Under the pieces are notes generated by a model. It did no database searches. It was not told the origin of the DNA and saw nothing but the letters and a program-made list of their open reading frames with translations. Position numbers and translations under genes: made by a program. DNA of 64,000 bases from Streptantibioticus ferralitis (GTDB lineage Bacteria; Actinomycetota; Actinomycetes; Streptomycetales; Streptomycetaceae), in the NCBI RefSeq assembly GCF_029223525.1, contig NZ_JARHTQ010000024.1, forward strand, positions 1-64,000. The letters run 5' to 3'. Shown one piece after another: positions 1 to 64,000 of the stretch. Numbering within the stretch: the stretch's first letter is position 1; each line of letters opens with the position of its first letter.

Positions 1-33
1 GGGGTCCCTGGAATCCCCCGCGGTGTCGCCCGG

Positions 34-1533
34 TCAGTCCCGCGCCGCAGGCCCCTCGCTGTGCGGCAGCCGCAGCGTGAAGACCGTCTCACCCGGGCGG
101 CTGCGAACCTCGGCGGTACCGCCATGGGCGGCAGTGACGGCAGCCACGATAGCCAGGCCGAGACCCGCACCTCCGCCAGACGCATGGCGGCGGGAATCGC
201 CTCTGGCGAAGCGCTCGAAAACGGTGCCCTGAGCGGCCTCGGGGACCCCCGGCCCGTCGTCGATGACAGTCAGCACCGCGTGCTCGCCGCAGTCTCGTAC
301 CCCCACCTCGACCGTCGTCCCCTCGGGGGTGTGCACTCGTGCGTTGGCCAGCAGGTTGGCCAACGCCTGGTGCAGCCGGTGCCGGTCGCCGCACACGGTG
401 ACGGGCTGCTCCGGCAGGTCCAGCGTCCAGCGGTGGCCGCGGCCCGCGACCCGGGCGTCGTCGGTCGCGTCCAGCACCAGGCGGGTCAGGTCCACCGGGT
501 CCCGCTCCAGCGGCCGTCCCGCGTCCAGCCTGGCCAGCAGCAGCAGATCGTCGACCATCTCCCCCATCCGGCCCGACTCGGCCGCCACCCGGTGCACCGC
601 ATGCGTGATCTCGGGCGGCACCGGGCCGGGATGGCGCAACGCCAGCTCGGCGTGGCCGCGGATCGACGCGACCGGGGTGCGCAGCTCATGGCTGGCGTCG
701 GCGGCGAACCGGCGCAACCGCTCCTCGCTGGCATGCCGCTGCGACAGCGCGTCCTCGACATGGCTCAGCATGAGGTTGAACGCCGAGCCGACCCGGCCGA
801 CCTCGGTCCTCGGGTCCGCGTCCGGAACCCGCGCGGGCAGCGCCACCTCGCCGCTGGCCAGCGGCAGCCGGGTCACGGAGGCGGCTGTCGCCGCCACCCT
901 GCTCAGCGGGCGCAGACTCCAGCGCACCCACAGGGCACCGGCCACCCCCGCCACCACCAGCACCGCGCCGAAGACCGTGGCCGACACCAGTTCCAGCCGG
1001 TGCACGGCCGCCTCGATGCCCGCCGTGGGCAGCCCGGTGACCAGGACGTCCCCGTCGTGCCCGGGCACCGCCGCGACCCGGTAGCGGTGCAGCGCCGACA
1101 GGTGGATGTCCTGGGCGCGGCCGTCCGTCGGCAGGGCGGCGAGCGCCCGCTCGTCCGCGGCGTCCAGCGACACCGCGGTGTCGGCGCCCGAGGAGCGCAC
1201 CACGGCCACGTCCGTCACCCGCCCGCCCAGCAGCCGCGCCCCGAAGGTGCCCGGTGCCTGGCGCCGGGTGTCCGCCCGCACTCCCCCGGCGCCGCCGTCC
1301 GCCGGGTCGCCGCGACCGCCGTGCTCCAGGCTGGCCGGGAAACGGCCGCCCGCCGCGGCCAGCTGCTGGTCCAGCTGGTTGGTGAGGAAGCCGCTCAGCG
1401 ACAGCACCGCCGCCAGCCCGACCGCCGCGCACCCGACCGCGAGCAGCACGACGAGCCCGCAGGTCAGCCTGGCCCGCAGGGTCCGCGGGCGGATCCCGGC
1501 GGCGGCACGGCGCAGCAGCGGCGGCGGGTTCAC
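34..1533 (-). CDS. Two-component sensor histidine kinase
   Basis: A membrane sensor kinase of 499 residues that autophosphorylates on His and passes the phosphate to the response regulator encoded just upstream. A transmembrane helix near residues 25-45, an extracytoplasmic segment of about 130 residues, a second helix near 178-200 and a HAMP linker precede the DHp helix, whose phospho-acceptor is H282 in SHELRTP. The N box (LLANAR), DDGPGVP and GAGLGLAIV of the HATPase follow. The GTG start at 1533 overlaps the regulator's TGA as GTGA, so the two are translationally coupled; the open frame continues upstream inside the regulator but that part is not coding. The divergent flavin electron-transfer genes are the obvious targets. 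The signal sensed is unknown. Confidence 0.93.
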   Translation of the reverse strand: MNPPPLLRRAAAGIRPRTLRARLTCGLVVLLAVGCAAVGLAAVLSLSGFLTNQLDQQLAAAGGRFPASLEHGGRGDPADGGAGGVRADTRRQAPGTFGARLLGGRVTDVAVVRSSGADTAVSLDAADERALAALPTDGRAQDIHLSALHRYRVAAVPGHDGDVLVTGLPTAGIEAAVHRLELVSATVFGAVLVVAGVAGALWVRWSLRPLSRVAATAASVTRLPLASGEVALPARVPDADPRTEVGRVGSAFNLMLSHVEDALSQRHASEERLRRFAADASHELRTPVASIRGHAELALRHPGPVPPEITHAVHRVAAESGRMGEMVDDLLLLARLDAGRPLERDPVDLTRLVLDATDDARVAGRGHRWTLDLPEQPVTVCGDRHRLHQALANLLANARVHTPEGTTVEVGVRDCGEHAVLTVIDDGPGVPEAAQGTVFERFARGDSRRHASGGGAGLGLAIVAAVTAAHGGTAEVRSRPGETVFTLRLPHSEGPAARD

Positions 1534-2282
1534 CGGTCCGCCGGTTTCAGTACGTAGCCCGCACCACGGACGGTGTGGATCATCGGAGCGCGGCCCGCGT
1601 CGATCTTCTTGCGCAGGTAGCTGACGTACAGCTCCACCACGTGCGCCTTGCCTCCGAAGTCGTAGGACCACACCCGGTCGAGTATCTGCGCCTTGCTGAG
1701 CACCCGGCGCGGGTTGCGCATCAGGTACCGCAGCAGCTCGAACTCGGTCCTGGACAGTTCCACCAGCTCACCCGACCTGCTCACCTCACGGGCGTCCTCG
1801 TCCATCACCAGGTCGCCCACGATGAGAAGTGAACCATCCTCGTCGCGAAGCCGCGTCATGCCCGCCCGGCGCAGCAGCCCGCGCAGCCGGGCCACGACCT
1901 CCTCCAGGCTGAACGGTTTGGTGACGTAGTCGTCACCGCCCGCCGTCAGACCCGCGATCCGGTCCTCCACCGCGTCCCGCGCGGTGAGGAACAGCACGCA
2001 CACCTGCGGCTGCTCCGCGCGCAGCCGCCGCAGCACCTCGAAGCCGTCGACGTCCGGCAGCATGACGTCGAGCACCACGGCGTCGGGCCGCAGTTCACGG
2101 GCGGCGGCGAGCGCGGAGGCGCCATCGGCGGCGGTTCGCACCTGCCAGCCCTCGTAGCGCAGGACACCGGAGAGCACATCGGCCAGATCCGGTTCGTCGT
2201 CCACGACCAGGACACGGACGGGGGTGCCGTCCTCGCGGGTGAGCGACGGCAGGCGGCGGGAGGGGGCGCTGGGGTTCGTCAT
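1530..2282 (-). CDS. OmpR-family response regulator
   Basis: A 250-residue DNA-binding response regulator. The receiver domain (about residues 22-140) has the acidic pair in VVDDEPD, the phospho-acceptor D72 in VVLDVMLPD and the conserved Lys in YVTKPF. A winged-helix Trans_Reg_C domain occupies about 150-248 (RTEFELLRYLM, then GGKAHVVELYVSYLRKKI). The ATG at 2282 faces the divergent ferric-reductase-like gene across 126 bp. That gap holds two pairs of TCTGA-type hexamers each repeated at 11 bp, the geometry OmpR/PhoB proteins bind, so autoregulation and control of the divergent genes are likely. Confidence 0.95.
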   Translation of the reverse strand: MTNPSAPSRRLPSLTREDGTPVRVLVVDDEPDLADVLSGVLRYEGWQVRTAADGASALAAARELRPDAVVLDVMLPDVDGFEVLRRLRAEQPQVCVLFLTARDAVEDRIAGLTAGGDDYVTKPFSLEEVVARLRGLLRRAGMTRLRDEDGSLLIVGDLVMDEDAREVSRSGELVELSRTEFELLRYLMRNPRRVLSKAQILDRVWSYDFGGKAHVVELYVSYLRKKIDAGRAPMIHTVRGAGYVLKPADR

Positions 2283-2308
2283 GATGCCTACAGGATTGCG
2301 CGGCCACT

Positions 2309-2361
2309 TCTGAGTTTCCTCTGAAGCCGCTCTACGGCCGCCCCCTCAGAGGCTCCTCAGA
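2309..2361. promoter_or_regulatory. Candidate OmpR-type operator: paired 11-bp direct repeats
   Basis: TCTGAG at 2309 and TCTGAA at 2320 form one 11-bp direct repeat. CCTCAGA at 2344 and 2355 (TCTGAGG on the minus strand) form a second, facing the first. One-helical-turn direct repeats are typical binding sites of OmpR/PhoB-family regulators. The site lies between the response-regulator start (2282) and the flavocytochrome start (2409). Assignment to this regulator is inferred. Confidence 0.5.
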
Positions 2362-2408
2362 ACTTACCGGGGCACAGTGGGCCGTCCGGTAAGCGGAAGG
2401 AGCCACTG

Positions 2409-3779
2409 GTGACCACCACGTACGACGGTAGGGCGGTGCGCAGGCACGCCGCGCCGCCGCTACGCGCACGGCGCTCGCCCGCACCGCTGATCCTCGCGCT
2501 GGTCCACCTGGGAGCGGCCGGGGTGCTCGCCCTGTGGTGGACCGGCACCTCCTCGGTCGTCGGGACCGACGGCTGGCTGGTCGGCGCGGGCCGGATCGCC
2601 GGGCTGCTCACCGGCTACACCTGCGCCGTGCTCGTCGCGCTGATGGCCAGGGTGCCCGCGCTGGAGCGCGGCGTCGGAAGCGACCGGGTGGCGCGCTGGC
2701 ACGCGATGGCCGGGCGGTGGACGGTGAGTCTGCTGGCGGTGCACGCGGGCTGCGTCCTGCTGGGGTACGCGATGCAGGACCACAGCTCGCTGGTGCACGA
2801 GACGCTGAACGTGGTGCTGCACTACCCGGACATGCTCAAGGGCACGCTGGGCGCGGTGATCCTGGTGGCCGTCGGGTTGCTGTCGGCGCGCGCCGTGCGC
2901 CGCCGGGTCGCCTACGAAACCTGGTACTACCTCCACCTGCTGACGTACGTCGCGGTCTTCCTCGCCTTCTTCCACCAGCTGTCGCTGGGCGCCCAGTTCG
3001 CCGGGAACGCGGTGGCGCAGGCGGCCTGGTACCTGTTGTACGGCGGGGCGGCGGGTCTGGTGCTGTGGTACCGGGTGCTGGCTCCGGTACGGCTCAACGC
3101 GCGGCACCGGTTGCGGGTGGAGTCGGTGGTGCGGGAGGCGCCGGACGTCCACTCCGTGCTGATCCGCGGCGAGCGGTTGGCCGAACTCGGCGCGGAGCCC
3201 GGGCAGTTCCTGCGCTGGCGCTTCCTGTCCGGGGCGCTGCGCTGGACCGCCACGCCGTACTCGCTCTCCGCCGCGCCCCGCCATGACCGGCTGCGGATCA
3301 CCGTCAAGGCGGCGGGCGGCCACAGCGCTGCGCTGGCGGGGTTGCGGCCGGGCACCCGGGTGTGGGCGGAGGGACCGTACGGGGCACTCACCGCGGGCCG
3401 CCGCTCGCGCCGCAAGGTGCTGCTGGTCGCCGGAGGTGTGGGCATCACGCCGCTGCGCGCGCTGTTCGAGACGCTGCCCGCAGGGCCCGGGGATCTGACC
3501 CTGCTCTACCGCGCCCGTACCCCTGAAGACCTGGCGCTGTGGGGCGAGTTGCAGGAGATCGCCTCGGTGCGAGGTGCGCGCGTGTACAGCGCGGTCAACG
3601 GCCCGGACGGCCGCCGCGCCGACATCAGCGCGGCCGCGCTGCGCACGGTGCTCCCGGACATCGCCGAGCACGACGCCTATCTGTGCGGTCCACCGGGCCT
3701 GATGGAGCAGGCCCACGCGGCGCTACGGGAGGCCGGGGTGCCGGGCCGCCGGATCCACCACGAGTCCTTCGAACTGTGA
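2409..3779 (+). CDS. Ferric-reductase-like transmembrane flavocytochrome
   Basis: A 456-residue fusion of a heme-binding ferric-reductase/NOX-like membrane domain and a cytosolic FAD/NAD(P)H oxidoreductase. About six helices span residues 25-230. Candidate heme ligands are the His in RWHAMAGRW, LLAVHAG, YYLHLL and FFHQL. The soluble half has the FAD motif TPYSLS, the GGHSAAL segment, a nucleotide-binding VAGGVGITPL and a terminal CGPPGLM. It should pass electrons from cytosolic NAD(P)H through FAD and heme to the outer face of the membrane. The GTG start has AAGGAG 6-7 bases upstream. The next two genes encode an exported FMN-binding protein and its flavin transferase, so the probable acceptor is covalent FMN rather than iron itself. 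Confidence 0.88.
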   Translation: MTTTYDGRAVRRHAAPPLRARRSPAPLILALVHLGAAGVLALWWTGTSSVVGTDGWLVGAGRIAGLLTGYTCAVLVALMARVPALERGVGSDRVARWHAMAGRWTVSLLAVHAGCVLLGYAMQDHSSLVHETLNVVLHYPDMLKGTLGAVILVAVGLLSARAVRRRVAYETWYYLHLLTYVAVFLAFFHQLSLGAQFAGNAVAQAAWYLLYGGAAGLVLWYRVLAPVRLNARHRLRVESVVREAPDVHSVLIRGERLAELGAEPGQFLRWRFLSGALRWTATPYSLSAAPRHDRLRITVKAAGGHSAALAGLRPGTRVWAEGPYGALTAGRRSRRKVLLVAGGVGITPLRALFETLPAGPGDLTLLYRARTPEDLALWGELQEIASVRGARVYSAVNGPDGRRADISAAALRTVLPDIAEHDAYLCGPPGLMEQAHAALREAGVPGRRIHHESFEL

Positions 3780-3789
3780 GCAGGAGCAT

Positions 3790-4272
3790 ATGTTGACCAG
3801 GAATCCGCTGCGTCGAACCGTCCTGGGCGCCGCCGCGACGGTCTCCGGGATCGTGCTGCTGCTCGCCCTCAAGCCGCACTCCGCCCCGGCCCCGGCGCTG
3901 GCGCACGCCACCGCCCCCACCAGCCCCCCGACGTCGTCGGCAGGCGCACCGTCAACAGGCGCGCCGTCAAAGGGCGGTACGGCTCCGGCGAAACGCACGG
4001 GCACGGTCACCGGCAGCACGGTGCAGACCGACTACGGCCCCGTACAGGTCCAGGCGACCTTCGCCAACGGGCGGATCACCGGGGTCACCGCCCTGCAGAC
4101 GCCGTCGGACAACCCACGCGACCAGGAGATCGCCTCGTACGCCGTGCCCCAGTTGACCCGGGAGGCGATCGCCGCGCAGAGCGCGCACATCGACGCGGTG
4201 TCCGGGGCCAGTTACACCAGCGCGGGCTACATCCAGTCGCTGCAGAGCGCGTTGGACCGGGCCGGTGGCTGA
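3790..4272 (+). CDS. Exported FMN-binding domain protein (flavinylation target)
   Basis: A 160-residue protein with an N-terminal hydrophobic signal or anchor (about residues 9-29), a Ser/Thr/Pro/Ala-rich linker to about 70, and one FMN_bind domain to the C-terminus. The flavinylation motif is SGASYT, with T143 the predicted covalent FMN attachment site, as in NqrC/RnfG-type proteins. It starts 10 bp after the flavocytochrome stop, with CAGGAG just before the ATG, and its 3' end overlaps apbE by 8 bp. It probably works as an extracytosolic one- or two-electron carrier fed by the upstream flavocytochrome. The final acceptor is not visible here. Confidence 0.87.
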   Translation: MLTRNPLRRTVLGAAATVSGIVLLLALKPHSAPAPALAHATAPTSPPTSSAGAPSTGAPSKGGTAPAKRTGTVTGSTVQTDYGPVQVQATFANGRITGVTALQTPSDNPRDQEIASYAVPQLTREAIAAQSAHIDAVSGASYTSAGYIQSLQSALDRAGG

Positions 4273-5044
4273 GCGGCGGCGGTTGCGGCACGTCGAGGAG
4301 GCCATGGGCACGGTCTTCTCGTTCGACATCGCGTGCGACGGCGGGCCGCGGGTGCGCTCCGCCATCGAGGCGGCGGTGGCCTCGCTGCACACGGCGGACG
4401 CGGTCTTCTCCACCTACCGGCCGGACAGCCAGCTGTCCCGACTCGCCCGGGGCGAGGTGGACCTCGCGCGGTGCGACGCGGACGTGGCCGAGGTTCTGCG
4501 GCTGTGCGAGCGGGCGCGGGAGCGGACCGACGGCTGGTTCAGCGCCGGATACGCGGGCGGCCTCGACCCCACCGGCCTGGTCAAGGGGTGGGCGGTGGAG
4601 CGTGCGGCGCGCATGATCTCAGAGGCGGGGGCGAGGGGCGTGTGCGTCAACGGCGGCGGTGACATCCAACTGCTCGGGGAGCCGGAGCCCGGCCAGCCCT
4701 GGCGGGTGGGCATCGCGCATCCGCTGCGGCCGGGCGAGCTGGCCACCGTGGTCGAGGGCGCCGACGAGCTGGCGGTGGCCACCTCGGGGACGGCGGAACG
4801 CGGCTGCCATGTGCTGGACCCGCGCAGCGGACGCCCACCGGTCGACGCGGCCGCCTCGGTGACCGTGCTGGCCCGCTCCCTGGCCGACGCCGACGCCTGG
4901 GCCACGGCGGCCTTCGCGATGGGCACCCGGGCGCGCCACTGGCTCGACGCCCAGGCGGGCGTCGAGGGCTTTGCGGTCACCGCCGACGGCGGCACCTGGC
5001 GGACCACCCGGTTCGACCGGGTGTCCGCAGTTCGCTGCAGCTAG
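4265..5044 (+). CDS. apbE: FAD:protein FMN transferase (ApbE family)
   Basis: A 259-residue ApbE-family flavin transferase, which transfers FMN from FAD to the Thr of the SGAST-type motif in exported proteins. Family signatures are the N-terminal AMGTVFSFDI, the central DPTGLVKGWAVERA and CVNGGGDIQ, and ATSGTAERGCHVLDPRSG with the Mg/FAD-binding region. No clear signal peptide is seen; several actinobacterial ApbE proteins likewise lack one, so the side of the membrane on which it acts is uncertain. The GTG start lies inside the 3' end of the FMN-binding gene (8-bp overlap), indicating coupled expression. Its substrate is almost certainly that neighbour. Confidence 0.93.
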   Translation: MAERRRLRHVEEAMGTVFSFDIACDGGPRVRSAIEAAVASLHTADAVFSTYRPDSQLSRLARGEVDLARCDADVAEVLRLCERARERTDGWFSAGYAGGLDPTGLVKGWAVERAARMISEAGARGVCVNGGGDIQLLGEPEPGQPWRVGIAHPLRPGELATVVEGADELAVATSGTAERGCHVLDPRSGRPPVDAAASVTVLARSLADADAWATAAFAMGTRARHWLDAQAGVEGFAVTADGGTWRTTRFDRVSAVRCS

Positions 5045-5049
5045 TGCCG

Positions 5050-5345
5050 GTCCGGCGGATCCTCCCTGGGTTGCGGTGGGTTCGCCACCGCCGGTCCGCA
5101 CCCTCGTGGTCGCTCGCCGTCGCGGCGGACGATGGATGCCGCTACGCGGCGGAGTACTCGTACCGCCGGACCGGCGAGAGGTTCCTGCCGCTGCACCTGC
5201 GGAAAATTCCTCCCGCCGCGACGGCGAGCAGCCCGGCGGTGCGGACCGCCGGTGCGGACCGACGGTGCCAAACCGCCCGCCAGACCGCCGGTCCGGCGGA
5301 CAGTCCCGGGCACGGGGCGCGGCGTGCCCCCTCGCTACGCCCGAG
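5050..5345. repeat. Inverted-repeat element, copy 1 (convergent apbE/argR gap)
   Basis: This 300-bp gap holds no credible gene. It contains an imperfect inverted repeat: the arm near 5069-5128 pairs with 5213-5262, with an exact 17-bp core (5112-5128 against 5213-5229). The left boundary word TCCGGCGGATC (5051-5061) and the TTGCGGTGGGTT segment recur in the elements near 34.3-34.9 kb and 63.1-63.5 kb. It lies between two converging 3' ends, so a bidirectional terminator role is plausible. Confidence 0.65.
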
Positions 5346-5348
5346 CGG

Positions 5349-5888
5349 CTAGCGGTCCCGTTGGGCGAGCCGCAGCAGATGATCGGCCAGTGCCTGGCCG
5401 CCCGACGGGTCACGGCTGATCAGCAGCAGGGTGTCATCACCCGCGATGGTGCCCAGGATGTCGTGCACCTCGGCCTGGTCGATGGCCGAAGCCAGGAACT
5501 GGGCGGCACCCGGAGGCGTGCGCAGCACCACGAGGTTGGCGGAGGCTTCCGCGGAGATCAGCAGTTCGCCCGCCAGCCGGGCCATCCGCTCCTCCTTCAC
5601 CGATTCGCCCAGCGGTGCCATCGGGGTACGGAACCCGCCCTCCGACGGCACCGCGTAGATCAACTCACCGCCGGTGTTGCGGATCTTGACCGCGCCCAGC
5701 TCGTCCAGGTCGCGTGAGAGCGTCGCCTGGGTGACGTTCAGACCGTCGTCGGCGAGCATCTTGGCGAGTTGGCTCTGCGACCGCACCGGCTCCCGGTTCA
5801 GGATGTCAACGATCCTGCGGTGTCGCGCGGTGCGGGTCTGCGGTACGGCCGGGCCGCCGCTCTGCTGCGCCTCGGTCATGGTCGTCAT
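5349..5888 (-). CDS. argR: Arginine repressor
   Basis: ArgR of 179 residues. An N-terminal winged helix-turn-helix (about residues 20-90, with SQSQLAKML and [13 protein letters not shown]) is followed by a C-terminal oligomerisation and arginine-binding core (about 105-178) with [15 protein letters not shown]. It represses arginine biosynthesis genes when bound to L-arginine. The ATG at 5888 overlaps the argD stop as ATGA; a second ATG at 5879 is an alternative. It is the last gene of argCJBDR, so it should be autoregulated through the argC operator. Confidence 0.96.
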
Positions 5889-7078
5889 TCTCCGGATCGT
5901 CGTGCCCCGCAAGCCACCTCAAGGACACCGGGTAGCGCCCGGAGGAACGCATCCACCTCGTCCTCTCCGAGGATCAGCGGAGGAGCGAGCCGTACCGTGT
6001 CGGGCACTGCGGCGTTCACCAGGAGTCCGGCGTCTTGAGCCGCCTGCTGCACCTGGGCGGCGAGGGGCTCTGTGAGCACGATACCGATCAACAGCCCCGC
6101 ACCGCGTACCTGGTCGACGAGCGGGTGGCCGAGCGCCTCGATGCCGTCCCGCAGCCGCTCACCAGTGCGCTTGACCCGCTCCAGCAGTCCCTCGCCCTCG
6201 ATGGTGTCGAGTACCGCGAGCGCCGCCGCGCAGACCACCGGGTTGCCGCCGAACGTCGTCCCGTGCTGGCCGGGCGTCAGCAGGTCGGCGGCGTCCCCGA
6301 AGGCGACGGCGGCACCGATCGGCAGCCCGCCGCCGAGGCCCTTGGCCAGCGTGACGACATCCGGCTCGATGCCCTGCGCCTGGTGGGCGAACCAGTGGCC
6401 GGTACGGCCGATGCCGGTCTGGACCTCGTCCAGGACCAGCAGGGTTCCGGTGCGGCGGGTGATCTCACGGGCGGCCGTCAGATAGCCCTCGGGCGGTACG
6501 ACGACGCCGTTCTCGCCCTGGATCGGCTCGATGAAGACGGCCGCGGTCCGCTCGGCGACCGCGGCGCGCAGCGCGTCCGCGTCCCCGTACGGCACATGCG
6601 TGACATCGCCGGGCAGCGGCCGGAACGGCTCCTGCTTGGCGGGCTGCCCGGTGAGGGCGAGGGCGCCCATGGTGCGGCCGTGGAAGCCGCCCTGCGTCGC
6701 CACCATGTGGCCGCGGCCGGTCCGTCGTCCGATCTTGAAGGCCGCCTCTACCGCCTCCGCACCGGAGTTGCAGAAGAAGACCCGGCCCGGGCGGCCGAAC
6801 AGCCGCATCAGCCGTTCGGCCAGGACGACCGGGGGCTCGGCGATGAACAGGTTGGAGACATGGCCGAGTTGGGCCATCTGGTGTGCCACGGCGGCGGCGA
6901 TCGCCGGGTGCGCGTGGCCGAGCGCGTTCACCGCGATGCCGCCGACGAAGTCGATGTACTCCCTGCCGTCGGCGTCCCACACCTTGGCGCCCGCGCCGCG
7001 CGCCAACGGCAGCCGCGGGGTGCCGTAGTTGTCCATCAGCGCGCCCTGCCAGCGCTGGGTGAGCTCGGCGTTCGTCAT
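5885..7078 (-). CDS. argD: Acetylornithine aminotransferase
   Basis: A 397-residue class-III PLP aminotransferase that converts N-acetylglutamate semialdehyde to N-acetylornithine with glutamate. Visible features are [27 protein letters not shown] and the PLP Schiff-base lysine in [13 protein letters not shown]. Length is normal for the family. It overlaps argB by ATGA at its start and argR by ATGA at its end, so the whole arginine operon is translationally coupled. Confidence 0.96.
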
Positions 7079-7980
7079 TCCCGTCCCCCCTGGGGTGCGT
7101 CCGGCACGACCATGGTGCCGATGCCCTCGTCGGTGAAGATCTCCAGCAGGATGGCGTGCTGTACCCGTCCGTCGATCACCCGGGCAGTGTGCACGCCGTT
7201 ACGCACCGCGTACAGGCACCCCTCCATCTTGGGCACCATTCCGCTGGCCAGGTCGGGGAGCAGCTTCTCCAGCTCGCTGGCGGTCAGTTGGCTGATGACG
7301 TCGTCGCTGCTGGGCCAGTCCGCGTAGAGGCCTTCCACATCGGTGAGGACCATCAGCGTCTCGGCGCCCAGCGCGGCGGCGAGCGCGGCCGCGGCCGTGT
7401 CGGCGTTGATGTTGTAGACATGGCCGTCGTCGGCGCTGCGGGCGATCGAGGAGATGACCGGGATCCGGCCGTCGTCCAGCAGCGCCTGGATGGCGCCGGT
7501 GTCGATCTCGGTGATGTCGCCGACCCTGCCGAGGTCCACGCGCTCGCCATCGACCTCGGTGTACCGCTTGACGGCGCTCATGGTGTGCGCGTCCTCGCCG
7601 GTGAGCCCGACGGCCAGCGGCCCGTGCTGGTTGAGCAGCCCGACCAGCTCACGTTGCACCTGACCGGCCAGCACCATCCGTACGACGTCCATCGTCTCCG
7701 GGGTGGTGACCCGCAGGCCCGCCTTGAACTCCGAGGTCAAGCCCAGCTTCTCCAGTTGGGCGCTGATCTGGGGGCCGCCGCCGTGCACCACCACCGGGCG
7801 CAGTCCGGCATGCCGCAGGAAGACCACGTCCTTGGCGAAGGCGGCCTTCAGCTCCTCGTCGACCATCGCGTTGCCGCCGAACTTGATGACGACGGTCTTG
7901 CCGTGGTGGCGGGTCAGCCAGGGCAGCGCCTCGATGAGGGTCTGCGCCTTGGGCAGGGCGGTGTGCTTACGAGTACTCAT
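7075..7980 (-). CDS. argB: Acetylglutamate kinase
   Basis: A 301-residue amino-acid kinase that phosphorylates N-acetylglutamate, normally the arginine-feedback step in organisms with cyclic acetyl transfer. Motifs are [10 protein letters not shown] near the N-terminus, VVHGGGPQI for substrate and phosphate binding, and the ATP-site [10 protein letters not shown]. The ATG at 7980 overlaps the argJ TGA by 4 bp; the frame stays open upstream through argJ but that part is not coding. Confidence 0.96.
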
Positions 7981-9128
7981 GAGCTGTACGCGCTGTTCTC
8001 GTGGACGTAGTCGGCGGTGAGGTCGTTGGCCCAGATCACCGCGGAGTCGCCGCCCGCGGCGAGGTCCGCGGTGATGCGCACCTCCCGGTACCGCATGTCG
8101 ACCAGTTCCCGGTCCTCGCCCACCGAGCCGTTCTTGCACACCCAGACGCCGTTGATGGCGACGTTCAGCGCGTCGGGCTCGAAGGCGGCGGAGGTGGTGC
8201 CGATCGCCGAGAGCACCCGGCCCCAGTTGGGGTCCTCGCCGTGGATGGCGCACTTGAGCAGGTTGTTGCGGGCGATGGACCGGCCGACCTCGACCGCGTC
8301 GTCCTCGCTCGCGGCGTTGATGACCTCGATGCGGATGTCCTTCGACGCGCCTTCCGCGTCCCCGATCAGCTGCCGGGCCAGATCCGCGCAGACCTGCTGG
8401 ACGGCGGCGGCGAACTCCCGGTGTCCGGGGGCGATCCCGGACGCGCCGGAGGCGAGCAGCAGCACGGTGTCGTTGGTGGACATGCAGCCGTCGGAGTCGA
8501 CCCGGTCGAAGGTGGTGCGGGTCGCGGCGCGCAGCGCCTTGTCCAGGGCGGGCGCGTCCAGGTCGGCGTCGGTGGTCAGGACCACGAGCATCGTGGCGAG
8601 GCCCGGCGCGAGCATGCCGGCGCCCTTGGCCATCCCGCCCACCGTCCAGCCGTCGCAGTCCACGACCGATGTCTTGTGCACGGTGTCGGTGGTCTTGATG
8701 GCGATGGCGGCCTTCTCGCCGCCGTGCGCGGAGAGTTCGGCGGCGGCCTTCTCAACGCCCGGGAGCAGCTTGTCCATCGGGAGGCGTACGCCGATCAGCC
8801 CGGTGGAGGCGACGGCGACCTCACCCGCGTTGAGGTTCAGCACGTCGGCGGCCTTCTCCGCGGTGGCGTGGGTGTCCTGGAATCCCAGCGGCCCGGTACA
8901 GGCGTTGGCGCCACCGGAGTTGAGGACGACAGCGCTCACCGTGCCGCCCTTGAGGACCTGTTCTGACCACAGGACGGGAGCGGCCTTGACACGGTTGGAG
9001 GTGAAGACACCGGCGGCGGCCAGACGCGGGCCGTTGTTGACGACGAGGGCGAGATCGGCGTTCCCGCTCTCCTTGATCCCGGCGGCGATCCCCGCCGCCG
9101 TGAAGCCGTTTGCTGCCGTGACGCTCAC
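7977..9128 (-). CDS. argJ: Bifunctional ornithine acetyltransferase / N-acetylglutamate synthase
   Basis: ArgJ of 383 residues recycles the acetyl group from acetylornithine to glutamate and may also use acetyl-CoA. The self-cleavage motif [14 protein letters not shown] is intact, with cleavage expected before the Thr to give alpha and beta chains. The C-terminal [15 protein letters not shown] is typical. The GTG start at 9128 overlaps the stop of the second copy of an 89-bp duplicated spacer and has GGAGAG upstream. Downstream it overlaps argB by 4 bp. Confidence 0.96.
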
Positions 9129-9213
9129 TGTGTCTCTCCGTTCGCTTCTCCGCCCGCGAGGCGAGGGTTCCGATGTGTCGATGTCTGCGGCCCGTCGGCC
9201 TCGCGCGCGTCAC

Positions 9214-9217
<4 letters not shown>
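9125..9217 (-). CDS. Possible 30-codon coupled small ORF, copy 2
   Basis: A GTG-started frame of 30 codons lying wholly inside the second duplicated unit. Its GTG overlaps the stop of copy 1 (GTGA) and its TGA overlaps the argJ GTG (GTGA). The peptide is hydrophilic and starts [11 protein letters not shown]. The third-position GC is only about 70 percent, low for this genome, so it may be a translational relay rather than a functional peptide. Confidence 0.25.
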
Positions 9218-10388
<1,171 letters not shown>

Positions 10389-10444
10389 GGTTCGATGCAC
10401 TCCCCGCGCACTCCGCTGGGGCCGGATCCGCAGTCCAGCGCCCC

Positions 10445-11026
10445 TCAGCCGGAGGATCCGCCCTCGCGCGACTCCTTGAGGTAGGTACGCGCCAGCGCGC
10501 CGGCACCCGTGAACCAGTCCGCGAGTACGGCGACCTCGTCGGGCGCGTAGTCCGCGAAGAGCTCGGCGAGGAGCGCGTAGTACGGCTCGTAGACGGCCCG
10601 CACACGTTCGGCGGCGGCCGGGACGGCGGCGACGCGCACTCGGCGCCGGTCAGCGGGGTCCGGCTGCCGGGTCACGAACCCGCCGCGCTCAAGGCGTTTG
10701 AGGATGCCGGTCACCGCCACCGTCGTGACATGCGCGCGCCCAGCCAGGTCACCGGCGGAGGCCGGGGAGTCCCCGGCCTCCAGGACGTATGCGAAGCAGA
10801 TGAGGTCCGCGACACTCAGACCCAGGTTCCGGGCGAACTCCTGCTGCCCGACGACACTCGTCGCGATGAGGCCGTCCATCGCACTGATCGCGTCCGAGGC
10901 CGAGGCGGCGGGGCGATGCTTGCCCTCCTCGGGTGCCGACTGGCGGGTCGGCGCGGCGTTCCGGTACGCACGGTCGTCGTCACCGCTTCTCGTACGGGTT
11001 CTTCGGCCGACCTGTCGTCCTGACAT
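10445..11026 (-). CDS. MarR-family transcriptional regulator
   Basis: A protein of up to 193 residues. The core from about residue 45 (AISAMDGLIATSVVGQQEF) is a MarR winged helix: LSVADLICFAYVLEAG, then the recognition helix VTTVAVTGILKRLERGG and the wing VTRQPDPADRRRVRV. The first 40 residues are Arg-rich and poorly conserved in style, so an internal start is possible. No target gene is obviously adjacent. Confidence 0.82.
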   Translation of the reverse strand: MSGRQVGRRTRTRSGDDDRAYRNAAPTRQSAPEEGKHRPAASASDAISAMDGLIATSVVGQQEFARNLGLSVADLICFAYVLEAGDSPASAGDLAGRAHVTTVAVTGILKRLERGGFVTRQPDPADRRRVRVAAVPAAAERVRAVYEPYYALLAELFADYAPDEVAVLADWFTGAGALARTYLKESREGGSSG

Positions 11027-11088
11027 CTGCCGCGTCGAGCGCCAGGCGTGCCTGGCCGGAGCCCGGCTTCGGGCGTCAGGTGGGGCGG

Positions 11089-11928
11089 CTATCCGACGAG
11101 TGTCTGGGTGCCGAGCACGGTGAGCAGTTCGAGGCGTTCGGCGTCTTCGGTGCCGGGCTCGGCCGTGTAGATCATGATGTGCAGATCGCTGCCCGCCACG
11201 TTGAGCACGTCGCAGTCCAGCGTCAGGGGGCCCACGCGCGGGTGGTCGATGGTCTTGCGCGCGGCCTCATGGCGACCGACGGCGCCGGAATCCCACAGCT
11301 CGGCGAACCGGTCGCTGTTCGCGCGCAGTTCCGCGACCAACTGCTGTAGCCGCCGGTCGTCCGGATAGCGGCCGGTGACCGAGCGCAGGTCGGCGACCAG
11401 CGCGGCCTCGAACGCACGCAGGGACTCCGGCGGGTGCCGGGCCCGGCTGCCCGGGCCGACGAAGTGTCGCCACACACTGTTGCGTTGGTTGCCGCGCCAT
11501 CCGGACGGGTCGCCCATCAGCGCCGCGTACGCCGCGTTGGCCAGCAGCAGCGTCCAGGACGCGTCGTAGACCGCGACGGGCGACCCGGTCAGTCTGTCCA
11601 GGAGCCGCTGCATGCTCGGGGTGATGTACGCGGGTACCGTTTCCGGGCCCGGGGGCGCCAGCTCGGCCAGCCGGAACAGGTGCGCGCGCTCGGACTGCGA
11701 CAGCCGCAGGGCCCTGGCCAGGGCTTCGACGACCTGCGCCGACGGGTGGGACGCGCGGCCCTGTTCGAGACGCGTGACGTAGTCGACGGAGATCCCGGCC
11801 AGCAGGGCCAGTTCCTCACGGCGCAGTCCGGCCGCGCGCCGCTGTCCACCGGCGGGCAGCCCTGCGGCCTCCGGCGAGACCCGATCGCGCCAACGGCGCA
11901 CCGCCTTCCCGAACTCCGCCGTCGCCAT
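11089..11928 (-). CDS. XRE-family regulator with MmyB-like ligand-binding domain
   Basis: A 279-residue regulator. The N-terminal helix-turn-helix spans about residues 8-75 (LRREELALLAGISVDYVTRLEQGR). A C-terminal MmyB-type domain (about 105-270) has YDASWTLLLANAAYAALMGD and the conserved WRNQ/NSVWRHF region. The ATG at 11928 is chosen because MATAEFGKAVRRWR is the normal family N-terminus; the open frame continues 80 codons further. Such regulators are commonly divergent from an SDR gene they control, and a decayed SDR start lies 100 bp away on the opposite strand, so this regulator may have lost its target. Confidence 0.87.
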   Translation of the reverse strand: MATAEFGKAVRRWRDRVSPEAAGLPAGGQRRAAGLRREELALLAGISVDYVTRLEQGRASHPSAQVVEALARALRLSQSERAHLFRLAELAPPGPETVPAYITPSMQRLLDRLTGSPVAVYDASWTLLLANAAYAALMGDPSGWRGNQRNSVWRHFVGPGSRARHPPESLRAFEAALVADLRSVTGRYPDDRRLQQLVAELRANSDRFAELWDSGAVGRHEAARKTIDHPRVGPLTLDCDVLNVAGSDLHIMIYTAEPGTEDAERLELLTVLGTQTLVG

Positions 11929-12030
11929 GCCCACCAGTGTGCACCGCGGGCCGCGGACCTGCCTGGTACCGGCAGTCCTAGGAAGACCGGACGACTGACG
12001 GGCCACACCGCCGAGCCGGAGCCTGGAGGC

Positions 12031-12214
12031 ACGACGACAACACTGATCACCGGAGCGAACCAGGGACTGGGCTTCGAGACCGCCCGCCGACTCATCACCG
12101 CGGGCCACACCGGCTGCATCGGCAGCCGGGATGCCGAACGCGGGCGCCGCGCGGCCGGGCGCCCGGATGGTCCTCGTCGACGTCACCGACGACGCCGGGC
12201 CGCTGATGAGGAAG
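12031..12214 (+). pseudogene. Remnant of a short-chain dehydrogenase gene
   Basis: Only the Rossmann N-terminus remains. TTTLITGANQGLG, then FETARRLITAG and SRDAERGRRAA are readable from 12031. The reading then moves by +1 to give GARMVLVDVTDDAGPLM, and nothing follows before the icd terminator. No ATG or GTG is available after the GGAGG at 12025; the frame opens with ACG. Start loss, frameshift and truncation make this a decayed SDR, probably once controlled by the divergent XRE/MmyB regulator. Confidence 0.8.
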
Positions 12215-12258
12215 CAGCACCGCCCCGGCCGGGCGCTTTGCCAGCCGGGGCGGTGCTG
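12215..12258 (-). terminator. icd terminator hairpin
   Basis: A perfect 15-bp stem: 12215-12229 (CAGCACCGCCCCGGC) pairs with 12244-12258 across a 14-nt loop. It lies 46 bp beyond the icd stop codon. It has no U tract, as is usual in streptomycetes. Confidence 0.75.
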
Positions 12259-12304
12259 TCGCGGACGGAAGAGCGGTCAGCCCTTCGCGTCAGCGGTCGG
12301 TGCG

Positions 12305-14565
<2,261 letters not shown>

Positions 14566-14587
14566 ATATCCCGTGATCGACTCACCT

Positions 14588-14611
14588 TCGAAAGGGCCCT
14601 GCCCTTTTGAA
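14588..14611. terminator. Hairpin between doxX and icd
   Basis: AAAGGGC (14591-14597) pairs with GCCCTTT (14601-14607), and the flanking TTC/GAA extends the dyad to 24 bp. It lies between the doxX stop and the icd start on the minus strand, so it could end doxX transcription or serve as an icd operator. Confidence 0.4.
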
Positions 14612-14674
14612 AGAGCCCTGCCTTCTACCGGCGGCACAAAGCGACGCCTCGCCCCCGTGCCACCCGGACCGGCA

Positions 14675-15226
14675 TCAAAGAGCCAGCACGACGGCGGCGA
14701 CGAAGCCGCCCAGCAGCAGCGCGAAGGAGGCCTCGCGCCAGCCGCCCTTCCCCCAGCGGAACGGCCGGTCCAGGGCGAGGCGGCCGGGACCTGTGGCGGC
14801 GATGGCGAGTGCGACGGCCGCGATGCACACGTTGTACTCCAGGCCGCCATGGGTTTCCCACACGCCGTGGGCGGCGGTGACGGTCACCATGGCGTTGATC
14901 ATGACGCCGATCAGGGCGGCGGCTGCCAGCGGCGTGAACAGCCCCAGGGCCAGGCCCAAGCCGCCGAGGAACTCGGCGCCGCCGCCGACAGCGGCGAACA
15001 CCGTTCCAGGGCGGTACCCGAGCGAGGCGAACCCCCTGCCGGTGGCGGACAGGCCATGGCCGCCGAACAACCCGAAGAGCTTCTGGGCGCCGTGTCCCGC
15101 CATCAGCAGCCCGACAGCGAGCCTGATGAGCAGCAGACCGCAGTCCCCGGCGGACACCGAGCCCCTCGCCGGGGTGGCGGCCGCAGGCTCGGGAGGGGCG
15201 CGCAGCCGCTCGACGATGAGTTTCAT
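14675..15226 (-). CDS. DoxX-family membrane protein
   Basis: A 183-residue integral membrane protein. After about 25 cytosolic residues it has four predicted helices: LLLIRLAVGLLMAGHGAQKLF, an AAVGGGAEFLGGLGLALGLF segment, AAALIGVMINAMVTVTAAHG, and a C-terminal pair around ASFALLLGGFVAAVVLAL. The GHGAQKLFG and GGGAEFLGG motifs are typical of DoxX/DoxD proteins. In mycobacteria a DoxX member takes part in a membrane oxidoreductase complex in thiol stress; the role here is unproven. A CRP-like GTGA-N6-TCAC palindrome lies about 90 bp upstream of its ATG. Confidence 0.88.
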   Translation of the reverse strand: MKLIVERLRAPPEPAAATPARGSVSAGDCGLLLIRLAVGLLMAGHGAQKLFGLFGGHGLSATGRGFASLGYRPGTVFAAVGGGAEFLGGLGLALGLFTPLAAAALIGVMINAMVTVTAAHGVWETHGGLEYNVCIAAVALAIAATGPGRLALDRPFRWGKGGWREASFALLLGGFVAAVVLAL

Positions 15227-15316
15227 CGGGAGCCCTCTTCCCTAGACTGGGGCTCTCCATGGTGGCGCCGACCGTCCAGGGGACCAGCGCGCACCCTACG
15301 GAGGATAGCCCTCACC

Positions 15317-15330
15317 GTGACATACGTCAC
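15317..15330. promoter_or_regulatory. CRP/FNR-like palindrome GTGA-N6-TCAC
   Basis: GTGACATACGTCAC matches the CRP-family half-site pattern exactly. It lies 91 bp upstream of the doxX start and about 140 bp before the disrupted phosphatase leader on the other strand, so it could serve either. Which CRP/FNR-type protein binds it is unknown. Confidence 0.45.
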
Positions 15331-15470
15331 AGATGCCCCGTGGTGTTCAAACCGCCGCCTTCGGTTGTGCGTCCCGAATACCGCGACACCGCCTCGTAGT
15401 TGGCGAGTCGTACGCCCAGCCCCAGCGTTCGGCGACATGATTCTCAGGAACAACGACGGCGGTCCTCAGC

Positions 15471-15637
15471 ATGGAACCCGGGGTGCGGCGCCGCACGATG
15501 CCCGTACCACCGGCGGTGGGCGCTGCCGCCCCCGCGCTGGGCGGATGCGGGAAGGGCTCGGCGAACACGGCACCGCGGGACCGGACCCCGCCACCGGCGC
15601 AGTGCCCGCGGCAGCCGCCGGGAACGGAGGGGCAGAC
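15471..15637 (+). other. Out-of-frame lipoprotein-like leader of the phosphatase gene
   Basis: An ATG frame at 15471 reads an Arg-rich start (RRRTMPVPP), a short hydrophobic run and the lipobox-like ALGGCGKGS, then Ala/Pro-rich text. It is offset by two bases (equivalent to one lost base) from the phosphatase body that starts about 15638. The pattern suggests an ancestral lipoprotein whose leader has been separated from its catalytic domain, or an assembly indel. Confidence 0.5.
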
Positions 15638-16189
15638 GTGCTCATGATCATCCGCCATGCCGAGAAGCCCAGTGGCTGCGGTTCTCCCTACGGGGTGACC
15701 GAGGCGGGCGAGAAGGACGACCAGTCGCTGACCGTCCAGGGCTGGTCCCGTGCGGGCGCGCTGATCGGGCTGTTCGACCCGCGCGGCGGTGACGGGCGGA
15801 GCGCGCCGCCGCGCCCCGGGCTGGCCCGCCCGGACCGGATCTTCGCCGCCGACCCGTCCGGCGGCGACAGCAAGCGCCCCAAGGAGACGGTCACCCCGCT
15901 CGCAGCCACCCTGGGCACCTCGATCGACCTGCGGTTCGCCAAGGGCCAGGAAGCCGCGCTCGCGGCGGCGCTGCGCACCGCCTCCGGGCCCACGCTGGTC
16001 TCCTGGGAACACCAGAACATCTCGGCGATCATCGCCCATCTGGGTCCCGTCGCCCCGGAGCCCCCGGCGTCCTGGCCGGGCTCCCGGTTCGACGTGGTCT
16101 ACGTCTTCAACCGCGACGGCGACGGCTGGGCCTTCAGCCAGGTGCCGCAACTCCTCCTCGCGGGTGACTCCCCCGACCCCATCACCTGA
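15638..16189 (+). CDS. Histidine phosphatase family protein (phosphoglycerate-mutase fold)
   Basis: A 183-residue body with the RHG signature VLMIIRHAEKPSG at the N-terminus, where H is the phospho-acceptor, followed by LTVQGWSRAGALIGLF, SKRPKETVTPLA and the second His in LVSWEHQNISAI. Substrate is unknown. The GTG at 15638 has GGAGGGG five bases upstream and would give a cytosolic enzyme. The frame stays open much further upstream with poor coding character. A lipoprotein-like leader in another frame ends at this point, so the gene may be a frameshifted lipoprotein now using an internal start. Confidence 0.75.
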   Translation: MLMIIRHAEKPSGCGSPYGVTEAGEKDDQSLTVQGWSRAGALIGLFDPRGGDGRSAPPRPGLARPDRIFAADPSGGDSKRPKETVTPLAATLGTSIDLRFAKGQEAALAAALRTASGPTLVSWEHQNISAIIAHLGPVAPEPPASWPGSRFDVVYVFNRDGDGWAFSQVPQLLLAGDSPDPIT

Positions 16190-16311
16190 TCGCGGTCGAC
16201 CGGCGGTCAGGCTCCGTGGTCCCGATCCGTCGCGCGGGTGCGGGACCGCCGTACGCGAATAGACTTGGCACGTCCACGCTAGGGAAGTCTTTGCCGGGCG
16301 GGAGGTCAGCG

Positions 16312-16518
16312 ATGCACGCGGACAAAGGCGACAAGATCACGGTGCACGGCAGGACCGTGGGCCATCACGACCGGACGGCTGAGATCCTCGAGGTGCTGGG
16401 CGAGAAGGGCGATCCTCCCTACCGGGTGAGGTTCGAGGACGACGGGCACGAGTGCCTGATGTCGCCCGGTCCCGACTCGGTGGTCCGGCACATCAAGTCC
16501 CCACCAGCCGCGAGCTGA
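16312..16518 (+). CDS. DUF1918 domain protein
   Basis: A 68-residue protein formed almost entirely of the DUF1918 domain: KGDKITVHGRTVGHHDRTAEILEV followed by PPYRVRFEDDGHECLMSPGPDSVV. This is a small SH3-like barrel found widely in actinobacteria, of unknown function. The ATG has GGGAGG 6 bases upstream. Its 3' end overlaps the convergent GHL10-type gene by 26 bp. Confidence 0.88.
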   Translation: MHADKGDKITVHGRTVGHHDRTAEILEVLGEKGDPPYRVRFEDDGHECLMSPGPDSVVRHIKSPPAAS

Positions 16519-17755
16519 AAGCGGGCCGGAGGCTGCGAGGCGCTCTGGCCCGCGTCGGATAGTGGTCGGCGACCACCCGGGCCATCGCACCGGTCGGGTC
16601 GGCGGCCACATCCTTGGCCGAGAAGTAGACGTTCCCCAGCACCTGCGGCCATGCCCGGTCAAGGGTCAGGTGGCGGCTCAGTTCGCCGGCATCCCCCCAT
16701 GCGGCGGGCTGGCCCGGTGCGCCCTGCCGATGGAGCGCCTCACCGATGTAGAGCTGGACTCCGCTACCGGTGACGGCGTCGGACCACCACGGGACGAGCT
16801 TGGCGTAGTCGGCAGCGGCGAGGCCGATGTTCCAGTACAGCTGCGGGCAGATGTAGTCCAGCCATCCTTTCCGTACCCACCCGCGCGAGTCGGCGTAGAG
16901 GTCGTCGTAGCTCTGGATCCCCGCCGAGCTGGGGGAACCGAGCGGATCGGCGGAGTCGTTGCGCCACACTCCGAACGGGCTGACACCGAACCGCGCGGTC
17001 GGCCGGATCCGCTTGATGAGCGTGCCGGTCTCCCTGACGAGAAGGTCGACGTTGTGCCGCCGCCAGGAGGCGCGGTTCGGGAAACCGGCTCCGTAGGCGT
17101 CGTACGCCTCACCGTCGTCGAACTCCTGGCCCTCGACCGGATACGGGTAGAAGTAGTCGTCGAAGTGCACACCGTCCACCGGATACCGCCGCACCGCGTC
17201 CAGCATCGCCTCCCGGACGAAGCGCCGTACCTGGGGCAGCCCGGGGTTGTAGTACAGCTGGCCGCCATACCCGACCACCCAGTCCGGGTGCCGCCGGGCG
17301 GGGTGCGTCGCGGCCAGCCTGCCGGGGTCGGGCTGCGGCGACACCCGGTACGGGTTGCACCAGGCGTGCAGCTCAAGCCCCCGGCGGTGCGCCGCGCGCA
17401 CCGCGTAGCCGAGCGGATCCCAGCCGGGGTCCTGGCCCTGGGTGCCGGTCAGATACTGCGACCACGGCTCGTACCGGGATGGCCAGAAGGCGTCCGCGGC
17501 CGGTCTCACTTGGAGCAGCACCGCGTTGAGCCGTCGGTCGGCCGCGCTGTCGAGCAGCGCCACCAGCTCCGCCTGCTGCTCCGGTACGCCAAGACCCGGC
17601 GCCGAGGGCCAGTCGAGGTTGGCCACCGTGGCGGCCCACATCCCGCGGAACTGCTCGGGGAGCCGGTCCCGGGCATCAGCGGGAGTGGCGGCCAGTACAC
17701 CGGCCAGCGCGCCCACGGCCGCCGCGGTGAAGCCCCTTCGGCTGATCTCTTCCAT
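16493..17755 (-). CDS. Exported GHL10-type family hydrolase (DUF187)
   Basis: A 420-residue exported protein. The N-terminus EEISRRGFTAAAVGALAG with an AxA site is a Tat-type signal. The mature protein is a (beta/alpha)8 GHL10/DUF187 domain: FRGMWAATVANLDWPS, LNAVLLQVRPAADAFWPS, GLELHAWCNPYRVS, DGVHFDDYFYPYP with likely catalytic acids, and DYICPQLYWNIGL. Members are putative glycosidases or lytic enzymes acting on cell-surface glycans; the substrate is not established. Two adjacent ATGs (17758 and 17755) are possible; AGGGA spacing favours the second. It depends on the Tat pathway, whose tatC is encoded later in the window. Confidence 0.88.
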   Translation of the reverse strand: MEEISRRGFTAAAVGALAGVLAATPADARDRLPEQFRGMWAATVANLDWPSAPGLGVPEQQAELVALLDSAADRRLNAVLLQVRPAADAFWPSRYEPWSQYLTGTQGQDPGWDPLGYAVRAAHRRGLELHAWCNPYRVSPQPDPGRLAATHPARRHPDWVVGYGGQLYYNPGLPQVRRFVREAMLDAVRRYPVDGVHFDDYFYPYPVEGQEFDDGEAYDAYGAGFPNRASWRRHNVDLLVRETGTLIKRIRPTARFGVSPFGVWRNDSADPLGSPSSAGIQSYDDLYADSRGWVRKGWLDYICPQLYWNIGLAAADYAKLVPWWSDAVTGSGVQLYIGEALHRQGAPGQPAAWGDAGELSRHLTLDRAWPQVLGNVYFSAKDVAADPTGAMARVVADHYPTRARAPRSLRPAFSSRLVGT

Positions 17756-17881
17756 CATCTTCCCTGACTGACCGTCATACCCTGTCGGTGCCTGCCGATG
17801 ATGGGCGCACGATGCGCCGCGGGCAATCCTTCGGGCGGCACGGCGCGTCGCCCGGCGCGGACGGTGGCTACCATCGACGGC

Positions 17882-18316
17882 GTGTGTCATCCCGTACCCG
17901 ACGTGCTCGCCTACCTGGAAGGCCGGTGGCGGGTGGCGCGTACGGTCCGCGACCTCGGCAGCGGGGAGACCGGCACCTTCGAGGGCAGCTGCGAGTTCCG
18001 GCGGGAACGCCCCGACGGCGCGCTGCTGCACACCGAGGAGGGCCAGTTCACCTGGGGTGGCGTGACCCGGCCCGCGCACCGCGGCCACCGGTTCGAGCCG
18101 GTCGGCGACGGTACGAGCGAGGTCCGCTTCCCCGACGGCCGCCCGTTCCACCACCTCGACCTGCGCACCGGACGCTGGCAGGCGCACCACCCCTGCGCCG
18201 CGGACGCCTACCGCGCGGAGTTCACGGTGACCGGTGCGGACCGCTGGCAGGTGGTCTGGAAGGTGACCGGGCCACGGAAGGATCTGCTCATGATCACTAT
18301 CCACGACCGGCTCTGA
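17882..18316 (+). CDS. DUF6314 family protein
   Basis: A protein of about 144 residues in a single compact domain: PDVLAYLEGRWRVARTVRDL at the start, then GTFEGSCEFRRE, HTEEGQFTWGGV and FHHLDLRTGRWQAHHPC, ending VTGPRKDLLMITIHDRL. The alternating strands suggest a lipocalin-like barrel; function is unknown. The GTG at 17882 gives the usual N-terminus, but its ribosome-binding site is weak and an in-frame ATG at 17798 remains possible. Confidence 0.75.
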   Translation: MCHPVPDVLAYLEGRWRVARTVRDLGSGETGTFEGSCEFRRERPDGALLHTEEGQFTWGGVTRPAHRGHRFEPVGDGTSEVRFPDGRPFHHLDLRTGRWQAHHPCAADAYRAEFTVTGADRWQVVWKVTGPRKDLLMITIHDRL

Positions 18317-18429
18317 GGCGGGCCCGAAGCCCGGTGTAAGGTCGCGAGGTGGCGCGGGTCGACGCGGACCGGCCGCCCGCCACTCCGTGACCCGGGGCGG
18401 CGACATGCGAACAGGAAGAGGCGCACACG

Positions 18430-19290
18430 GTGGGCGACATCCAGTTGGTCGGGGTAGTGGGCTGCGGGCAGATGGGCGCGGGCATCGCCGAGGTCTGCGC
18501 CAGGGCGGGACTGGACGTACGGGTCGCCGAGACCACCGGTGAAGCCCTGGAGCTGGGCCGTACCCGGCTGACCAACTCGCTCGGCCGGGCAGCCGAGCGC
18601 GGCAAGATCACCGAAGCGGAGCGGGACGCGACGCTTGACCGGCTCTCCTTCACCACCGACCTCGGCGAGTTCGCCGACCGCGATCTGGTGATCGAGGCGG
18701 TGGTGGAGAACGAGCAGGTCAAGACCGACATCTTCCAGGTGCTCGACCAGGTGGTGACCCGGCCGGACGCCATCCTCGCCTCGAACACCTCATCCATTCC
18801 CTTGGTGAAGCTCGCCGTCGCCACCTCGCGCCCCGACCAGGTGCTCGGCATCCACTTCTTCAACCCGGCCCCCGTGCAGAAGCTGGTCGAGCTGATTCCG
18901 GCGCTCACCACCGGCGAGCAGACGCTGCTGCGCACCGAGAAGCTGGTCTCCGACGTACTGGGCAAGCACGCCATCCGCGCTCAGGACCGGTCGGGCTTCG
19001 TGGTGAACGCACTGCTGGTGCCGTACCTGCTCTCCGCGATCCGGATGTTCGAGTCGGGAATCGCCACCCGCGAGGACATCGACAACGGCATGGAACTGGG
19101 CTGCGCCCACCCGATGGGCCCGCTCAAGCTTTCCGACCTGATCGGTCTGGACACCATCGCGGCGATCGCCGACTCGATGTACGCCGAGTACAAGGAGCCG
19201 CTGTACGCCTCGCCGCCGCTGCTGCAGCGCATGGTCGACGCGGGCCGCCTCGGCCGCAAGAGCGGCCACGGCTTCTACGACTACGCGTAA
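18430..19290 (+). CDS. 3-hydroxybutyryl-CoA dehydrogenase
   Basis: A 286-residue NAD(P)-dependent 3-hydroxyacyl-CoA dehydrogenase acting in beta-oxidation, PHB or butyryl-CoA metabolism. Features are the Rossmann VGVVGCGQMGAGIAEVCARAG, VIEAVVEN, SNTSSIPL with the catalytic His in GIHFFNPAPVQKLVE, and the C-terminal dimer domain with ELGCAHPMGPL. The GTG has a purine-rich GGAAGAGG upstream. The last two codons and stop form the first unit of a 14-bp triplicate, so the stop has been copied downstream. Confidence 0.93.
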   Translation: MGDIQLVGVVGCGQMGAGIAEVCARAGLDVRVAETTGEALELGRTRLTNSLGRAAERGKITEAERDATLDRLSFTTDLGEFADRDLVIEAVVENEQVKTDIFQVLDQVVTRPDAILASNTSSIPLVKLAVATSRPDQVLGIHFFNPAPVQKLVELIPALTTGEQTLLRTEKLVSDVLGKHAIRAQDRSGFVVNALLVPYLLSAIRMFESGIATREDIDNGMELGCAHPMGPLKLSDLIGLDTIAAIADSMYAEYKEPLYASPPLLQRMVDAGRLGRKSGHGFYDYA

Positions 19291-19322
19291 CCGGCTACGC
19301 GTAACCGACTACGCGTAGCCGC
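19281..19322. repeat. 14-bp tandem triplicate over a stop codon
   Basis: CTACGCGTAACCGG (19281), CTACGCGTAACCGA (19295) and CTACGCGTAGCCGC (19309) are three head-to-tail copies. The first contains the Tyr-Ala-stop end of the 3-hydroxybutyryl-CoA dehydrogenase gene. The repeat ends 8 bp before the stop of the convergent phosphatase. Confidence 0.9.
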
Positions 19323-19330
19323 CGGGGCGT

Positions 19331-20458
19331 TCAGTAGCGCGCCCGCACCCGGCGGTGCTCCCGCCCCGCCGACCTGCCGCACTGGACGGGTACCCGTCGT
19401 GGATCACGGGACAGCGCGAGCATCGCCGCGTCGTCGGGCAGCCGCCCGTGCGCATGGGCGGTCAACGCCGCGCGCATCCCGTCGACCAGCAGGTCGGGGA
19501 TGATCGCACCGCACCGGATCGCCGCCCGCGCGGCCGTCCGCAGTGCCTCCGGCAGCGGGAAGAACGCTCCGGAGGCGTCGCGTGCGTCCTGCGCCCCGTC
19601 GGTGTGCAGGAACAGCGCCTGCCCGGACAGCAGGTGGCTGCGGTGCACGGTGAGCACCTCGGCGCCGGGGTCCAGTACGCCGAGCGGCGGCAGCGGCCCG
19701 GCGGTACACAGCGGTTCCGCGGACGGCTGCGGGCGGCGCGCGGCGTCGATCCGATACGGCCATGGATGGCCGCAGTTGAGCACCGCGAGCCGACCGTCGC
19801 AGCGGACTTCCAGCAGCAGTACGGTGACGAACTCCTCCGCGACCGGAGCGTCCTGGTCCGCCGCCGGGGAGCGTTCCGCCGACCGCTCGGCGCGGGCCCG
19901 CTCGCCCAGATGCCGGCGCAGGGTGCGGTCCAACCGCCTGAGCACACCGACGAGTTCGGCCTCGTCGTGGGCGGCCTCTCGGAAGCTCCCGAGCAGCGCC
20001 GCCACCGTGCCGATCGCGGCGAGGCCGTGGCCGCGGACGTCGCCGAGCACCACCCGCACCCCGTACGGCGTGGCCAGCACCTCGTACAGGTCACCGCCGA
20101 CTTCCGCACCCCGGTACGCCGAGATGTAGTCCCCGGCCACCGCGACCCCGGCCACCCTGCGCGGCAGCGGACGCAGCAGGACCCGCTGGGCGGCGGCCGC
20201 GATCTGCCGGGTCCGCTCCAACTCCCTGAGCAGCCGCAGCCGTCGGCCGGTGGACAGGCAGGCGGCCAGCACGGCCGAGGAGACCACCAGCAGTTGGATG
20301 GCCGGGACGCCCCCGCAGACGCTGATCTCGACGGTGACGACGGCGGCGGTCCACAGACCGGGCAGCGTGACCACCAGGGCCCTGCGGTGGAAGGGGCAAT
20401 TGGCGGCCACCGGGGCCGCGCCGCTACGCGTGCCGGCCGCTCTGCGGGTCAGGATCAT
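19331..20458 (-). CDS. Membrane-associated SpoIIE-type PP2C phosphatase
   Basis: A 375-residue Ser/Thr phosphatase. Two hydrophobic stretches near residues 27-65 (ALVVTLPGLWTAAVVTVEIS; IQLLVVSSAVLAACL) anchor it. A coiled linker (RLLRELERTRQIAAAAQRV) leads to the PP2C domain with AGDYISAYRGAEVGGDLYEV, VVLGDVRGHGLAA and LFLHTDGAQDARD. Such RsbU-like enzymes dephosphorylate anti-anti-sigma factors; no anti-sigma partner is adjacent. The ATG at 20458 follows GAGGGGGAG; upstream codons are not family-like. A TTTCACC palindrome lies about 150 bp upstream. Confidence 0.88.
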   Translation of the reverse strand: MILTRRAAGTRSGAAPVAANCPFHRRALVVTLPGLWTAAVVTVEISVCGGVPAIQLLVVSSAVLAACLSTGRRLRLLRELERTRQIAAAAQRVLLRPLPRRVAGVAVAGDYISAYRGAEVGGDLYEVLATPYGVRVVLGDVRGHGLAAIGTVAALLGSFREAAHDEAELVGVLRRLDRTLRRHLGERARAERSAERSPAADQDAPVAEEFVTVLLLEVRCDGRLAVLNCGHPWPYRIDAARRPQPSAEPLCTAGPLPPLGVLDPGAEVLTVHRSHLLSGQALFLHTDGAQDARDASGAFFPLPEALRTAARAAIRCGAIIPDLLVDGMRAALTAHAHGRLPDDAAMLALSRDPRRVPVQCGRSAGREHRRVRARY

Positions 20459-20608
20459 TCGACGGCTCCCCCTCGCAGCAGGCGCCGCGATCGTCGACGG
20501 AATCGCTCCCCCGGGTCCTCCCGTACCGAAGGGCAGGGGCGAAGCGAGCCCTCTTGCGTGGCCGATTGTTGCGACCGGAAGCAGCCGATCGATGAGCCTT
20601 AACGGACA

Positions 20609-20628
20609 TTTCACCAGATCGGGTGAAA
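20609..20628. promoter_or_regulatory. TTTCACC-N6-GGTGAAA palindrome
   Basis: A perfect 7+6+7 inverted repeat (20609-20615 and 20622-20628) between the phosphatase start and the pheT terminator. Its symmetry and AT-rich ends suit a repressor site for the phosphatase gene. No binding protein can be named. Confidence 0.4.
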
Positions 20629-20631
20629 CGA

Positions 20632-20671
20632 CCGAGGGCCGGTCCGGCGGGATCGCCGGACCGGCCCTCGG
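20632..20671 (-). terminator. pheT terminator hairpin
   Basis: A perfect 18-bp stem (20632-20649 with 20654-20671) closed by a 4-nt GGAT loop, located 10 bp beyond the pheT stop. Confidence 0.85.
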
Positions 20672-20680
20672 GGCAGCGTG

Positions 20681-23212
20681 CTACGCGCCGCGCAGCACCG
20701 CTCCGGTGCGCTCGGCCGCGGTGACCACCGCGGCGTCGCGCGCGGCGGACGCCTCCTCCGCGGTCAGCGTGCGGTCGGTGGCGCGGAAGCGCAGGGCGTA
20801 CGCCAGCGACTTCTTCCCCTCGCCGATCTGCTCACCGGAGAACACGTCGAACAGCCGTAGGTCCTCCAGGAGTTCACCGGCGCCCGCACGCAGTGCGGCC
20901 TCGACATCGGCGGCCGGGACGGCGGTGTCCACGACCAGCGCGACGTCCTGGGTGGCCACCGGGAAGGTGGAGACCCGCGGTGCCCGCAGCGGCCCGCCCC
21001 GGGCCTGCTCCAGACGCTCCAGGTCGAGCTCCATCGCGCTGGTGCGCTCCGGCAGGTTCATCGCCTTGATGACCCGCGGGTGCAGCTCCCCGGCATGACC
21101 GACGAGTTCGTCTCCCACGTACAGCGCCGCACAGCGGCCCGGGTGCCAGGGCGCGTACTGGTCCTGACGGACGATCAGCTCGACTCCGGCCTCGCGGGCG
21201 ATGGTACGGGCCGCCTCGACGGCGTCCACCCAGCTCGCCGGGTAGCCCTTGCCCCACCAGCCCTGCGGCTCACGGGCGCCGGACAGTACGACGGCGGCGT
21301 GCACCGGCTGGTGCGGCAGCGCGGCGTCGAGCGCGCCGATCTCCTCGTCGGTGGGACGCCGGTCCACCGTCAGCTTCGGCGGCGCGGGCTCGTCCCCCGT
21401 CGGCTGGAAGACCAGGCCGGTCTCGAACAGCGCCAGGTCCTGCGCACCGCGCCCGTGGTTGCGGCGCAGCGTGCCGAGCAGCCCCGGCAGCAACGTGGTG
21501 CGCATCGCCGGCTCCTCGTCGGAGAGCGGGTTGACCAGCGTCACCGCACGGCGGCGCGGGTCGCCCGGCTCCAGACCGAGCTGGTCGAGGACCGCGTCAC
21601 CGACGAACGGGTAGCTGAGCACCTCCACGTACCCGGCACCGGCCAGCGAGCGGCCGACCCGGCGGCGCAGCAGCTGCGACTCGGTCAGCCCGCGCCCGGA
21701 GGGCAGCTTCGGCAGCGTCGACGGCAGGTTCTCATAGCCCTCAAGCCGGATGACCTCTTCGGCGAGGTCGTTCGGGTCGGTGAGGTCGGGACGCCAGCTG
21801 GGCACGGTGACGACCAGTTCGTCGGCGCCGTACACATCGCAGCCGACCTGCTGCAGCCGCCGTACCACGGTCTCCCGGCCGTACTCGGTACCGGCCACCC
21901 GGTCCGGGTGGTCGGCCGGGATCGAGATCGTGCGCGGTGCGGACGGCGTGATGACCTCGGTCACCCCGGCCTCCGCGGTGCCGCCGGCCAGCAGGACCAG
22001 CAGGTCGACGGTGCGCTGCGCCGCCGCGGAGGCGGCCTGCGGGTCGACGCCGCGCTCGAAGCGCTTGGACGCCTCGGAGGAGAGCCGGTGGCGGCGGGCG
22101 GTGCGGGCCACCGCGACCGGGTCGAAGTGCGCGGCCTCGATGACGATCTCGGAGGTGCCGCGCACCTCACCGGTCTGCTCGTCGCGTACCGGGTCGGCGA
22201 TCTCGGTGTTGGCACCGCCCATCACACCGGCCAGGCCGATCGGGCCGGAGTTGTCGGTGATCACCAGGTCCTCGGGGTCGAGGGCCCGCTGGGTGCCGTC
22301 GAGCGTGGTGAGCTTCTCGCCCGGCTGGGCGCGGCGTACCCCGATGGGACCGTCGAGCCGGTTGCGGTCGTACGCGTGCAGCGGCTGACCGAGCTCCAGC
22401 ATCACGTAGTTGGTGATGTCGACGGCCAGCGAGACCGGGCGCATGCCCGCCTTCTGCAGCCGCCGCTGCAGCCAGATCGGGGAAGCGGCCTCGGGGTCGA
22501 CGTTGACCACGGTGCGCGCGGTGAACCGGTCACAGCCGATGGGGTCGGCGACCTTCACCTGGTAGCCGTAGGAGTTCGGCGCGGGCACGTCGAGCAGCGC
22601 CGGGTCGCGCAGCGGCAGCCCGTACGCGGTGGCGGTCTCGCGGGCGATGCCGCGCATCGACATGCAGTAGCCGCGGTCCGGGGTGACGGCGATGTCGAGG
22701 ACCTCGTCGACCAGTTCCAGCAGCTCGATGGCGTCGGTGCCGGCCTCGTGCTCCGGCGGCAGCACGATGATGCCGTCGCCCCCCAAAGAATTGGACACGG
22801 TGTCGCCCATGCCCAGCTCGCTAGTGGAGCAGATCATGCCCTCGGAGGTCCTGCCGTACGTCTTGCGCGCGGAGATCTGGAAGTCGCCGGGCAGCACACC
22901 GCCGGGCAGGATCACCACGACCTTGTCGCCGACGTGGAAGTTGGTGGCGCCGCAGACGATGTTCTGCGGCTCACCGGTGCCGTTGGCGGTGCCGACGTCG
23001 ACCTGGCAGAAACGGATCGGCTTCTTGAAGCCGGTCAGCTCCTCGATGGCCAGTACCTTGCCCACGACCAGCGGGCCCTTGAGGCCGGCGCCGAGCTGCT
23101 CGACCCTCTCGACCTCAAGCCCGGCGGAGACGAGTCGCTCCTGCACATCACGACCGGTCTCACCGGCCGGCAGGTCGACGTACTCCCGCAGCCAAGAAAG
23201 CGGGGCCCGCAT
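20681..23212 (-). CDS. pheT: Phenylalanyl-tRNA synthetase beta subunit
   Basis: An 843-residue beta chain of the (alpha-beta)2 enzyme that charges tRNA-Phe. In order: an N-terminal EMAP-like tRNA-binding domain (about residues 40-150, [15 protein letters not shown]), B3/B4 editing region ([19 protein letters not shown]), B5 domains, and the C-terminal FDX-ACB anticodon-binding domain (about 750-842, [13 protein letters not shown]). Its ATG shares the final A of the pheS TGA. A strong terminator follows. Confidence 0.97.
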
Positions 23213-24357
23213 CAGATCTCCATCCCGAACGGAAGGGTGAACCGCACGTCACCCTCGACGATGTCTCGCATGTCCTCGACGTTGTGGCGGAACATCAGCA
23301 TCCGCTCGATGCCGAAGCCGAAGGCGAAACCGCTGTACTTGTCGGGGTCCACACCGCAGGCGGTGAGCACCCGCGGATTGACCATGCCGCAGCCGCCGAG
23401 CTCGATCCAGCCCTCGGAGGAGCAGGTACGGCACGGACGGTCGGGGTTGCCCACCGAGTCGCCACGGCACACGTAGCAGACCATGTCCATCTCGGCGGAC
23501 GGCTCGGTGAACGGGAAGTAGTTGGGCCGCAGGCGGGTGCGCATACCCTCGCCGAACAGCGCCTGCACCATGTGGTCCAAGGTGCCCTTGAGGTCCGCCA
23601 TGGTCAGGCCCTCGTCTACGGCGAGCAGCTCGACCTGGTTGAAGACCGGGGTGTGGGTGGCGTCCAGCTCGTCGGTGCGGTAGACGCGGCCCGGGCAGAT
23701 CACATAGACCGGCGGTTCGCGGTCGAGCAGCGAGCGCACCTGCACCGGGGAGGTGTGGGTGCGCAGCACGACGTCGCCGGACGCCGAACCGGTGCCGACC
23801 CGCCTGCCGTTGGCCTGGCCGGCGTTGACGAAGAACGTGTCCTGCATCGTGCGGGCCGGGTGGTCCGCGGCGATGTTGAGGGCGTCGAAGTTGAACCACT
23901 CGGCCTCGATCTCCGGGCCCTCGGCGACCTCGTAGCCCATGGCCACGAAGACGTCGGCGATCCGGTCGGAGAGAGTGGTCAGCGGGTGCCGGGCACCGGC
24001 CGGACGGCGTTCGTACGGCAGCGTGACGTCCACCGCCTCCTCGACCAGCACGCGGGCGTCGCGCTCGGCTTCCAGCTGCTCCTTGCGGGCCGCCAGCGCC
24101 TTGTTCACCGCGCCGCGCGCCTGGCCGACGCGCTTGCCGGCCTCCGCCTTGGCGTGTGGCGGCAGCGCGCCGATCTCACGGTTGGCGAGCGCGAGCGGTG
24201 AACGGTCGCCGGTGTGGGCGACCTTCGCCTCGTGCAGCGCGTCCAGATCGGCTGCGGCGGCGAAGGCGGCGATCGCCTCGTCCCGCATCCGCTCGATCTC
24301 TTCCGGTTTCAGTGCCTCGACCTCGACAGGGTCGTACGACTTATTGGGTGCCGACAT
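23212..24357 (-). CDS. pheS: Phenylalanyl-tRNA synthetase alpha subunit
   Basis: A 381-residue class-II catalytic subunit. An N-terminal coiled coil (about residues 15-105) for tRNA binding is followed by motif 1, motif 2 ([19 protein letters not shown]) and motif 3 ([17 protein letters not shown]). First gene of pheST with a 1-nt stop/start overlap to pheT. The leader shows no T-box and no phenylalanine-rich attenuator peptide that I can see. It does contain a 20-bp-period direct repeat. Confidence 0.97.
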
Positions 24358-24398
24358 CTCTTCCCGTGTTTCCGGTTGGCTGGCGCGCGGTCTGTCTT

Positions 24399-24432
24399 CG
24401 ACCTGGATGGCCCGTTTCCGACCTGAGTGGCC
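24399..24432. promoter_or_regulatory. Direct repeat in the pheST upstream region
   Basis: CGACCTGGATGGCC (24399) and CGACCTGAGTGGCC (24419) differ at two positions and start exactly 20 bp apart, 42-75 bp upstream of the pheS ATG. The spacing of two helical turns suits a regulator site or a folded leader element. Confidence 0.35.
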
Positions 24433-24459
24433 AAAGGTCGAGTCTAATGGGCACGGGGT

Positions 24460-24491
24460 CCCGCCCGTCGCCCACCACCGCCCTCAGCGGG
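24460..24491. repeat. 32-bp dispersed repeat, intergenic copy
   Basis: This segment matches 30373-30404 at 29 of 32 bases, including the word CCCGCCCGTCGCCCACCACC. The present copy is in the gap between pheS and the PAS kinase; the other lies inside an SseB-like coding region. Confidence 0.7.
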
Positions 24492-24554
24492 GACGCCGCG
24501 CGCCGCTGCGTTCACCGTGCGCGTCCGAGGGCCGAAGAGGAGGCCCGTGGAGGC

Positions 24555-25676
24555 TCAGCCCATGAAGGCCGGTGCCCCGACGGGCAGGATAAATCGGAAC
24601 TGAGCGCCGCCACCGGGGGCTCGGGACACCGTGATCGTGCCGCCGTGGGCCTCGATGATGCCCTTGACGATGTACAGGCCGAGGCCGGTGCCACCGCGTC
24701 GGTTGCCCCGCCAGAAGCGGGTGAAGACGCGGCCCATCGACTCCTCCGGAATGCCAGGCCCCTCGTCGCTCACGGTGACGGCCGTTCCGGCACACCCCCG
24801 CTCGCGCGGGGAAGACGAGGGCGCCACGTCGATGATGACAGTCCCCTCGCCGTGCCGCACCGCGTTTTCCAGCAGGTTGCTCAGCACCTGTTGCAGCTTG
24901 TCCGGGTCGGCCCACAGCGCGGGCAGCGGGCCCGACGCCCGTACCCGGAATCGGTCGGCCGGGGTGCCGGCCGCGATGTGCGCCTCCACCCGGCGCCGCA
25001 CGGCGGCCTCGATGTCCACCAGCTGACGGCGCACTTCGAGTCGCCCGGCGTCGATGCGGGAGATGTCCAGGAGTTCGGCGATCAGCCGGGTGACGCGGTT
25101 GGCGTCGGCGTCGACGGTCTCCAGCATGAGCTTCTTCTGGTCGTCGGTGAACCGCTCCCACTTGGCGAGCAGGGTGGCCGTGAACCCCTTGACCGAGGTC
25201 AGCGGAGAGCGCAGCTCGTGTGCGACGGTGGCGATCAGCTCGGCGTGGCTGCGTTCGGTACGCCGACGGCATCCGGTGCCGCGCAGCGCGACGACCAGGC
25301 GGCGCACCGGTCCGGTGGGGTGCTCTCGTACGTAGCGCGCGGAGACCAGGACTTCGCGGCCGCCGGGCAACAGCAGGTTGCGCTCCGGCTGGCCGGCGCG
25401 GATGGCCAGTCCCCGGTACGGATCGGTCACCGTCCACCAGCGGCGGCCCTCTAGGTCCTCGAGCGGTAGCGCGTGTTCGATCGGCAGGCCGATGACATCC
25501 GCCGGGCGCAGTTCGGTGAGCCGGGCGGCGGCGGCGTTGAAGCAGACCACCCGCCCGGTCTCGTCGGCGACCACCAGTCCGTCGGGGAGGTCGTCCGGGT
25601 CCAGGCCGAGGTCCGCCAGGTCCGCGCCGAACTTCGCGAGGCTCGTGGTACGACTGGCGGCGGTTCCGGCGTCCAT
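24555..25676 (-). CDS. PAS-domain sensor histidine kinase
   Basis: A soluble 373-residue kinase. A PAS domain spans about residues 25-140 (DGLVVADETGRVVCFNAAAARL), then a HisKA helix with the phospho-His in ATVAHELRSPLTSVKGF, the N box LSNLLENAVRHGEG, DEGPGIPEES, and GGTGLGLYIVKGII. No membrane segment or cognate regulator is adjacent, so it is an orphan kinase. The ATG at 25676 matches the start of coding character. It lies between pheST and a SpoU methylase, all on the minus strand. Confidence 0.92.
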   Translation of the reverse strand: MDAGTAASRTTSLAKFGADLADLGLDPDDLPDGLVVADETGRVVCFNAAAARLTELRPADVIGLPIEHALPLEDLEGRRWWTVTDPYRGLAIRAGQPERNLLLPGGREVLVSARYVREHPTGPVRRLVVALRGTGCRRRTERSHAELIATVAHELRSPLTSVKGFTATLLAKWERFTDDQKKLMLETVDADANRVTRLIAELLDISRIDAGRLEVRRQLVDIEAAVRRRVEAHIAAGTPADRFRVRASGPLPALWADPDKLQQVLSNLLENAVRHGEGTVIIDVAPSSSPRERGCAGTAVTVSDEGPGIPEESMGRVFTRFWRGNRRGGTGLGLYIVKGIIEAHGGTITVSRAPGGGAQFRFILPVGAPAFMG

Positions 25677-25714
25677 CCCCCTGCTCCCCTTCTCGGGTTC
25701 GGCCCGCCAGCCTA

Positions 25715-26551
25715 CTAGCCGGAGGTTACGGAGCGGCACCCTCCCGGTGCGCGCTGCGCACGCGCCGAGGCGTAGAGGCACACCGCGGCGGCGGTCGCGA
25801 GGTTGAGGCTCTCGGCCCGGCCGTGGATGGGGACGCGCACCACCTCGTCGGCCAGCGCGCGGGTCTCCTCCGGCAGCCCCCACGCCTCGTTGCCGAAGAT
25901 CCAGGCGGTGGGACCGCCCATGGTGCCCTCGTCGAGTTCGCTGTCCAGGTCCCGCTCCCCCGCGCCATCGGCGGCGAGCAGTCGTACCCCCGCCTCCCGC
26001 AGTCCGGCGACCGCCGTCTCCACCGGCACGCCGACCGCGACCGGCAGATGGAACAGACTGCCCACCGAGGCGCGTACCGCCTTGGGGTTGTACAGGTCGA
26101 CGGAGGCGTCGGTGAGCACCACCGCGTCGGCCCCCGCGGCATCCGCGCAGCGCAGTACGGTTCCGGCGTTGCCGGGGTCGCGGACGTGCGCGAGAACGGC
26201 GACGAGCCTGGGTTCGGCGCGCAGGATCTCCTCGAACGGCGAGTCCAGGAACCGGCAGACGCCCACGATGCCCTGCGGGGTCACGGTGTCGCAGACCTCG
26301 GCCACCACCTCGTCGGTGGCGGTGAACACGGTCACGCCCGCCGCGCGGGCCGCCGCGACGATGTCGGCGTGCCGCTGCATCGCCTCCGCCGTCACGTACA
26401 CCTCGATCAGATGCCCGATCGCCTCGCGCACCGCCTGCGGGCCCTCCGCGAGGAACCGGCGCTCCTTGCCGCGGAAGCTGCGCTTGGCCAGCCGCCGCGC
26501 CGCGCTGACGCGCGGGGATCGCAGGGAGGTCAGCTCGGGGGTGGGGGTCAC
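25715..26551 (-). CDS. TrmH/SpoU-family RNA 2'-O-methyltransferase
   Basis: A 278-residue SPOUT methylase of the 23S rRNA type (TsnR/RlmB-like). An N-terminal substrate-binding domain (RFLAEGPQAVREAI) precedes the knotted domain with motif 1 LAHVRDPGNAGTVLRCADAAG, motif 2 IFGNEAWGLPEE and motif 3 RAESLNLATAAAVCLYASAR. The GTG at 26551 is chosen over a longer frame whose extra 38 codons read through a repeat sequence. It lies downstream of rplT, which fits an rRNA target. Confidence 0.92.
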   Translation of the reverse strand: MTPTPELTSLRSPRVSAARRLAKRSFRGKERRFLAEGPQAVREAIGHLIEVYVTAEAMQRHADIVAAARAAGVTVFTATDEVVAEVCDTVTPQGIVGVCRFLDSPFEEILRAEPRLVAVLAHVRDPGNAGTVLRCADAAGADAVVLTDASVDLYNPKAVRASVGSLFHLPVAVGVPVETAVAGLREAGVRLLAADGAGERDLDSELDEGTMGGPTAWIFGNEAWGLPEETRALADEVVRVPIHGRAESLNLATAAAVCLYASARAQRAPGGCRSVTSG

Positions 26552-26573
26552 TGTGGCGGACTTTCGGTTGACT

Positions 26574-26670
26574 GTTGTGGGCAACCGTTCCGCGGGGCGG
26601 AACGGTTGGGCACAACCGGCGGAGGGGGCACCTCCCAGCGGTAGCCGGGGGGAGGGTGGGCACAACCAAC
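26574..26670. repeat. Intergenic GGTTGTGCC-type repeat with long dyad
   Basis: 26574-26593 pairs with 26597-26616 (18 of 20 bases, 3-nt loop), each arm ending in a GTTGTG/CACAAC word. A third CACAACC occurs at 26661. The wording GGCGGAGGGGGCACCTCCCA resembles a sequence I recall as scattered in many Streptomyces intergenic regions; I cannot search for it. It lies between the methylase start and the rplT terminator. Confidence 0.6.
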
Positions 26671-26671
26671 A

Positions 26672-26699
26672 GACCCGCAGGAAAGAGAACCTGCGGGTC
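26672..26699 (-). terminator. rplT terminator hairpin
   Basis: GACCCGCAGG (26672-26681) pairs with CCTGCGGGTC (26690-26699) across an A-rich 8-nt loop, 33 bp beyond the rplT stop. It closes the infC-rpmI-rplT operon. Confidence 0.8.
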
Positions 26700-26731
26700 C
26701 GGGGGCTACGTACAGCTCAGCGCAGCGTCGC

Positions 26732-27115
26732 TCACGCGGCCTTCGGCGCGTTGACGTCGCTCGGCAGCGCCTTCTGCGCGGCCTCGACCAGCGCGGCGAA
26801 CGCGTTGGGGTCGTTGACGGCGAGCTCCGCGAGGATCTTGCGGTCCACCTCGATGCTGGCGGCCTTCAGACCCTGGATGAAGCGGTTGTAGGTGATGCCG
26901 TTGGCGCGGGCAGCGGCGTTGATGCGCTGGATCCACAGCTGACGGAAGTCGCCCTTGCGCTTCTTGCGGTCGTTGTAGTTGTAGACGAGGGAGTGGGTGA
27001 CCTGCTCCTTCGCCTTGCGGTACAGGCGGGAGCGCTGCCCGCGGTAGCCGCTGGCCTGCTCGAGGATTGCCCGGCGCTTCTTGTGGGCGTTCACTGCCCG
27101 CTTGACGCGTGCCAC
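26732..27115 (-). CDS. rplT: 50S ribosomal protein L20
   Basis: A 127-residue L20 with the basic N-terminus [14 protein letters not shown] and the [31 protein letters not shown] and [18 protein letters not shown] segments. It binds 23S rRNA early in 50S assembly. GTG start. In several bacteria L20 represses infC-rpmI-rplT; no L20-specific pseudoknot was identified by eye here. Confidence 0.98.
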
Positions 27116-27213
27116 TTGGTAACTCCTTGTAGGGGACCGCGGTGGAACTCACACGGCCCGAAAACGAATTGGTCCCGGTCAGTCGGCGCGCCCCGGGTCG
27201 GGGGCGCGGTCCG

Positions 27214-27408
27214 TCACTTGCCGAGAAGCTTCTTGATCTTCTTGGCGTCAGCCGGGGCCATCTCGACGTTGCCGGTCAGGCGGCGCGTCAGCTGGGACGA
27301 CTTGCGCTCCAGCAGGTGGCGCTTGCCCGCGCGCTCACGCAGCACCTTGCCGGAGCCGGTGATCTTGAACCGCTTGCTCGCACCACTGTGCGTCTTGTTC
27401 TTCGGCAT
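27214..27408 (-). CDS. rpmI: 50S ribosomal protein L35
   Basis: A 64-residue, strongly basic L35, starting [20 protein letters not shown] and ending KKIKKLLGK. Its length is exactly typical. It lies between infC and rplT on the same strand. Confidence 0.98.
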
Positions 27409-27527
27409 GGCGCCGTAGTCTCCTCATCGCTGGCCCTCCCGTCCGCGACCAGGGCAGACGGAGAAGCGTCAGTCAGTACTGCATTGCATAACCCGGAGTG
27501 TCAACTCCGGGGCCTTGCTGGCTTGCC

Positions 27528-28151
27528 TCAGCTGGCGTCGGCGGGAGCCTGCGGCTCCTCGGCCTCGACGTCCTGCCGCGGCTGGCGACCGGCCTTGCGG
27601 GCGGCCTGCGCCTCGCGGGCCTCGGCCATCGCCTCGGTCTTCTTCTTGTGCGGACCGAGAACCATGATCATGTTGCGGCCGTCCTGCTTCGGGTTGGACT
27701 CCACGAAGCCCAAGTCCTGGACGTCCTCCGCGAGCCGCTGCAGCAGTCGGAAGCCCAGCTCGGGACGGGACTGCTCGCGACCACGGAACATGATCGTGAT
27801 CTTGACCTTGTCGCCCTGCTTGAGGAACCGGACGACGTGACCCTTCTTGGTGTCGTAGTCGTGCGGGTCGATCTTCGGCCGGAGCTTCATCTCCTTGATG
27901 ACCGTGTGCGCCTGGTTCTTGCGCGCCTCACGGGCCTTCATGGCCGACTCGTACTTGAACTTCCCGTAGTCCATGAGCTTGCACACGGGCGGACGGGCGG
28001 TAGCCGCGACCTCAACCAGGTCCAGGTCGTATTCCTGTGCGAGCTCCAGGGCCTTGGCAAGCGGCACAATGCCTACCTGCTCGCCACTGGGACCGACGAG
28101 TCGCACCTCGGGGACGCGAATCCGGTCGTTGATGCGGGGCTCGGCGCTGAT
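27528..28151 (-). CDS. infC: Translation initiation factor IF-3
   Basis: A 207-residue IF-3. The N-domain starts [20 protein letters not shown] and includes [28 protein letters not shown] across the two-domain linker. The C-domain has [19 protein letters not shown] and ends in an Ala/Glu/Arg-rich tail. The start is read as ATC at 28151, four bases after a perfect GAGGAGG; no ATG or GTG is suitably placed after that site. A non-canonical start is a known IF-3 autoregulatory feature (AUU in E. coli). The open frame continues upstream into the leader, which is not coding. Codon use and operon context make the assignment secure. Confidence 0.95.
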
Positions 28152-28442
28152 GGGGCCTCCTCGGTTGCACCACGCGGCGGCCTGGCGGGCAGCCGCGCCT
28201 TGAGTCTGTTCCTGTTGACCCCGCACCGCGGACGCAAAGAACGCCCCGTACGGTACGCAGGCGGGGCTCCTCACAACCGGGAGCACCGCCGCGATATTCC
28301 GCGGGGCGCATCGGGCCATCACACCTTGCGACGTGATGACGCCTGACCGGGACCCGCCGACCCGAAGGTCGGTCAGGTGGGAGTTGGAGCTCCACTTGCG
28401 GGCTGGTCACCTGGGTGCCCAGCCGGTCGATCTCAAAGCATA
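28152..28442 (-). promoter_or_regulatory. infC promoter and ~280-nt structured leader
   Basis: A TATGCT -10-like hexamer (minus strand, 28437-28442) precedes a 280-nt untranslated stretch up to the infC ATC start. The leader contains CCGACC-TTCG-GGTCGG, a UUCG-capped hairpin (near 28365-28380), plus further GC-rich dyads. Long leaders before infC are common sites of autoregulation. The divergent DUF1844 gene starts 54 bp from the -10. Confidence 0.5.
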
Positions 28443-28495
28443 CCAGCCTCCGGGCGCAGACAGTAATCGACAGAACGGGGCCTATCGTGTCCGTC

Positions 28496-28894
28496 ATGAG
28501 CGACACCACCTCCCCTGACACCGCCGGTTCCACCGCCTCGCCCGACTCCGCCGCCGGCGGTCCCGACTTCGACACCATGACCCGTGACATCGCGGACGTG
28601 CCCGCGGTCGAGGTGATCACCACGGTGGCGGTCCACCTGATGAGCGCCGCGGCGGTCAATCTGGGCCTCGCGGAGGAGGGTGCACAGCACAAGGACCTCG
28701 ATGAGGCACGCAAGCTGATCACCGCGCTGGCCGGGCTGGTCACCGCCGGGGCGACCGAGATCGGCTCCTACCACGCGGCCCCGCTGCGGGACGGGCTGAA
28801 GTCGCTGCAGCTGGCGTTCCGCGAGGCGTCCCTGGTGCCGGACGAGCCGGGCCAGGGCCCGGGCGAGAAGTTCACCGGACCTGTACTGGGCTGA
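28496..28894 (+). CDS. DUF1844 domain protein
   Basis: A 132-residue protein with a Ser/Thr/Pro/Asp-rich N-terminus (about 35 residues) and a DUF1844 helical domain (VITTVAVHLMSAAAVNLGLA then LDEARKLITALAGLVTAG). It is conserved next to infC in actinobacteria but has no assigned function. The ATG at 28496 is divergent from the infC promoter. The frame upstream lies over the infC leader. Confidence 0.85.
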   Translation: MSDTTSPDTAGSTASPDSAAGGPDFDTMTRDIADVPAVEVITTVAVHLMSAAAVNLGLAEEGAQHKDLDEARKLITALAGLVTAGATEIGSYHAAPLRDGLKSLQLAFREASLVPDEPGQGPGEKFTGPVLG

Positions 28895-28923
28895 CCGGCG
28901 CGTCCGACCAGTCCCCGGTGCGG

Positions 28924-29703
28924 TCAGCGCGCCCGTACCGGGGCGACTCCCGCCTCCGCCTCCGGCGCGGCTTCCGGTCCCGGCCCGGCCTCCAGTTCCG
29001 GCTCCGGCTCCGGCTCCGACGCAGCGGGTGACAGCTGGGTCAGCCGGTGGACGGCCGCCGCGAGCGCGCCGCCGACCAGCGGGGCGGCGACGAACAGCCA
29101 GACCTGCGAGAGCGCGGCCCCGCCCGCGAAGATCGCCGGGCCCAGGCTGCGCGCCGGATTCACCGAGGTACCGGTGAGCGGGATGCCGACCAGGTGCACC
29201 ACGGCCAGCGCCATCGCGACGGGCACTCCGGCGAAGCCGACCACGGTGGACCTTCGGGCCACCGCGAGCACCACGAACACCAGCAGGAAGGTCAGCGCCA
29301 TCTCGGCGAGGAACGCGCCGGCGATGTTGATGCCGACCGGCGACCGGCTGCCGTAGCCGTTGCTGCCGAAGGCGCCCTTGATCCTCAGCCCCGGCACCTG
29401 CTTGGCGACCACGAACAGCAAGGTGGCCCCCACGATCCCGCCGGCGAACTGGGCAGTCCAGTACCCCGCGGCGGTCCGTGGATCCATCCGCCCCGCGCAC
29501 ACCATGCCCAGCGTCACCGCCGGATTGACATGGCAGCCCGAGATCGCGCCGAACGAACCGGTCAGCGCGAGCAGGACGAAACCGAAGGCCAGCGCGGTAC
29601 CGAGGGTGCCGACGTACTCGCCCGCCAGGACCACCGAGCCCACGGCGAAGAACACCAGTAGCAGGGTGCCGAGGAACTCGCAGGTGATGGCCTGCTTCCG
29701 CAT
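28924..29703 (-). CDS. MIP-family aquaporin / glycerol facilitator
   Basis: A 259-residue channel with six transmembrane helices and both NPA boxes, HVNPAVTLG and SVNPARSLG. Small residues around the selectivity region (GTSVNPARS) look more aquaporin-like than glycerol-like, but this is not decisive. A C-terminal tail of about 35 residues is rich in Glu-Pro repeats (PEPEPELEAG). The ATG at 29703 follows GAGGAGAG; a frame extending 15 codons further lacks such a site. It is convergent with the DUF1844 gene, 29 bp apart. Confidence 0.92.
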   Translation of the reverse strand: MRKQAITCEFLGTLLLVFFAVGSVVLAGEYVGTLGTALAFGFVLLALTGSFGAISGCHVNPAVTLGMVCAGRMDPRTAAGYWTAQFAGGIVGATLLFVVAKQVPGLRIKGAFGSNGYGSRSPVGINIAGAFLAEMALTFLLVFVVLAVARRSTVVGFAGVPVAMALAVVHLVGIPLTGTSVNPARSLGPAIFAGGAALSQVWLFVAAPLVGGALAAAVHRLTQLSPAASEPEPEPELEAGPGPEAAPEAEAGVAPVRAR

Positions 29704-29828
29704 GGCGCTCTCCTCGCGTCGATTGCCATGTCCCATTGCCATGCCCATGGGACATTCTCAATCAACCCGGCACACCTCACACCTTGAACATCCGCCACAT
29801 TGTGAACGCCCGGCGTGCGACGGCCCGT

Positions 29829-30629
29829 TCAGCGAACGAAGAGCGGTTCCCCCGGCACCGCGGCCTCCGGCGGCAGCAGCGCCAGCTCAAGACCGCGCAC
29901 CAGCCGGGTGCGTAGCGCGGCATCGGCCGCAAGCGCCGTGGCGACGCGCTGGGCGACCACGCTGACCTGGGCACCGGCTCCCAGCACCAGCCCGACCGTG
30001 CCGTCGGTCTCCGCGCTCGGCACCAGGTGTGCACGCACCACCTCGGGCTCGGCGGCCACCACGTTCCGCACCGCGTCGGCGACCAGCGGGTCGGTCAGCG
30101 GGTCCAGCCGGTCGCGGCCCGAGGCGAGGGCGTGCAGCGCCGGACCCGACAGCGCGTACGGCACCGGTCCGGCCATGTCGATCAACAGGGTGTCGGCCTG
30201 CTCATGGGCGAGCGCCTGCAACGCCTGGGGCAGCGGTACGGCGACCGGCCTGGCGTCGGCCCGCCAGCGGGCCAGGCTCTCGACGGAGCTGAAGGCGGGC
30301 AGCGCCTTACGGCCGCCCGGGGCCTGAATGGTCGGCACGGCCATGTCGCTGGTCTTCTCCCGGCGCAGCCCGCCCGCCCGTCGCCCACCACCACCCTCAA
30401 CGGAGGCGCTTCGCGCCGCAGCGCCATCCGCAGCGCCCTCCGCATCGGTCTCCACCTCTCCCAGGAGGGCGACGACGGGGACCAGCAGGCGAGCGCCGAC
30501 CAGCGCGGCGAGCACATCGGGCTCGGCGGCGCGGTCGTCGGCGTACGCGGCGAGCGCGGCGGCCAGCCGGGGGTCGGCGGTGCCGTCGTCGTCGGAGAAT
30601 CCGGGGTCCGGAATGTTCTTGAGAGCCAC
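29829..30629 (-). CDS. SseB-like domain protein with in-frame repeat insertion
   Basis: A 266-residue SseB-like protein. The N-terminal domain covers ADPRLAAALAAYADDRAAEPDVLAALV and LLVPVVALLGEVE; the C-terminal half has ALPAFSSVESLARWR and LIDMAGPVPYALSGPALHALA. Function is unknown. Between them (about residues 72-103) lies a low-complexity stretch [19 protein letters not shown], encoded by DNA matching an intergenic repeat at 24460. This looks like a repeat that landed in frame. The GTG at 30629 gives the expected VALKNIPDPGF start. Confidence 0.8.
   Translation of the reverse strand: MALKNIPDPGFSDDDGTADPRLAAALAAYADDRAAEPDVLAALVGARLLVPVVALLGEVETDAEGAADGAAARSASVEGGGGRRAGGLRREKTSDMAVPTIQAPGGRKALPAFSSVESLARWRADARPVAVPLPQALQALAHEQADTLLIDMAGPVPYALSGPALHALASGRDRLDPLTDPLVADAVRNVVAAEPEVVRAHLVPSAETDGTVGLVLGAGAQVSVVAQRVATALAADAALRTRLVRGLELALLPPEAAVPGEPLFVR
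30373..30404. repeat. 32-bp dispersed repeat, copy inside a CDS
   Basis: 29 of 32 bases match 24460-24491. Here it is translated on the minus strand as the Gly/Arg-rich [11 protein letters not shown] insert of the SseB-like protein. Confidence 0.7.
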
Positions 30630-30664
30630 CCGATGAGGGTATCGGCCGCCGCTGGCCGGGCTGG

Positions 30665-31843
30665 TCAGCGGCTGGTCCGCCACTTGAGCACTCCGGCCGC
30701 CGCCAGCAGCACCGCCCCGGCGATCGCGCTCACTGCGGCGAGACCGATGCCCGAACTTCCGTCGCGCGCCATGGCGGCCCGTACCGGATCAGGGCCGGTG
30801 CCGAAGTAGCGCTTGGCATAGGCGGCCGCGGTGGGTGCCTCCGCGCCGGGGGTGAGCTTCGCGGCCGCGTCCAGCGCCGCCACCGGGTCCACCACACCGG
30901 TGCCCACCTGGTCGTCGCGCCCGCCCGTCGGAGCGTCCTGTGCGGTGTCCTCCAGCAGCCGCTTGACCTGGGCCGGGCTCAGCCGCGGATAGGCGGAGCG
31001 GATCAGTGCGGCGACACCGGAGACATACGCGGCGGCCGCGCTGGTCCCCCAGCCCTCGTAGTAGCGGCGGTCCGGGTCCGCGATCACGACGTCCACGCCC
31101 GGCGCGCCCACGGCCGCGTACCAGCGGCTGGTGGAGAACGCGGCACGGTTGCCGTACCGGTCCACGGCCGCCACCGCGATCACCCCGGGGTACGCGGCGG
31201 GGTACGACGCCGGGTCGCCCTGCTGTCCGCTGTTGCCCGCCGAGGCGACCACCACCACGCCCTTGCCCAGCGCGTACTGGACGGCCTCGTCCTCGGTCGC
31301 GTCGGGGTGCGCGGTCTTGCTGTCGTCGCCCAGCGAGAGGTTGATGACGTTCGCACCGTGGTCGGCGGCCCATCGGATGCCCTGGGCGAGCGCGCCGCCG
31401 CGGGTGGCGCGGGCCTGTTTGCGGTGCGGATCGGTGTCTTCGAGGATCACCCGTACCGGAAGGATCCTGGCCTCCGGGGCGATGCCCATCACCCCGCCGT
31501 CGCCGCCGGGTCCATGGCCGTGTCCGGCGATGATGCCCGCCATCGCGGTGCCGTGCCGGGCCCAGGAGGACTCGCCGCGCTTCGCGCCGAAACCCACCAG
31601 ATCGGTACCGGGCAGCACCTGCCCGGTGAGGTCGGGGTGGCTGCCGTCGACCCCGGTGTCCAGGACCGCGACCGTCACACCCTTGCCTTTGGCGGTCCGC
31701 CAGGCCGTCTGCGCGTGCAAGGTGTCGAGCGCCCACTGCTGTTGGCGGATCGAGTCGGCGTACGCGGCGGGAGCGCCCGGAGCCAGGACCACGGCCACCA
31801 CTGCCAGCAGAACCGCGACCAGGCGGTCGCGTACCGCCGTCAC
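30665..31843 (-). CDS. mycP: Type VII secretion-associated serine protease (mycosin-like)
   Basis: A 392-residue subtilase: signal peptide (about residues 1-28), catalytic Asp in VLDTGVDGSHPDL, His in ARHGTAMAGIIAGHG, Ser in GTSAAAAYVSGVAAL, then a C-terminal transmembrane helix (AVSAIAGAVLLAAAGVLKW) ending in a short basic tail. This is the mycosin layout of ESX/type VII systems, with the protease tethered on the outer face. No EccB-E or Esx gene is in the window. The GTG overlaps the upstream gene's stop as GTGA, so the two proteins probably act together. Confidence 0.9.
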   Translation of the reverse strand: MTAVRDRLVAVLLAVVAVVLAPGAPAAYADSIRQQQWALDTLHAQTAWRTAKGKGVTVAVLDTGVDGSHPDLTGQVLPGTDLVGFGAKRGESSWARHGTAMAGIIAGHGHGPGGDGGVMGIAPEARILPVRVILEDTDPHRKQARATRGGALAQGIRWAADHGANVINLSLGDDSKTAHPDATEDEAVQYALGKGVVVVASAGNSGQQGDPASYPAAYPGVIAVAAVDRYGNRAAFSTSRWYAAVGAPGVDVVIADPDRRYYEGWGTSAAAAYVSGVAALIRSAYPRLSPAQVKRLLEDTAQDAPTGGRDDQVGTGVVDPVAALDAAAKLTPGAEAPTAAAYAKRYFGTGPDPVRAAMARDGSSGIGLAAVSAIAGAVLLAAAGVLKWRTSR

Positions 31844-32817
31844 GAGGCGGTTCCGTGGGTGTGGGCGGGGCGCTCGACGGCCGTGCGTATGTGGTGTTCG
31901 ATGGCGGAGGCCAAGCCCTTGGCGTCGTACCCGAGGCCGGACTGCGCGGCGGCCGTGGTCGCGCCCTGGCGGGTCGCCGCGGCGGCGGGCTGCGGGTCGG
32001 TGACCGTACGGCCGTCGGCGAAACCGCTCACCGCGTAGCCGATGACCGGCAGGGTGTCGGAGATGTCGACCGTCCAACTGGCGCGCTGCGCCGGGCCGAA
32101 GCCCGCCGCGACGGTGCCGGGGAACGGCACCGGGCGCGGCATGGCGTCGGTCCGGTCGCCGAGGTGCCGGGCGGCCCAGGTGCCGCGCAGGGCGGCCATG
32201 CTCGCCGGATCCGCGCGGGTGACCAGCACACCGACCGTCGTGACATTGCTGGACGTGGCGTCGGTGTAGGTGGCGCGCAGCAGTCGCAGACAGCCGACCG
32301 GCGCGAGCGCCGAGGCCAGCGCCGGATCGAACGCACCGTCACAACCGCTGTCCGGCGCCACCCCGATCCGCGTCCAGGTCCGGTCGGCGCCCCCGGGTCC
32401 GGCGCCGCGGCCGTGCACTGTACGGGGAAAGAGCGTGTCCACGGGCACGCTGTGCCACAGGCTGCGGGCGTCGGCGTACGTCAGGGCGGTGTCGTCCTGC
32501 GAGGTCTGCGCCGCGGCCGGATCACCGCCCAGGAAGTGCCCGGCGGCGGCGCCGCCCAGCAGCCCGGCACCCAGCACCAGGCAGATCCCGGCCGCCGCGG
32601 TGCCGCGCACGGTACGCCCCGGGGCGGAAGGCGGCGGGCCGGGCTGATGGGCGGGGGGCGGCGGATAGGCCGGCGGTGGCGGGACCGGCGGCATGCCGAG
32701 CACCGTCGGCGACCCGGGCACGGGCGGGCGGCCCAGCGCGGGCGACACTCCGAGCGCCGGGGACGGGGAGGTCGTCGACACCGCCCCGTGTCCTGGCAAG
32801 GAACCGATTTCGGCCAT
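31840..32817 (-). CDS. Proline-rich single-pass membrane protein coupled to mycosin
   Basis: A 325-residue protein with no family I recognise. It has a Pro/Gly-rich cytosolic N-terminus of about 70 residues, a transmembrane helix (TAAAGICLVLGAGLLGGAAAG), and an extracytoplasmic domain of about 200 residues with Cys pairs (DSGCDGAF, VGCLRLL) and regular strands. The ATG at 32817 has CAGGAG nine bases upstream; the frame could extend another 61 codons of Pro/Gly text. Its TGA overlaps the mycosin GTG. It may be a substrate, anchor or cofactor of the mycosin; this is inference. Confidence 0.7.
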   Translation of the reverse strand: MAEIGSLPGHGAVSTTSPSPALGVSPALGRPPVPGSPTVLGMPPVPPPPAYPPPPAHQPGPPPSAPGRTVRGTAAAGICLVLGAGLLGGAAAGHFLGGDPAAAQTSQDDTALTYADARSLWHSVPVDTLFPRTVHGRGAGPGGADRTWTRIGVAPDSGCDGAFDPALASALAPVGCLRLLRATYTDATSSNVTTVGVLVTRADPASMAALRGTWAARHLGDRTDAMPRPVPFPGTVAAGFGPAQRASWTVDISDTLPVIGYAVSGFADGRTVTDPQPAAAATRQGATTAAAQSGLGYDAKGLASAIEHHIRTAVERPAHTHGTAS

Positions 32818-33111
32818 GGAGCCAACTCCTGCGGCGGAAAGGGCCTGTTGCGGCGGAGCCGGGGGACGTGGCGGCGGAGCGGAGGGGCGTGGTGCCCCGC
32901 TGTCGACTCCGGTTCCCACCCGGTGCCCCCTCCCGTGAGCTCTGTCCGTCCCGGTTCTCACGCCGGGGCCGGGGCCCGCGGCGTCGGCCGCTGATGTCAC
33001 GGCCCCGGGTGGACACAGTACGGGTTGTGCCTGTGTGCGCGCCCCCTGGTCGGATCATGTCCGCTGGTCCGGACTCTTGTCCGGGGCTCCGGCAGGGTGC
33101 AAGCTGCCCGC

Positions 33112-34314
33112 ATGTCTGATCGTGTCGCGGACCGCGCCCGTTACGACCGGGCCACCGCCCATCTTGACGCGCCACTCGCGGTGGTGGACCTGGCGGCGTT
33201 CGACGCCAACGCCGACGACCTGGTACGACGGGCAGGCGGTAAACCGATCCGGGTGGCCAGCAAGTCGGTGCGCTGCCGGGCGCTGCTGGAACGGGTGCTG
33301 GAGCGCGACGGCTTCGCCGGGATCATGGCGTTCACGCTGGGCGAGGCGGTGTGGCTGGCCCGTGCCGGATTCGCGGACGTTCTGTTGGCGTACCCGTCGG
33401 TGGACCGTGCCGGATTCGCCGAGTTGACGGCCGACCCGAAGCTGGCGGGCGCGGTGTCGGTGATGGTCGACGACGTGGTGCAGCTCGATCTGATCGACGC
33501 GGCGCGTGCCGGGGGCAGCGAGGAGGTACGGGTCTGCCTGGAGTTGGACACCAGCCTGCGCTTGCTGGGCGGCCGGATACGGATCGGCGCACGTCGCTCA
33601 CCACTGCACGATCCCGCCCGACTCGTGGATCTGGCAAGGGCGGTGGAGCGCAGGCCCGGGTTCCGGGTGGCCGGCCTGATGGGGTACGAGGGGCATGTGG
33701 CGGGCGTCGGTGACGCGGTGGCGGGTGCCCCGCTGCGGTCCCGGGCGGTCCGCCTGGTGCAGGCCGCGTCCCGCAGGGAGCTGGCGGCGCGGCGGGCCGA
33801 GGCGGTGCGGGCGGTCCGCGCGGTGGTGCCTGGGCTGGAGTTCGTCAACGGCGGCGGTACGGGCAGCGTCCAGCACACGGCCGCGGAGCGCGCCGTGACG
33901 GAGATCGCCGCCGGTTCCGGGCTGTTCGTACCGCGGCTGTTCGACAACTACACCTCGTTCCGGGGGCGGCCGGCTGCACTGTTCGCCCAGCCGGTGGTGC
34001 GGCGTCCGGGGGTCGGGGTGGTGACGGTGCTGGGCGGCGGATATCCGGCGTCCGGTGCGGCGGGCAGGGACCGGTCGCCGGTTCCCTATCTGCCCGAGGG
34101 CCTGCGGTACGACCCGCAGGAGGGCGCCGGTGAGGTGCAGACGCCGCTCCTGGGGTCGGCCGCCGACGATCTGCTGATCGGCGACAAGGTGTGGTTCCGG
34201 CACGCCAAGGCCGGTGAACTGTGCGAGCGCTTCGCCGAGTTGTGCCTGATCGAGGGCGATCGCGTGGTGGCGACGGTGCCGACGTATCGCGGCGAGGGCA
34301 AGACGTTCCTCTAG
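33112..34314 (+). CDS. PLP-dependent amino acid deaminase/aldolase (alanine racemase N-domain)
   Basis: A 400-residue fold-type III PLP enzyme related to D-threonine aldolase/alanine racemase. The barrel begins LDAPLAVVDLAAFDANADDLVRRAGG and the PLP lysine is in PIRVASKSVRCRALL. Further on are GIMAFTLGEAVWLA, LELDTSLRLLGGRIRIG, GLMGYEGHVAGVGD, FVNGGGTGSVQHTA and a C-terminal beta domain with GDKVWFRHAKAGELCERF. The substrate is unknown. The ATG at 33112 is preferred over an ATG 29 codons upstream. The downstream gap is a large repeat element. Confidence 0.85.
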   Translation: MSDRVADRARYDRATAHLDAPLAVVDLAAFDANADDLVRRAGGKPIRVASKSVRCRALLERVLERDGFAGIMAFTLGEAVWLARAGFADVLLAYPSVDRAGFAELTADPKLAGAVSVMVDDVVQLDLIDAARAGGSEEVRVCLELDTSLRLLGGRIRIGARRSPLHDPARLVDLARAVERRPGFRVAGLMGYEGHVAGVGDAVAGAPLRSRAVRLVQAASRRELAARRAEAVRAVRAVVPGLEFVNGGGTGSVQHTAAERAVTEIAAGSGLFVPRLFDNYTSFRGRPAALFAQPVVRRPGVGVVTVLGGGYPASGAAGRDRSPVPYLPEGLRYDPQEGAGEVQTPLLGSAADDLLIGDKVWFRHAKAGELCERFAELCLIEGDRVVATVPTYRGEGKTFL

Positions 34315-34334
34315 GGCCGAGGGGTCCGAGACGG

Positions 34335-34900
34335 CAATTGGGTTCCGGTGGTGTTCGTACCGCCGGTTCACGCCGTGGTCGCCTGCCGCCCGGGAGTCAC
34401 TCGCCGCTGCGGCGAAACCTCTTGGGGCAAGCCCCGACCCCCGAGGTCATCCAGGACACAGACCCCGGCGCCGACGAGCCGGACAACCGCATGGCCTGCG
34501 GCGCGCTCGACACCGCCGGTCCACACCGTGGGAGTCACTCGCCGCTGCGGCGGATCTCCTTGGGGGCAAGCTCCCAAACCCCCACCGTCTTCGTGGTCGC
34601 GGGCCCCCAACGCCGAGGGCCTTGGGGGGTGATCCCTGCACACCCCCACAGTCGTGGGCGCGGGCCCTCAACACCGAGGATCATCGTGGGGGCGGGCCCC
34701 AAACCCCCGGGGCCTTCGTGGGGGCAGGCCCCAACCGCCTTGGGTGCCGCGGGCCTTGTGGGGGGTTTGGGGGGCTTGCCCCCCATGAAGATCCGCCGCA
34801 GCGGCGAGCAACCCCCCACCGAGTGGACCGGCGGGCCAAACCCACCGCAACCCACCGCACCGCCCCCCGACCCGCACCGCCCCCAACAGATCCGCCGGAA
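34335..34900. repeat. Inverted-repeat element, copy 2 (convergent gap)
   Basis: This 590-bp gap has no credible gene. Two tandem left-type units (near 34352-34440 and 34512-34584) share ACTCGCCGCTGCGGCG followed by a CTTGGGG-CAAG segment. One inverted unit (34759-34836) carries the reverse complement, with GATCCGCCGCAGCGGCGAG. The outer GATCCGCCGGA (34889-34899) is the boundary word of copies 1 and 3, inverted. Between them are many short GGGGGC/CCCCAA words. It separates convergent genes ending at 34314 and 34904. Confidence 0.75.
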
Positions 34901-34903
34901 GGG

Positions 34904-35704
34904 CTAGAGCGGGGTGACGTAAGCCCCCGCGATGCCCCCGTCCACCAGGAACTCGGCGCCGGTGATGAACGAGGAGTCGTCGCTGGCCAGGAAGGCGACC
35001 GCGGCGGCGATCTCGTCGGCCTCGGCAAAGCGCCCCAGCGGAATGTGCACCAACCGCCGCGCGGCCCGCTCCGGGTCCTTGGCGAACAGTTCCCGTAGCA
35101 GCGGGGTGTTGACCGGCCCCGGGCACAGCGCGTTGACCCGGATGCCCTCCCTGGCGAACTGCACACCCAGCTCACGGGACATCGACAGCACACCGCCCTT
35201 GGATGCGGTGTACGAGATCTGCGAGGTCGCCGCGCCCATCACGGCGACGAAGCTCGCGGTGTTGATGATGGAGCCCTTGCCCTGGCGCTGCATGTACGGC
35301 AGTGCGGCCTTGCAGCACAGGTAGACGGAGGTGAGGTTGACCTCCTGCACCCGGCGCCAGGCGTCGATGCCGGTGGTCAGGATCGAGTCGTCGTCGGGCG
35401 GTGAGATACCGGCGTTGTTGAACGCGATGTCGACGGACCCGTAGGTGTCGTAGGCGGTCCGGAAGAGCGCCTCCACCTGCTCGGCGTCGGTCACGTCGAC
35501 CCGGACGTAGGAGCCGCCGGTCTGGGCGGCCGCGGTCTCGCCGGCCGCCGGGTCGATGTCGGCGCAGACGACGTTCGCCCCCTCGGAGGCGAGACGGCGG
35601 GCCGTCGCCAGGCCGATGCCGCTGCCCGCTCCGGTGACGACGGCGGTACGGCCGGGGAGCCGGCGGCAGATGACATCTTCGGTCTGTGCGGTCACTGGTG
35701 TCAT
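34904..35704 (-). CDS. SDR-family alcohol dehydrogenase/reductase
   Basis: A 266-residue classical SDR: cofactor loop [19 protein letters not shown] (acidic, favouring NAD), NNAGISPP, catalytic Ser/Tyr/Lys in INTASFVAV...ISYTASKGG, and [10 protein letters not shown]. Last gene of the minus-strand glnA4-like set, with its ATG overlapping the aldehyde dehydrogenase stop (ATGA is shared at 35701-35704). In an ethanolamine route it could oxidise the alcohol of gamma-glutamylethanolamide to the aldehyde; that role is inferred from context. Confidence 0.88.
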
Positions 35705-37089
35705 TCCTCCGTGCTGATGAAGACGTTCTTGGTCTCGGTGAAGGCGGCCAGCGCGCCGGGGCCGAGTTCGCGGCCGAGGCCGGATTCGCCGAATCCGCCG
35801 AAGGGGGTCCAGTAGCGCACGGCGCTATGGGAGTTGACGGACAGATTGCCCGCGGCCACCGCCCGCGAGACGCGGAGCGCGCGGCCCACGTCCCGGGTCC
35901 ACAGCGATCCGGCCAGCCCGTAGCGGGTGGCGTTGGCCAGCCGTACGGCATCCGCCTCGTCCTCGAAGGGCAGCACCACGGCGACCGGCCCGAAAATCTC
36001 CTCGGTGGCGGCGGCGTCGTCCTCGGGCAGCCCGGCGAGGACGGTCGCGGGGTACCAGAAGCCCTTGCCGGTGGGTGCGCTGCCGCGAATGGCGGCGGGG
36101 GCGTCCTCGGGCACATAGGACCTGACCCGGTCGCGTTGCGCGGCGGAGATCAGCGGCCCCATCTGGGTGGCCGGATCGGTGGGGTCGCCGACGGTGACCG
36201 CCTTGATGTGCGGTTCGAGGAGTTCCAGGAAGCGGTCGTGGACAGTGCGTTGGACGAGGATGCGGCTACGGGCGCAGCAGTCCTGGCCGGTGTTGTCCAG
36301 AAAGGACATCGGGGCGGCCTGCGCGGCCTTCTCCAGGTCCGCATCGGCGAAGACGATGTTGGGGCTCTTGCCGCCGAGTTCGAGGGTGACCCGCTTCACC
36401 TGGTCCGCGCACCGGGCCATGATCCGCTTGCCGACGGCCGTGGACCCGGTGAAGACGATCTTGGCGACGCCCGGGTGGTCGACAAGGGCGGCCCCCGTGA
36501 CGGGTCCGGCGCCCGGCAGTACCTGGAACAGCCCCTCCGGGAGGCCTGCTTCCAGGGCGAGTTCGGCGAGCCGCAGCGCGGTCAGCGGTGTGGTCTCCGC
36601 CGGTTTGAGCAGCACGGCGTTACCGGCGGCGAGCGCGGGCGCGGTGGCCCAGCCGGCGATCGGCATCGGGAAGTTCCAGGGGGCGATGACACCGATGACG
36701 CCGAGCGGTTCGTGGAAGGTGACATCGAGTCCGGCGGGCACCGGAATCTGCGCCCCGGACAGCCGCTCCGCTCCCCCGGCCGCGTACTCCAGCAGGTCGC
36801 GTACGTTGCCCGCTTCCCAGCGGGCGTTGCCGACCGGATGCCCGGCCTCCCGCACCTCCGACTGGGCGAGTTCCTCAAGGTGTTGGTCCACGGTCGCGGC
36901 GAAGCGGCGCAGCAGGCGGGCGCGATCGGCCGCGCTGGTGGCGGCCCAGCCGGTCTGGGCCCGGGCCGCGCGGCGGACGGCGGCGTCCACCTCTTCGGGC
37001 GCGGTCGCGGGAACGGTGGCGATGAGTTCTTCGGTTGCCGGGTTGAGCACCCGGTGCTCGGTGGGGTGGTCGGGCACGGGGCTCCTCAC
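35701..37089 (-). CDS. Aldehyde dehydrogenase
   Basis: A 462-residue NAD(P) aldehyde dehydrogenase. Features are [12 protein letters not shown], the cofactor-site LKPAETTPL and [11 protein letters not shown], the catalytic Glu in [12 protein letters not shown] and Cys in [12 protein letters not shown], and the C-terminal [12 protein letters not shown]. The GTG overlaps the glutamine-synthetase-like gene's TGA (GTGA), and its own end overlaps the SDR. It likely oxidises a gamma-glutamyl aldehyde to the acid. Confidence 0.93.
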
Positions 37090-38468
37090 ATGCGTTCGAA
37101 GGAGCGGTAGCGCTCCCAGTCGGTGACGGCGGAGTCGAAGGCGTCCTGCTCCACGCGGGCCATGTTGCTGTAGTGGTCGACGACGTCGTCACCGAGAGCG
37201 GCCCGGGCCAGCGTGCTGCCCTGCCAGAGCCGTGCCGCCTCGTGCAGGCTGGCCGGGACGTGCTCGGCGTCGCCGGTGTAGGCGTTGCCGGTGTAGGCGT
37301 TGCCGGTGCACGCGGGGGACAGTTCCAGCTCGTTGTCCACACCGTGCAGACCCGCGGCGATCATTCCGGCGACCGCCAGGTAGGGATTGACATCGCCGCC
37401 GGGCACCCGGTTCTCGAAGCGCAGCGAGTGGCCGTGGCCGATGACCCGCAGCGCGCAGGTGCGGTTGTCGGGCCCCCAGGCGACGGCGGTGGGGGCGAAG
37501 GAACCGGGCCGGTAGCGCTTGTAGGAGTTGATGTTGGGCGCGTAGAGCAGGGTGAAGTCGCGTAGCGCGGCGAGTTGTCCGGCGAGGAAGTGCCGCATGG
37601 TCTTCGACATGCCCAACTCGCCACCCGGGTCGGCGAACACCGGCTGGCCGAACTCGTCGCGCAGCGAGAGGTGGATGTGGCAGGAGTTGCCCTCGCGCTC
37701 GTCGTACTTGGCCATGAAGGTCAGCGCGGAGCCCTGCTGGGCGGCGATCTCCTTGGCGCCGGTCTTGTAGATGACGTGCTGGTCGCACGTGGTGAGCGCC
37801 TCGTCGTAGCGGAACGCGATCTCGTGCTGGCCGAGGTTGCACTCGCCCTTGGCCGACTCCACGGTCATCCCCGCGGTGGCCATCTCGTTGCGGATGCGGC
37901 GCAGCAGCGGTTCGACGCGGCCGGTGCCGAGCACGGAGTAGTCGACGTTGTACTGGTTGGCCGGGTTCAGCTGCCGGTAGCCGCGGTTCCAGGCGTCCTC
38001 GTAGGTGTCGTTGAAGACCATGAACTCCAGCTCGGTGCCGACGTAGGCGGACCAGCCGCGTTCGGCGAGCCGGTCGAGCTGGCGGCGCAGGATCTGCCGC
38101 GGTGAGGCAGTGACCGGTGAGCCGTCGTGCCAGGCCAGGTCGGCGATGAGCAGTGCGGTGCCGTCGTTCCAGGGAGTACGGCGCAGTGTCGCGGGATCGG
38201 CGTGCATGGCGAAGTCGCCGTAGCCGCGCTCCCACGAGGACATGGCGTAACCGTCCACCGTGTTCATGTCAGCATCGACGGCCAGCAGGTAGTTGCAGCC
38301 CTCGGTGCCGTGCTCCAGCACCTCGTCGAGGAAGAAGGGCGCCGCGAAGCGCTTGCCCTGCAGACGCCCCTGCATGTCGGTGAAGGCGAGGACGACGGTG
38401 TCGATCGCACCGGTGTCGACGAGCCGTCGTAGCTCGTCCACGGTGAGTGGCGGTGTGCGGTCTGCCAC
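37086..38468 (-). CDS. glnA4: Glutamine synthetase-like gamma-glutamyl amine ligase (GlnA4-like)
   Basis: A 460-residue GS-fold ligase that should join glutamate to an amine with ATP. Motifs include AVDADMNTVDGYAMSSWERG, the metal-binding YVGTELEFMVFN and SAKGECNLGQHEIAF, and SCHIHLSLRD, APNINSYKRYRPGSFAP, ENRVPGGDVNPYLAVAG. Classical GlnA signatures are altered in the manner of the catabolic homologues. Neighbours (SDR, ALDH, FadR-type regulator, PuuD-like hydrolase) match my memory of the S. coelicolor glnA4 locus, whose product makes gamma-glutamylethanolamide. Near residues 390-403 a TGNAY unit is duplicated. The substrate is inferred. Confidence 0.85.
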   Translation of the reverse strand: MADRTPPLTVDELRRLVDTGAIDTVVLAFTDMQGRLQGKRFAAPFFLDEVLEHGTEGCNYLLAVDADMNTVDGYAMSSWERGYGDFAMHADPATLRRTPWNDGTALLIADLAWHDGSPVTASPRQILRRQLDRLAERGWSAYVGTELEFMVFNDTYEDAWNRGYRQLNPANQYNVDYSVLGTGRVEPLLRRIRNEMATAGMTVESAKGECNLGQHEIAFRYDEALTTCDQHVIYKTGAKEIAAQQGSALTFMAKYDEREGNSCHIHLSLRDEFGQPVFADPGGELGMSKTMRHFLAGQLAALRDFTLLYAPNINSYKRYRPGSFAPTAVAWGPDNRTCALRVIGHGHSLRFENRVPGGDVNPYLAVAGMIAAGLHGVDNELELSPACTGNAYTGNAYTGDAEHVPASLHEAARLWQGSTLARAALGDDVVDHYSNMARVEQDAFDSAVTDWERYRSFERM

Positions 38469-38501
38469 GAGGTGGGCCTCCTGTCAGTGGACCGGAGCCC
38501 T

Positions 38502-38524
38502 AAGGTATGCACAGAAACCATTGG
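38502..38524. promoter_or_regulatory. Bipartite motif AAGGTA-N10-CCATTGG, copy 1
   Basis: AAGGTA at 38502 and CCATTGG at 38518 lie in the divergent gap between the GlnA4-like gene and the FadR-type regulator. The second half is part of AACCA-T-TGGTT, a 5+1+5 dyad (38516-38526). The same arrangement recurs before the PuuD-like gene, so it is a candidate operator of the local regulator. Confidence 0.5.
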
Positions 38525-38550
38525 TTGGGAAGGCCTTTCGAGGAGGACCT

Positions 38551-39318
38551 ATGAGCGGTTCGCAGGAGAACGGCCGGGCGCACGAAGCCGACCGGCTGGC
38601 GCCCGTACTGCGCCCGGTGCGGGCGGGCAGCGGCTTCGAGGAGGCCTTGGAGCAGATACTCCAGGTGCTCCGGCTCGGCCTGGTTCCCTACGGCGAACGG
38701 CTGCCGTCGGAGCGGGAGTTGGCGGATCGGCTGCGGATCAGCCGGGTGACGCTCCGCGAGGTGCTGAAGGTGCTCCAGGAGCAGGGTCTGGTGGAGAGCA
38801 GGCGCGGCCGTTACGGCGGGACGTTCGTGCGCTACCGTGCCGGGAACCTGACGGCCGAGTCGTCCGGCGGGCAGTCCCAGGAGGAGCTGCGGCGCCGGGT
38901 CGCCGAGGCCGACGTGGAGGATGTGCTGCGGTTCCGCGAGGTGCTGGAGGTCGGCGCGGCGGAGCTGTGCGCGGCCCGCGAGCTCGACGGGGAGCAGCAG
39001 GACCGGTTGCGGGCCTGCCTGGCGGCGACGAAGGACGCACCGCTCGCCGACTACCGCAGACTGGACACGCGGCTGCATCTGACACTGGCCGAGCTGTCGG
39101 GGTCGCCGTCGCTGGCCGCCGCGTACGCCGGGACGCGGGCCCGGGTCAACGACCTGCTGGACTGCATCCCGCTGCTGGTGCGGAACCTGGAGCACTCACA
39201 GGCCCAGCACGCGGTGCTGCTGGACGCGATCCTGGAGGGCGACGCCGAGGGCGCACGCGAGGTGATGCGGGAGCACTGCGCGGGGACGGCGGCGCTGCTG
39301 CGCGGCTTCCTCACGTGA
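38551..39318 (+). CDS. FadR/GntR-family transcriptional regulator
   Basis: A 255-residue regulator. The GntR winged helix spans about residues 30-95 (LGLVPYGERLPSERELADRL, ISRVTLREVLKVLQEQGLV, then the GRYGGTFV wing). A C-terminal all-helical FCD domain (about 120-250) has the metal or ligand His positions in RLHLTLAELSGS and HSQAQHAVLLDAI...MREHCAG. The ATG follows AGGAGG. It lies between the divergent GlnA4-like ligase and the downstream hydrolase, so it is the likely local regulator. Confidence 0.92.
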   Translation: MSGSQENGRAHEADRLAPVLRPVRAGSGFEEALEQILQVLRLGLVPYGERLPSERELADRLRISRVTLREVLKVLQEQGLVESRRGRYGGTFVRYRAGNLTAESSGGQSQEELRRRVAEADVEDVLRFREVLEVGAAELCAARELDGEQQDRLRACLAATKDAPLADYRRLDTRLHLTLAELSGSPSLAAAYAGTRARVNDLLDCIPLLVRNLEHSQAQHAVLLDAILEGDAEGAREVMREHCAGTAALLRGFLT

Positions 39319-39325
39319 CGCACCA

Positions 39326-39348
39326 AAGGTACTATCCCGATCCATTGG
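39326..39348. promoter_or_regulatory. Bipartite motif AAGGTA-N10-CCATTGG, copy 2
   Basis: AAGGTA at 39326 and CCATTGG at 39342 repeat copy 1 with identical 10-bp spacing, 20-42 bp before the PuuD-like start. The spacer holds TACTAT, which could be a -10 hexamer. Confidence 0.5.
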
Positions 39349-39367
39349 CGGCGACGGGAGGACACCG

Positions 39368-40087
39368 GTGGGAAGGCCACTGATCGGCATCAGCACGTAC
39401 TGGGAGGCCTCGGCACGCTATCGGGTGTGGGACATGCCCGCGGCGCTGCTGCCGGCCGGCTATCCGCGCATCGTGCAGGCGGCCGGGGCACTGGCCGTCA
39501 TGCTCCCGCCGGATGACCCGCAGGCGGCGCGGGAGGCGGTGGCGCGCCTGGACGGCCTGGTGATCGCGGGCGGGGAGGATGTCGACCCCAGCCGCTACTC
39601 GGCCGAGCCGCACCCGAGGACCGGGCCACCCGCGCGGGAGCGCGACGCATGGGAACTCGCGCTGATCGAGGCCGCGTTGGCCTCGGGAACCCCGCTGCTC
39701 GGCATCTGCCGCGGAATGCAACTGCTCAACGTCGCACTGGGCGGCACCCTGGTACAGCATCTGCCGGACGAGGTGGGCCACACCGGCCACGCCGAGGCGG
39801 ACGGCATCTTCGGCAGCCACCGGATCTTCCCGGTCTCCGGCACCCGGCTGGCCGCCGCGCTGCCGGAACCGGTGGACGTTCCCACCTTCCACCACCAGGC
39901 CGTACGTCGCCTCGGCAGCGGCCTGATCCCCAGCGCCCACGCGGCCGACGGCACCGTGGAGGCGGTGGAGCTGCCGAACGCCCGCTTCGCCCTGGCCGTC
40001 CAGTGGCATCCGGAGATGGCCGACGACCCCCGCGTACTGAGCGCACTGGTGATGGCGGCGACGGACGCGGCACAGACGGTCGGCTGA
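39368..40087 (+). CDS. Gamma-glutamyl-gamma-aminobutyrate hydrolase family protein (PuuD-like)
   Basis: A 239-residue class-I glutamine-amidotransferase-like hydrolase (peptidase C26). The nucleophile is Cys in LLGICRGMQLLN, with the His-Glu pair in VQWHPEM; GLVIAGGEDVDPSRY is also conserved. It would cleave the gamma-glutamyl amide at the end of the pathway, releasing glutamate and the oxidised product (glycine if the substrate is ethanolamine). GTG start with GGGAGG upstream. It carries its own copy of the candidate operator. Confidence 0.92.
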   Translation: MGRPLIGISTYWEASARYRVWDMPAALLPAGYPRIVQAAGALAVMLPPDDPQAAREAVARLDGLVIAGGEDVDPSRYSAEPHPRTGPPARERDAWELALIEAALASGTPLLGICRGMQLLNVALGGTLVQHLPDEVGHTGHAEADGIFGSHRIFPVSGTRLAAALPEPVDVPTFHHQAVRRLGSGLIPSAHAADGTVEAVELPNARFALAVQWHPEMADDPRVLSALVMAATDAAQTVG

Positions 40088-40450
40088 GTACTGGCGCCGG
40101 CCGGAGCACTCCGGCCGCCTGGTGGCGCGGCTCGTTCACGGGTGATCCAACAACCCACTGGAACGCGGACACTTGGGGGCCAGCATATTTTGTCGCGAGT
40201 TGTGAGGTCATAGGGGGCAACCTAGACTTGCTGAACGAGCAGAGTGTTGGTCCGGCCGTGCACGGCTGACGATCCGCGGGCGGTCGAGCCCTTCGAGATC
40301 CTGCGAGTCACCAGGTCCGCGAGCGGTCGCCCAGCTCGCGACCGCGGGATACCGGCTCGGGCGGAGCACCGGCCGGGTCAGGGCCGCCCCTGTGCGATGC
40401 GCGCGGACCGGTCGGCAACCCCGACTTCCTCACCTTGTCGAGGAGAGGTC
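40088..40450 (+). promoter_or_regulatory. Upstream region of the secreted 155-aa protein
   Basis: This 363-bp gap has no credible gene. Around 40170-40240 the DNA turns AT-richer (CAGCATATTTTGTCGCGAG) and contains TAGACT (about 40225-40230), a plausible -10 hexamer with TTGTGA-like text upstream. The remaining 200 bp before the ATG at 40451 would be a long leader; AGGAGAGG lies directly before the start. Confidence 0.35.
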
Positions 40451-40918
40451 ATGCGCCCGCTCGTCCGCTCGAAGCGCAACCGGACACGGCGCTTCGCGGT
40501 GGCCGCGGTATCGACCGCCGCGGCTGTCCTCGGTGTCACGACGGCGGCCCCCGCGGTGCCCGCCACACCGGCGGCGTCGAGCCGAGCGGTCACCTCGACC
40601 GATCTCAGGAAGGACCCGCTGCGCGCGCCCTTCCTGTTCAAGTACGCCTTCAACGGGCATCTCAAGATCGGCGGCGGCTACTTCACCATGGGCGGCCGGG
40701 TCGCCCTGTTCGTCAGGTACAACAACGGCACGGTGGCCTTCTCAAGGGTCGTGATAGCTCAGCCGCACCCCATCACCCCTGGTGGGACCATCTATGTGGA
40801 GACGACGCTGCTCGCTCCCTGCGCTCCGTTCAGCAATGCCTACGCGCAGGCGTACGACTACAACACCCGGACCTGGACGGCCACGCTTCCGGTGACGGTC
40901 TGCGTACGGTTCGACTGA
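40451..40918 (+). CDS. Small secreted protein of unknown function
   Basis: A 155-residue exported protein. The basic N-terminus (RSKRNRTRR) and hydrophobic core (FAVAAVSTAAAVLGVTTAAP) with an Ala-rich cleavage region form a signal peptide. The mature part of about 110 residues is rich in aromatic and beta-branched residues (FKYAFNGHLKIGGGYFTMGG, VALFVRYNNGTVAF). It has two Cys (APCAPF and VTVCVRFD) that could form one disulfide. I do not recognise the family; a small beta-sandwich is plausible. Confidence 0.8.
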   Translation: MRPLVRSKRNRTRRFAVAAVSTAAAVLGVTTAAPAVPATPAASSRAVTSTDLRKDPLRAPFLFKYAFNGHLKIGGGYFTMGGRVALFVRYNNGTVAFSRVVIAQPHPITPGGTIYVETTLLAPCAPFSNAYAQAYDYNTRTWTATLPVTVCVRFD

Positions 40919-40976
40919 CCACGGTCGGCCGGGGCTGAGCCCCGCGCGGTGGAACCGCTCGGGCAGCGGCCCGGCG

Positions 40977-41927
40977 TCAGGTCCGGTCGTGCACGGCCAC
41001 CCCCGGCCGTCCCCGCGTCAGTGACAGCAGATCACGTGAAGGGCCCGTCGGGCGTTGGCCGGTAGGCCAGACGGCGCGCAGCTCGCGGGTCAACCGGACG
41101 CCTTCGACCGGGACTTCCACCATCCGGCGGGCCGCCAGTTCGTCGGCGACGGCGAGTTCGCTCAGTACGGCGGGGCCCGCACCGCTGATCACCGCGGCCT
41201 TGACCGCCGTGGTCGAGGACAGTTCGAGCAGTGGCGCCGCGAGGCCGCCGTGTCCCGCTAGGGCCGCATCCAGCACCTGGCGGGTGCCGGAGCCCTCCTC
41301 CCGCAGGATCAGCGGGGTCGCCGCCAACTCCCGCGCCGGGACCGGTCGCCGGCGCTTCGACCATGGGTGGCCCGGTGCCGTGACGACGACCAGGCGGTCC
41401 TTCGCGACGGTCACCGCGTCAAGGCCGCCCGGCACGTCGACGCCTTCCACGAAACCCAGTTCGGCCTCCGCGTCACGCAACCGGCGGACCACCGCCGCCG
41501 AGTTCCCTGCGAGCAGCGAGACCGCCGTGCCGGGCCGCTGGCCGTGCAGCGCGATCAGCCAGCCGGGCAGCAGGTACTCGGCGATGGTCATGCTGGCGGC
41601 GATGCGCAGCCGGGAGTCGCGGCGGTCCCGCAGCGCCTGCGCGCCCACGTCGAACTCCTCGGCCGCCTCGACCACCCGGCGCGCCCAGTCGGTGACCAGC
41701 GCCCCGGCGTCGGTGAGCCGGGAGCCGGACGGCGAGCGGGTCACCAGCCCCACGCCGAGTTGCCGTTCCATCGCGCGGATGCGGCTGCTGGCGGCGGGCT
41801 GGGTGATGCCGAGTTCCCGTGCGGCCCGGCCGAGGCTGCCGAGCCGGGCTACGGCGAGCAGTAGTTCCATCGCGCCGAGATCCGGCACCCGGTAGGACAG
41901 CGGTTGTCTCGCACTCTCGCCACTCAT
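40977..41927 (-). CDS. LysR-family transcriptional regulator
   Basis: A 316-residue LysR regulator with an N-terminal winged helix (about residues 17-77, ARLGSLGRAARELGITQPAASSRIRAMERQLG) and a periplasmic-binding-like effector domain (about 105-300). It is divergent from a TDT-family transporter, with about 70 bp between starts, the usual arrangement for a LysR regulator and its target. The inter-start DNA has the AT-rich dyad-like TTATGCCCTCATAG (about 41938-41951). Confidence 0.93.
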   Translation of the reverse strand: MSGESARQPLSYRVPDLGAMELLLAVARLGSLGRAARELGITQPAASSRIRAMERQLGVGLVTRSPSGSRLTDAGALVTDWARRVVEAAEEFDVGAQALRDRRDSRLRIAASMTIAEYLLPGWLIALHGQRPGTAVSLLAGNSAAVVRRLRDAEAELGFVEGVDVPGGLDAVTVAKDRLVVVTAPGHPWSKRRRPVPARELAATPLILREEGSGTRQVLDAALAGHGGLAAPLLELSSTTAVKAAVISGAGPAVLSELAVADELAARRMVEVPVEGVRLTRELRAVWPTGQRPTGPSRDLLSLTRGRPGVAVHDRT

Positions 41928-41997
41928 AACCCCAGCTTATGCCCTCATAGACAGATACCCCCTGGTGAGCGGGACAGCGGGCGGCGAGCGTGGAGGC

Positions 41998-43119
41998 ATG
42001 GCCACTCTCGCGCCCGTGCGCTCCTCCGCCCCGACCGAGCCGGACCGCCCGTCGGCGGCACCGCTGCGGCAGCTCGGTCCCAACTGGTACGCGACCGTGA
42101 TGGGCACCGCCATCGTGGCCAACGCGGGTGCCGCGCTGCCCGGTCATCCGTCCTGGCTGCGCACCCCGTGCGTCATCGTCTGGGCGCTGTCGGCGGCGAT
42201 GCTGGCCGCCCTGCTCGGCGCCCGCGCCGGGCACTGGCTGCGGCACGCCGACCGGGCCAGGGAGCAACTGCTCGACCCGGCGGTCGCGCCGTTCTACGGC
42301 TGCCTGTCGATGGCCCTGCTCGCGGTGGGCGCCGGGACGCTGTCCGTCGGCGCCGGGGTGATCGGGACACCGGCGGCGGTCGCAGTGGACGCGGCTCTGT
42401 GGGTGGCGGGCACCGCGACCGGTCTGCTGATCGCCACGGCGATCCCGTATCTGATGGTGGCCAGGCACCAGATCGCCCGGGGCAGCGCGTCGCCGGTGTG
42501 GCTGCTGCCGGTGGTGGCGCCGATGGTGTCGGCCGCGACCGGCCCGGCGCTGGTGCCGCATCTGCCGAACGGCCAGTGGCGGGCGGCGATGCTGCTGGGC
42601 TGCTATGCGATGTTCGGGCTCAGTCTGCTGGCGACGCTGGTGATACTGCCGGTGGTCTTCGCCCGGCTGACGTACGAGGGGCCGTTGCCGCTCGCGCTCA
42701 CCCCGACGCTGTTCCTGGTGCTGGGACCGCTCGGCCAGTCGACCACCGCGGTGGGCAACGTCGCCGACGCCGCACCCGGCCTGGGCCAGGCCTGGTACGC
42801 GCATCTGATGGGCGGCTTCGCGGTGCTGTACGGGGTGCCGGTGACGGGTTTCGCCCTGCTGTGGCTGGCACTGGCCGGAGCCATGGTGGTACGCGCGGCA
42901 CGCCGCGGCATGCCGTTCGCGATGACGTGGTGGGCGTTCACCTTCCCGGTCGGCACCTGTGTCACCGGCGCGGCGAGCCTGGCCCGGCACACCGGGACGG
43001 ATGTCTTCGGCTGGCTGGCCGCCGGGCTGTACGTACTGCTGGTGGCGGCCTGGGGCACCGCCGCGCTGCGGACGGCTCGCGGACTGATCAGCGGTGCGCT
43101 GCTCGCAGCGCCGCGCTGA
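41998..43119 (+). CDS. TDT-family (TehA/SLAC1-like) transporter
   Basis: A 373-residue integral membrane protein with about ten helices, starting at LGPNWYATVMGTAIVANAGAA, the conserved N-terminal segment of tellurite-resistance/dicarboxylate transporters. Central PYLMVARHQIARG and GPLGQSTTAVGNVAD and the C-terminal WWAFTFPVGTCVTGA match the family. The substrate (C4-dicarboxylate, anion or sulfite) is not resolved. The ATG follows TGGAGG. It shares an intergenic region with a LysR regulator, and its 3' end overlaps the convergent BtuF-like gene by 32 bp. Confidence 0.87.
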   Translation: MATLAPVRSSAPTEPDRPSAAPLRQLGPNWYATVMGTAIVANAGAALPGHPSWLRTPCVIVWALSAAMLAALLGARAGHWLRHADRAREQLLDPAVAPFYGCLSMALLAVGAGTLSVGAGVIGTPAAVAVDAALWVAGTATGLLIATAIPYLMVARHQIARGSASPVWLLPVVAPMVSAATGPALVPHLPNGQWRAAMLLGCYAMFGLSLLATLVILPVVFARLTYEGPLPLALTPTLFLVLGPLGQSTTAVGNVADAAPGLGQAWYAHLMGGFAVLYGVPVTGFALLWLALAGAMVVRAARRGMPFAMTWWAFTFPVGTCVTGAASLARHTGTDVFGWLAAGLYVLLVAAWGTAALRTARGLISGALLAAPR

Positions 43120-43807
43120 TGACGTCCGGCGCCTCCCGCAACGAGGGCCCGTACCAGGTGAGATGGCGCCCGCTGACCAGTGCCGCGGGCAGACCGGGGA
43201 ACGCCTCCGGGCCGTCGTCGGCGGTGAAGCGGTACGGCTCGTCGGGCAGTACCACCAACTCGGCCCCGGACGCGTTCAGTTCACCGATCGGGATGCGCGG
43301 ATACCGGTCGGGGTGACCGGCGTAGAGGTTGCCGACACCGAGGCGGGCGAGCACATCGCCCGCGAAGGTGTCCCGTCCGCACACCATCCAGGGCCGCCGC
43401 CAGATCGGCACGATGGCCGGGACCCGGCGGGTGGTCGGCGGAACCCGCCGCCAGACGGCTTCGGCCTCGGCCAGCCAGGCCGGACGGGGCAGCCCGCAGC
43501 CGTCGACCAGCACCCGGTGGAGTTCGGTGAACGCCTGCTCCAGGGTGCGAACCTCGGTGACCAGGACGTCAAGCCCGGCGTCACGCAGCGCGGCCAGGTC
43601 CGGTGGGCGGTTCTCCTCCTCGTTGGCGATGACGAGGTCGGGCGAAAGGGCGGCGATCCGTTCGGTGTCCGGGTTCTTGGTGCCGCCGATCCGGACGACG
43701 TCGAGGTCGGACGGGTGGCTGCACCAGTCGGTGGCGCCGACCAGCAGTTCCGGCCGGGTGGCGGCGACGGCCTCGGTGAGCGAGGGGACGAGCGAGACGA
43801 CACGCAT
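43088..43807 (-). CDS. BtuF-like helical-backbone metal-receptor protein, cytosolic
   Basis: A 239-residue protein with the two-lobed fold of cobalamin/siderophore-binding proteins: MRVVSLVPSLTEAVAA, LVGATDWCSHP, GGTKNPDTERIAALSPDLVIANEEEN, PIWRRPWMVCGRDTFAGDVLARLG and ELVVLPDEPYRFTADD. It has no signal peptide or lipobox, so it is probably cytosolic, and no permease or ATPase lies beside it. The ligand is unknown. ATG at 43807 chosen; a GTG two codons earlier is possible. Confidence 0.83.
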   Translation of the reverse strand: MRVVSLVPSLTEAVAATRPELLVGATDWCSHPSDLDVVRIGGTKNPDTERIAALSPDLVIANEEENRPPDLAALRDAGLDVLVTEVRTLEQAFTELHRVLVDGCGLPRPAWLAEAEAVWRRVPPTTRRVPAIVPIWRRPWMVCGRDTFAGDVLARLGVGNLYAGHPDRYPRIPIGELNASGAELVVLPDEPYRFTADDGPEAFPGLPAALVSGRHLTWYGPSLREAPDVISAALRAAHR

Positions 43808-43895
43808 GACCACAGTTTCGCCGATCCGCCGGCGCCGGTCGGCCCCGCTGGTCAGGCGGGGGTCCGCGGGGTGGCCCGCAGACCCCCGGTAGGCA

Positions 43896-45701
43896 TCAGT
43901 GCCCGGAGACCGGTGCCATCTTGTCGACCAGGCCGGGGTGCGACTTCAGCCAGGTCCGCACCCCCTGCTGCTCGTTGCCCTGCCCGGCGTCCTGGATCGC
44001 CGCCTCCAGACCGGTCAGGTCCTTCTCGTCCATGTGGAAGTTCTTCAGCCATCCGGCGACCGCCGGATCGTTCTTCGCGAACTTCCTGGACGCCAGGGTG
44101 TGGATCCGGTCACCGGTGCCGAAGGCGCCCTGCGGATCCTGCAGCTTGGTCAGCGAGTACTTGCTGTACGCCCAGTGCGGCGACCACAGCACCACCGCCA
44201 CCGGCTCCTTCTTGGCGTACGAGCGCTCCAGTTGGGCCAGCATGCCCGCGGTGCTGCCGGTGGTGAGCTGGTACTCCTTGTCCAGCCCGTACGCGGCAAG
44301 GACCTTGGTGCGCAGCAGGTTCATCTCACCCGCGCCCGGCTCGATGCCGATGATCCGGCCGCCGAATGCCGAGGCCTTGCCTCGCAGGTCGGCGAGCGAC
44401 TTCACGTCCTTCACGTAACCGGGAACGCTGATCTCCAACGAGGTCGGCCCGTACCACGAGCCGAGGTCGGCCAGGTCCTTGCCGTACTGCTGCCAGTACT
44501 GGGCGTGCGTGGTGGGCAGCCAGGAGTCGGTCTCGAAGTCGATGGAGCCGCCGGCCATACCGGTGTACAGGGCGCCGACGTCGTACGTCTTGGCGTTGAC
44601 GGTGTAGCCGCGCTGTTCGAGCACCTCCTTCCAAAGGAACGAGGAGGCGATGCCCTCGTCCCAGGGGATGTATCCGAGGTTGACGGTCTTGCCCTTGCCC
44701 ACGTCCTTGCCCGCCGCGACCTGCGTTCCGCCGCCGGATCCGCCGAAGACGCCCATGCCCCCGGCGACCAGGGCGAGGACCACGATGCCCGCCATGGCGA
44801 CCGCGGTGTTCGGCCGGTAGCTCCAGATCCGCGCGCCGCGCAGCGCGTCGGCCTTGGCCAGGGCACGGCGGCCGAGCGGGGAGACCTGACTGCCGAGGGC
44901 GCCGGTCATCCGGTCCAGATACATGGCGAGGATGACGACAGCGGTGCCGCCTTCGAAGCCCAGCCCCACGTTGACCTGGCTGATCGCGGTGAAGACCGAG
45001 GCGCCGAGGCCGCCCGCGCCGACCATGCCCGCGATCACGACCATGGACAGCGCCAGCATGATGACCTGGTTGATACCGGCCATGATGGTGGGCAGCGCCA
45101 GCGGCAGCTGCACCCGCAGCAGGACGTTGCGCGCGGTGGTGCCGAACGCCTCGGCGGCCTCGACGAGTTCGCCGTCCACCTGCCGGATGCCGAGTTCGGT
45201 CATCCGGACCCCGGGCGCCATGGCGAAGACGATGGTGGCGATGACGCCCGGTACCACCCCGAGGCCGAAGAAGAAGATGCCCGGGATCAGGTAGACGAAG
45301 GCGGGCATCGTCTGCATGACGTCCAGCACCGGCCGCAGCACGGTGCTGACGGTGCGGCTGCGACCGGCCCAGATGCCCAGCGGTACGGCGAGCACGATGG
45401 TGATCACCGTCGCGACCAGGACCAGCGAAAGGGTCTGCATCGCGGCGTCCCACTGCTGGACGGAGTCGATGAGCGCGAAGCCCGCGAAGGCCAGGACACC
45501 GGCGGTCAGCCCGCGCAGCCACAGTGCCAGCACCGCGAAGATGCCCGCCAGCAGCAGCGGTTCGGGCGCGGACAGCACCGCGTTGACGCCGTCGTACATG
45601 TGCGAGACGACGGCGGTGACGAGGTCGAAGAGCCAGCCGAGATGGTCGCGCAGGAAGGCGACCGCGCTGTCGGCCCAGTGACCGAGTTGCAGCCTAGGCA
45701 C
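43896..45701 (-). CDS. Glycine betaine/proline ABC permease fused to substrate-binding domain
   Basis: A 601-residue fusion. Residues 1-320 form the permease with about six helices, the EAA-like loop ELVEAAEAFGTTARNVLLRVQLPLA and AGMVGAGGLG. A further transmembrane segment (AGIVVLALVAGGMGVFGG) tethers a C-terminal OpuAC-type binding domain (about 340-601) with LGYIPWDEGIASSFLWKEVLEQ, DSWLPTTHAQYW and VVLWSPHWAYSKY, whose Trp residues build the quaternary-amine cage. It overlaps the ATPase gene by 8 bp. Uptake of glycine betaine or a related osmolyte is expected. Confidence 0.93.
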   Translation of the reverse strand: MPRLQLGHWADSAVAFLRDHLGWLFDLVTAVVSHMYDGVNAVLSAPEPLLLAGIFAVLALWLRGLTAGVLAFAGFALIDSVQQWDAAMQTLSLVLVATVITIVLAVPLGIWAGRSRTVSTVLRPVLDVMQTMPAFVYLIPGIFFFGLGVVPGVIATIVFAMAPGVRMTELGIRQVDGELVEAAEAFGTTARNVLLRVQLPLALPTIMAGINQVIMLALSMVVIAGMVGAGGLGASVFTAISQVNVGLGFEGGTAVVILAMYLDRMTGALGSQVSPLGRRALAKADALRGARIWSYRPNTAVAMAGIVVLALVAGGMGVFGGSGGGTQVAAGKDVGKGKTVNLGYIPWDEGIASSFLWKEVLEQRGYTVNAKTYDVGALYTGMAGGSIDFETDSWLPTTHAQYWQQYGKDLADLGSWYGPTSLEISVPGYVKDVKSLADLRGKASAFGGRIIGIEPGAGEMNLLRTKVLAAYGLDKEYQLTTGSTAGMLAQLERSYAKKEPVAVVLWSPHWAYSKYSLTKLQDPQGAFGTGDRIHTLASRKFAKNDPAVAGWLKNFHMDEKDLTGLEAAIQDAGQGNEQQGVRTWLKSHPGLVDKMAPVSGH

Positions 45702-46770
45702 CGGCGGCCTCCTTCTCCCGGGGAGACAGATCGCACGGCACCTGCGGCCCGTCGTAGTCGCCGAGCAGGGTCAGCACCCGCTGGCGTGGGACGACGCCGA
45801 CCAGTTCGCCCCCTTCGCCGCGTACCGCGACCGGGTGCGGGACCCGGGCGCTGACCGCGAGCAGCTCCGCGAGCGTGGTCCGCGGTGTGACGGTCTGGCA
45901 GCCGCAGTCACCGGCGTCGGGCCGGGACGGCGGCACCATGGCCGCCGCCGCGGTGAGCACCCGCGAGCGGTCCACGTCCTGCACGAAGGACGCCACATAG
46001 TCGTTGGCCGGCTCGACGAGTATCCGCTCGGCGCTGCCGAGCTGCACGATCCGGCCGTCGCGCATCACGGCGATGCGGTCACCGAGCCGCATCGCCTCGT
46101 TGAGGTCGTGGGTGATGAAGACGATGGTCTTGTGCAGACGCCGCTGGAGTTCCAGGAGTTGGTCCTGCATGTCGCGGCGGATCAGCGGGTCGAGGGCGCT
46201 GAACGACTCGTCCATCAACAGCAGTTCGGCGTCGGTGGCCAGCGCCCTGGCCAGGCCCACCCGCTGCTGCATACCGCCGGACAGTTCGTCGGGCCAGGAC
46301 TTCTCCCACCCCTTCAGGCCGACGAGGTCCAGCGCCTCTGCCGCCCGGCGCAGCCGCTCGTCGCGCCGTACGCCCTGTACCTCGAGCCCGTAGGCGGCGT
46401 TCTCCAGCACGCTGCGGTGCGGGAACAGCGCGAAGTGCTGGAAGACCATGCTGATCTTGTGCGAGCGCACCCCGCGCAGTTCGCCGGACGTCAGCGCGGT
46501 CAGGTCCTGACCGTCGAACAGCACGCGTCCGGCAGTGGGCTCCAGCAGGCCGTTGAGCATCCGCAGCACGGTGGACTTACCGGAGCCGGACAGTCCCATG
46601 ATGACGAAGATCTCGCCCGCCTCGACGGTGAAGGAGGCGTCGATCACCGCGGCCGTGCTGCCGCGCTCCCGCAACGCGTCCCGGTCGGCGCCCTGTTGGA
46701 GTTCGCGTACCGCGTCTTGGGGCCGCCGCCCGAAGACTTTGAACAAATGGTCGGCCTGCAGGCTGGACAC
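45694..46770 (-). CDS. Glycine betaine/proline ABC transporter ATP-binding protein
   Basis: A 358-residue ProV/OpuAA-type ATPase with Walker A in GLSGSGKSTVL, Q loop VFQHFALFPH, signature LSGGMQQRVGLARAL and Walker B LLLMDESFSALD. The C-terminal 90 residues form a shortened CBS-like region (VTPRTTLAELL, VVPRQRVLTLL), the ionic-strength sensor in OpuA-type importers. The GTG at 46770 gives the conserved VSSLQADHLFKVFG start; a longer frame is not family-like. It is translated just before the permease-binding fusion. Confidence 0.94.
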   Translation of the reverse strand: MSSLQADHLFKVFGRRPQDAVRELQQGADRDALRERGSTAAVIDASFTVEAGEIFVIMGLSGSGKSTVLRMLNGLLEPTAGRVLFDGQDLTALTSGELRGVRSHKISMVFQHFALFPHRSVLENAAYGLEVQGVRRDERLRRAAEALDLVGLKGWEKSWPDELSGGMQQRVGLARALATDAELLLMDESFSALDPLIRRDMQDQLLELQRRLHKTIVFITHDLNEAMRLGDRIAVMRDGRIVQLGSAERILVEPANDYVASFVQDVDRSRVLTAAAAMVPPSRPDAGDCGCQTVTPRTTLAELLAVSARVPHPVAVRGEGGELVGVVPRQRVLTLLGDYDGPQVPCDLSPREKEAAGA

Positions 46771-46932
46771 TGGCACCTCTCGGGTCGAACGAAAAACGAC
46801 CCGCCGTGCGCCGGGTCCGGTCCGGCGGGCGGCTGCCCGAATTCTCCCCATGCAAACAATCCGTGGCCGAGATCACAGAAAGCAGCGGGTGCGGCGACCG
46901 CCACTCGCGACCGGTAGGGCATCATCGATCGG

Positions 46933-47865
46933 GTGAGCCCACGTCTGATGCTTCTCGACACCGCGAGCCTGTACTTCCGCGCGTACTTCGGCGTTCCCGA
47001 ATCGGTGAAGGCGCCCGACGGCACGCCGGTGAACGCGGTGCGGGGCCTGCTGGACTTCATCGCCCGGCTGGTCGAGGACCACTCCCCCGACGACCTGGTG
47101 GCCTGTATGGACGCCGACTGGCGGCCGCAGTGGCGGGTGGACCTGATCCCGTCGTACAAGGCACACCGGGTCGCGCAGGAGACCGCGACGGGGCCCGACG
47201 TCGAGGACGTGCCGGACGCCCTCTCCCCCCAGGTGCCGGTGATCGAGGCGGTGCTGGACGCGATCGGTATCGCACGGGTGGGGGTCCCGCAGTACGAGGC
47301 CGACGACGTCATCGGCACCTTCGTCGCCCGCTCGAACGGGCCGGTGGACATCGTCACCGGAGACCGCGACCTGTACCAGCTGGTGGATGACGCCCGCGGG
47401 GTACGGGTGCTGTATCCGGTCAAGGGCGTCGGCACCCTGCACATCACCGACGAGGCGGCGCTGCGGGAGAAGTACGGGGTGGACGGGCGCGGCTACGCGG
47501 AACTGGCACTGCTGCGCGGCGACCCGAGCGACGGACTGCCCGGGGTGGCGGGCATCGGCGAGAAGACCGCGGCCAAGCTGCTGGCGAGCTACGGCGACCT
47601 GGCCGGAGTGCTGGCCGCCGTCGACGATCTGGGCTCCAAGCTCACTCCCTCCCAGCGCAAGCGGCTGAACGAGGGCCGCCGCTATCTCGCCGTGGCTCCG
47701 AAGGTCGTCCGGGTCGCGGGGGACGTTCCGCTCCCGGAGGTGAGCACGGCACTGCCGCATCAGCCGCGCGACCCGGAGGCGCTCGGGGCACTGGACACCC
47801 GGTGGGGGCTCGGCGGATCGCTGCAGCGCGTGCTGACGGCGCTGTCCCAGCGGCAGCCGGGTTGA
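46933..47865 (+). CDS. 5'-3' exonuclease (PolA N-domain / FEN-like)
   Basis: A 310-residue flap/5'-3' exonuclease like the PolA N-terminal domain but free-standing. Metal-binding acids are in LLDTASLYFRAYF, CMDADWRPQWR, QYEADDVIG and VTGDRDLYQLV; the helix-hairpin-helix is GVAGIGEKTAAKLL. It would remove RNA primers or act in repair. GTG start, divergent from the betaine transporter operon. Confidence 0.93.
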   Translation: MSPRLMLLDTASLYFRAYFGVPESVKAPDGTPVNAVRGLLDFIARLVEDHSPDDLVACMDADWRPQWRVDLIPSYKAHRVAQETATGPDVEDVPDALSPQVPVIEAVLDAIGIARVGVPQYEADDVIGTFVARSNGPVDIVTGDRDLYQLVDDARGVRVLYPVKGVGTLHITDEAALREKYGVDGRGYAELALLRGDPSDGLPGVAGIGEKTAAKLLASYGDLAGVLAAVDDLGSKLTPSQRKRLNEGRRYLAVAPKVVRVAGDVPLPEVSTALPHQPRDPEALGALDTRWGLGGSLQRVLTALSQRQPG

Positions 47866-47887
47866 CCGGTACCGCATCACCGCCGCA

Positions 47888-47906
47888 TTAGTTAGGCTTG
47901 CCTAAG
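47888..47906 (+). promoter_or_regulatory. Iron box (DmdR/IdeR-type)
   Basis: TTAGTTAGGCTTGCCTAAG contains the palindrome TTAGGC-TT-GCCTAA and closely fits the 19-bp iron box bound by DtxR-family repressors in actinomycetes. It lies 26 bp before the siderophore-interacting protein start, so iron repression is expected. Confidence 0.85.
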
Positions 47907-47931
47907 TCATTCGACGGTCAGGGGAGTCTTC

Positions 47932-48777
47932 ATGGCGGACGGTCCGCAGCGTAGAAAACAGCAGGTCACCCGGGGGCGTGTGGTCCGCGTCGAACGGCTG
48001 ACCCCACATATGATCCGGGTCGTCCTCGGCGGCGACGGACTCGACGGCTTCACCGCGGGGCAGTGCACCGACCACTACATCAAGCTGCTCTTCCCGGTGG
48101 ACGGGGTCGCCTACCCCGAGCCGTTCGACATCCAGGCGATCCGCGCGGACTTCCCGCGCGACCAGTGGCCCCGTACCCGCACCTACACCGTGCGGCACTG
48201 GGACGCCGAGGCGCGCGAGCTCAGCGTCGACTTCGTGCACCACGGGGACGAGGGTCTGGCCGGACCGTGGGCGGCCCGCGTCCAGCCCGGCGAGGAGGTC
48301 CTCTTCCTCGGTCCGGGCGGCGGGTACGCGCCCGACGAGAAGGCCGACTGGCATCTGCTCGCCGGTGACGAGAGCGCCCTTCCGGCGATAGCCGCCGCGC
48401 TGGAGCGGATGCCGGAGGGCGCGGTCTGCCATGCGTTCATCGAGGTGGCGGACGCGACGGAGGAGCAGCAGCTGAACGCCACGGCCGGGGCCCGGGTCAC
48501 CTGGCTGCACCGCGGCTCGCGCCCGGTCGGCGACGCGCTGGTGGCCGCCGTACAGGCCCTGGAGTTCCCCTCCGGCACCCCGCATGCCTTCGTGCACGGC
48601 GAGGCGCACTTCGTGAAGGAACTGCGCCGACTGCTGCGTGTGGACCGGGGAATCGACCGCGAACGGCTGTCCATTTCCGGCTACTGGCGGCGCGGCTCGG
48701 ACGAGGACGGCTGGCAGGCCACCAAGCGCGAGTGGAACCAGCAGGTGGAGGCGGAGCAGGAGCCCGCCGCGGCCTGA
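47932..48777 (+). CDS. Siderophore-interacting protein (flavin ferric-siderophore reductase)
   Basis: A 281-residue SIP/ViuB-family flavoreductase that reduces imported Fe(III)-siderophores. The FAD-binding half has GQCTDHYIKLLF and the RTYTVRHWD motif; the NAD(P)H half has HLLAGDESALPAIAAALERM and HAFVHGEAHFVKELRRLL, and the C-terminal RLSISGYWRRG is typical. An iron box lies immediately upstream, supporting induction under iron starvation. No siderophore biosynthesis or uptake gene is adjacent. Confidence 0.95.
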   Translation: MADGPQRRKQQVTRGRVVRVERLTPHMIRVVLGGDGLDGFTAGQCTDHYIKLLFPVDGVAYPEPFDIQAIRADFPRDQWPRTRTYTVRHWDAEARELSVDFVHHGDEGLAGPWAARVQPGEEVLFLGPGGGYAPDEKADWHLLAGDESALPAIAAALERMPEGAVCHAFIEVADATEEQQLNATAGARVTWLHRGSRPVGDALVAAVQALEFPSGTPHAFVHGEAHFVKELRRLLRVDRGIDRERLSISGYWRRGSDEDGWQATKREWNQQVEAEQEPAAA

Positions 48778-48950
48778 ACGACGAGGCGTCAGCCGGGGCC
48801 GCCGCGCGTCCCGGCTGAGCGCCTCGCCCCGGTCCGGTGGCCCGCGATCGGCGTACCCGCCGAGATGTTCGGCCGTACGCGGTGCACGGTGCGGTACGGC
48901 CCGGCGAGCTCCGCCAGGCGGGACCGAGGGAGCCGATAGCCTCCCTGATC

Positions 48951-49916
48951 ATGCGGCGTGCGAAGCGGGTTGCCGGAGCGGTCGTGGGTTCCGCGGTGGG
49001 GGACGCGCTCGGCGCGCCCTTCGTGTTCGGCCCACCGGGGGCGTACTCCGCCCGCTTCCCGGACGGCGTGGGGCAGATGTGCGGCGGTGGCGGAGGGGAG
49101 CCGGGTGAGGCCACCGACGACACGCGGATGGCGGTGCTGGTCGCCGACTCACTGCTGGCACGTGGTGGATTCGATCCGTCCGATGTCTTCGCCCGCATCC
49201 AGCGGTGGGCCGCCGCCGAGCCGAAGGACATGGGTCTGCGGACCGAGGCGGTGCTCACCCCGGGCGAGCCCTGGGACCTGGCCGCCGCCCGGCACTTCGG
49301 GAGGAACCAGCGCGCCGCGGGGAACGGCGCGTTGACGCGGTCCATTACCGCCGCGGTGTTCTTCGCCACCGCCGGACGCGAGGCCACCATGGAGGCGGCC
49401 CGCGGACTGGCCGCGCTCACCCATGGCGACCCGGCGGCGTGGGAGGCCTCCGCCGTCTTCCACGAGCTGCTGCGGGTCGCGTTGGACGGCGAGGATCCGG
49501 CCGCCGCCGTCGCGGCCACGCTCCCGTACGTCGATCCCGAACACCGCGAGCGCTGGTCGCGGGTGCTCGCTCCCGACTGGCACCCCGATCACGCCACGGA
49601 GTTCAACGGCGCGGTGTGGCCCTGCCTCGGCTCCGCCGTCTGGGCGCTGCGCCGCACCCGCAGCTACCAGGACGCGGTCCGCGCCGCCATCGACCTCGGC
49701 GGCGACACCGACACGGTCGGCTGCGTCACCGGCGGACTCGCCGGGGCCGTCTACGGGATCGACGCCATCCCCGATCGCTGGACACAGGCACTGTGGGTAC
49801 CCGTACCGGGCTGCCCGGGCCGTAGCTGGCGAACCGCGCAACTGGCCGCACTGGCCCGCCAGTTGGACGGCGACGGGAGCCGCGCGGAGGCCGACCCGGT
49901 CACTCGGCGGAGTTGA
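48951..49916 (+). CDS. ADP-ribosylglycohydrolase family protein
   Basis: A 321-residue DraG-like hydrolase. Dinuclear Mg ligands are present in GSAVGDALGAPF, EATDDTRMAVLVADSL and LGGDTDTVGCVTGGLAGAVYG, so it should be active. Substrates in this family include ADP-ribosyl-Arg, ADP-ribosyl-Ser or modified nucleic acid ends; none is indicated. The ATG at 48951 is preferred over a frame 38 codons longer. The 3' end overlaps the convergent AlkZ-like gene by 17 bp. Confidence 0.9.
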   Translation: MRRAKRVAGAVVGSAVGDALGAPFVFGPPGAYSARFPDGVGQMCGGGGGEPGEATDDTRMAVLVADSLLARGGFDPSDVFARIQRWAAAEPKDMGLRTEAVLTPGEPWDLAAARHFGRNQRAAGNGALTRSITAAVFFATAGREATMEAARGLAALTHGDPAAWEASAVFHELLRVALDGEDPAAAVAATLPYVDPEHRERWSRVLAPDWHPDHATEFNGAVWPCLGSAVWALRRTRSYQDAVRAAIDLGGDTDTVGCVTGGLAGAVYGIDAIPDRWTQALWVPVPGCPGRSWRTAQLAALARQLDGDGSRAEADPVTRRS

Positions 49917-51018
49917 TCCGCACCTCGTGCGCGACGCCTTCGGGTGCCACCGCGGCCAGCAGCCTGGCCGCCTCCGCGCCTGCGGCCGACCGGTCGGCGG
50001 ACGACAGTCCGGTGTACGGATCGATGGTGACGGTCGCCGCCCGGCGGGCGGTGTCCAGCCGCCACTGCCCCGCCACGAAGCCGTCCACCAACAGCGCGCC
50101 GGGCACGATGCCGTTCCGGGTCTGCTGCCTCTTGCGGTGGTCCTCGCAGATCACCCGGCTGCGGTCGGCGTGCGAGAGGGTGAGGTTGTCGAACTCGGCC
50201 GTCAGCCGTACCGGTGCGGGCGTTTCGGGATCGGGCAGCGGCGCACCCGGCAGGTCCAGCAGTTCCCGGCCCTGCGGGTCCCGGTAGCCGACCAGTTCCG
50301 GCCGCAGCCGCTCCACGACCGGCCCCCAGCCCGGCACGCCGGACCAGGTCCGCAGATCGGCGACGGTGGCCGGGCCGAAGGCGGCGAGGTAGCGGCGGAG
50401 CATCGATTCCGGGTCGGGGCGAGCGTCGACCGGGCGGCCCAGCCAGGACTCCACGGTGGTGTGGGTGGTCCGCCCGCCGCGCCCCCAGACACCGCGCGGC
50501 GGAACGTGCACCAGGGGGACCTCTGCCCGTAGCACGTTGGCCAGTGCGGACGCCGCGTGCTGCGGCCATCGGCGCTGCAGCAGCCTGCCCAGCTCGCTGA
50601 AGACCACCGGCTCGCCGTTCAGCAACTCACGGCCCTCGGCGATGAGTTCGGCTCGGTCCACGCCCGCCACCTTGCGGGCGAACGCGGTGTCGACCTGGCG
50701 GACCAGCGCCTGCTGGACGACCGGCCGCAGCGCCAGCGCATCGCGTGCGCTGACCAGATGGACGGTGCCGCGCATGAGCGTGAGCCGTACCGCCCGCCGC
50801 TCGACGACCGCCTCAGCGAGGTCATCGAAGCGGAAGCGCTCCAGCCGGGACCACAGCCCGAGGTAGGGCGGATTGGGCGCTTGCGCCTGCAACCCCACGA
50901 GATGCTCCAGCGCCTGCAGCGGCGTCAGCGGCGAGCGGCGCAGCAGCAACTGCCGCGCCAGCAAGGCCCTGTTGAGCGCACGTGTACTCAGTACGCTGCC
51001 CGGTCTTATCGCGTCCAT
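49900..51018 (-). CDS. HTH_42 winged-helix protein, AlkZ-like DNA glycosylase candidate
   Basis: A 372-residue protein of the winged-helix DNA-binding (HTH_42/YcaQ-AlkZ) superfamily. The N-terminal LSTRALNRALLARQLLLRR and LEHLVGLQAQAPNPPYLGLWSRL contain a Q-A-Q triad at the place of the catalytic QxQ motif of AlkZ interstrand-crosslink glycosylases; RLTLMRGTVHLVSARDALALR, LVHVPPRGVWGRGG and a C-terminal beta region with PGALLVDGFVAGQWR follow. AlkZ-like activity on crosslinked or alkylated DNA is predicted but not proven; many family members are uncharacterised. ATG at 51018 chosen. Confidence 0.8.
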   Translation of the reverse strand: MDAIRPGSVLSTRALNRALLARQLLLRRSPLTPLQALEHLVGLQAQAPNPPYLGLWSRLERFRFDDLAEAVVERRAVRLTLMRGTVHLVSARDALALRPVVQQALVRQVDTAFARKVAGVDRAELIAEGRELLNGEPVVFSELGRLLQRRWPQHAASALANVLRAEVPLVHVPPRGVWGRGGRTTHTTVESWLGRPVDARPDPESMLRRYLAAFGPATVADLRTWSGVPGWGPVVERLRPELVGYRDPQGRELLDLPGAPLPDPETPAPVRLTAEFDNLTLSHADRSRVICEDHRKRQQTRNGIVPGALLVDGFVAGQWRLDTARRAATVTIDPYTGLSSADRSAAGAEAARLLAAVAPEGVAHEVRINSAE

Positions 51019-51163
51019 GGGGATCACCGTAGGGCCCCTCGCGGTCAGGAACGGTCCGCAACCGGCCTTCGCGGAAGCAGGATTGACGAACCGGGCCCCG
51101 ATCCGTCCGGCACCGCGTCGCACGGCGCTCAGTGGCGACGCGCCGTGGGACGCGGCCCGGGGC

Positions 51164-54001
51164 TCAGCCGAGCGACGAGTAGGCCACCACGCCCCTGAGC
51201 AGCCCGTCGACCGCCTTGCGCGCGTTGCGGCGCACCGGGCTGTCCTGCGGGGCGGCCTCGCTGATCTGACTCAGTACGTCGATCAACTGCTTGGTCCAGC
51301 GCACGAAGTCACCCGCGGGCATGTCCGCCTCCCGCAGCACCGAGTCCAGACTGTGCCCGGACGCCCAGCGGTAGGCGCACCAGGCGAAGCCCAGGTCCGG
51401 CTCGCGCTGGCCCACGCCCTCCGTCTGGTTGATCTTGTGCTCCTCCTCCAGGGCGTCCAGCCGACCCCAGATACGGACCATCTCCGCGAGCGCATCCCGG
51501 GCCTGACCGTTCGGCAGCTTCGGCGGCAGGGCGTCCTCGGCGGACCTGGCCTCGTACACCAACGCCGAGGCGCAGGCGGCGAGTTCGGCGGGGCCGAGCC
51601 CGTCCCACACCCCGTCCCGCAGGCACTCGCTGGCGAGCAGGTCCAACTCGCCGTAGAGCCGGCCGAGTCGCTGTCCGTCCGGGGTCACCCGGTCACCCTC
51701 AAGGTAGTCCAGTTCGGTGAGCAGTCCGCAGATGCGGTCGAAGGTGCGGGCGATGGTGTTGGTGCGGCCCTCGATGCGCCGCTCCAGCGCCTGGGTGTCG
51801 CGACGCAGCCGCTGGTAGCGCTCGGCCCAGCGGGCGTGGTCCTCGCGCTCGTCGCAGCCGTGGCAGGGGTGCGCGCGGATCGCGGAGCGCAGCTGGGCGA
51901 TCTCGGTGTCATCGGCCGCCGCGGCACGCTGCTTGCGCCGCTTCGGCGGGTGGATCCCGGCGGTTCCGGCCTTGGACCGCATGGCGGAGGCCAGATCTCG
52001 TCGCGAGTGCGGGCTGCGCGGGTTGAACGTCTTGGGGATCCGCATCCGGTCCAGCGCTTCGACCGGCACCGGGAAGTCCACCGATCCCAGCCGCTTGACC
52101 TGCCGCTCGGCGGTGAGCACCAGCGGGCGGGGCCCGTCGTCGTAGCTCTGCCCGCCGTACCGCGGATGGTGGCGGCCGGTGCTGCGTCCGGCGGGTACGC
52201 CCGGGTCCAGGACCAGGGCGAGTCCCGCGAACTTGCCGGACGGAACGTGGATTATGTCGCCCGGCCGCAACCGCTCCAGCGCCTCGGCCGCCGCGGCCCT
52301 GCGCTGTGCGGCGCCCTGCCGGGACAGTTCGGCCTCACGGTCCTTCAACTCCCGCCGCAGCCGGGCGTATTCCTCGAAGTCCCCGAGGTGGCAGGTCATG
52401 CCCTCCCGGTAGCCCGCGAGGCCCTCCTCGTTGCGCTGCACCTGGCGCGAGATGCCGACCACCGACTTGTCGGCCTGGAACTGGGCGAAGGAGGTCTCCA
52501 GCAGCTCACGCGAACGGTGCCGCCCGAACTGTCCGACCAGATTGACCGCCATGTTGTACGACGGCTTGAACGAGGAGCGCAGCGGGTACGTACGGGTGCC
52601 CGCGAGACCGCCGAGCGCCACCGGGTCCAGACCGCGCTGCCACAGCACCACGGCGTGGCCCTCGACGTCGATGCCGCGTCGTCCGGCGCGTCCGGTGAGC
52701 TGGGTGTACTCACCGGGCGTGATGTCGGCGTGGGTCTCGCCGTTCCACTTGACGAGCTTCTCCAACACCACCGAGCGCGCGGGCATGTTGATGCCGAGCG
52801 CCAGTGTCTCGGTGGCGAACACCGCCTTGACCAGGCCGTGTACGAACAGTTCCTCCACGACCTCCTTGAAGGTCGGCAGCATGCCCGCGTGGTGTGCGGC
52901 GATGCCCCGCTCCAGGCCTTCGAGCCATTCGAAGTACCCGAGGACGTGCAGGTCCTCGTCGGGGATGGCGGCGGTGCGCTCCTCGACGATGGCGCGGACC
53001 CTGGCACGCCCCTCGTCGTCGTTGAGCCGCAGGCCCGCGTAGAGGCACTGCTGGACCGCGGCCTCGCAGCCCGCGCGGCTGAAGATGAAGGTGATGGCGG
53101 GCAGCAGGCCCTCGGCGTCGAGCCGCTCGATCACCTCGGGGCGGCCCGGCGTCCACACCCTGGCCCGCTGGCGGCGCTCCCGTTCGCGGTCCGCCTCGAA
53201 GCCGCGGCGACGGCGGTCGCGCGGGTTGTACGCCAGGGTGTTCTGGGTGCGCGCCATGCGCACCAGGTCGGGGTTGACCTCCAGCTTGCGGTTGCCGGAC
53301 GATCCGCCGTCCGTCTCCTCGAACAGGTCGTACATCCGGCGTCCGGCCAGTACGTGCTGCCACAGCGGGACCGGGCGGTGCTCGGAGACGATCACCTCGG
53401 TGTCGCCGCGTACCGTGTCCAGCCAGTCACCGAACTCCTCGGCGTTGGAGACCGTCGCGGACAGGGACACCAGGGTCACCGACTCCGGGAGGTGGATGAT
53501 GACCTCCTCCCAGACCGCGCCGCGGAGGCGGTCGGAGAGGTAGTGCACCTCGTCCATCACCACGTAGCCGAGGCCGCTGAGCGCCTGGGAGCCCGCGTAG
53601 AGCATGTTGCGCAGCACCTCCGTGGTCATCACGACCACGGGCGCGTCGCCGTTGACGCTGTTGTCGCCGGTGAGCAGCCCGACCTTCTCGGGGCCGTAAC
53701 GTTTCACGAGGTCGGCGTACTTCTGGTTGGACAGCGCCTTGATGGGCGTGGTGTAGAAGCACTTGCGGCCCTCGGCGAGCGCCAGGTGGACCGCGAACTC
53801 GCCCACGATGGTCTTGCCGGATCCGGTCGGCGCGGCGACCAGAACGCCCTTTGCGGCTTCCATGGCCTGGCAGGCCTCGATCTGGAAGGGATCCAGCGGG
53901 AAGTCGTACATCTCCCGGAAGGAACCGAGCGCGGTGGCCCGCTCGGCGGCGCGGCGCCGGGCGTCGGCGTACCGCTCGGCTGGTGAGATCTCGTCCGTCA
54001 T
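51164..54001 (-). CDS. Ski2-like DEAD/DEAH-box RNA helicase (HelY family)
   Basis: A 945-residue helicase with motif I VAAPTGSGKT, motif II VMDEVHYLSD, motif III LVSLSATVSN, motif VI QLTGRAGRRGID, and a C-terminal DSHCT-type helical domain (about 760-945). Between them lies an SH3-like arch region (GDIIHVPSGKFAGLALVLDPG). Related to yeast Ski2/Mtr4 and mycobacterial HelY; probably acts on structured RNA. The ATG at 54001 gives MTDEISPAERYADARR; the site for ribosomes is weak. Downstream of tatC on the same strand, as I recall in other Streptomyces. Confidence 0.94.
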   Translation of the reverse strand: MTDEISPAERYADARRRAAERATALGSFREMYDFPLDPFQIEACQAMEAAKGVLVAAPTGSGKTIVGEFAVHLALAEGRKCFYTTPIKALSNQKYADLVKRYGPEKVGLLTGDNSVNGDAPVVVMTTEVLRNMLYAGSQALSGLGYVVMDEVHYLSDRLRGAVWEEVIIHLPESVTLVSLSATVSNAEEFGDWLDTVRGDTEVIVSEHRPVPLWQHVLAGRRMYDLFEETDGGSSGNRKLEVNPDLVRMARTQNTLAYNPRDRRRRGFEADRERERRQRARVWTPGRPEVIERLDAEGLLPAITFIFSRAGCEAAVQQCLYAGLRLNDDEGRARVRAIVEERTAAIPDEDLHVLGYFEWLEGLERGIAAHHAGMLPTFKEVVEELFVHGLVKAVFATETLALGINMPARSVVLEKLVKWNGETHADITPGEYTQLTGRAGRRGIDVEGHAVVLWQRGLDPVALGGLAGTRTYPLRSSFKPSYNMAVNLVGQFGRHRSRELLETSFAQFQADKSVVGISRQVQRNEEGLAGYREGMTCHLGDFEEYARLRRELKDREAELSRQGAAQRRAAAAEALERLRPGDIIHVPSGKFAGLALVLDPGVPAGRSTGRHHPRYGGQSYDDGPRPLVLTAERQVKRLGSVDFPVPVEALDRMRIPKTFNPRSPHSRRDLASAMRSKAGTAGIHPPKRRKQRAAAADDTEIAQLRSAIRAHPCHGCDEREDHARWAERYQRLRRDTQALERRIEGRTNTIARTFDRICGLLTELDYLEGDRVTPDGQRLGRLYGELDLLASECLRDGVWDGLGPAELAACASALVYEARSAEDALPPKLPNGQARDALAEMVRIWGRLDALEEEHKINQTEGVGQREPDLGFAWCAYRWASGHSLDSVLREADMPAGDFVRWTKQLIDVLSQISEAAPQDSPVRRNARKAVDGLLRGVVAYSSLG

Positions 54002-54053
54002 TGTGCTTTCGAGCCTACCGGCCGGGTGTGACAACGTGCTTGATCTTTTGTCT

Positions 54054-54070
54054 CCGGGGCTCCGCCCCGG
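54054..54070 (-). terminator. Hairpin after tatC
   Basis: CCGGGGC-TCC-GCCCCGG forms a 7-bp stem with a 3-nt loop 61 bp beyond the tatC stop, followed by more GC dyads. It is a weak terminator or a common GC repeat. Confidence 0.4.
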
Positions 54071-54130
54071 GCCCGCCGGGGCCGCGCCCGGACCTCGCTC
54101 CCGGGGGGACGGTGCCCCCTGTCCCGCGGG

Positions 54131-55051
54131 CTACGTGGCGTCGTCGAAGCCGTCGTGCGAATCGGTCGCCGAGGGGGCGGACACCGGCTCGATCTCGGGG
54201 AGGGCCTCAGGGGTCAGGTCGAGATCGGAGGCCTCGTCGGGGCTGAGCCCGTCGTCCGAGCGGCGGGCCTTGCGCTTGTCGTGCAGCAGCGAGATGCCGA
54301 CCGCCAGGAAGAACAGGGCACAGATCGGCGCGGCCAGCGCGAGCATCGACAGCGGGTCGGGGCTGGGTACCGCGATCGCGGAGAAGACGGTGATGCCCAT
54401 GACCATCCAGCGCCACCAGCCCAGCATCCGGCGCCCGCTCAGCACTCCACCGAAGTTGAGCAGCACCAGCAGCAGCGGCAGCTCGAAGGAGAGGCCGAAG
54501 ACCAGCACCATCCGCACCAGCAGGTCCAAGTAGCCTTCCAGCGGCACCAGGTTGGTCACATGGTCCGGGGTCAGGCCGATGAGCGCCTTGGCGGTGGTCG
54601 GGATGATGGTGTACGCGAACCAGGCACCGCCGAGGAACAGCGGGAACCCGGCGCCGACGAAGCTCAGCGCGTACTTCTTCTCGTGCCTGTGCAGACCGGG
54701 CGCGAGGAAGGCCCACACCTGGTAGAGCCAGACCGGCGAGGCCACGACCACGCCCGCCATCAGGCCGACCTTGAGCATGACGGTGAACGGACCCAGCAGC
54801 CCGTTGATGTTGAGCGTCGCGCAGTGCTCGCCGTGCTTCGCGATCTGGTTGAACCCGGAGACACAGCCGACCGACCTGCGCAGCGGCTGGGTGAGGAAGT
54901 CGGCCAGCTGGGTGTGGTAGACCAGTGCGACGACGGTGACCGCGCCGATCGCGAGCAGCGACTTCAGCAAGCGGTTGCGCAGCTCACGGAGGTGGTCCGC
55001 GAGCGGCATCCGCCCCTCGGGGTCCTTCGTCTTGCGGGCGGACTTGAGCAA
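54131..55051 (-). CDS. tatC: Twin-arginine translocase subunit TatC
   Basis: A 306-residue TatC with the N-terminal DPEGRMPLADHLRELRNRLLKS signature and six transmembrane helices, including VASPVWLYQVWAFLAPGLHRHEKKYA and LPLLLVLLNFGGVLSGRRMLG. The C-terminal tail is acidic and long. The start is read as TTG at 55051 because MLKSARK-type N-termini are typical. TatC is the receptor for Tat signals such as that on the GHL10-type hydrolase here. The tatA gene usually beside it is not found. Confidence 0.96.
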   Translation of the reverse strand: MLKSARKTKDPEGRMPLADHLRELRNRLLKSLLAIGAVTVVALVYHTQLADFLTQPLRRSVGCVSGFNQIAKHGEHCATLNINGLLGPFTVMLKVGLMAGVVVASPVWLYQVWAFLAPGLHRHEKKYALSFVGAGFPLFLGGAWFAYTIIPTTAKALIGLTPDHVTNLVPLEGYLDLLVRMVLVFGLSFELPLLLVLLNFGGVLSGRRMLGWWRWMVMGITVFSAIAVPSPDPLSMLALAAPICALFFLAVGISLLHDKRKARRSDDGLSPDEASDLDLTPEALPEIEPVSAPSATDSHDGFDDAT

Positions 55052-55282
55052 CCCACGTCCCTATCTCGTGCGGCAGCCGGTCGTCATCGGCTTGGTGTAC
55101 CGGTCGGGGCACTTACGTACGCGTCATTTCTCGGTGACAGCGATCGTAACGCGCGGTGGTGAACGCCCGGCAATCCCCCGAGGGCCGCCAAGTGGCCGCC
55201 CGCGCCGCGCGTACGGGCCGCGACGATCAGCCTACCCTCGGCCCGGCGCCGCGCGGTGCCAGGCCGACCGCTGCCCGCCGGG

Positions 55283-55486
55283 TCAGTGCCGGACGGCGGT
55301 ACCGGCGCGGGCGGCCAGCGGCTCGGCGTCGCGCTGGAACTCCTCGGCCGCGCTGGCCAGCGCCTGCGAGCTGTCGCCGATCTGCCGGGCGAGCCGCCGC
55401 ACCTCCACGTAGACCCGGATGCCGAGGACGCCGAGGACGGCGATGCCGCAGAACGCGAGGGCGGTGGCGAGGAGGATCCAGAGCAT
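55283..55486 (-). CDS. Small single-pass membrane protein
   Basis: A 67-residue protein: an N-terminal helix (LWILLATALAFCGIAVLGVLGI) followed by an amphipathic, probably coiled segment (YVEVRRLARQIGDSSQALASAAEEF). The layout is TatA-like in outline, but the FG hinge and the TatA N-terminal motif are absent, so I do not call it TatA. It lies between tatC and the PafC-like gene. Function unknown. Confidence 0.7.
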   Translation of the reverse strand: MLWILLATALAFCGIAVLGVLGIRVYVEVRRLARQIGDSSQALASAAEEFQRDAEPLAARAGTAVRH

Positions 55487-55510
55487 GTCCGCGAGCCTAG
55501 CGGCCGTGCG

Positions 55511-55747
55511 TCATCCGATGTGCAGCCGCATGGTGCGTACCCCGCCGCTGGTCAGCAGGGCGACGATCCGCTGTCCCGCGGGCTTGCGCACCGACGCTCC
55601 GCAGTCGGGGCAGGTGAACGAGTAGAAGGTGGTCCTGGCGGTCCGGCCTATGGCCAGCCGCAGTGCCGGTGCGGCCAGCTCGAAGCGGCCCCGGCAGTCC
55701 GGGCACGCCGCTTTGTAGACCACGCTGTGCATCGTGGGCACCTGCAT
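55511..55747 (-). CDS. Small CxxC zinc-ribbon protein
   Basis: A 78-residue protein with two CPDC pairs (ACPDCRGRF and TCPDCGASV) about 30 residues apart, forming a probable zinc ribbon. It begins 9 bp after the PafC-like stop and has no recognised family. Its position in the PafBC/Tat block suggests co-transcription; the role is unknown. Confidence 0.72.
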   Translation of the reverse strand: MQVPTMHSVVYKAACPDCRGRFELAAPALRLAIGRTARTTFYSFTCPDCGASVRKPAGQRIVALLTSGGVRTMRLHIG

Positions 55748-55756
55748 GTCGCGTCC

Positions 55757-56707
55757 TCACTCCTCGCCGTAGGCCGCCAGTGCCTGCTCGGCAGCCGCCC
55801 GCGCGCTGTCGGCCAGCGCCTGGGGGGAGACGATCCGGCCGTCACGGCCGAGCCGCAGCGCCAGCCGGCGCAGCGAACCGGGGTCAGGGGTGCGCAGCGT
55901 GATCCGCAACCCCCCGTCGGGCAGTTCCTCCGCGCTGTCGTGCGGGTAGTACTCGGCGACCCAGCGGCCGCCCGGGCCGACCTCGACCACCACCTCAGGG
56001 TCGTCACCGGCGGGCTGGACCAGCCCGGCGGACAGGTCGCGCGGCTCGATCCTGGGCGGGTCGGCGGGGGCGTCCAGGAGCTTGATCTCGGCGACCCGGT
56101 CCAGGCGGAACATCCGGCGGTCCTCGGACGACCGGCACCAGGCCTCGAAGTAGGTGTGGCCTACCGCGAACAGCCTGATCGGGTCCACCTCGCGCTCGGT
56201 CAGCTCGTCGCGCGCGGGTGAGTAGTAGCGGATCCACAGCCTGCGGCGCTCGGCGATCGCCCGGTCGACATCGGCGAAGACGCTGCCCTCGGACTCGAAG
56301 GTGACCGAGAGCCGGGCGCTGGCGCCCGCCGCCTCACCGGCCGCCGCCTCCAGCTTGGCGCAGGCCCGCAGCAGCGCCTGGCGGTCGCTGTCCCGCAGCC
56401 CCGGCAGGGTGGCCACCGCCCGGGCCGCGACCAGCAGCGCGGTGGCCTCGTCGGCGGCCAGCCGCAGCGGCTGGGCCACATCGTCGACGTTGTGCCACCA
56501 GATCCGCTCACCGTCGGTGTCGATGTCGAGCAGGTCGCCGCCGCGGAAACTGGTCCCGCACATCGGCAGCACGTTGAGGTCGCCGATCAGCTCGGCCTCG
56601 GTCACGCCGAAGGCCCGCGCCACGTCGCTGACGTGGGCGCCGGGCCGCTCCCTCAGGTACGTGACGAGGGAGAGCATCCGGCGGGTCTGGTCGATCGCGT
56701 TGGACAT
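55757..56707 (-). CDS. pafC: WYL-domain transcriptional regulator, PafC-like
   Basis: A 316-residue protein: an N-terminal winged helix (RRMLSLVTYLRERPGAHVSDVARAFGVT), a WYL domain (about 140-225, with AVGHTYFEAWCRSSEDRRMFRLDRV) and a C-terminal WCX region. In mycobacteria PafB and PafC form a heterodimer that activates DNA-damage genes independently of LexA. It follows the PafB-like gene by 17 bp, and pafA is nearby. Confidence 0.88.
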   Translation of the reverse strand: MSNAIDQTRRMLSLVTYLRERPGAHVSDVARAFGVTEAELIGDLNVLPMCGTSFRGGDLLDIDTDGERIWWHNVDDVAQPLRLAADEATALLVAARAVATLPGLRDSDRQALLRACAKLEAAAGEAAGASARLSVTFESEGSVFADVDRAIAERRRLWIRYYSPARDELTEREVDPIRLFAVGHTYFEAWCRSSEDRRMFRLDRVAEIKLLDAPADPPRIEPRDLSAGLVQPAGDDPEVVVEVGPGGRWVAEYYPHDSAEELPDGGLRITLRTPDPGSLRRLALRLGRDGRIVSPQALADSARAAAEQALAAYGEE

Positions 56708-56724
56708 CGCTTCTGGTCTCCCCC

Positions 56725-57699
56725 TCAGCCGCGGGCCACGGCGCGCAGCCGGTCGACCACGTCATCCCGCAGTTCACCGGGGGCCAGGACGACCACATCC
56801 GGGCCGAACTCCACCAGCCAGTCGTCGAGTCCGTGCCCGTACGGGATCTCCAGCTCGTCCCATTCGGCGGCCCGGTCTCCCGGCGCGGGCATCGTCTCCA
56901 CCGCCTTGGCGCGCAGCGGGTATCCGGCGCCGCGCCGCAGCCGGATCCGGGCGGTGGCCGTGGCGCCCTCACCGGCCCAGCTCGCCACGGTCTGCCGTAC
57001 GTCGACGTGGTCGGGCACCTCCGCGGTGAACTCACCGCCGCGCGACCGGATCCGGCCGGTGATCCGGCTGAGCCGGAAGACCCGGCGGGCCGCACGCTCC
57101 CGGTCCCACCCGGCCAGGTACCAGTGGCCGCGCCAGCACTCCAGCGCCCAGGGCTCCACATGCCGCGGCTCGGGGCGTACGGCGTTGGACTTCCGGTAGT
57201 CGAAGGAGACCGGGCGGCGGTCGCGGGCGGCCAGCATCAGCGGCTCGAACGCGGGCTCGTGCGCGGGGATCCGGGGTTCGATCACGCTGTGGCCCTCGGC
57301 TGACTCGTAGCCGGACTCCTCGAACGGCACGCCCGCGGCCCGCAGCTTCTGCAGGGCGCCGCTGGCGGCTCCGGCGAGCCGGGCCTGCTGCCAGACCTTG
57401 GCCGCCAGGCTCAGTGCGGCGGCTTCCTCGGCATCGAGTGCGATCTCGGGGAGGCGGTTGCGGTCCCGGCGGGCGACATAGCCGGTCTCACCGTCGAGGG
57501 CGTCCACCGTCTCGATGACCAGGCCGAGTTCGCGCAGGTCGTCCTTGTCGCGCTCGAACATCCGGTTGAAGGCGTCCTCGGAGGTGATCTCCCGGTAGGC
57601 CTCGACCGATGAGCGCAACTCGCGCTTGCTGAGCGGTCGGCGGGTGTTCATCAGGCACAGTGCCAGGTTCATCAACCGCTCGGCCTTGGCGATGGCCAT
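56725..57699 (-). CDS. pafB: WYL-domain transcriptional regulator, PafB-like
   Basis: A 324-residue partner of the PafC-like protein. The N-terminal helix-turn-helix has AERLMNLALCLMNTRRPLSKRELRSSVEAY; the WYL domain follows (about 140-230, with RRPVSFDYRKS and ALECWRGHWYLAGWDRERAARR), then a WCX domain. It is the first gene of the pafBC-small-protein-tatC set after the FKBP terminator. WYL domains are thought to sense single-stranded DNA. Confidence 0.9.
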   Translation of the reverse strand: MAIAKAERLMNLALCLMNTRRPLSKRELRSSVEAYREITSEDAFNRMFERDKDDLRELGLVIETVDALDGETGYVARRDRNRLPEIALDAEEAAALSLAAKVWQQARLAGAASGALQKLRAAGVPFEESGYESAEGHSVIEPRIPAHEPAFEPLMLAARDRRPVSFDYRKSNAVRPEPRHVEPWALECWRGHWYLAGWDRERAARRVFRLSRITGRIRSRGGEFTAEVPDHVDVRQTVASWAGEGATATARIRLRRGAGYPLRAKAVETMPAPGDRAAEWDELEIPYGHGLDDWLVEFGPDVVVLAPGELRDDVVDRLRAVARG

Positions 57700-57762
57700 C
57701 GACGCACCCCTCCTGTTCTGCTCTCACCGCTGAACCTACCGTTCCAAGGTCGTCACGCAAAA

Positions 57763-57798
57763 GCCGATGGCCCCCGCCGGGCGGCGGGGGCCATCGGC
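57763..57798 (-). terminator. FKBP gene terminator hairpin
   Basis: A perfect 16-bp stem (57763-57778 with 57783-57798) and 4-nt loop, 9 bp beyond the stop of the small FKBP gene, separating it from pafBC. Confidence 0.85.
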
Positions 57799-57806
57799 GC
57801 GGTTCG

Positions 57807-58187
57807 CTACCGGCCCTGAACGGCGACCAGGTCGCAGACGAAGATCAGCGTCTCGCCCGGGGCGATCCGGTCGCCCGCGCCACGGTCACCGTAAGCCAGG
57901 TGCGCCGGGATGATCAGCTGGCGGCGACCGCCGACCTTCATGCCCTGCACGCCCTTGTCCCAGCCGGAGATGACCTGGCCCACACCGAGCTGGAACTCCA
58001 GCGGGTTGCCGCGGTTCCAGCTCGCGTCGAACTCCTCGCCGGTGCTGAAGGCCACGCCCACGTAGTGGACCCTGACGAAGTCGCGCGCCTTCGCCTCCGC
58101 CCCGTCGCCCTCCCAGATGTCCTTGATCTCAAGGTCCGCCGGGGGCTCGCCGCCCGGGAAGTCGATCTCGGGCTTCTCGATGCTCAC
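57807..58187 (-). CDS. FKBP-type peptidyl-prolyl cis-trans isomerase
   Basis: A 126-residue cytosolic FKBP with the core VRVHYVGVAFSTGEEFDASW, GQVISGWDKGVQGMKVGGRRQLIIP and AGDRIAPGETLIFVCDLVAV. It should speed proline isomerisation in folding. The GTG at 58187 has GAGGAG 7 bases upstream; extra codons in the frame are not family-like. It follows a second FKBP gene, separated by 40 bp. Confidence 0.95.
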   Translation of the reverse strand: MSIEKPEIDFPGGEPPADLEIKDIWEGDGAEAKARDFVRVHYVGVAFSTGEEFDASWNRGNPLEFQLGVGQVISGWDKGVQGMKVGGRRQLIIPAHLAYGDRGAGDRIAPGETLIFVCDLVAVQGR

Positions 58188-58227
58188 GTCATTACTCCTC
58201 AGTGCGGTGTGTGCAACCTGCACAGTT

Positions 58228-59217
58228 TTACATTGTCCCGAGGATGTCCATGGAGAAGACCAGGGTCGAGTTGGCCGGCACACCGTTCTGCGGCTGGCTG
58301 CCGAAGGCCTGGTCAGGCGGGAGGACGAGCAGTACGCGACTGCCCACCTTTTTGCCCGTCAGGCCCTGCGAGAGGCCCTTGACCGGGATCTGGTTCAGCG
58401 TCAGCGTGGTGGGCGCGCCCCGCTCGTAGGTGCTGTCGAACTGCTTGGCGCCGTCCCACAGTACGGACTTGTACTGCACGATGACCGTGTCGGTGTTCTT
58501 CACCTGCGGGCCGGTGCCCTCGATGACGTAGTTCGAGACCAGGTTCTTGGGCGCCGTGGTCTTGGGCACGTCGAGCGAGGGCGCCTTGCCGTCGGTGTTG
58601 GTGCCGACCTTGGGCAGGCTGCTGTCGTTCTGCGGCTGCACCGTGCCCTTGGCGCTCGGCGGGGGCGTGACGCCCTTGAGGATGTCGACGACGAAGAAGA
58701 GTGTGGCGTTCGGCGGGATCTGCGGGGGCTGGCCCTGCGCGCCGTAACCGAGGTCCGGCGGGATGGTGATGGTGATCCGGCTGCCGGCCTTCTGTCCTTC
58801 GAGCGCCTGGTCCCAGCCCTTGATGACCTGCCCGGTGCCCACCACCAGGTTGAACGGCTGCTTGCCGAAGCTGGTGTCGAAGGGCGTGTCGGAGTCGTAG
58901 GTCTGCCCCAGGTAGTTCACCTCGGCGAGGGAGCCCTTGGCGAGAGTGGGGCCGCTGCCCTGGCTGATGACGTTGACTTCCAGCTTCTTGGGCGGGGTGC
59001 CCTTGCCCTTGGAGACGGTCGGCTTCTCGCCGAACTTGGCCCCGGCGGTGATCTTCGGCGGGCTGTTCTCGCTGCCGCCGCACGCGACCGCGGTCAGCAC
59101 CAGCAGCGGGATGACCAGGGCGGCAAGCAGCCGCGAGGCGCGGCGCTTGCTTCGTGGGGTGACGGACTCGGGGGCTGCCGCGCCAGGGGTCGGCGGCGGC
59201 GGGGCAATTCGACGCAA
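58228..59217 (-). CDS. Lipoprotein with two FKBP domains
   Basis: A 329-residue exported protein. The N-terminus has a signal (RLLAALVIPLLVLTAVACGG) with the lipobox TAVAC, then two FKBP domains (about 95-180, with KGSLAEVNYLGQTYD...GQVIKGWDQALEGQKAG, and 235-329, with NTDTVIVQYKSVLWDG...GLSQGLTGKKVG). The first is canonical; in the second IPVKGLSQGLTG replaces the usual VIxGWxxGL, so its activity is doubtful. It probably assists folding of secreted proteins. The start reads TTG at 59217. Confidence 0.87.
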   Translation of the reverse strand: MRRIAPPPPTPGAAAPESVTPRSKRRASRLLAALVIPLLVLTAVACGGSENSPPKITAGAKFGEKPTVSKGKGTPPKKLEVNVISQGSGPTLAKGSLAEVNYLGQTYDSDTPFDTSFGKQPFNLVVGTGQVIKGWDQALEGQKAGSRITITIPPDLGYGAQGQPPQIPPNATLFFVVDILKGVTPPPSAKGTVQPQNDSSLPKVGTNTDGKAPSLDVPKTTAPKNLVSNYVIEGTGPQVKNTDTVIVQYKSVLWDGAKQFDSTYERGAPTTLTLNQIPVKGLSQGLTGKKVGSRVLLVLPPDQAFGSQPQNGVPANSTLVFSMDILGTM

Positions 59218-59277
59218 CGTTGCCTCAGTTCATCAATGGATCTTCCGGTGTGCAATGCGGGCCACTCTACGACGCGA

Positions 59278-59312
59278 CCGGGGCCCCGTACGAGAAACGT
59301 ACGGGGCCCCGG
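59278..59312 (-). terminator. pafA terminator hairpin
   Basis: A perfect 15-bp stem (59278-59292 with 59298-59312) with the 5-nt loop AGAAA, 23 bp beyond the pafA stop. Confidence 0.85.
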
Positions 59313-59335
59313 CGTTGCTTTCGGCTGTGTTCTGA

Positions 59336-60697
59336 TCACATTCCGGCAATTAGCTTCTCCACTCGGTCGTCAACCGAGCGGAAGGGGTCCTTGCACAACA
59401 CCGTGCGCTGTGCTTGGTCGTTGAGTTTGAGATGCACCCAGTCAACGGTGAAGTCGCGCCGCTGTTCCTGCGCCCGGCGGATGAACTCACCGCGCAGCCG
59501 CGCCCGAGTGGTTTGCGGTGGCACCGACTTGGCCTCGAAGATCTTCAGATCGTTGCAGATCCGCTTGGCCTGGCCCTTGCGTTCCAGCAGGTAGTACAGA
59601 CCTCGACGACGGTGGATGTCGTGGTATGCGAGGTCTATCTGGGCGATTCGCGGATGCGACATGGTGATGTTGTCGCGGCGTCGGTATCGCTCGATCAGCT
59701 GATACTTCATCACCCAGTCGATCTCGGTGCTGATCGAGGCGAGGTCGCCGCTGGAGATCGCCTCCAGGGTGCGGCCCCACAGTTCGAGGACCTGCTCGGT
59801 GACTCCGGTGCGGATGCCGCGGCGCTCGCAGAAGTCAACGGCCTTGGAGTAGTACTCCTCCTGGATGTCCAGCGCGGAGGCCTCCCGTCCGCTGGCCAGG
59901 CGGACCTTGCGGCGTCCCGTTATGTCGTGGCTCACCTCGCGGATGGCCCGGATCGGGTTCTCCAGCGTGAGGTCGCGCATCACCGTGCCCGCTTCGATCA
60001 TGCGCAGCACGAGGTCGGTGGCGCCGACCTTGAGCAGCATGGTCGTCTCCGACATGTTGGAGTCGCCGACGATGACATGCAGCCGCCGGTAGCGCTCGGC
60101 GTCGGCGTGTGGTTCGTCCCGGGTGTTGATGATCGGACGGGATCGGGTGGTCGCGGAGCTGACGCCCTCCCAGATGTGCTCGGCGCGCTGGCTGACGCAG
60201 TAGACCGCGCCGCGCGGGGTCTGCAGCACCTTGCCAGCGCCGCACAGCAGTTGGCGGGTGACGAGGAACGGGATGAGGATGTCCGCCAGCCGGGAGAATT
60301 CCCCGTGTCTGGCCACCAGATAGTTCTCGTGGCAGCCGTAGGAGTTGCCCGCGGAATCGGTGTTGTTCTTGAACAGATAGACGTCGCCGGCGATCCCCTC
60401 CTCGTGCAGCCTGCGCTCGGCGTCGACCAGCAGCCCTTCCAGAATGCGTTCACCGGCCTTGTCGTGCGTGACCAGTTCGGTGACGCTGTCACACTCCGGA
60501 GTGGCGTACTCCGGGTGCGAACCCACATCGAGATAGAGGCGGGCGCCGTTCTTCAGGAAGACGTTGCTGCTGCGACCCCATGACACGACACGGCGGAAGA
60601 GGTACCGCGCCACCTCGTCCGGCGACAGGCGGCGCTGTCCCCGGAACGTACACGTGACGCCGTACTCGTTCTCCAGCCCGAAAATGCGGCGGTCCAT
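59336..60697 (-). CDS. pafA: Pup--protein ligase
   Basis: A 453-residue glutamine-synthetase-fold ligase that joins the C-terminal Glu of Pup to Lys of target proteins. The N-terminal [18 protein letters not shown] bears the ATP/Mg-binding Glu; the body has [21 protein letters not shown], with the conserved Asp, and [20 protein letters not shown]. The C-terminal domain ends VEKLIAGM. It functions with the proteasome, whose alpha subunit lies at the window's end. Confidence 0.97.
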
Positions 60698-60706
60698 GAG
60701 TGAACA

Positions 60707-61954
60707 TTACGCCCGATGCGTCTCACTGAAACCGGGTTCGGCGGCGTCGATTCGATCATTTTCCCGCCGCTGCCGTGAGATTGGGGCAGCGAGGAACCGG
60801 CCGCCGGCCAGCAGCACCAACAGCGCGACGACCCCACCGGCCCCCGCCACCGCGAACCCAGCCGGAACGCCACCGTACTGCGCGGCGGGTCCGGCGGCCG
60901 CCGCGCCCACCGAGGCGCCCACCCCGAAGGCCGTGACCAGCCAGGAGAACGCCTCGGTCACGGTGCCCGCCGGGGCGTGCCGGTCGACCACGACGAAGGC
61001 ACAGGCCAGGGTTGGCGCAAGGAACACTCCCGACAATCCGGCCAACGCAGTCATACCGGATACACCGGGCACGGTCACCAGCGGTACGTAGGCGACCGCG
61101 AGACACAGCATCAGCATCCGCAGCCGCCGCTCGGGAACGCCGGCCCAGCGCCGCGCCCCGTAGACCACTCCGCCGACCAGCGCTCCGAAGCCCAGCGCGG
61201 AGAGCAGATAGCTGGAGACCATGCCACCGCCGTGCGCGTCGGCGTAAGCGACCGCGGCGACCGCTATCGAACCGAGCGCCACCCCCACGAAGAAGAACGA
61301 GCCGAGCAGCGCGAGCAGTCCGGGCGAGCGCAGCGGACCGAGCCAGTGCGCCTCGCGCTCCTCGGCCCGCCAGCGGCGAGACGGCTCCGCGGTGACCACC
61401 AGGAGCGTTCCGAGGACGCCTATCAGGGAGAGCCCGACCAACGCGGCAGCCGTGGAGGCGGCCGCGACAAGCAGGGTGACGAGCAGTGGCCCGACCGCGT
61501 ACATCACCTCCTGCGCGGCGGCGTCGAGCGCGTACGCGCTGTGCACCTGATCGTCACGGTCCAGCACGCTGGGCCACAGGGCGCGCAGCCCGCCCTCCAG
61601 TGGCGGGGTGGCCACGCCCGCCACGGCCATCGCGGCGCAGGCGAGGGCGAGCGGAGCCGGACCCACCACGGCGAACGCGGTCATCGCGGCAGCGGAGAGC
61701 ACCGCCCCGCCGAGCATCACACCGGCCTGGCCGCGCTTGTCGACCAGACGGCCGAGGGCGGGCTGACCGACAGCGGTACCCAGGCCGTAGACCGCGGACA
61801 GGGCCCCGGCGAGGGTGTAGCTGCCGCCGTGGGCGCGGGTGAACAGTACGACCGCCAACGCCGAGGTGGCGTTCGGCAACCGCCCGACCAGGGTTCCGGT
61901 CAGCAGTCGTATCGCGTACCGCGTGCGCAGCAACTCCAGGTACGCCGTGGCCAT
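60707..61954 (-). CDS. MFS transporter
   Basis: A 415-residue transporter of the major facilitator superfamily with twelve predicted helices. It has the loop motif GRLVDKRGQAGVMLGG between helices 2 and 3. Substrate is not evident; the FTRAHGGSYTLAGALSAVYGLGTAVGQPALGRL pattern is common in drug or metabolite exporters. It starts 9 bp after pafA on the shared strand order and is divergent from a LacI regulator across 124 bp with two TACGTA boxes, so that regulator probably controls it. Confidence 0.88.
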   Translation of the reverse strand: MATAYLELLRTRYAIRLLTGTLVGRLPNATSALAVVLFTRAHGGSYTLAGALSAVYGLGTAVGQPALGRLVDKRGQAGVMLGGAVLSAAAMTAFAVVGPAPLALACAAMAVAGVATPPLEGGLRALWPSVLDRDDQVHSAYALDAAAQEVMYAVGPLLVTLLVAAASTAAALVGLSLIGVLGTLLVVTAEPSRRWRAEEREAHWLGPLRSPGLLALLGSFFFVGVALGSIAVAAVAYADAHGGGMVSSYLLSALGFGALVGGVVYGARRWAGVPERRLRMLMLCLAVAYVPLVTVPGVSGMTALAGLSGVFLAPTLACAFVVVDRHAPAGTVTEAFSWLVTAFGVGASVGAAAAGPAAQYGGVPAGFAVAGAGGVVALLVLLAGGRFLAAPISRQRRENDRIDAAEPGFSETHRA

Positions 61955-61998
61955 ACCATCCCCGTTTCCGTACGGGCGGTCCTTCCGCCCCCGATAGT

Positions 61999-62033
61999 GT
62001 TACGTATAACTTACCCGCCATACGTAGCATGGC
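61999..62033. promoter_or_regulatory. Twin TACGTA operator candidates between MFS and LacI genes
   Basis: GTTACGTATAAC (61999-62010) and GCCATACGTAGCATGGC (62017-62033) each carry a TACGTA core, and the cores start exactly 20 bp apart. Both have flanking dyad symmetry. They lie in the divergent promoter region, fitting two turns of DNA on one face. Autoregulation by the LacI protein is likely. Confidence 0.5.
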
Positions 62034-62078
62034 GCTCTGCGGCGGGTCCAGCCGCGGGACGCAGAAGGGACATGAACG

Positions 62079-63107
62079 GTGACCGGGACCGACCGTCCGA
62101 CATCACGGGATGTCGCACGCGCCGCCGGAGTCTCACAGGCCACGGTGTCGCTGGTACTGGGCGACAAGTGGCGCGGCCGGGTCTCCGAGCGGACGGCCGG
62201 CGCGGTCCGCTCGGCCGCCGCCGAGCTCGGATATCGGCCGAATCTCGCCGCCCGCAACCTCCGGCTGGGCCGGACCAGGACCGCACTGTTGGTGGTGCCC
62301 GCCCTCACCAACGACTACTTCGCCCGGGTCTACACCGGTGCGGCGCGGATCGCGGCGGAGAACGGGTTCGGCGTGGTGCTCTATCCGTCTCCCGAAGGGG
62401 TCGGCCCGGCACCCGACCCCTTCGGTTCGGCTCGGGCGGCCCTGGACGGGGTGATCGCGTCGTCCATGGCAGTCGAGGCGCTGGACGCGATCAGCGGCGA
62501 ATCCGCCGCGGGGACGGCCGGACTGCCGCTGGTCATGCTGGACAGCGAACCGGGGGTGACCGGGGCGGCGGCCACCGTCAACCTCGACATCGCCGACGGT
62601 ATGCGGCAGGTGGTCGGCCATCTGGCCGCGCTGGGACACCGTCGCGTCACGCACATCGCGGCGGCGGTGGACTCCTGGACGTTCCGGGTACGCCGCGACG
62701 CCTTCGACGCCGCCGTCAGCGGCCTTCAGGACGCGGCCCCGGGCCACGAGTCAGCCGGTCTGAGCGTCGACGAGGGGCTACGGGCCGCGCGGCTGGCCCT
62801 CACCGCCCCAGGGCCAAGGCCGACCGCCCTGGTCTGCGACGACGACCTACTGGCCGCGGGGGCCTGCAAGGCGGTACGACGGCTGGGTCTGCGGGTACCG
62901 GAGGATGTCTCGGTCACCGGATTCGACGACCTGGCCCTGGCCACCGCGGTCGAACCGGAGCTCACCACCGTCCGCCTCCCCGCCGACGAGGTGGGCGCCC
63001 GCGGCATGTCCGCCCTACTGGCCACCCTCAACGCCCAGCCCGTCGAGGCCACCGACCTCCCGGTCGAACTGATCATCCGTGGCTCCACCGCCCCGGCGAC
63101 TGCTTGA
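62079..63107 (+). CDS. LacI-family transcriptional regulator
   Basis: A 342-residue regulator. The N-terminal helix-turn-helix is SRDVARAAGVSQATVSLVLGDKWRGRVSE with the hinge at about residue 55. The sugar-binding-protein-like domain begins LLVVPALTNDYFARVYTGAARIA, has VMLDSEPGV, and ends VTGFDDLALATAVEPELTTVRLPADEVG. GTG start; no better ATG is in this frame. It is divergent from the MFS transporter. The effector is unknown. Confidence 0.94.
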   Translation: MTGTDRPTSRDVARAAGVSQATVSLVLGDKWRGRVSERTAGAVRSAAAELGYRPNLAARNLRLGRTRTALLVVPALTNDYFARVYTGAARIAAENGFGVVLYPSPEGVGPAPDPFGSARAALDGVIASSMAVEALDAISGESAAGTAGLPLVMLDSEPGVTGAAATVNLDIADGMRQVVGHLAALGHRRVTHIAAAVDSWTFRVRRDAFDAAVSGLQDAAPGHESAGLSVDEGLRAARLALTAPGPRPTALVCDDDLLAAGACKAVRRLGLRVPEDVSVTGFDDLALATAVEPELTTVRLPADEVGARGMSALLATLNAQPVEATDLPVELIIRGSTAPATA

Positions 63108-63122
63108 GGGCTGCCGGGCCTG

Positions 63123-63487
63123 TCCGGCGGATCTCGCGTTGGGCTTGCGGTGCGTTCGTCACCGCCGCTCCGCGCCGCGGGGGTTGCTCACCGCTGCGGC
63201 GGATCATTTTTTGGGGCAAGCCCCCAAGCCCCCAAGCCCCCAAGCAGGAAAATCCTTGGGGCAGGCCCCCGGCCCCCCGGGTTGGTTGAGGAGGCCCGCG
63301 CCCGGGGGGCTCAGAAGCTCCACCGCTAGGGGGGTTCGGGGGGCTTGCCCCGATACGACCTGCGGCTGAGGACTTCAGAAGTTCCACCGCCGGGGACTTG
63401 GGGGCTCGCCCCCAAAAAATGATCCGCCGCAGCGGCGAGCAGCCGCGACGGCGCGGAGCGGCGGTCACGAACTCACCGCAACCCAAG
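63123..63487. repeat. Inverted-repeat element, copy 3 (convergent lacI/prcA gap)
   Basis: Arms 63138-63228 and 63397-63487 are inverted copies with close to 88 percent identity by eye, including an exact GCTGCGGCGGATCATTTTTT core. The interior has two direct repeats (AGAAGCTCCACCGC at 63313 and AGAAGTTCCACCGC at 63378) and several GGGGC-type words. The boundary TCCGGCGGATC (63123-63133) is shared with copy 1. No gene is credible in this 478-bp gap between the LacI stop and prcA stop. Confidence 0.8.
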
Positions 63488-63585
63488 GCCGAAAGCCCCC
63501 GGACACGCACGCCCGCCGAAGCCGGAAACGCAGCGCGCCGCCCGGTGGGCGTAAGGCCCACGGGCGGCGCGCTGCGTGCGGCGTT

Positions 63586-64000
63586 CTACTCCTGCGACTC
63601 CGTGTCCGCGGAGGCGGAGTCCTCCGTGGACTCCTCGGTCTCCGCGGCGGCCGAGGACTCGGCCGACAGGAGGCGGGTGAGCTGGCGGCCCAGGATGCGG
63701 CGGAACTTGCGCTGTTGGGGGCGGGTGCGGTCCAGGACCGCGACCTCCAACTGCTCGGCGGTGAGCTGCCGTTCACCGCCGTTGTTGTCCCGGCTGAGCG
63801 ACTCCACCGCGAGTCCCAGCGCCTCGGCGAGGGTCATCTCGTCGCGGTGCCGCTGATCGAGGTAGCTGCCGATCTGGTCGGAGTTGCCACCGACGGCGAC
63901 GGCACCGTGCTCGTCGACGATCGAACCGTCGTGCGGCAGGCGGTAGATCTGGTCCTCCTCGGGGGCGGACCCGACCTCCGCGACGATGAGCTCGACCTCG
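63586..64000 (-). CDS. prcA: Proteasome alpha subunit, C-terminal part (cut by window edge)
   Basis: The 138 C-terminal residues of a 20S proteasome alpha subunit. The visible text reads EVELIVAEVGSAPEEDQIYR, then LPHDGSIVDEHGAVAVGGN, SYLDQRHRDEMTLAEALGLA and LTAEQLEVAVLDRTRPQQR. The C-terminal tail is rich in Ser, Ala, Glu and Asp. The gene continues beyond 64000. With pafA it shows that the organism has the Pup-proteasome system; beta subunit and pup should lie just beyond the edge. Confidence 0.95.
   Translation of the reverse strand, partial: EVELIVAEVGSAPEEDQIYRLPHDGSIVDEHGAVAVGGNSDQIGSYLDQRHRDEMTLAEALGLAVESLSRDNNGGERQLTAEQLEVAVLDRTRPQQRKFRRILGRQLTRLLSAESSAAAETEESTEDSASADTESQE

Follow-up and report, generated by a model that had tools for sequence, protein, structure and literature searches.

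How do actinomycetes pass electrons from the cytoplasm to a flavin outside the membrane, where does that flavin become attached, and what tells the cell to make the machinery? These questions are raised by five genes in the window, the 64,000-nucleotide stretch of Streptantibioticus ferralitis DNA (contig NZ_JARHTQ010000024.1, positions 1 to 64,000) analyzed here. A three-gene operon encodes a flavocytochrome (FR), an FMN_bind protein (FB) and an FAD:protein FMN transferase (ApbE), and diverges from the genes for an OmpR/PhoB-type response regulator and a sensor kinase (Table 1). The best explanation, which we hold to be probable, is an inducible transmembrane electron-export module whose flavoprotein is flavinylated before it is exported. 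Gene content, cofactor residues, a conserved operator and the leaderless nature of ApbE are established at the level of sequence; we infer which way electrons flow, that FB is flavinylated before it is exported and crosses by Tat, that the regulator activates and does not repress, and what accepts the electrons.

Table 1. Features of the flavin module and its divergent two-component system.
Feature	Position	Strand	Basis
Sensor histidine kinase	34..1533	-	HAMP, HisKA, HATPase_c
OmpR/PhoB-type response regulator	1530..2282	-	Response_reg E 2.4e-30, Trans_reg_C E 1.6e-26
Predicted operator toward regulator gene, TTCAGAG-N4-CTCAGAA direct repeat	2308..2325	-	exact match
Predicted operator toward FR gene, CTCAGAG-N4-CTCAGAA direct repeat	2345..2362	+	exact match
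-10-like hexamer CACAGT, exactly 10 bp downstream of FR-side operator	2373..2378	+	
FR, NADPH-oxidase-like / MsrQ-like flavocytochrome b with FAD/NAD(P)H reductase domain, 456 aa	2409..3779	+	PF01794, PF00175
FB, FMN_bind protein, predicted exported or anchored, twin-Arg leader, 160 aa	3790..4272	+	PF04205
ApbE, FAD:protein FMN transferase, short, leaderless, 259 aa	4265..5044	+	PF02424

Organization and conservation of the locus

The FR and FB genes are separated by 10 nt, and 8 nt are shared by FB and ApbE. All parts of the module lie where the first-pass annotation had placed them, each with Pfam matches, and coordinates and domains confirm its reading of a tight operon divergent from an OmpR-type pair. 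The kinase open reading frame is listed as 34-1671; translation probably begins with the GTG at 1533, which overlaps the regulator stop codon as GTGA.

The complete set of five genes is present in 37 of 81 loci in the set that includes the window and in 40 of 75 in a second set, several of the incomplete loci being cut by contig ends. This grouping is not due to chance. A divergent regulator adjoins FR in 103 of 156 distinct loci (47/81 and 56/75), and the 47 loci of the first set span 15 genera. An adjoining regulator is missing from 53 of the 156 and an adjoining ApbE from 40, some of these loci again being truncated at contig ends.

The flavocytochrome and its possible acceptors

FR matches Ferric_reduct (PF01794, E 6.7e-18) and, in its C-terminal part, NAD_binding_1 (PF00175, E 5.8e-11). 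Residues H98, H112, H176 and H189, forming two membrane pairs, are invariant among 22 aligned FRs. The heme and FAD/NAD sites claimed at first pass are found, with heme binding predicted. The predicted structure (pLDDT 85) matches the fold of SpNOX (8qta, E 1.1e-18), and the best solved matches include SpNOX, NOX2, DUOX and NOX5, although identity to the SpNOX/NADPH oxidase family is only 17-18% in the alignment. As modeled, FR would share with this family its fold, the membrane histidine pairs and the FAD/NADPH domain. To our knowledge, SpNOX has no FMN_bind partner, whereas FR has FB; oxidase activity of FR is putative.

The locus belongs to a published cluster type. According to the available text of Meheust et al. 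2021 (PMC8238504), 1797 'MsrQ-like' flavinylation clusters, broadly conserved in Actinobacteria, were defined by a PF01794 gene no more than five genes from an FMN_bind or ApbE gene, with a predicted signal required on at least one component; 1437 of them carry a C-terminal PF00175 domain, and NAD(P)H is the proposed donor. Here, too, the PF01794 gene adjoins FMN_bind and ApbE genes, all above Pfam cut-offs, and the C-terminal PF00175 domain is present. In contrast, two-component control, an operator and a leaderless ApbE with an exported target are not described in the available portions of that paper. The annotation had taken the two-component control to be undescribed, and our literature search found no report of it; the cluster type itself, as that text makes clear, was already known. 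Two-component control and the leaderless ApbE thus go beyond the MsrQ-like description as far as it is available, and the search found neither.

What would such a relay reduce? Oxygen, ferric iron and quinones are the candidates. The two downstream genes that we examined are of argR and argD types. Among open reading frames of at least 110 aa within about 7 kb on each side, counted after removal of those overlapping core genes, no family is common to more than 5 of the 15 genera, one family reaching 5; nor was a conserved terminal reductase or metal transporter found beside the module in these flanks. One reading is an assimilatory ferric reductase, in which the relay would hand its electrons to Fe(III) or ferric siderophores on the cell surface and so serve iron uptake. 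The Ferric_reduct domain of FR agrees with it, as does the VIT1 iron transporter of 153 of the 1797 MsrQ-like clusters, for which the accessible part of PMC8238504 proposes a role in iron uptake. We nevertheless consider this reading unlikely, given the downstream argR and argD types, the lack of a widely shared flanking family in the 15 genera, and control by a two-component system that has an operator to itself.

It is also rather improbable that FR and FB form an extracellular oxidase, reducing O2 to superoxide or H2O2 for oxygen scavenging, signaling or competition. The NOX-type fold matches of FR would suit this function, as would SaFMN3, a homolog of FB that O2 oxidizes readily in a two-electron reaction and for which oxidase roles are suggested in the available text of PMC10339131. 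SaFMN3, however, had been reduced with dithionite, and reduced free flavins react with O2 as well, so that its O2 reactivity may be incidental. Moreover, no widely conserved partner gene flanks the module across the 15 genera.

A leaderless ApbE and a target predicted to be exported

FB contains an FMN_bind domain (PF04205, E 1.6e-9) and, close to its C-terminus, the sequence DAVSGASYT. The SGASYT flavinylation motif of the first-pass annotation is therefore real, and residues 135-141 (DAVSGAS) conform to D-x-x-[S/T]-G-A-[S/T]. Thr143, which had been named as the flavin acceptor, is not borne out: the motif as given in the available text of PMC12052999 points to Ser141 as the predicted site. 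The predicted structure of FB is poor (mean pLDDT 62) and was left aside. By sequence, FB is homologous to the SaFMN3 domain of 8p2a (E 3.9e-24), and one related locus (L189) has a tandem version whose second FB matches 8p2a at 137 bits. SaFMN3 of Streptomyces azureus (PDB 8p2a) was purified with covalent FMN, has a potential of -184 mV and reacts with O2 (PMC10339131). It differs in having three FMN domains and a Thr acceptor, whereas the window's FB has one domain with Ser141 as the motif residue. The FB gene is the single match in the window's genome, no other FMN_bind gene being found there.

Where would the flavin be attached? The window's ApbE matches PF02424 (E 3.3e-45) in two stretches, leaving Pfam model positions of about 74-125 unmatched, and aligns to solved ApbEs over residues 103-247 (E 5.6e-16); it is a member of the family, including the catalytic half. 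A hydrophobic leader is absent from all 119 distinct copies in FR loci, the window's included, while the same measure detects a leader or transmembrane segment in 28 of 80 ApbEs picked from matches across the phylum. Inspection found none at the 30 ApbE loci covered in 19 related genomes, which represent those matches that had a locus; the ApbE of L285 lies just over the numeric leader limit. The window's copy has neither the signal peptide nor the lipobox expected of an extracytosolic ApbE, and it is the sole match in its genome, in which no second ApbE was found. ApbE is present in the operon as annotated, with the correction that it lacks an export signal of its own, and FB, if flavinylated, is most likely modified before export. 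The likely order of events is changed: flavinylation first, export second.

How, then, does FB leave the cell? Its N-terminus has a basic n-region followed by a hydrophobic segment in which no cleavage site stands out. Among 13 aligned FBs, R8, R9 and K28 are conserved and T17, G20, L24 and L25 are also invariant, which may reflect packing against FR. A basic residue directly follows the hydrophobic stretch in 161 of 190 FBs, versus 15 of 187 first transmembrane segments of FR and 0 of 99 of the kinase, a comparison not perfectly like for like since the hydrophobic window was the strongest for FB and the first for FR and the kinase. A basic residue in this position is unusual for Sec. Twin arginines were counted automatically in 169 of 190 FB leaders, an undercount because at least 6 of the 21 misses (L050, L076, L079, L088, L159 and L180) show RR from the listed start; the true misses include L049, L095, L096, L097, L100, L106 and L107, and certain distant FBs carry RK or KR instead, or lack a basic pair. 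As RR also precedes the first transmembrane segment in 113 of 187 FRs and 36 of 99 kinases, twin arginines are by themselves weak evidence for Tat, and we rejected them as sufficient proof. A motif search found RR in 0 of 7 candidate FMN_bind proteins partnering exported ApbEs, a small sample unmatched for G+C that we did not take as proof, the FB profile being too narrow for the distant FMN_bind proteins in it. The window's genome encodes TatC, and the Phe of the strong Tat consensus is missing from the FB leader. The leader fits Tat and is a candidate signal for that route.

A more conventional course would have FB leaving unfolded through Sec and ApbE exiting by an unrecognized route to modify it outside. 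The hydrophobic FB leaders could serve Sec, twin arginines are frequent before transmembrane segments in these genomes, and textbook ApbEs, by the accessible account in PMC12052999, act outside. We judge this improbable in view of the uniform lack of leaders in ApbEs of FR loci and of those inspected, the leaderless copy being the only ApbE found in the window's genome, and the basic residue after the hydrophobic stretch of FB.

Flavinylation before export would depart from the Listeria FmnB/PplA system, in which electrons likewise reach the surface of a Gram-positive cell by way of an exported protein with covalently bound flavin. There, as described in the available text of PMC9973259, FmnB acts outside and needs extracytosolic FAD; here, no export signal is visible on ApbE, and a NOX-like cytochrome would serve as membrane donor. 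A cytosolic ApbE without a signal peptide that modifies its target inside the cell is known from Klebsiella pneumoniae (PMC12052999, in the portion available), but that target is a soluble fumarate reductase, whereas FB has an export leader.

A probable two-component switch with a predicted operator

The two-component system consists of a HisKA kinase, whose extracytoplasmic domain is conserved among 99 aligned kinases, and a regulator with receiver and winged-helix domains, for which binding is predicted at direct repeats overlapping the -35 region. The predicted operator facing FR occurs with at most two mismatches in 91 of 96 loci outside the genus (reversed pattern, 0/96; shuffles, 0.7% of 1920), a count that is not blind, as the repeat was first spotted in the window and its final letters were set after viewing relatives, and that includes some two-mismatch matches to the other strand's site, as the repeat is partly self-similar backwards. 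With zero or one mismatch it is found in 72 of 96 loci on the FR side and 61 of 96 on the regulator side. An xAnnnT -10-like hexamer lies at a fixed 10-bp offset from the FR-side operator in 86 of the 94 loci with a site, versus just 8 of 84 for the regulator-facing operator, which makes autoregulation less certain. The operator is missing in one distant clade (L106, L111 and L116).

The 8.8-Mb genome containing the window has only two exact operator matches, both in the FR/regulator intergenic region. No wider regulon is found there at exact match, and the 4 one-mismatch matches elsewhere equal the 4 of the reversed-pattern control. The operator is near-private in this genus. Across 61 genomes, 43 exact matches were detected (control, 6), 11 in module intergenic regions and 32 elsewhere; in more distant genomes, then, the sequence is not confined to the module. 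That the two-component system is a chance neighbor controlling something else is highly improbable: the loci with no adjoining regulator, some of them cut short, and the exact matches lying mostly elsewhere in distant genomes would allow it, but divergent pairing across 15 genera, a shared operator with fixed -10 spacing and the lack of a further exact operator in the window's genome argue against it. The operator evidence, the single ApbE and FMN_bind genes found in the genome, and the lack of a flanking family common to more than 5 of 15 genera support a self-contained flavin module with a dedicated two-component system, and the first-pass interpretation survives in this respect, with Thr143 as its casualty.

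A model for inducible electron export

We propose that an extracytoplasmic signal would activate the sensor kinase, and that the regulator would bind the 11-bp direct repeats overlapping the -35 region, inducing the operon and perhaps the regulator gene as well. Cytoplasmic, leaderless ApbE would move FMN from FAD onto Ser141 of FB. Flavinylated FB would then cross the membrane, most likely via Tat, its N-terminal segment keeping it near the membrane. FR would take electrons from NAD(P)H and hand them, by way of FAD and two b hemes, to the covalent FMN of FB; once reduced, this FMN would donate to O2, ferric chelates or quinones as soluble acceptors in the wall rather than to a dedicated co-encoded reductase. 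A broader statement, which we advance tentatively and with some doubt, is that actinomycetes attach FMN inside by a leaderless ApbE and then send the completed flavoprotein out through Tat, with the relay controlled by a dedicated two-component switch, one sensor pair, one divergent operator pair and one operon forming a closed circuit in this genus.

What would this mean for these bacteria? A cytosolic ApbE with an exported target would, if true, solve the problem of how flavin is supplied for electron transfer at the surface. FR is an obvious candidate for the natural electron donor of SaFMN3, which was reported as unknown (PMC10339131). Furthermore, the conserved operator and sensor offer a way to approach the signal by which actinomycetes are prompted to export electrons.

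Locus organization and the flavocytochrome

The first-pass annotation had described a flavin electron-transfer operon, and its three genes, those for the flavocytochrome (FR), the FMN_bind protein (FB) and ApbE, are all present at that place, as confirmed by domain content. The contig's first base is the start of the window, placing sequence beyond the kinase gene outside reach; downstream of the operon lie argR- and argD-type genes. Once ORFs overlapping the core genes were removed, no flanking ORF family was common to more than 5 of 15 genera, so nothing points to a terminal reductase or transporter being conserved beside the module. Among named relatives, Streptantibioticus rubrisoli was the closest in our comparison (FR 91% identity). 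A tandem form, FR-FB-FR-FB-ApbE, occurs in many Streptomyces (loci L122, L126, L189 and others), and two FRs were found in 44 of 75 loci from named genomes.

Features of the module, and the TatC gene, in the window
Feature	Coordinates	Strand	Description
Kinase	about 34-1533	-	opposite direction to operon
Regulator	1530-2282	-	opposite strand to operon
Operator copy	2308-2325	-	faces regulator gene
Operator copy	2345-2362	+	faces FR gene
FR	2409-3779	+	ferric-reductase-type membrane cytochrome with reductase domain
FB	3790-4272	+	FMN_bind protein with N-terminal leader
ApbE	4265-5044	+	final gene of operon
TatC	54326-54997	-	only copy found in own genome

Histidines 98, 112, 176 and 189 are invariant across 22 aligned FRs with identities down to 40%, and their spacings of 14 and 13 residues presumably fit the two stacked b hemes of this family. 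The predicted FR structure (mean pLDDT 85) best matches the solved Streptococcus pneumoniae NADPH oxidase (E 1.1e-18), followed by NOX2, DUOX and NOX5 among others; flavohemoglobins also match, via the reductase domain. The sequence search is concordant (8qt6, E 9.5e-12). By these structure and sequence matches, FR is a NOX-like protein that carries electrons across the membrane and has a predicted NAD(P)H site in the cytosol. We infer the direction of electron flow from the fold.

Probable two-component control

How is the operon regulated? The divergent regulator adjoins FR in 47 of 81 loci (a set that includes the window), spanning 15 genera, and in 56 of 75 loci from named genomes. We derived an operator pattern, YTCAGAG-N4-YTCAGAR, from the two repeats in the window and settled its final form after viewing relatives. 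The FR-facing side matches it within two mismatches in 91 of 96 non-redundant loci outside the genus, counting some two-mismatch matches that are the opposite site read backwards, and at 0-1 mismatch in 72; the reversed pattern matched in none of the 96, and of 1920 shuffled sequences 0.7% matched. An xAnnnT hexamer lies exactly 10 bp downstream in 86 of the 94 loci with a site, so the second half-site falls at -35, as is usual in PhoB-type activation. The regulator-facing side lacks this fixed spacing (8/84). Taken together, the conserved divergent regulator, shared operator and fixed -10-like spacing strongly support regulation of the operon by the adjacent two-component system, as first proposed.

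Both exact operator matches in the window's own genome lie in the regulator-FR intergenic region, as do all nine in G000, G001, G002, G007, G009 and G010 combined. Over all 61 genomes searched, the module's intergenic region holds 11 of 43 exact matches (6 control matches), so the operator is private only within the genus and some of its relatives; in other genomes the sequence may also serve other regulators.

In G062-G075, from the other family of the order, exact matches recur outside the module and are commoner than the control. A distant FR clade (L106, L111 and L116) also has a divergently oriented kinase and regulator, of lower similarity, and the operator is absent. Visual inspection of the intergenic region shows different, ACGACAG-like repeats there. 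The module may have come under regulation on two separate occasions. The extracytoplasmic domain is well conserved across 99 kinases, with SLEH around residues 114-117 and a TM1 cysteine, C81, in 84% (545-aa ORF numbering); these are possible sensing residues.

Predicted flavin site and leader of FB

ApbE targets the motif D-x-x-[S/T]-G-A-[S/T], placing FMN on the final residue, with Thr preferred and Ser accepted, according to a review (PMC12052999). FB carries D135-A-V-S-G-A-S141, so its acceptor, by motif, is Ser141. The first-pass annotation had named Thr143, which is instead a conserved neighbour, invariant in a 13-sequence alignment. Among 300 motif matches in related FBs, 222 have Thr and 78 have Ser as the acceptor; Thr occupies the position two residues further on in 249. 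Many FB ORFs (92 of 204 counted) have at least two matches. The nearest solved relative is 8p2a, one domain of SaFMN3, which the second FB of tandem locus L189 matches at 137 bits. SaFMN3 binds FMN covalently, with a midpoint potential of -184 mV; it is reactive towards O2, and its electron donor is reported as unknown (PMC10339131).

In the majority of FBs the N-terminus shows a twin arginine followed by a hydrophobic stretch and then a basic residue. R8 and K28 never vary among 13 FBs hand-picked to be diverse and to have clean starts; R9 is almost as constant, and the linker varies freely. The twin arginine is non-discriminating (169/190 FBs versus 113/187 first TMs of FR and 36/99 of the kinase). 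The basic residue, at most five positions after the hydrophobic window, is found in 161/190 FBs versus 15/187 and 0/99, respectively; such a residue disfavours Sec and is tolerated by Tat. A TatC gene lies within the window. Tat export of FB is plausible; an equally fair reading is that the leader is conserved as a membrane anchor packing on FR.

Order of flavinylation and export

Two general routes are described: either the cofactor is loaded in the cytoplasm and the protein then leaves by Tat, or the protein goes out by Sec and receives its cofactor outside (PMC9973259). Which would FB follow? In 119 distinct ApbEs of fetched FR loci, the 75 residues preceding the ApbE domain never contain a hydrophobic segment, defined as a 13-residue mean hydrophobicity of 2.0 or more. 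When a lipobox rule is added, the same measure is positive for 28 of 80 ApbEs chosen among the matches listed across 246 genomes of the phylum and can therefore detect leaders. ApbE was present in 19 of 20 further genomes; among 30 loci inspected from these, only L285 barely passed the limit (2.01), its segment lying, by eye, within an upstream extension ahead of the likely start. The twentieth, G029, has no ApbE match, and its FR locus, L099, showed no FB either, as expected if FB needs ApbE. A search of the window's own genome found a single ApbE gene and a single FMN_bind gene. If FB is flavinylated, flavinylation in the cytoplasm followed by export would be the simplest reading, and one that is well supported.

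The Pfam model goes unmatched over about 50 positions (about 74-125) in the window's ApbE, as it does in other short actinomycete copies. A soluble fumarate reductase is known to be served by an ApbE that stays in the cytosol (PMC12052999), and the ApbE-related NosX of Paracoccus is a Tat-exported protein (PMC7660919). In other lineages of the phylum (L209, L214, L223), ApbE leaders look like Tat lipoprotein signals, with a basic pair and Cys box; such ApbEs are perhaps exported folded.

Relation to published clusters

'MsrQ-like' clusters number 1797, 1437 of them with an NAD domain, and are broad in Actinobacteria; an iron role is proposed for the 153 with VIT1 (PMC8238504). The structure of MsrQ is treated in PMC11334425. 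Our literature search, largely confined to papers readable without subscription, turned up no paper describing such a cluster under a two-component system and none pairing a cytosolic ApbE with a Tat-type target. The module is of this published gene-cluster type, and its variant features are its regulation and the combination of a leaderless ApbE with a leader-bearing FB.
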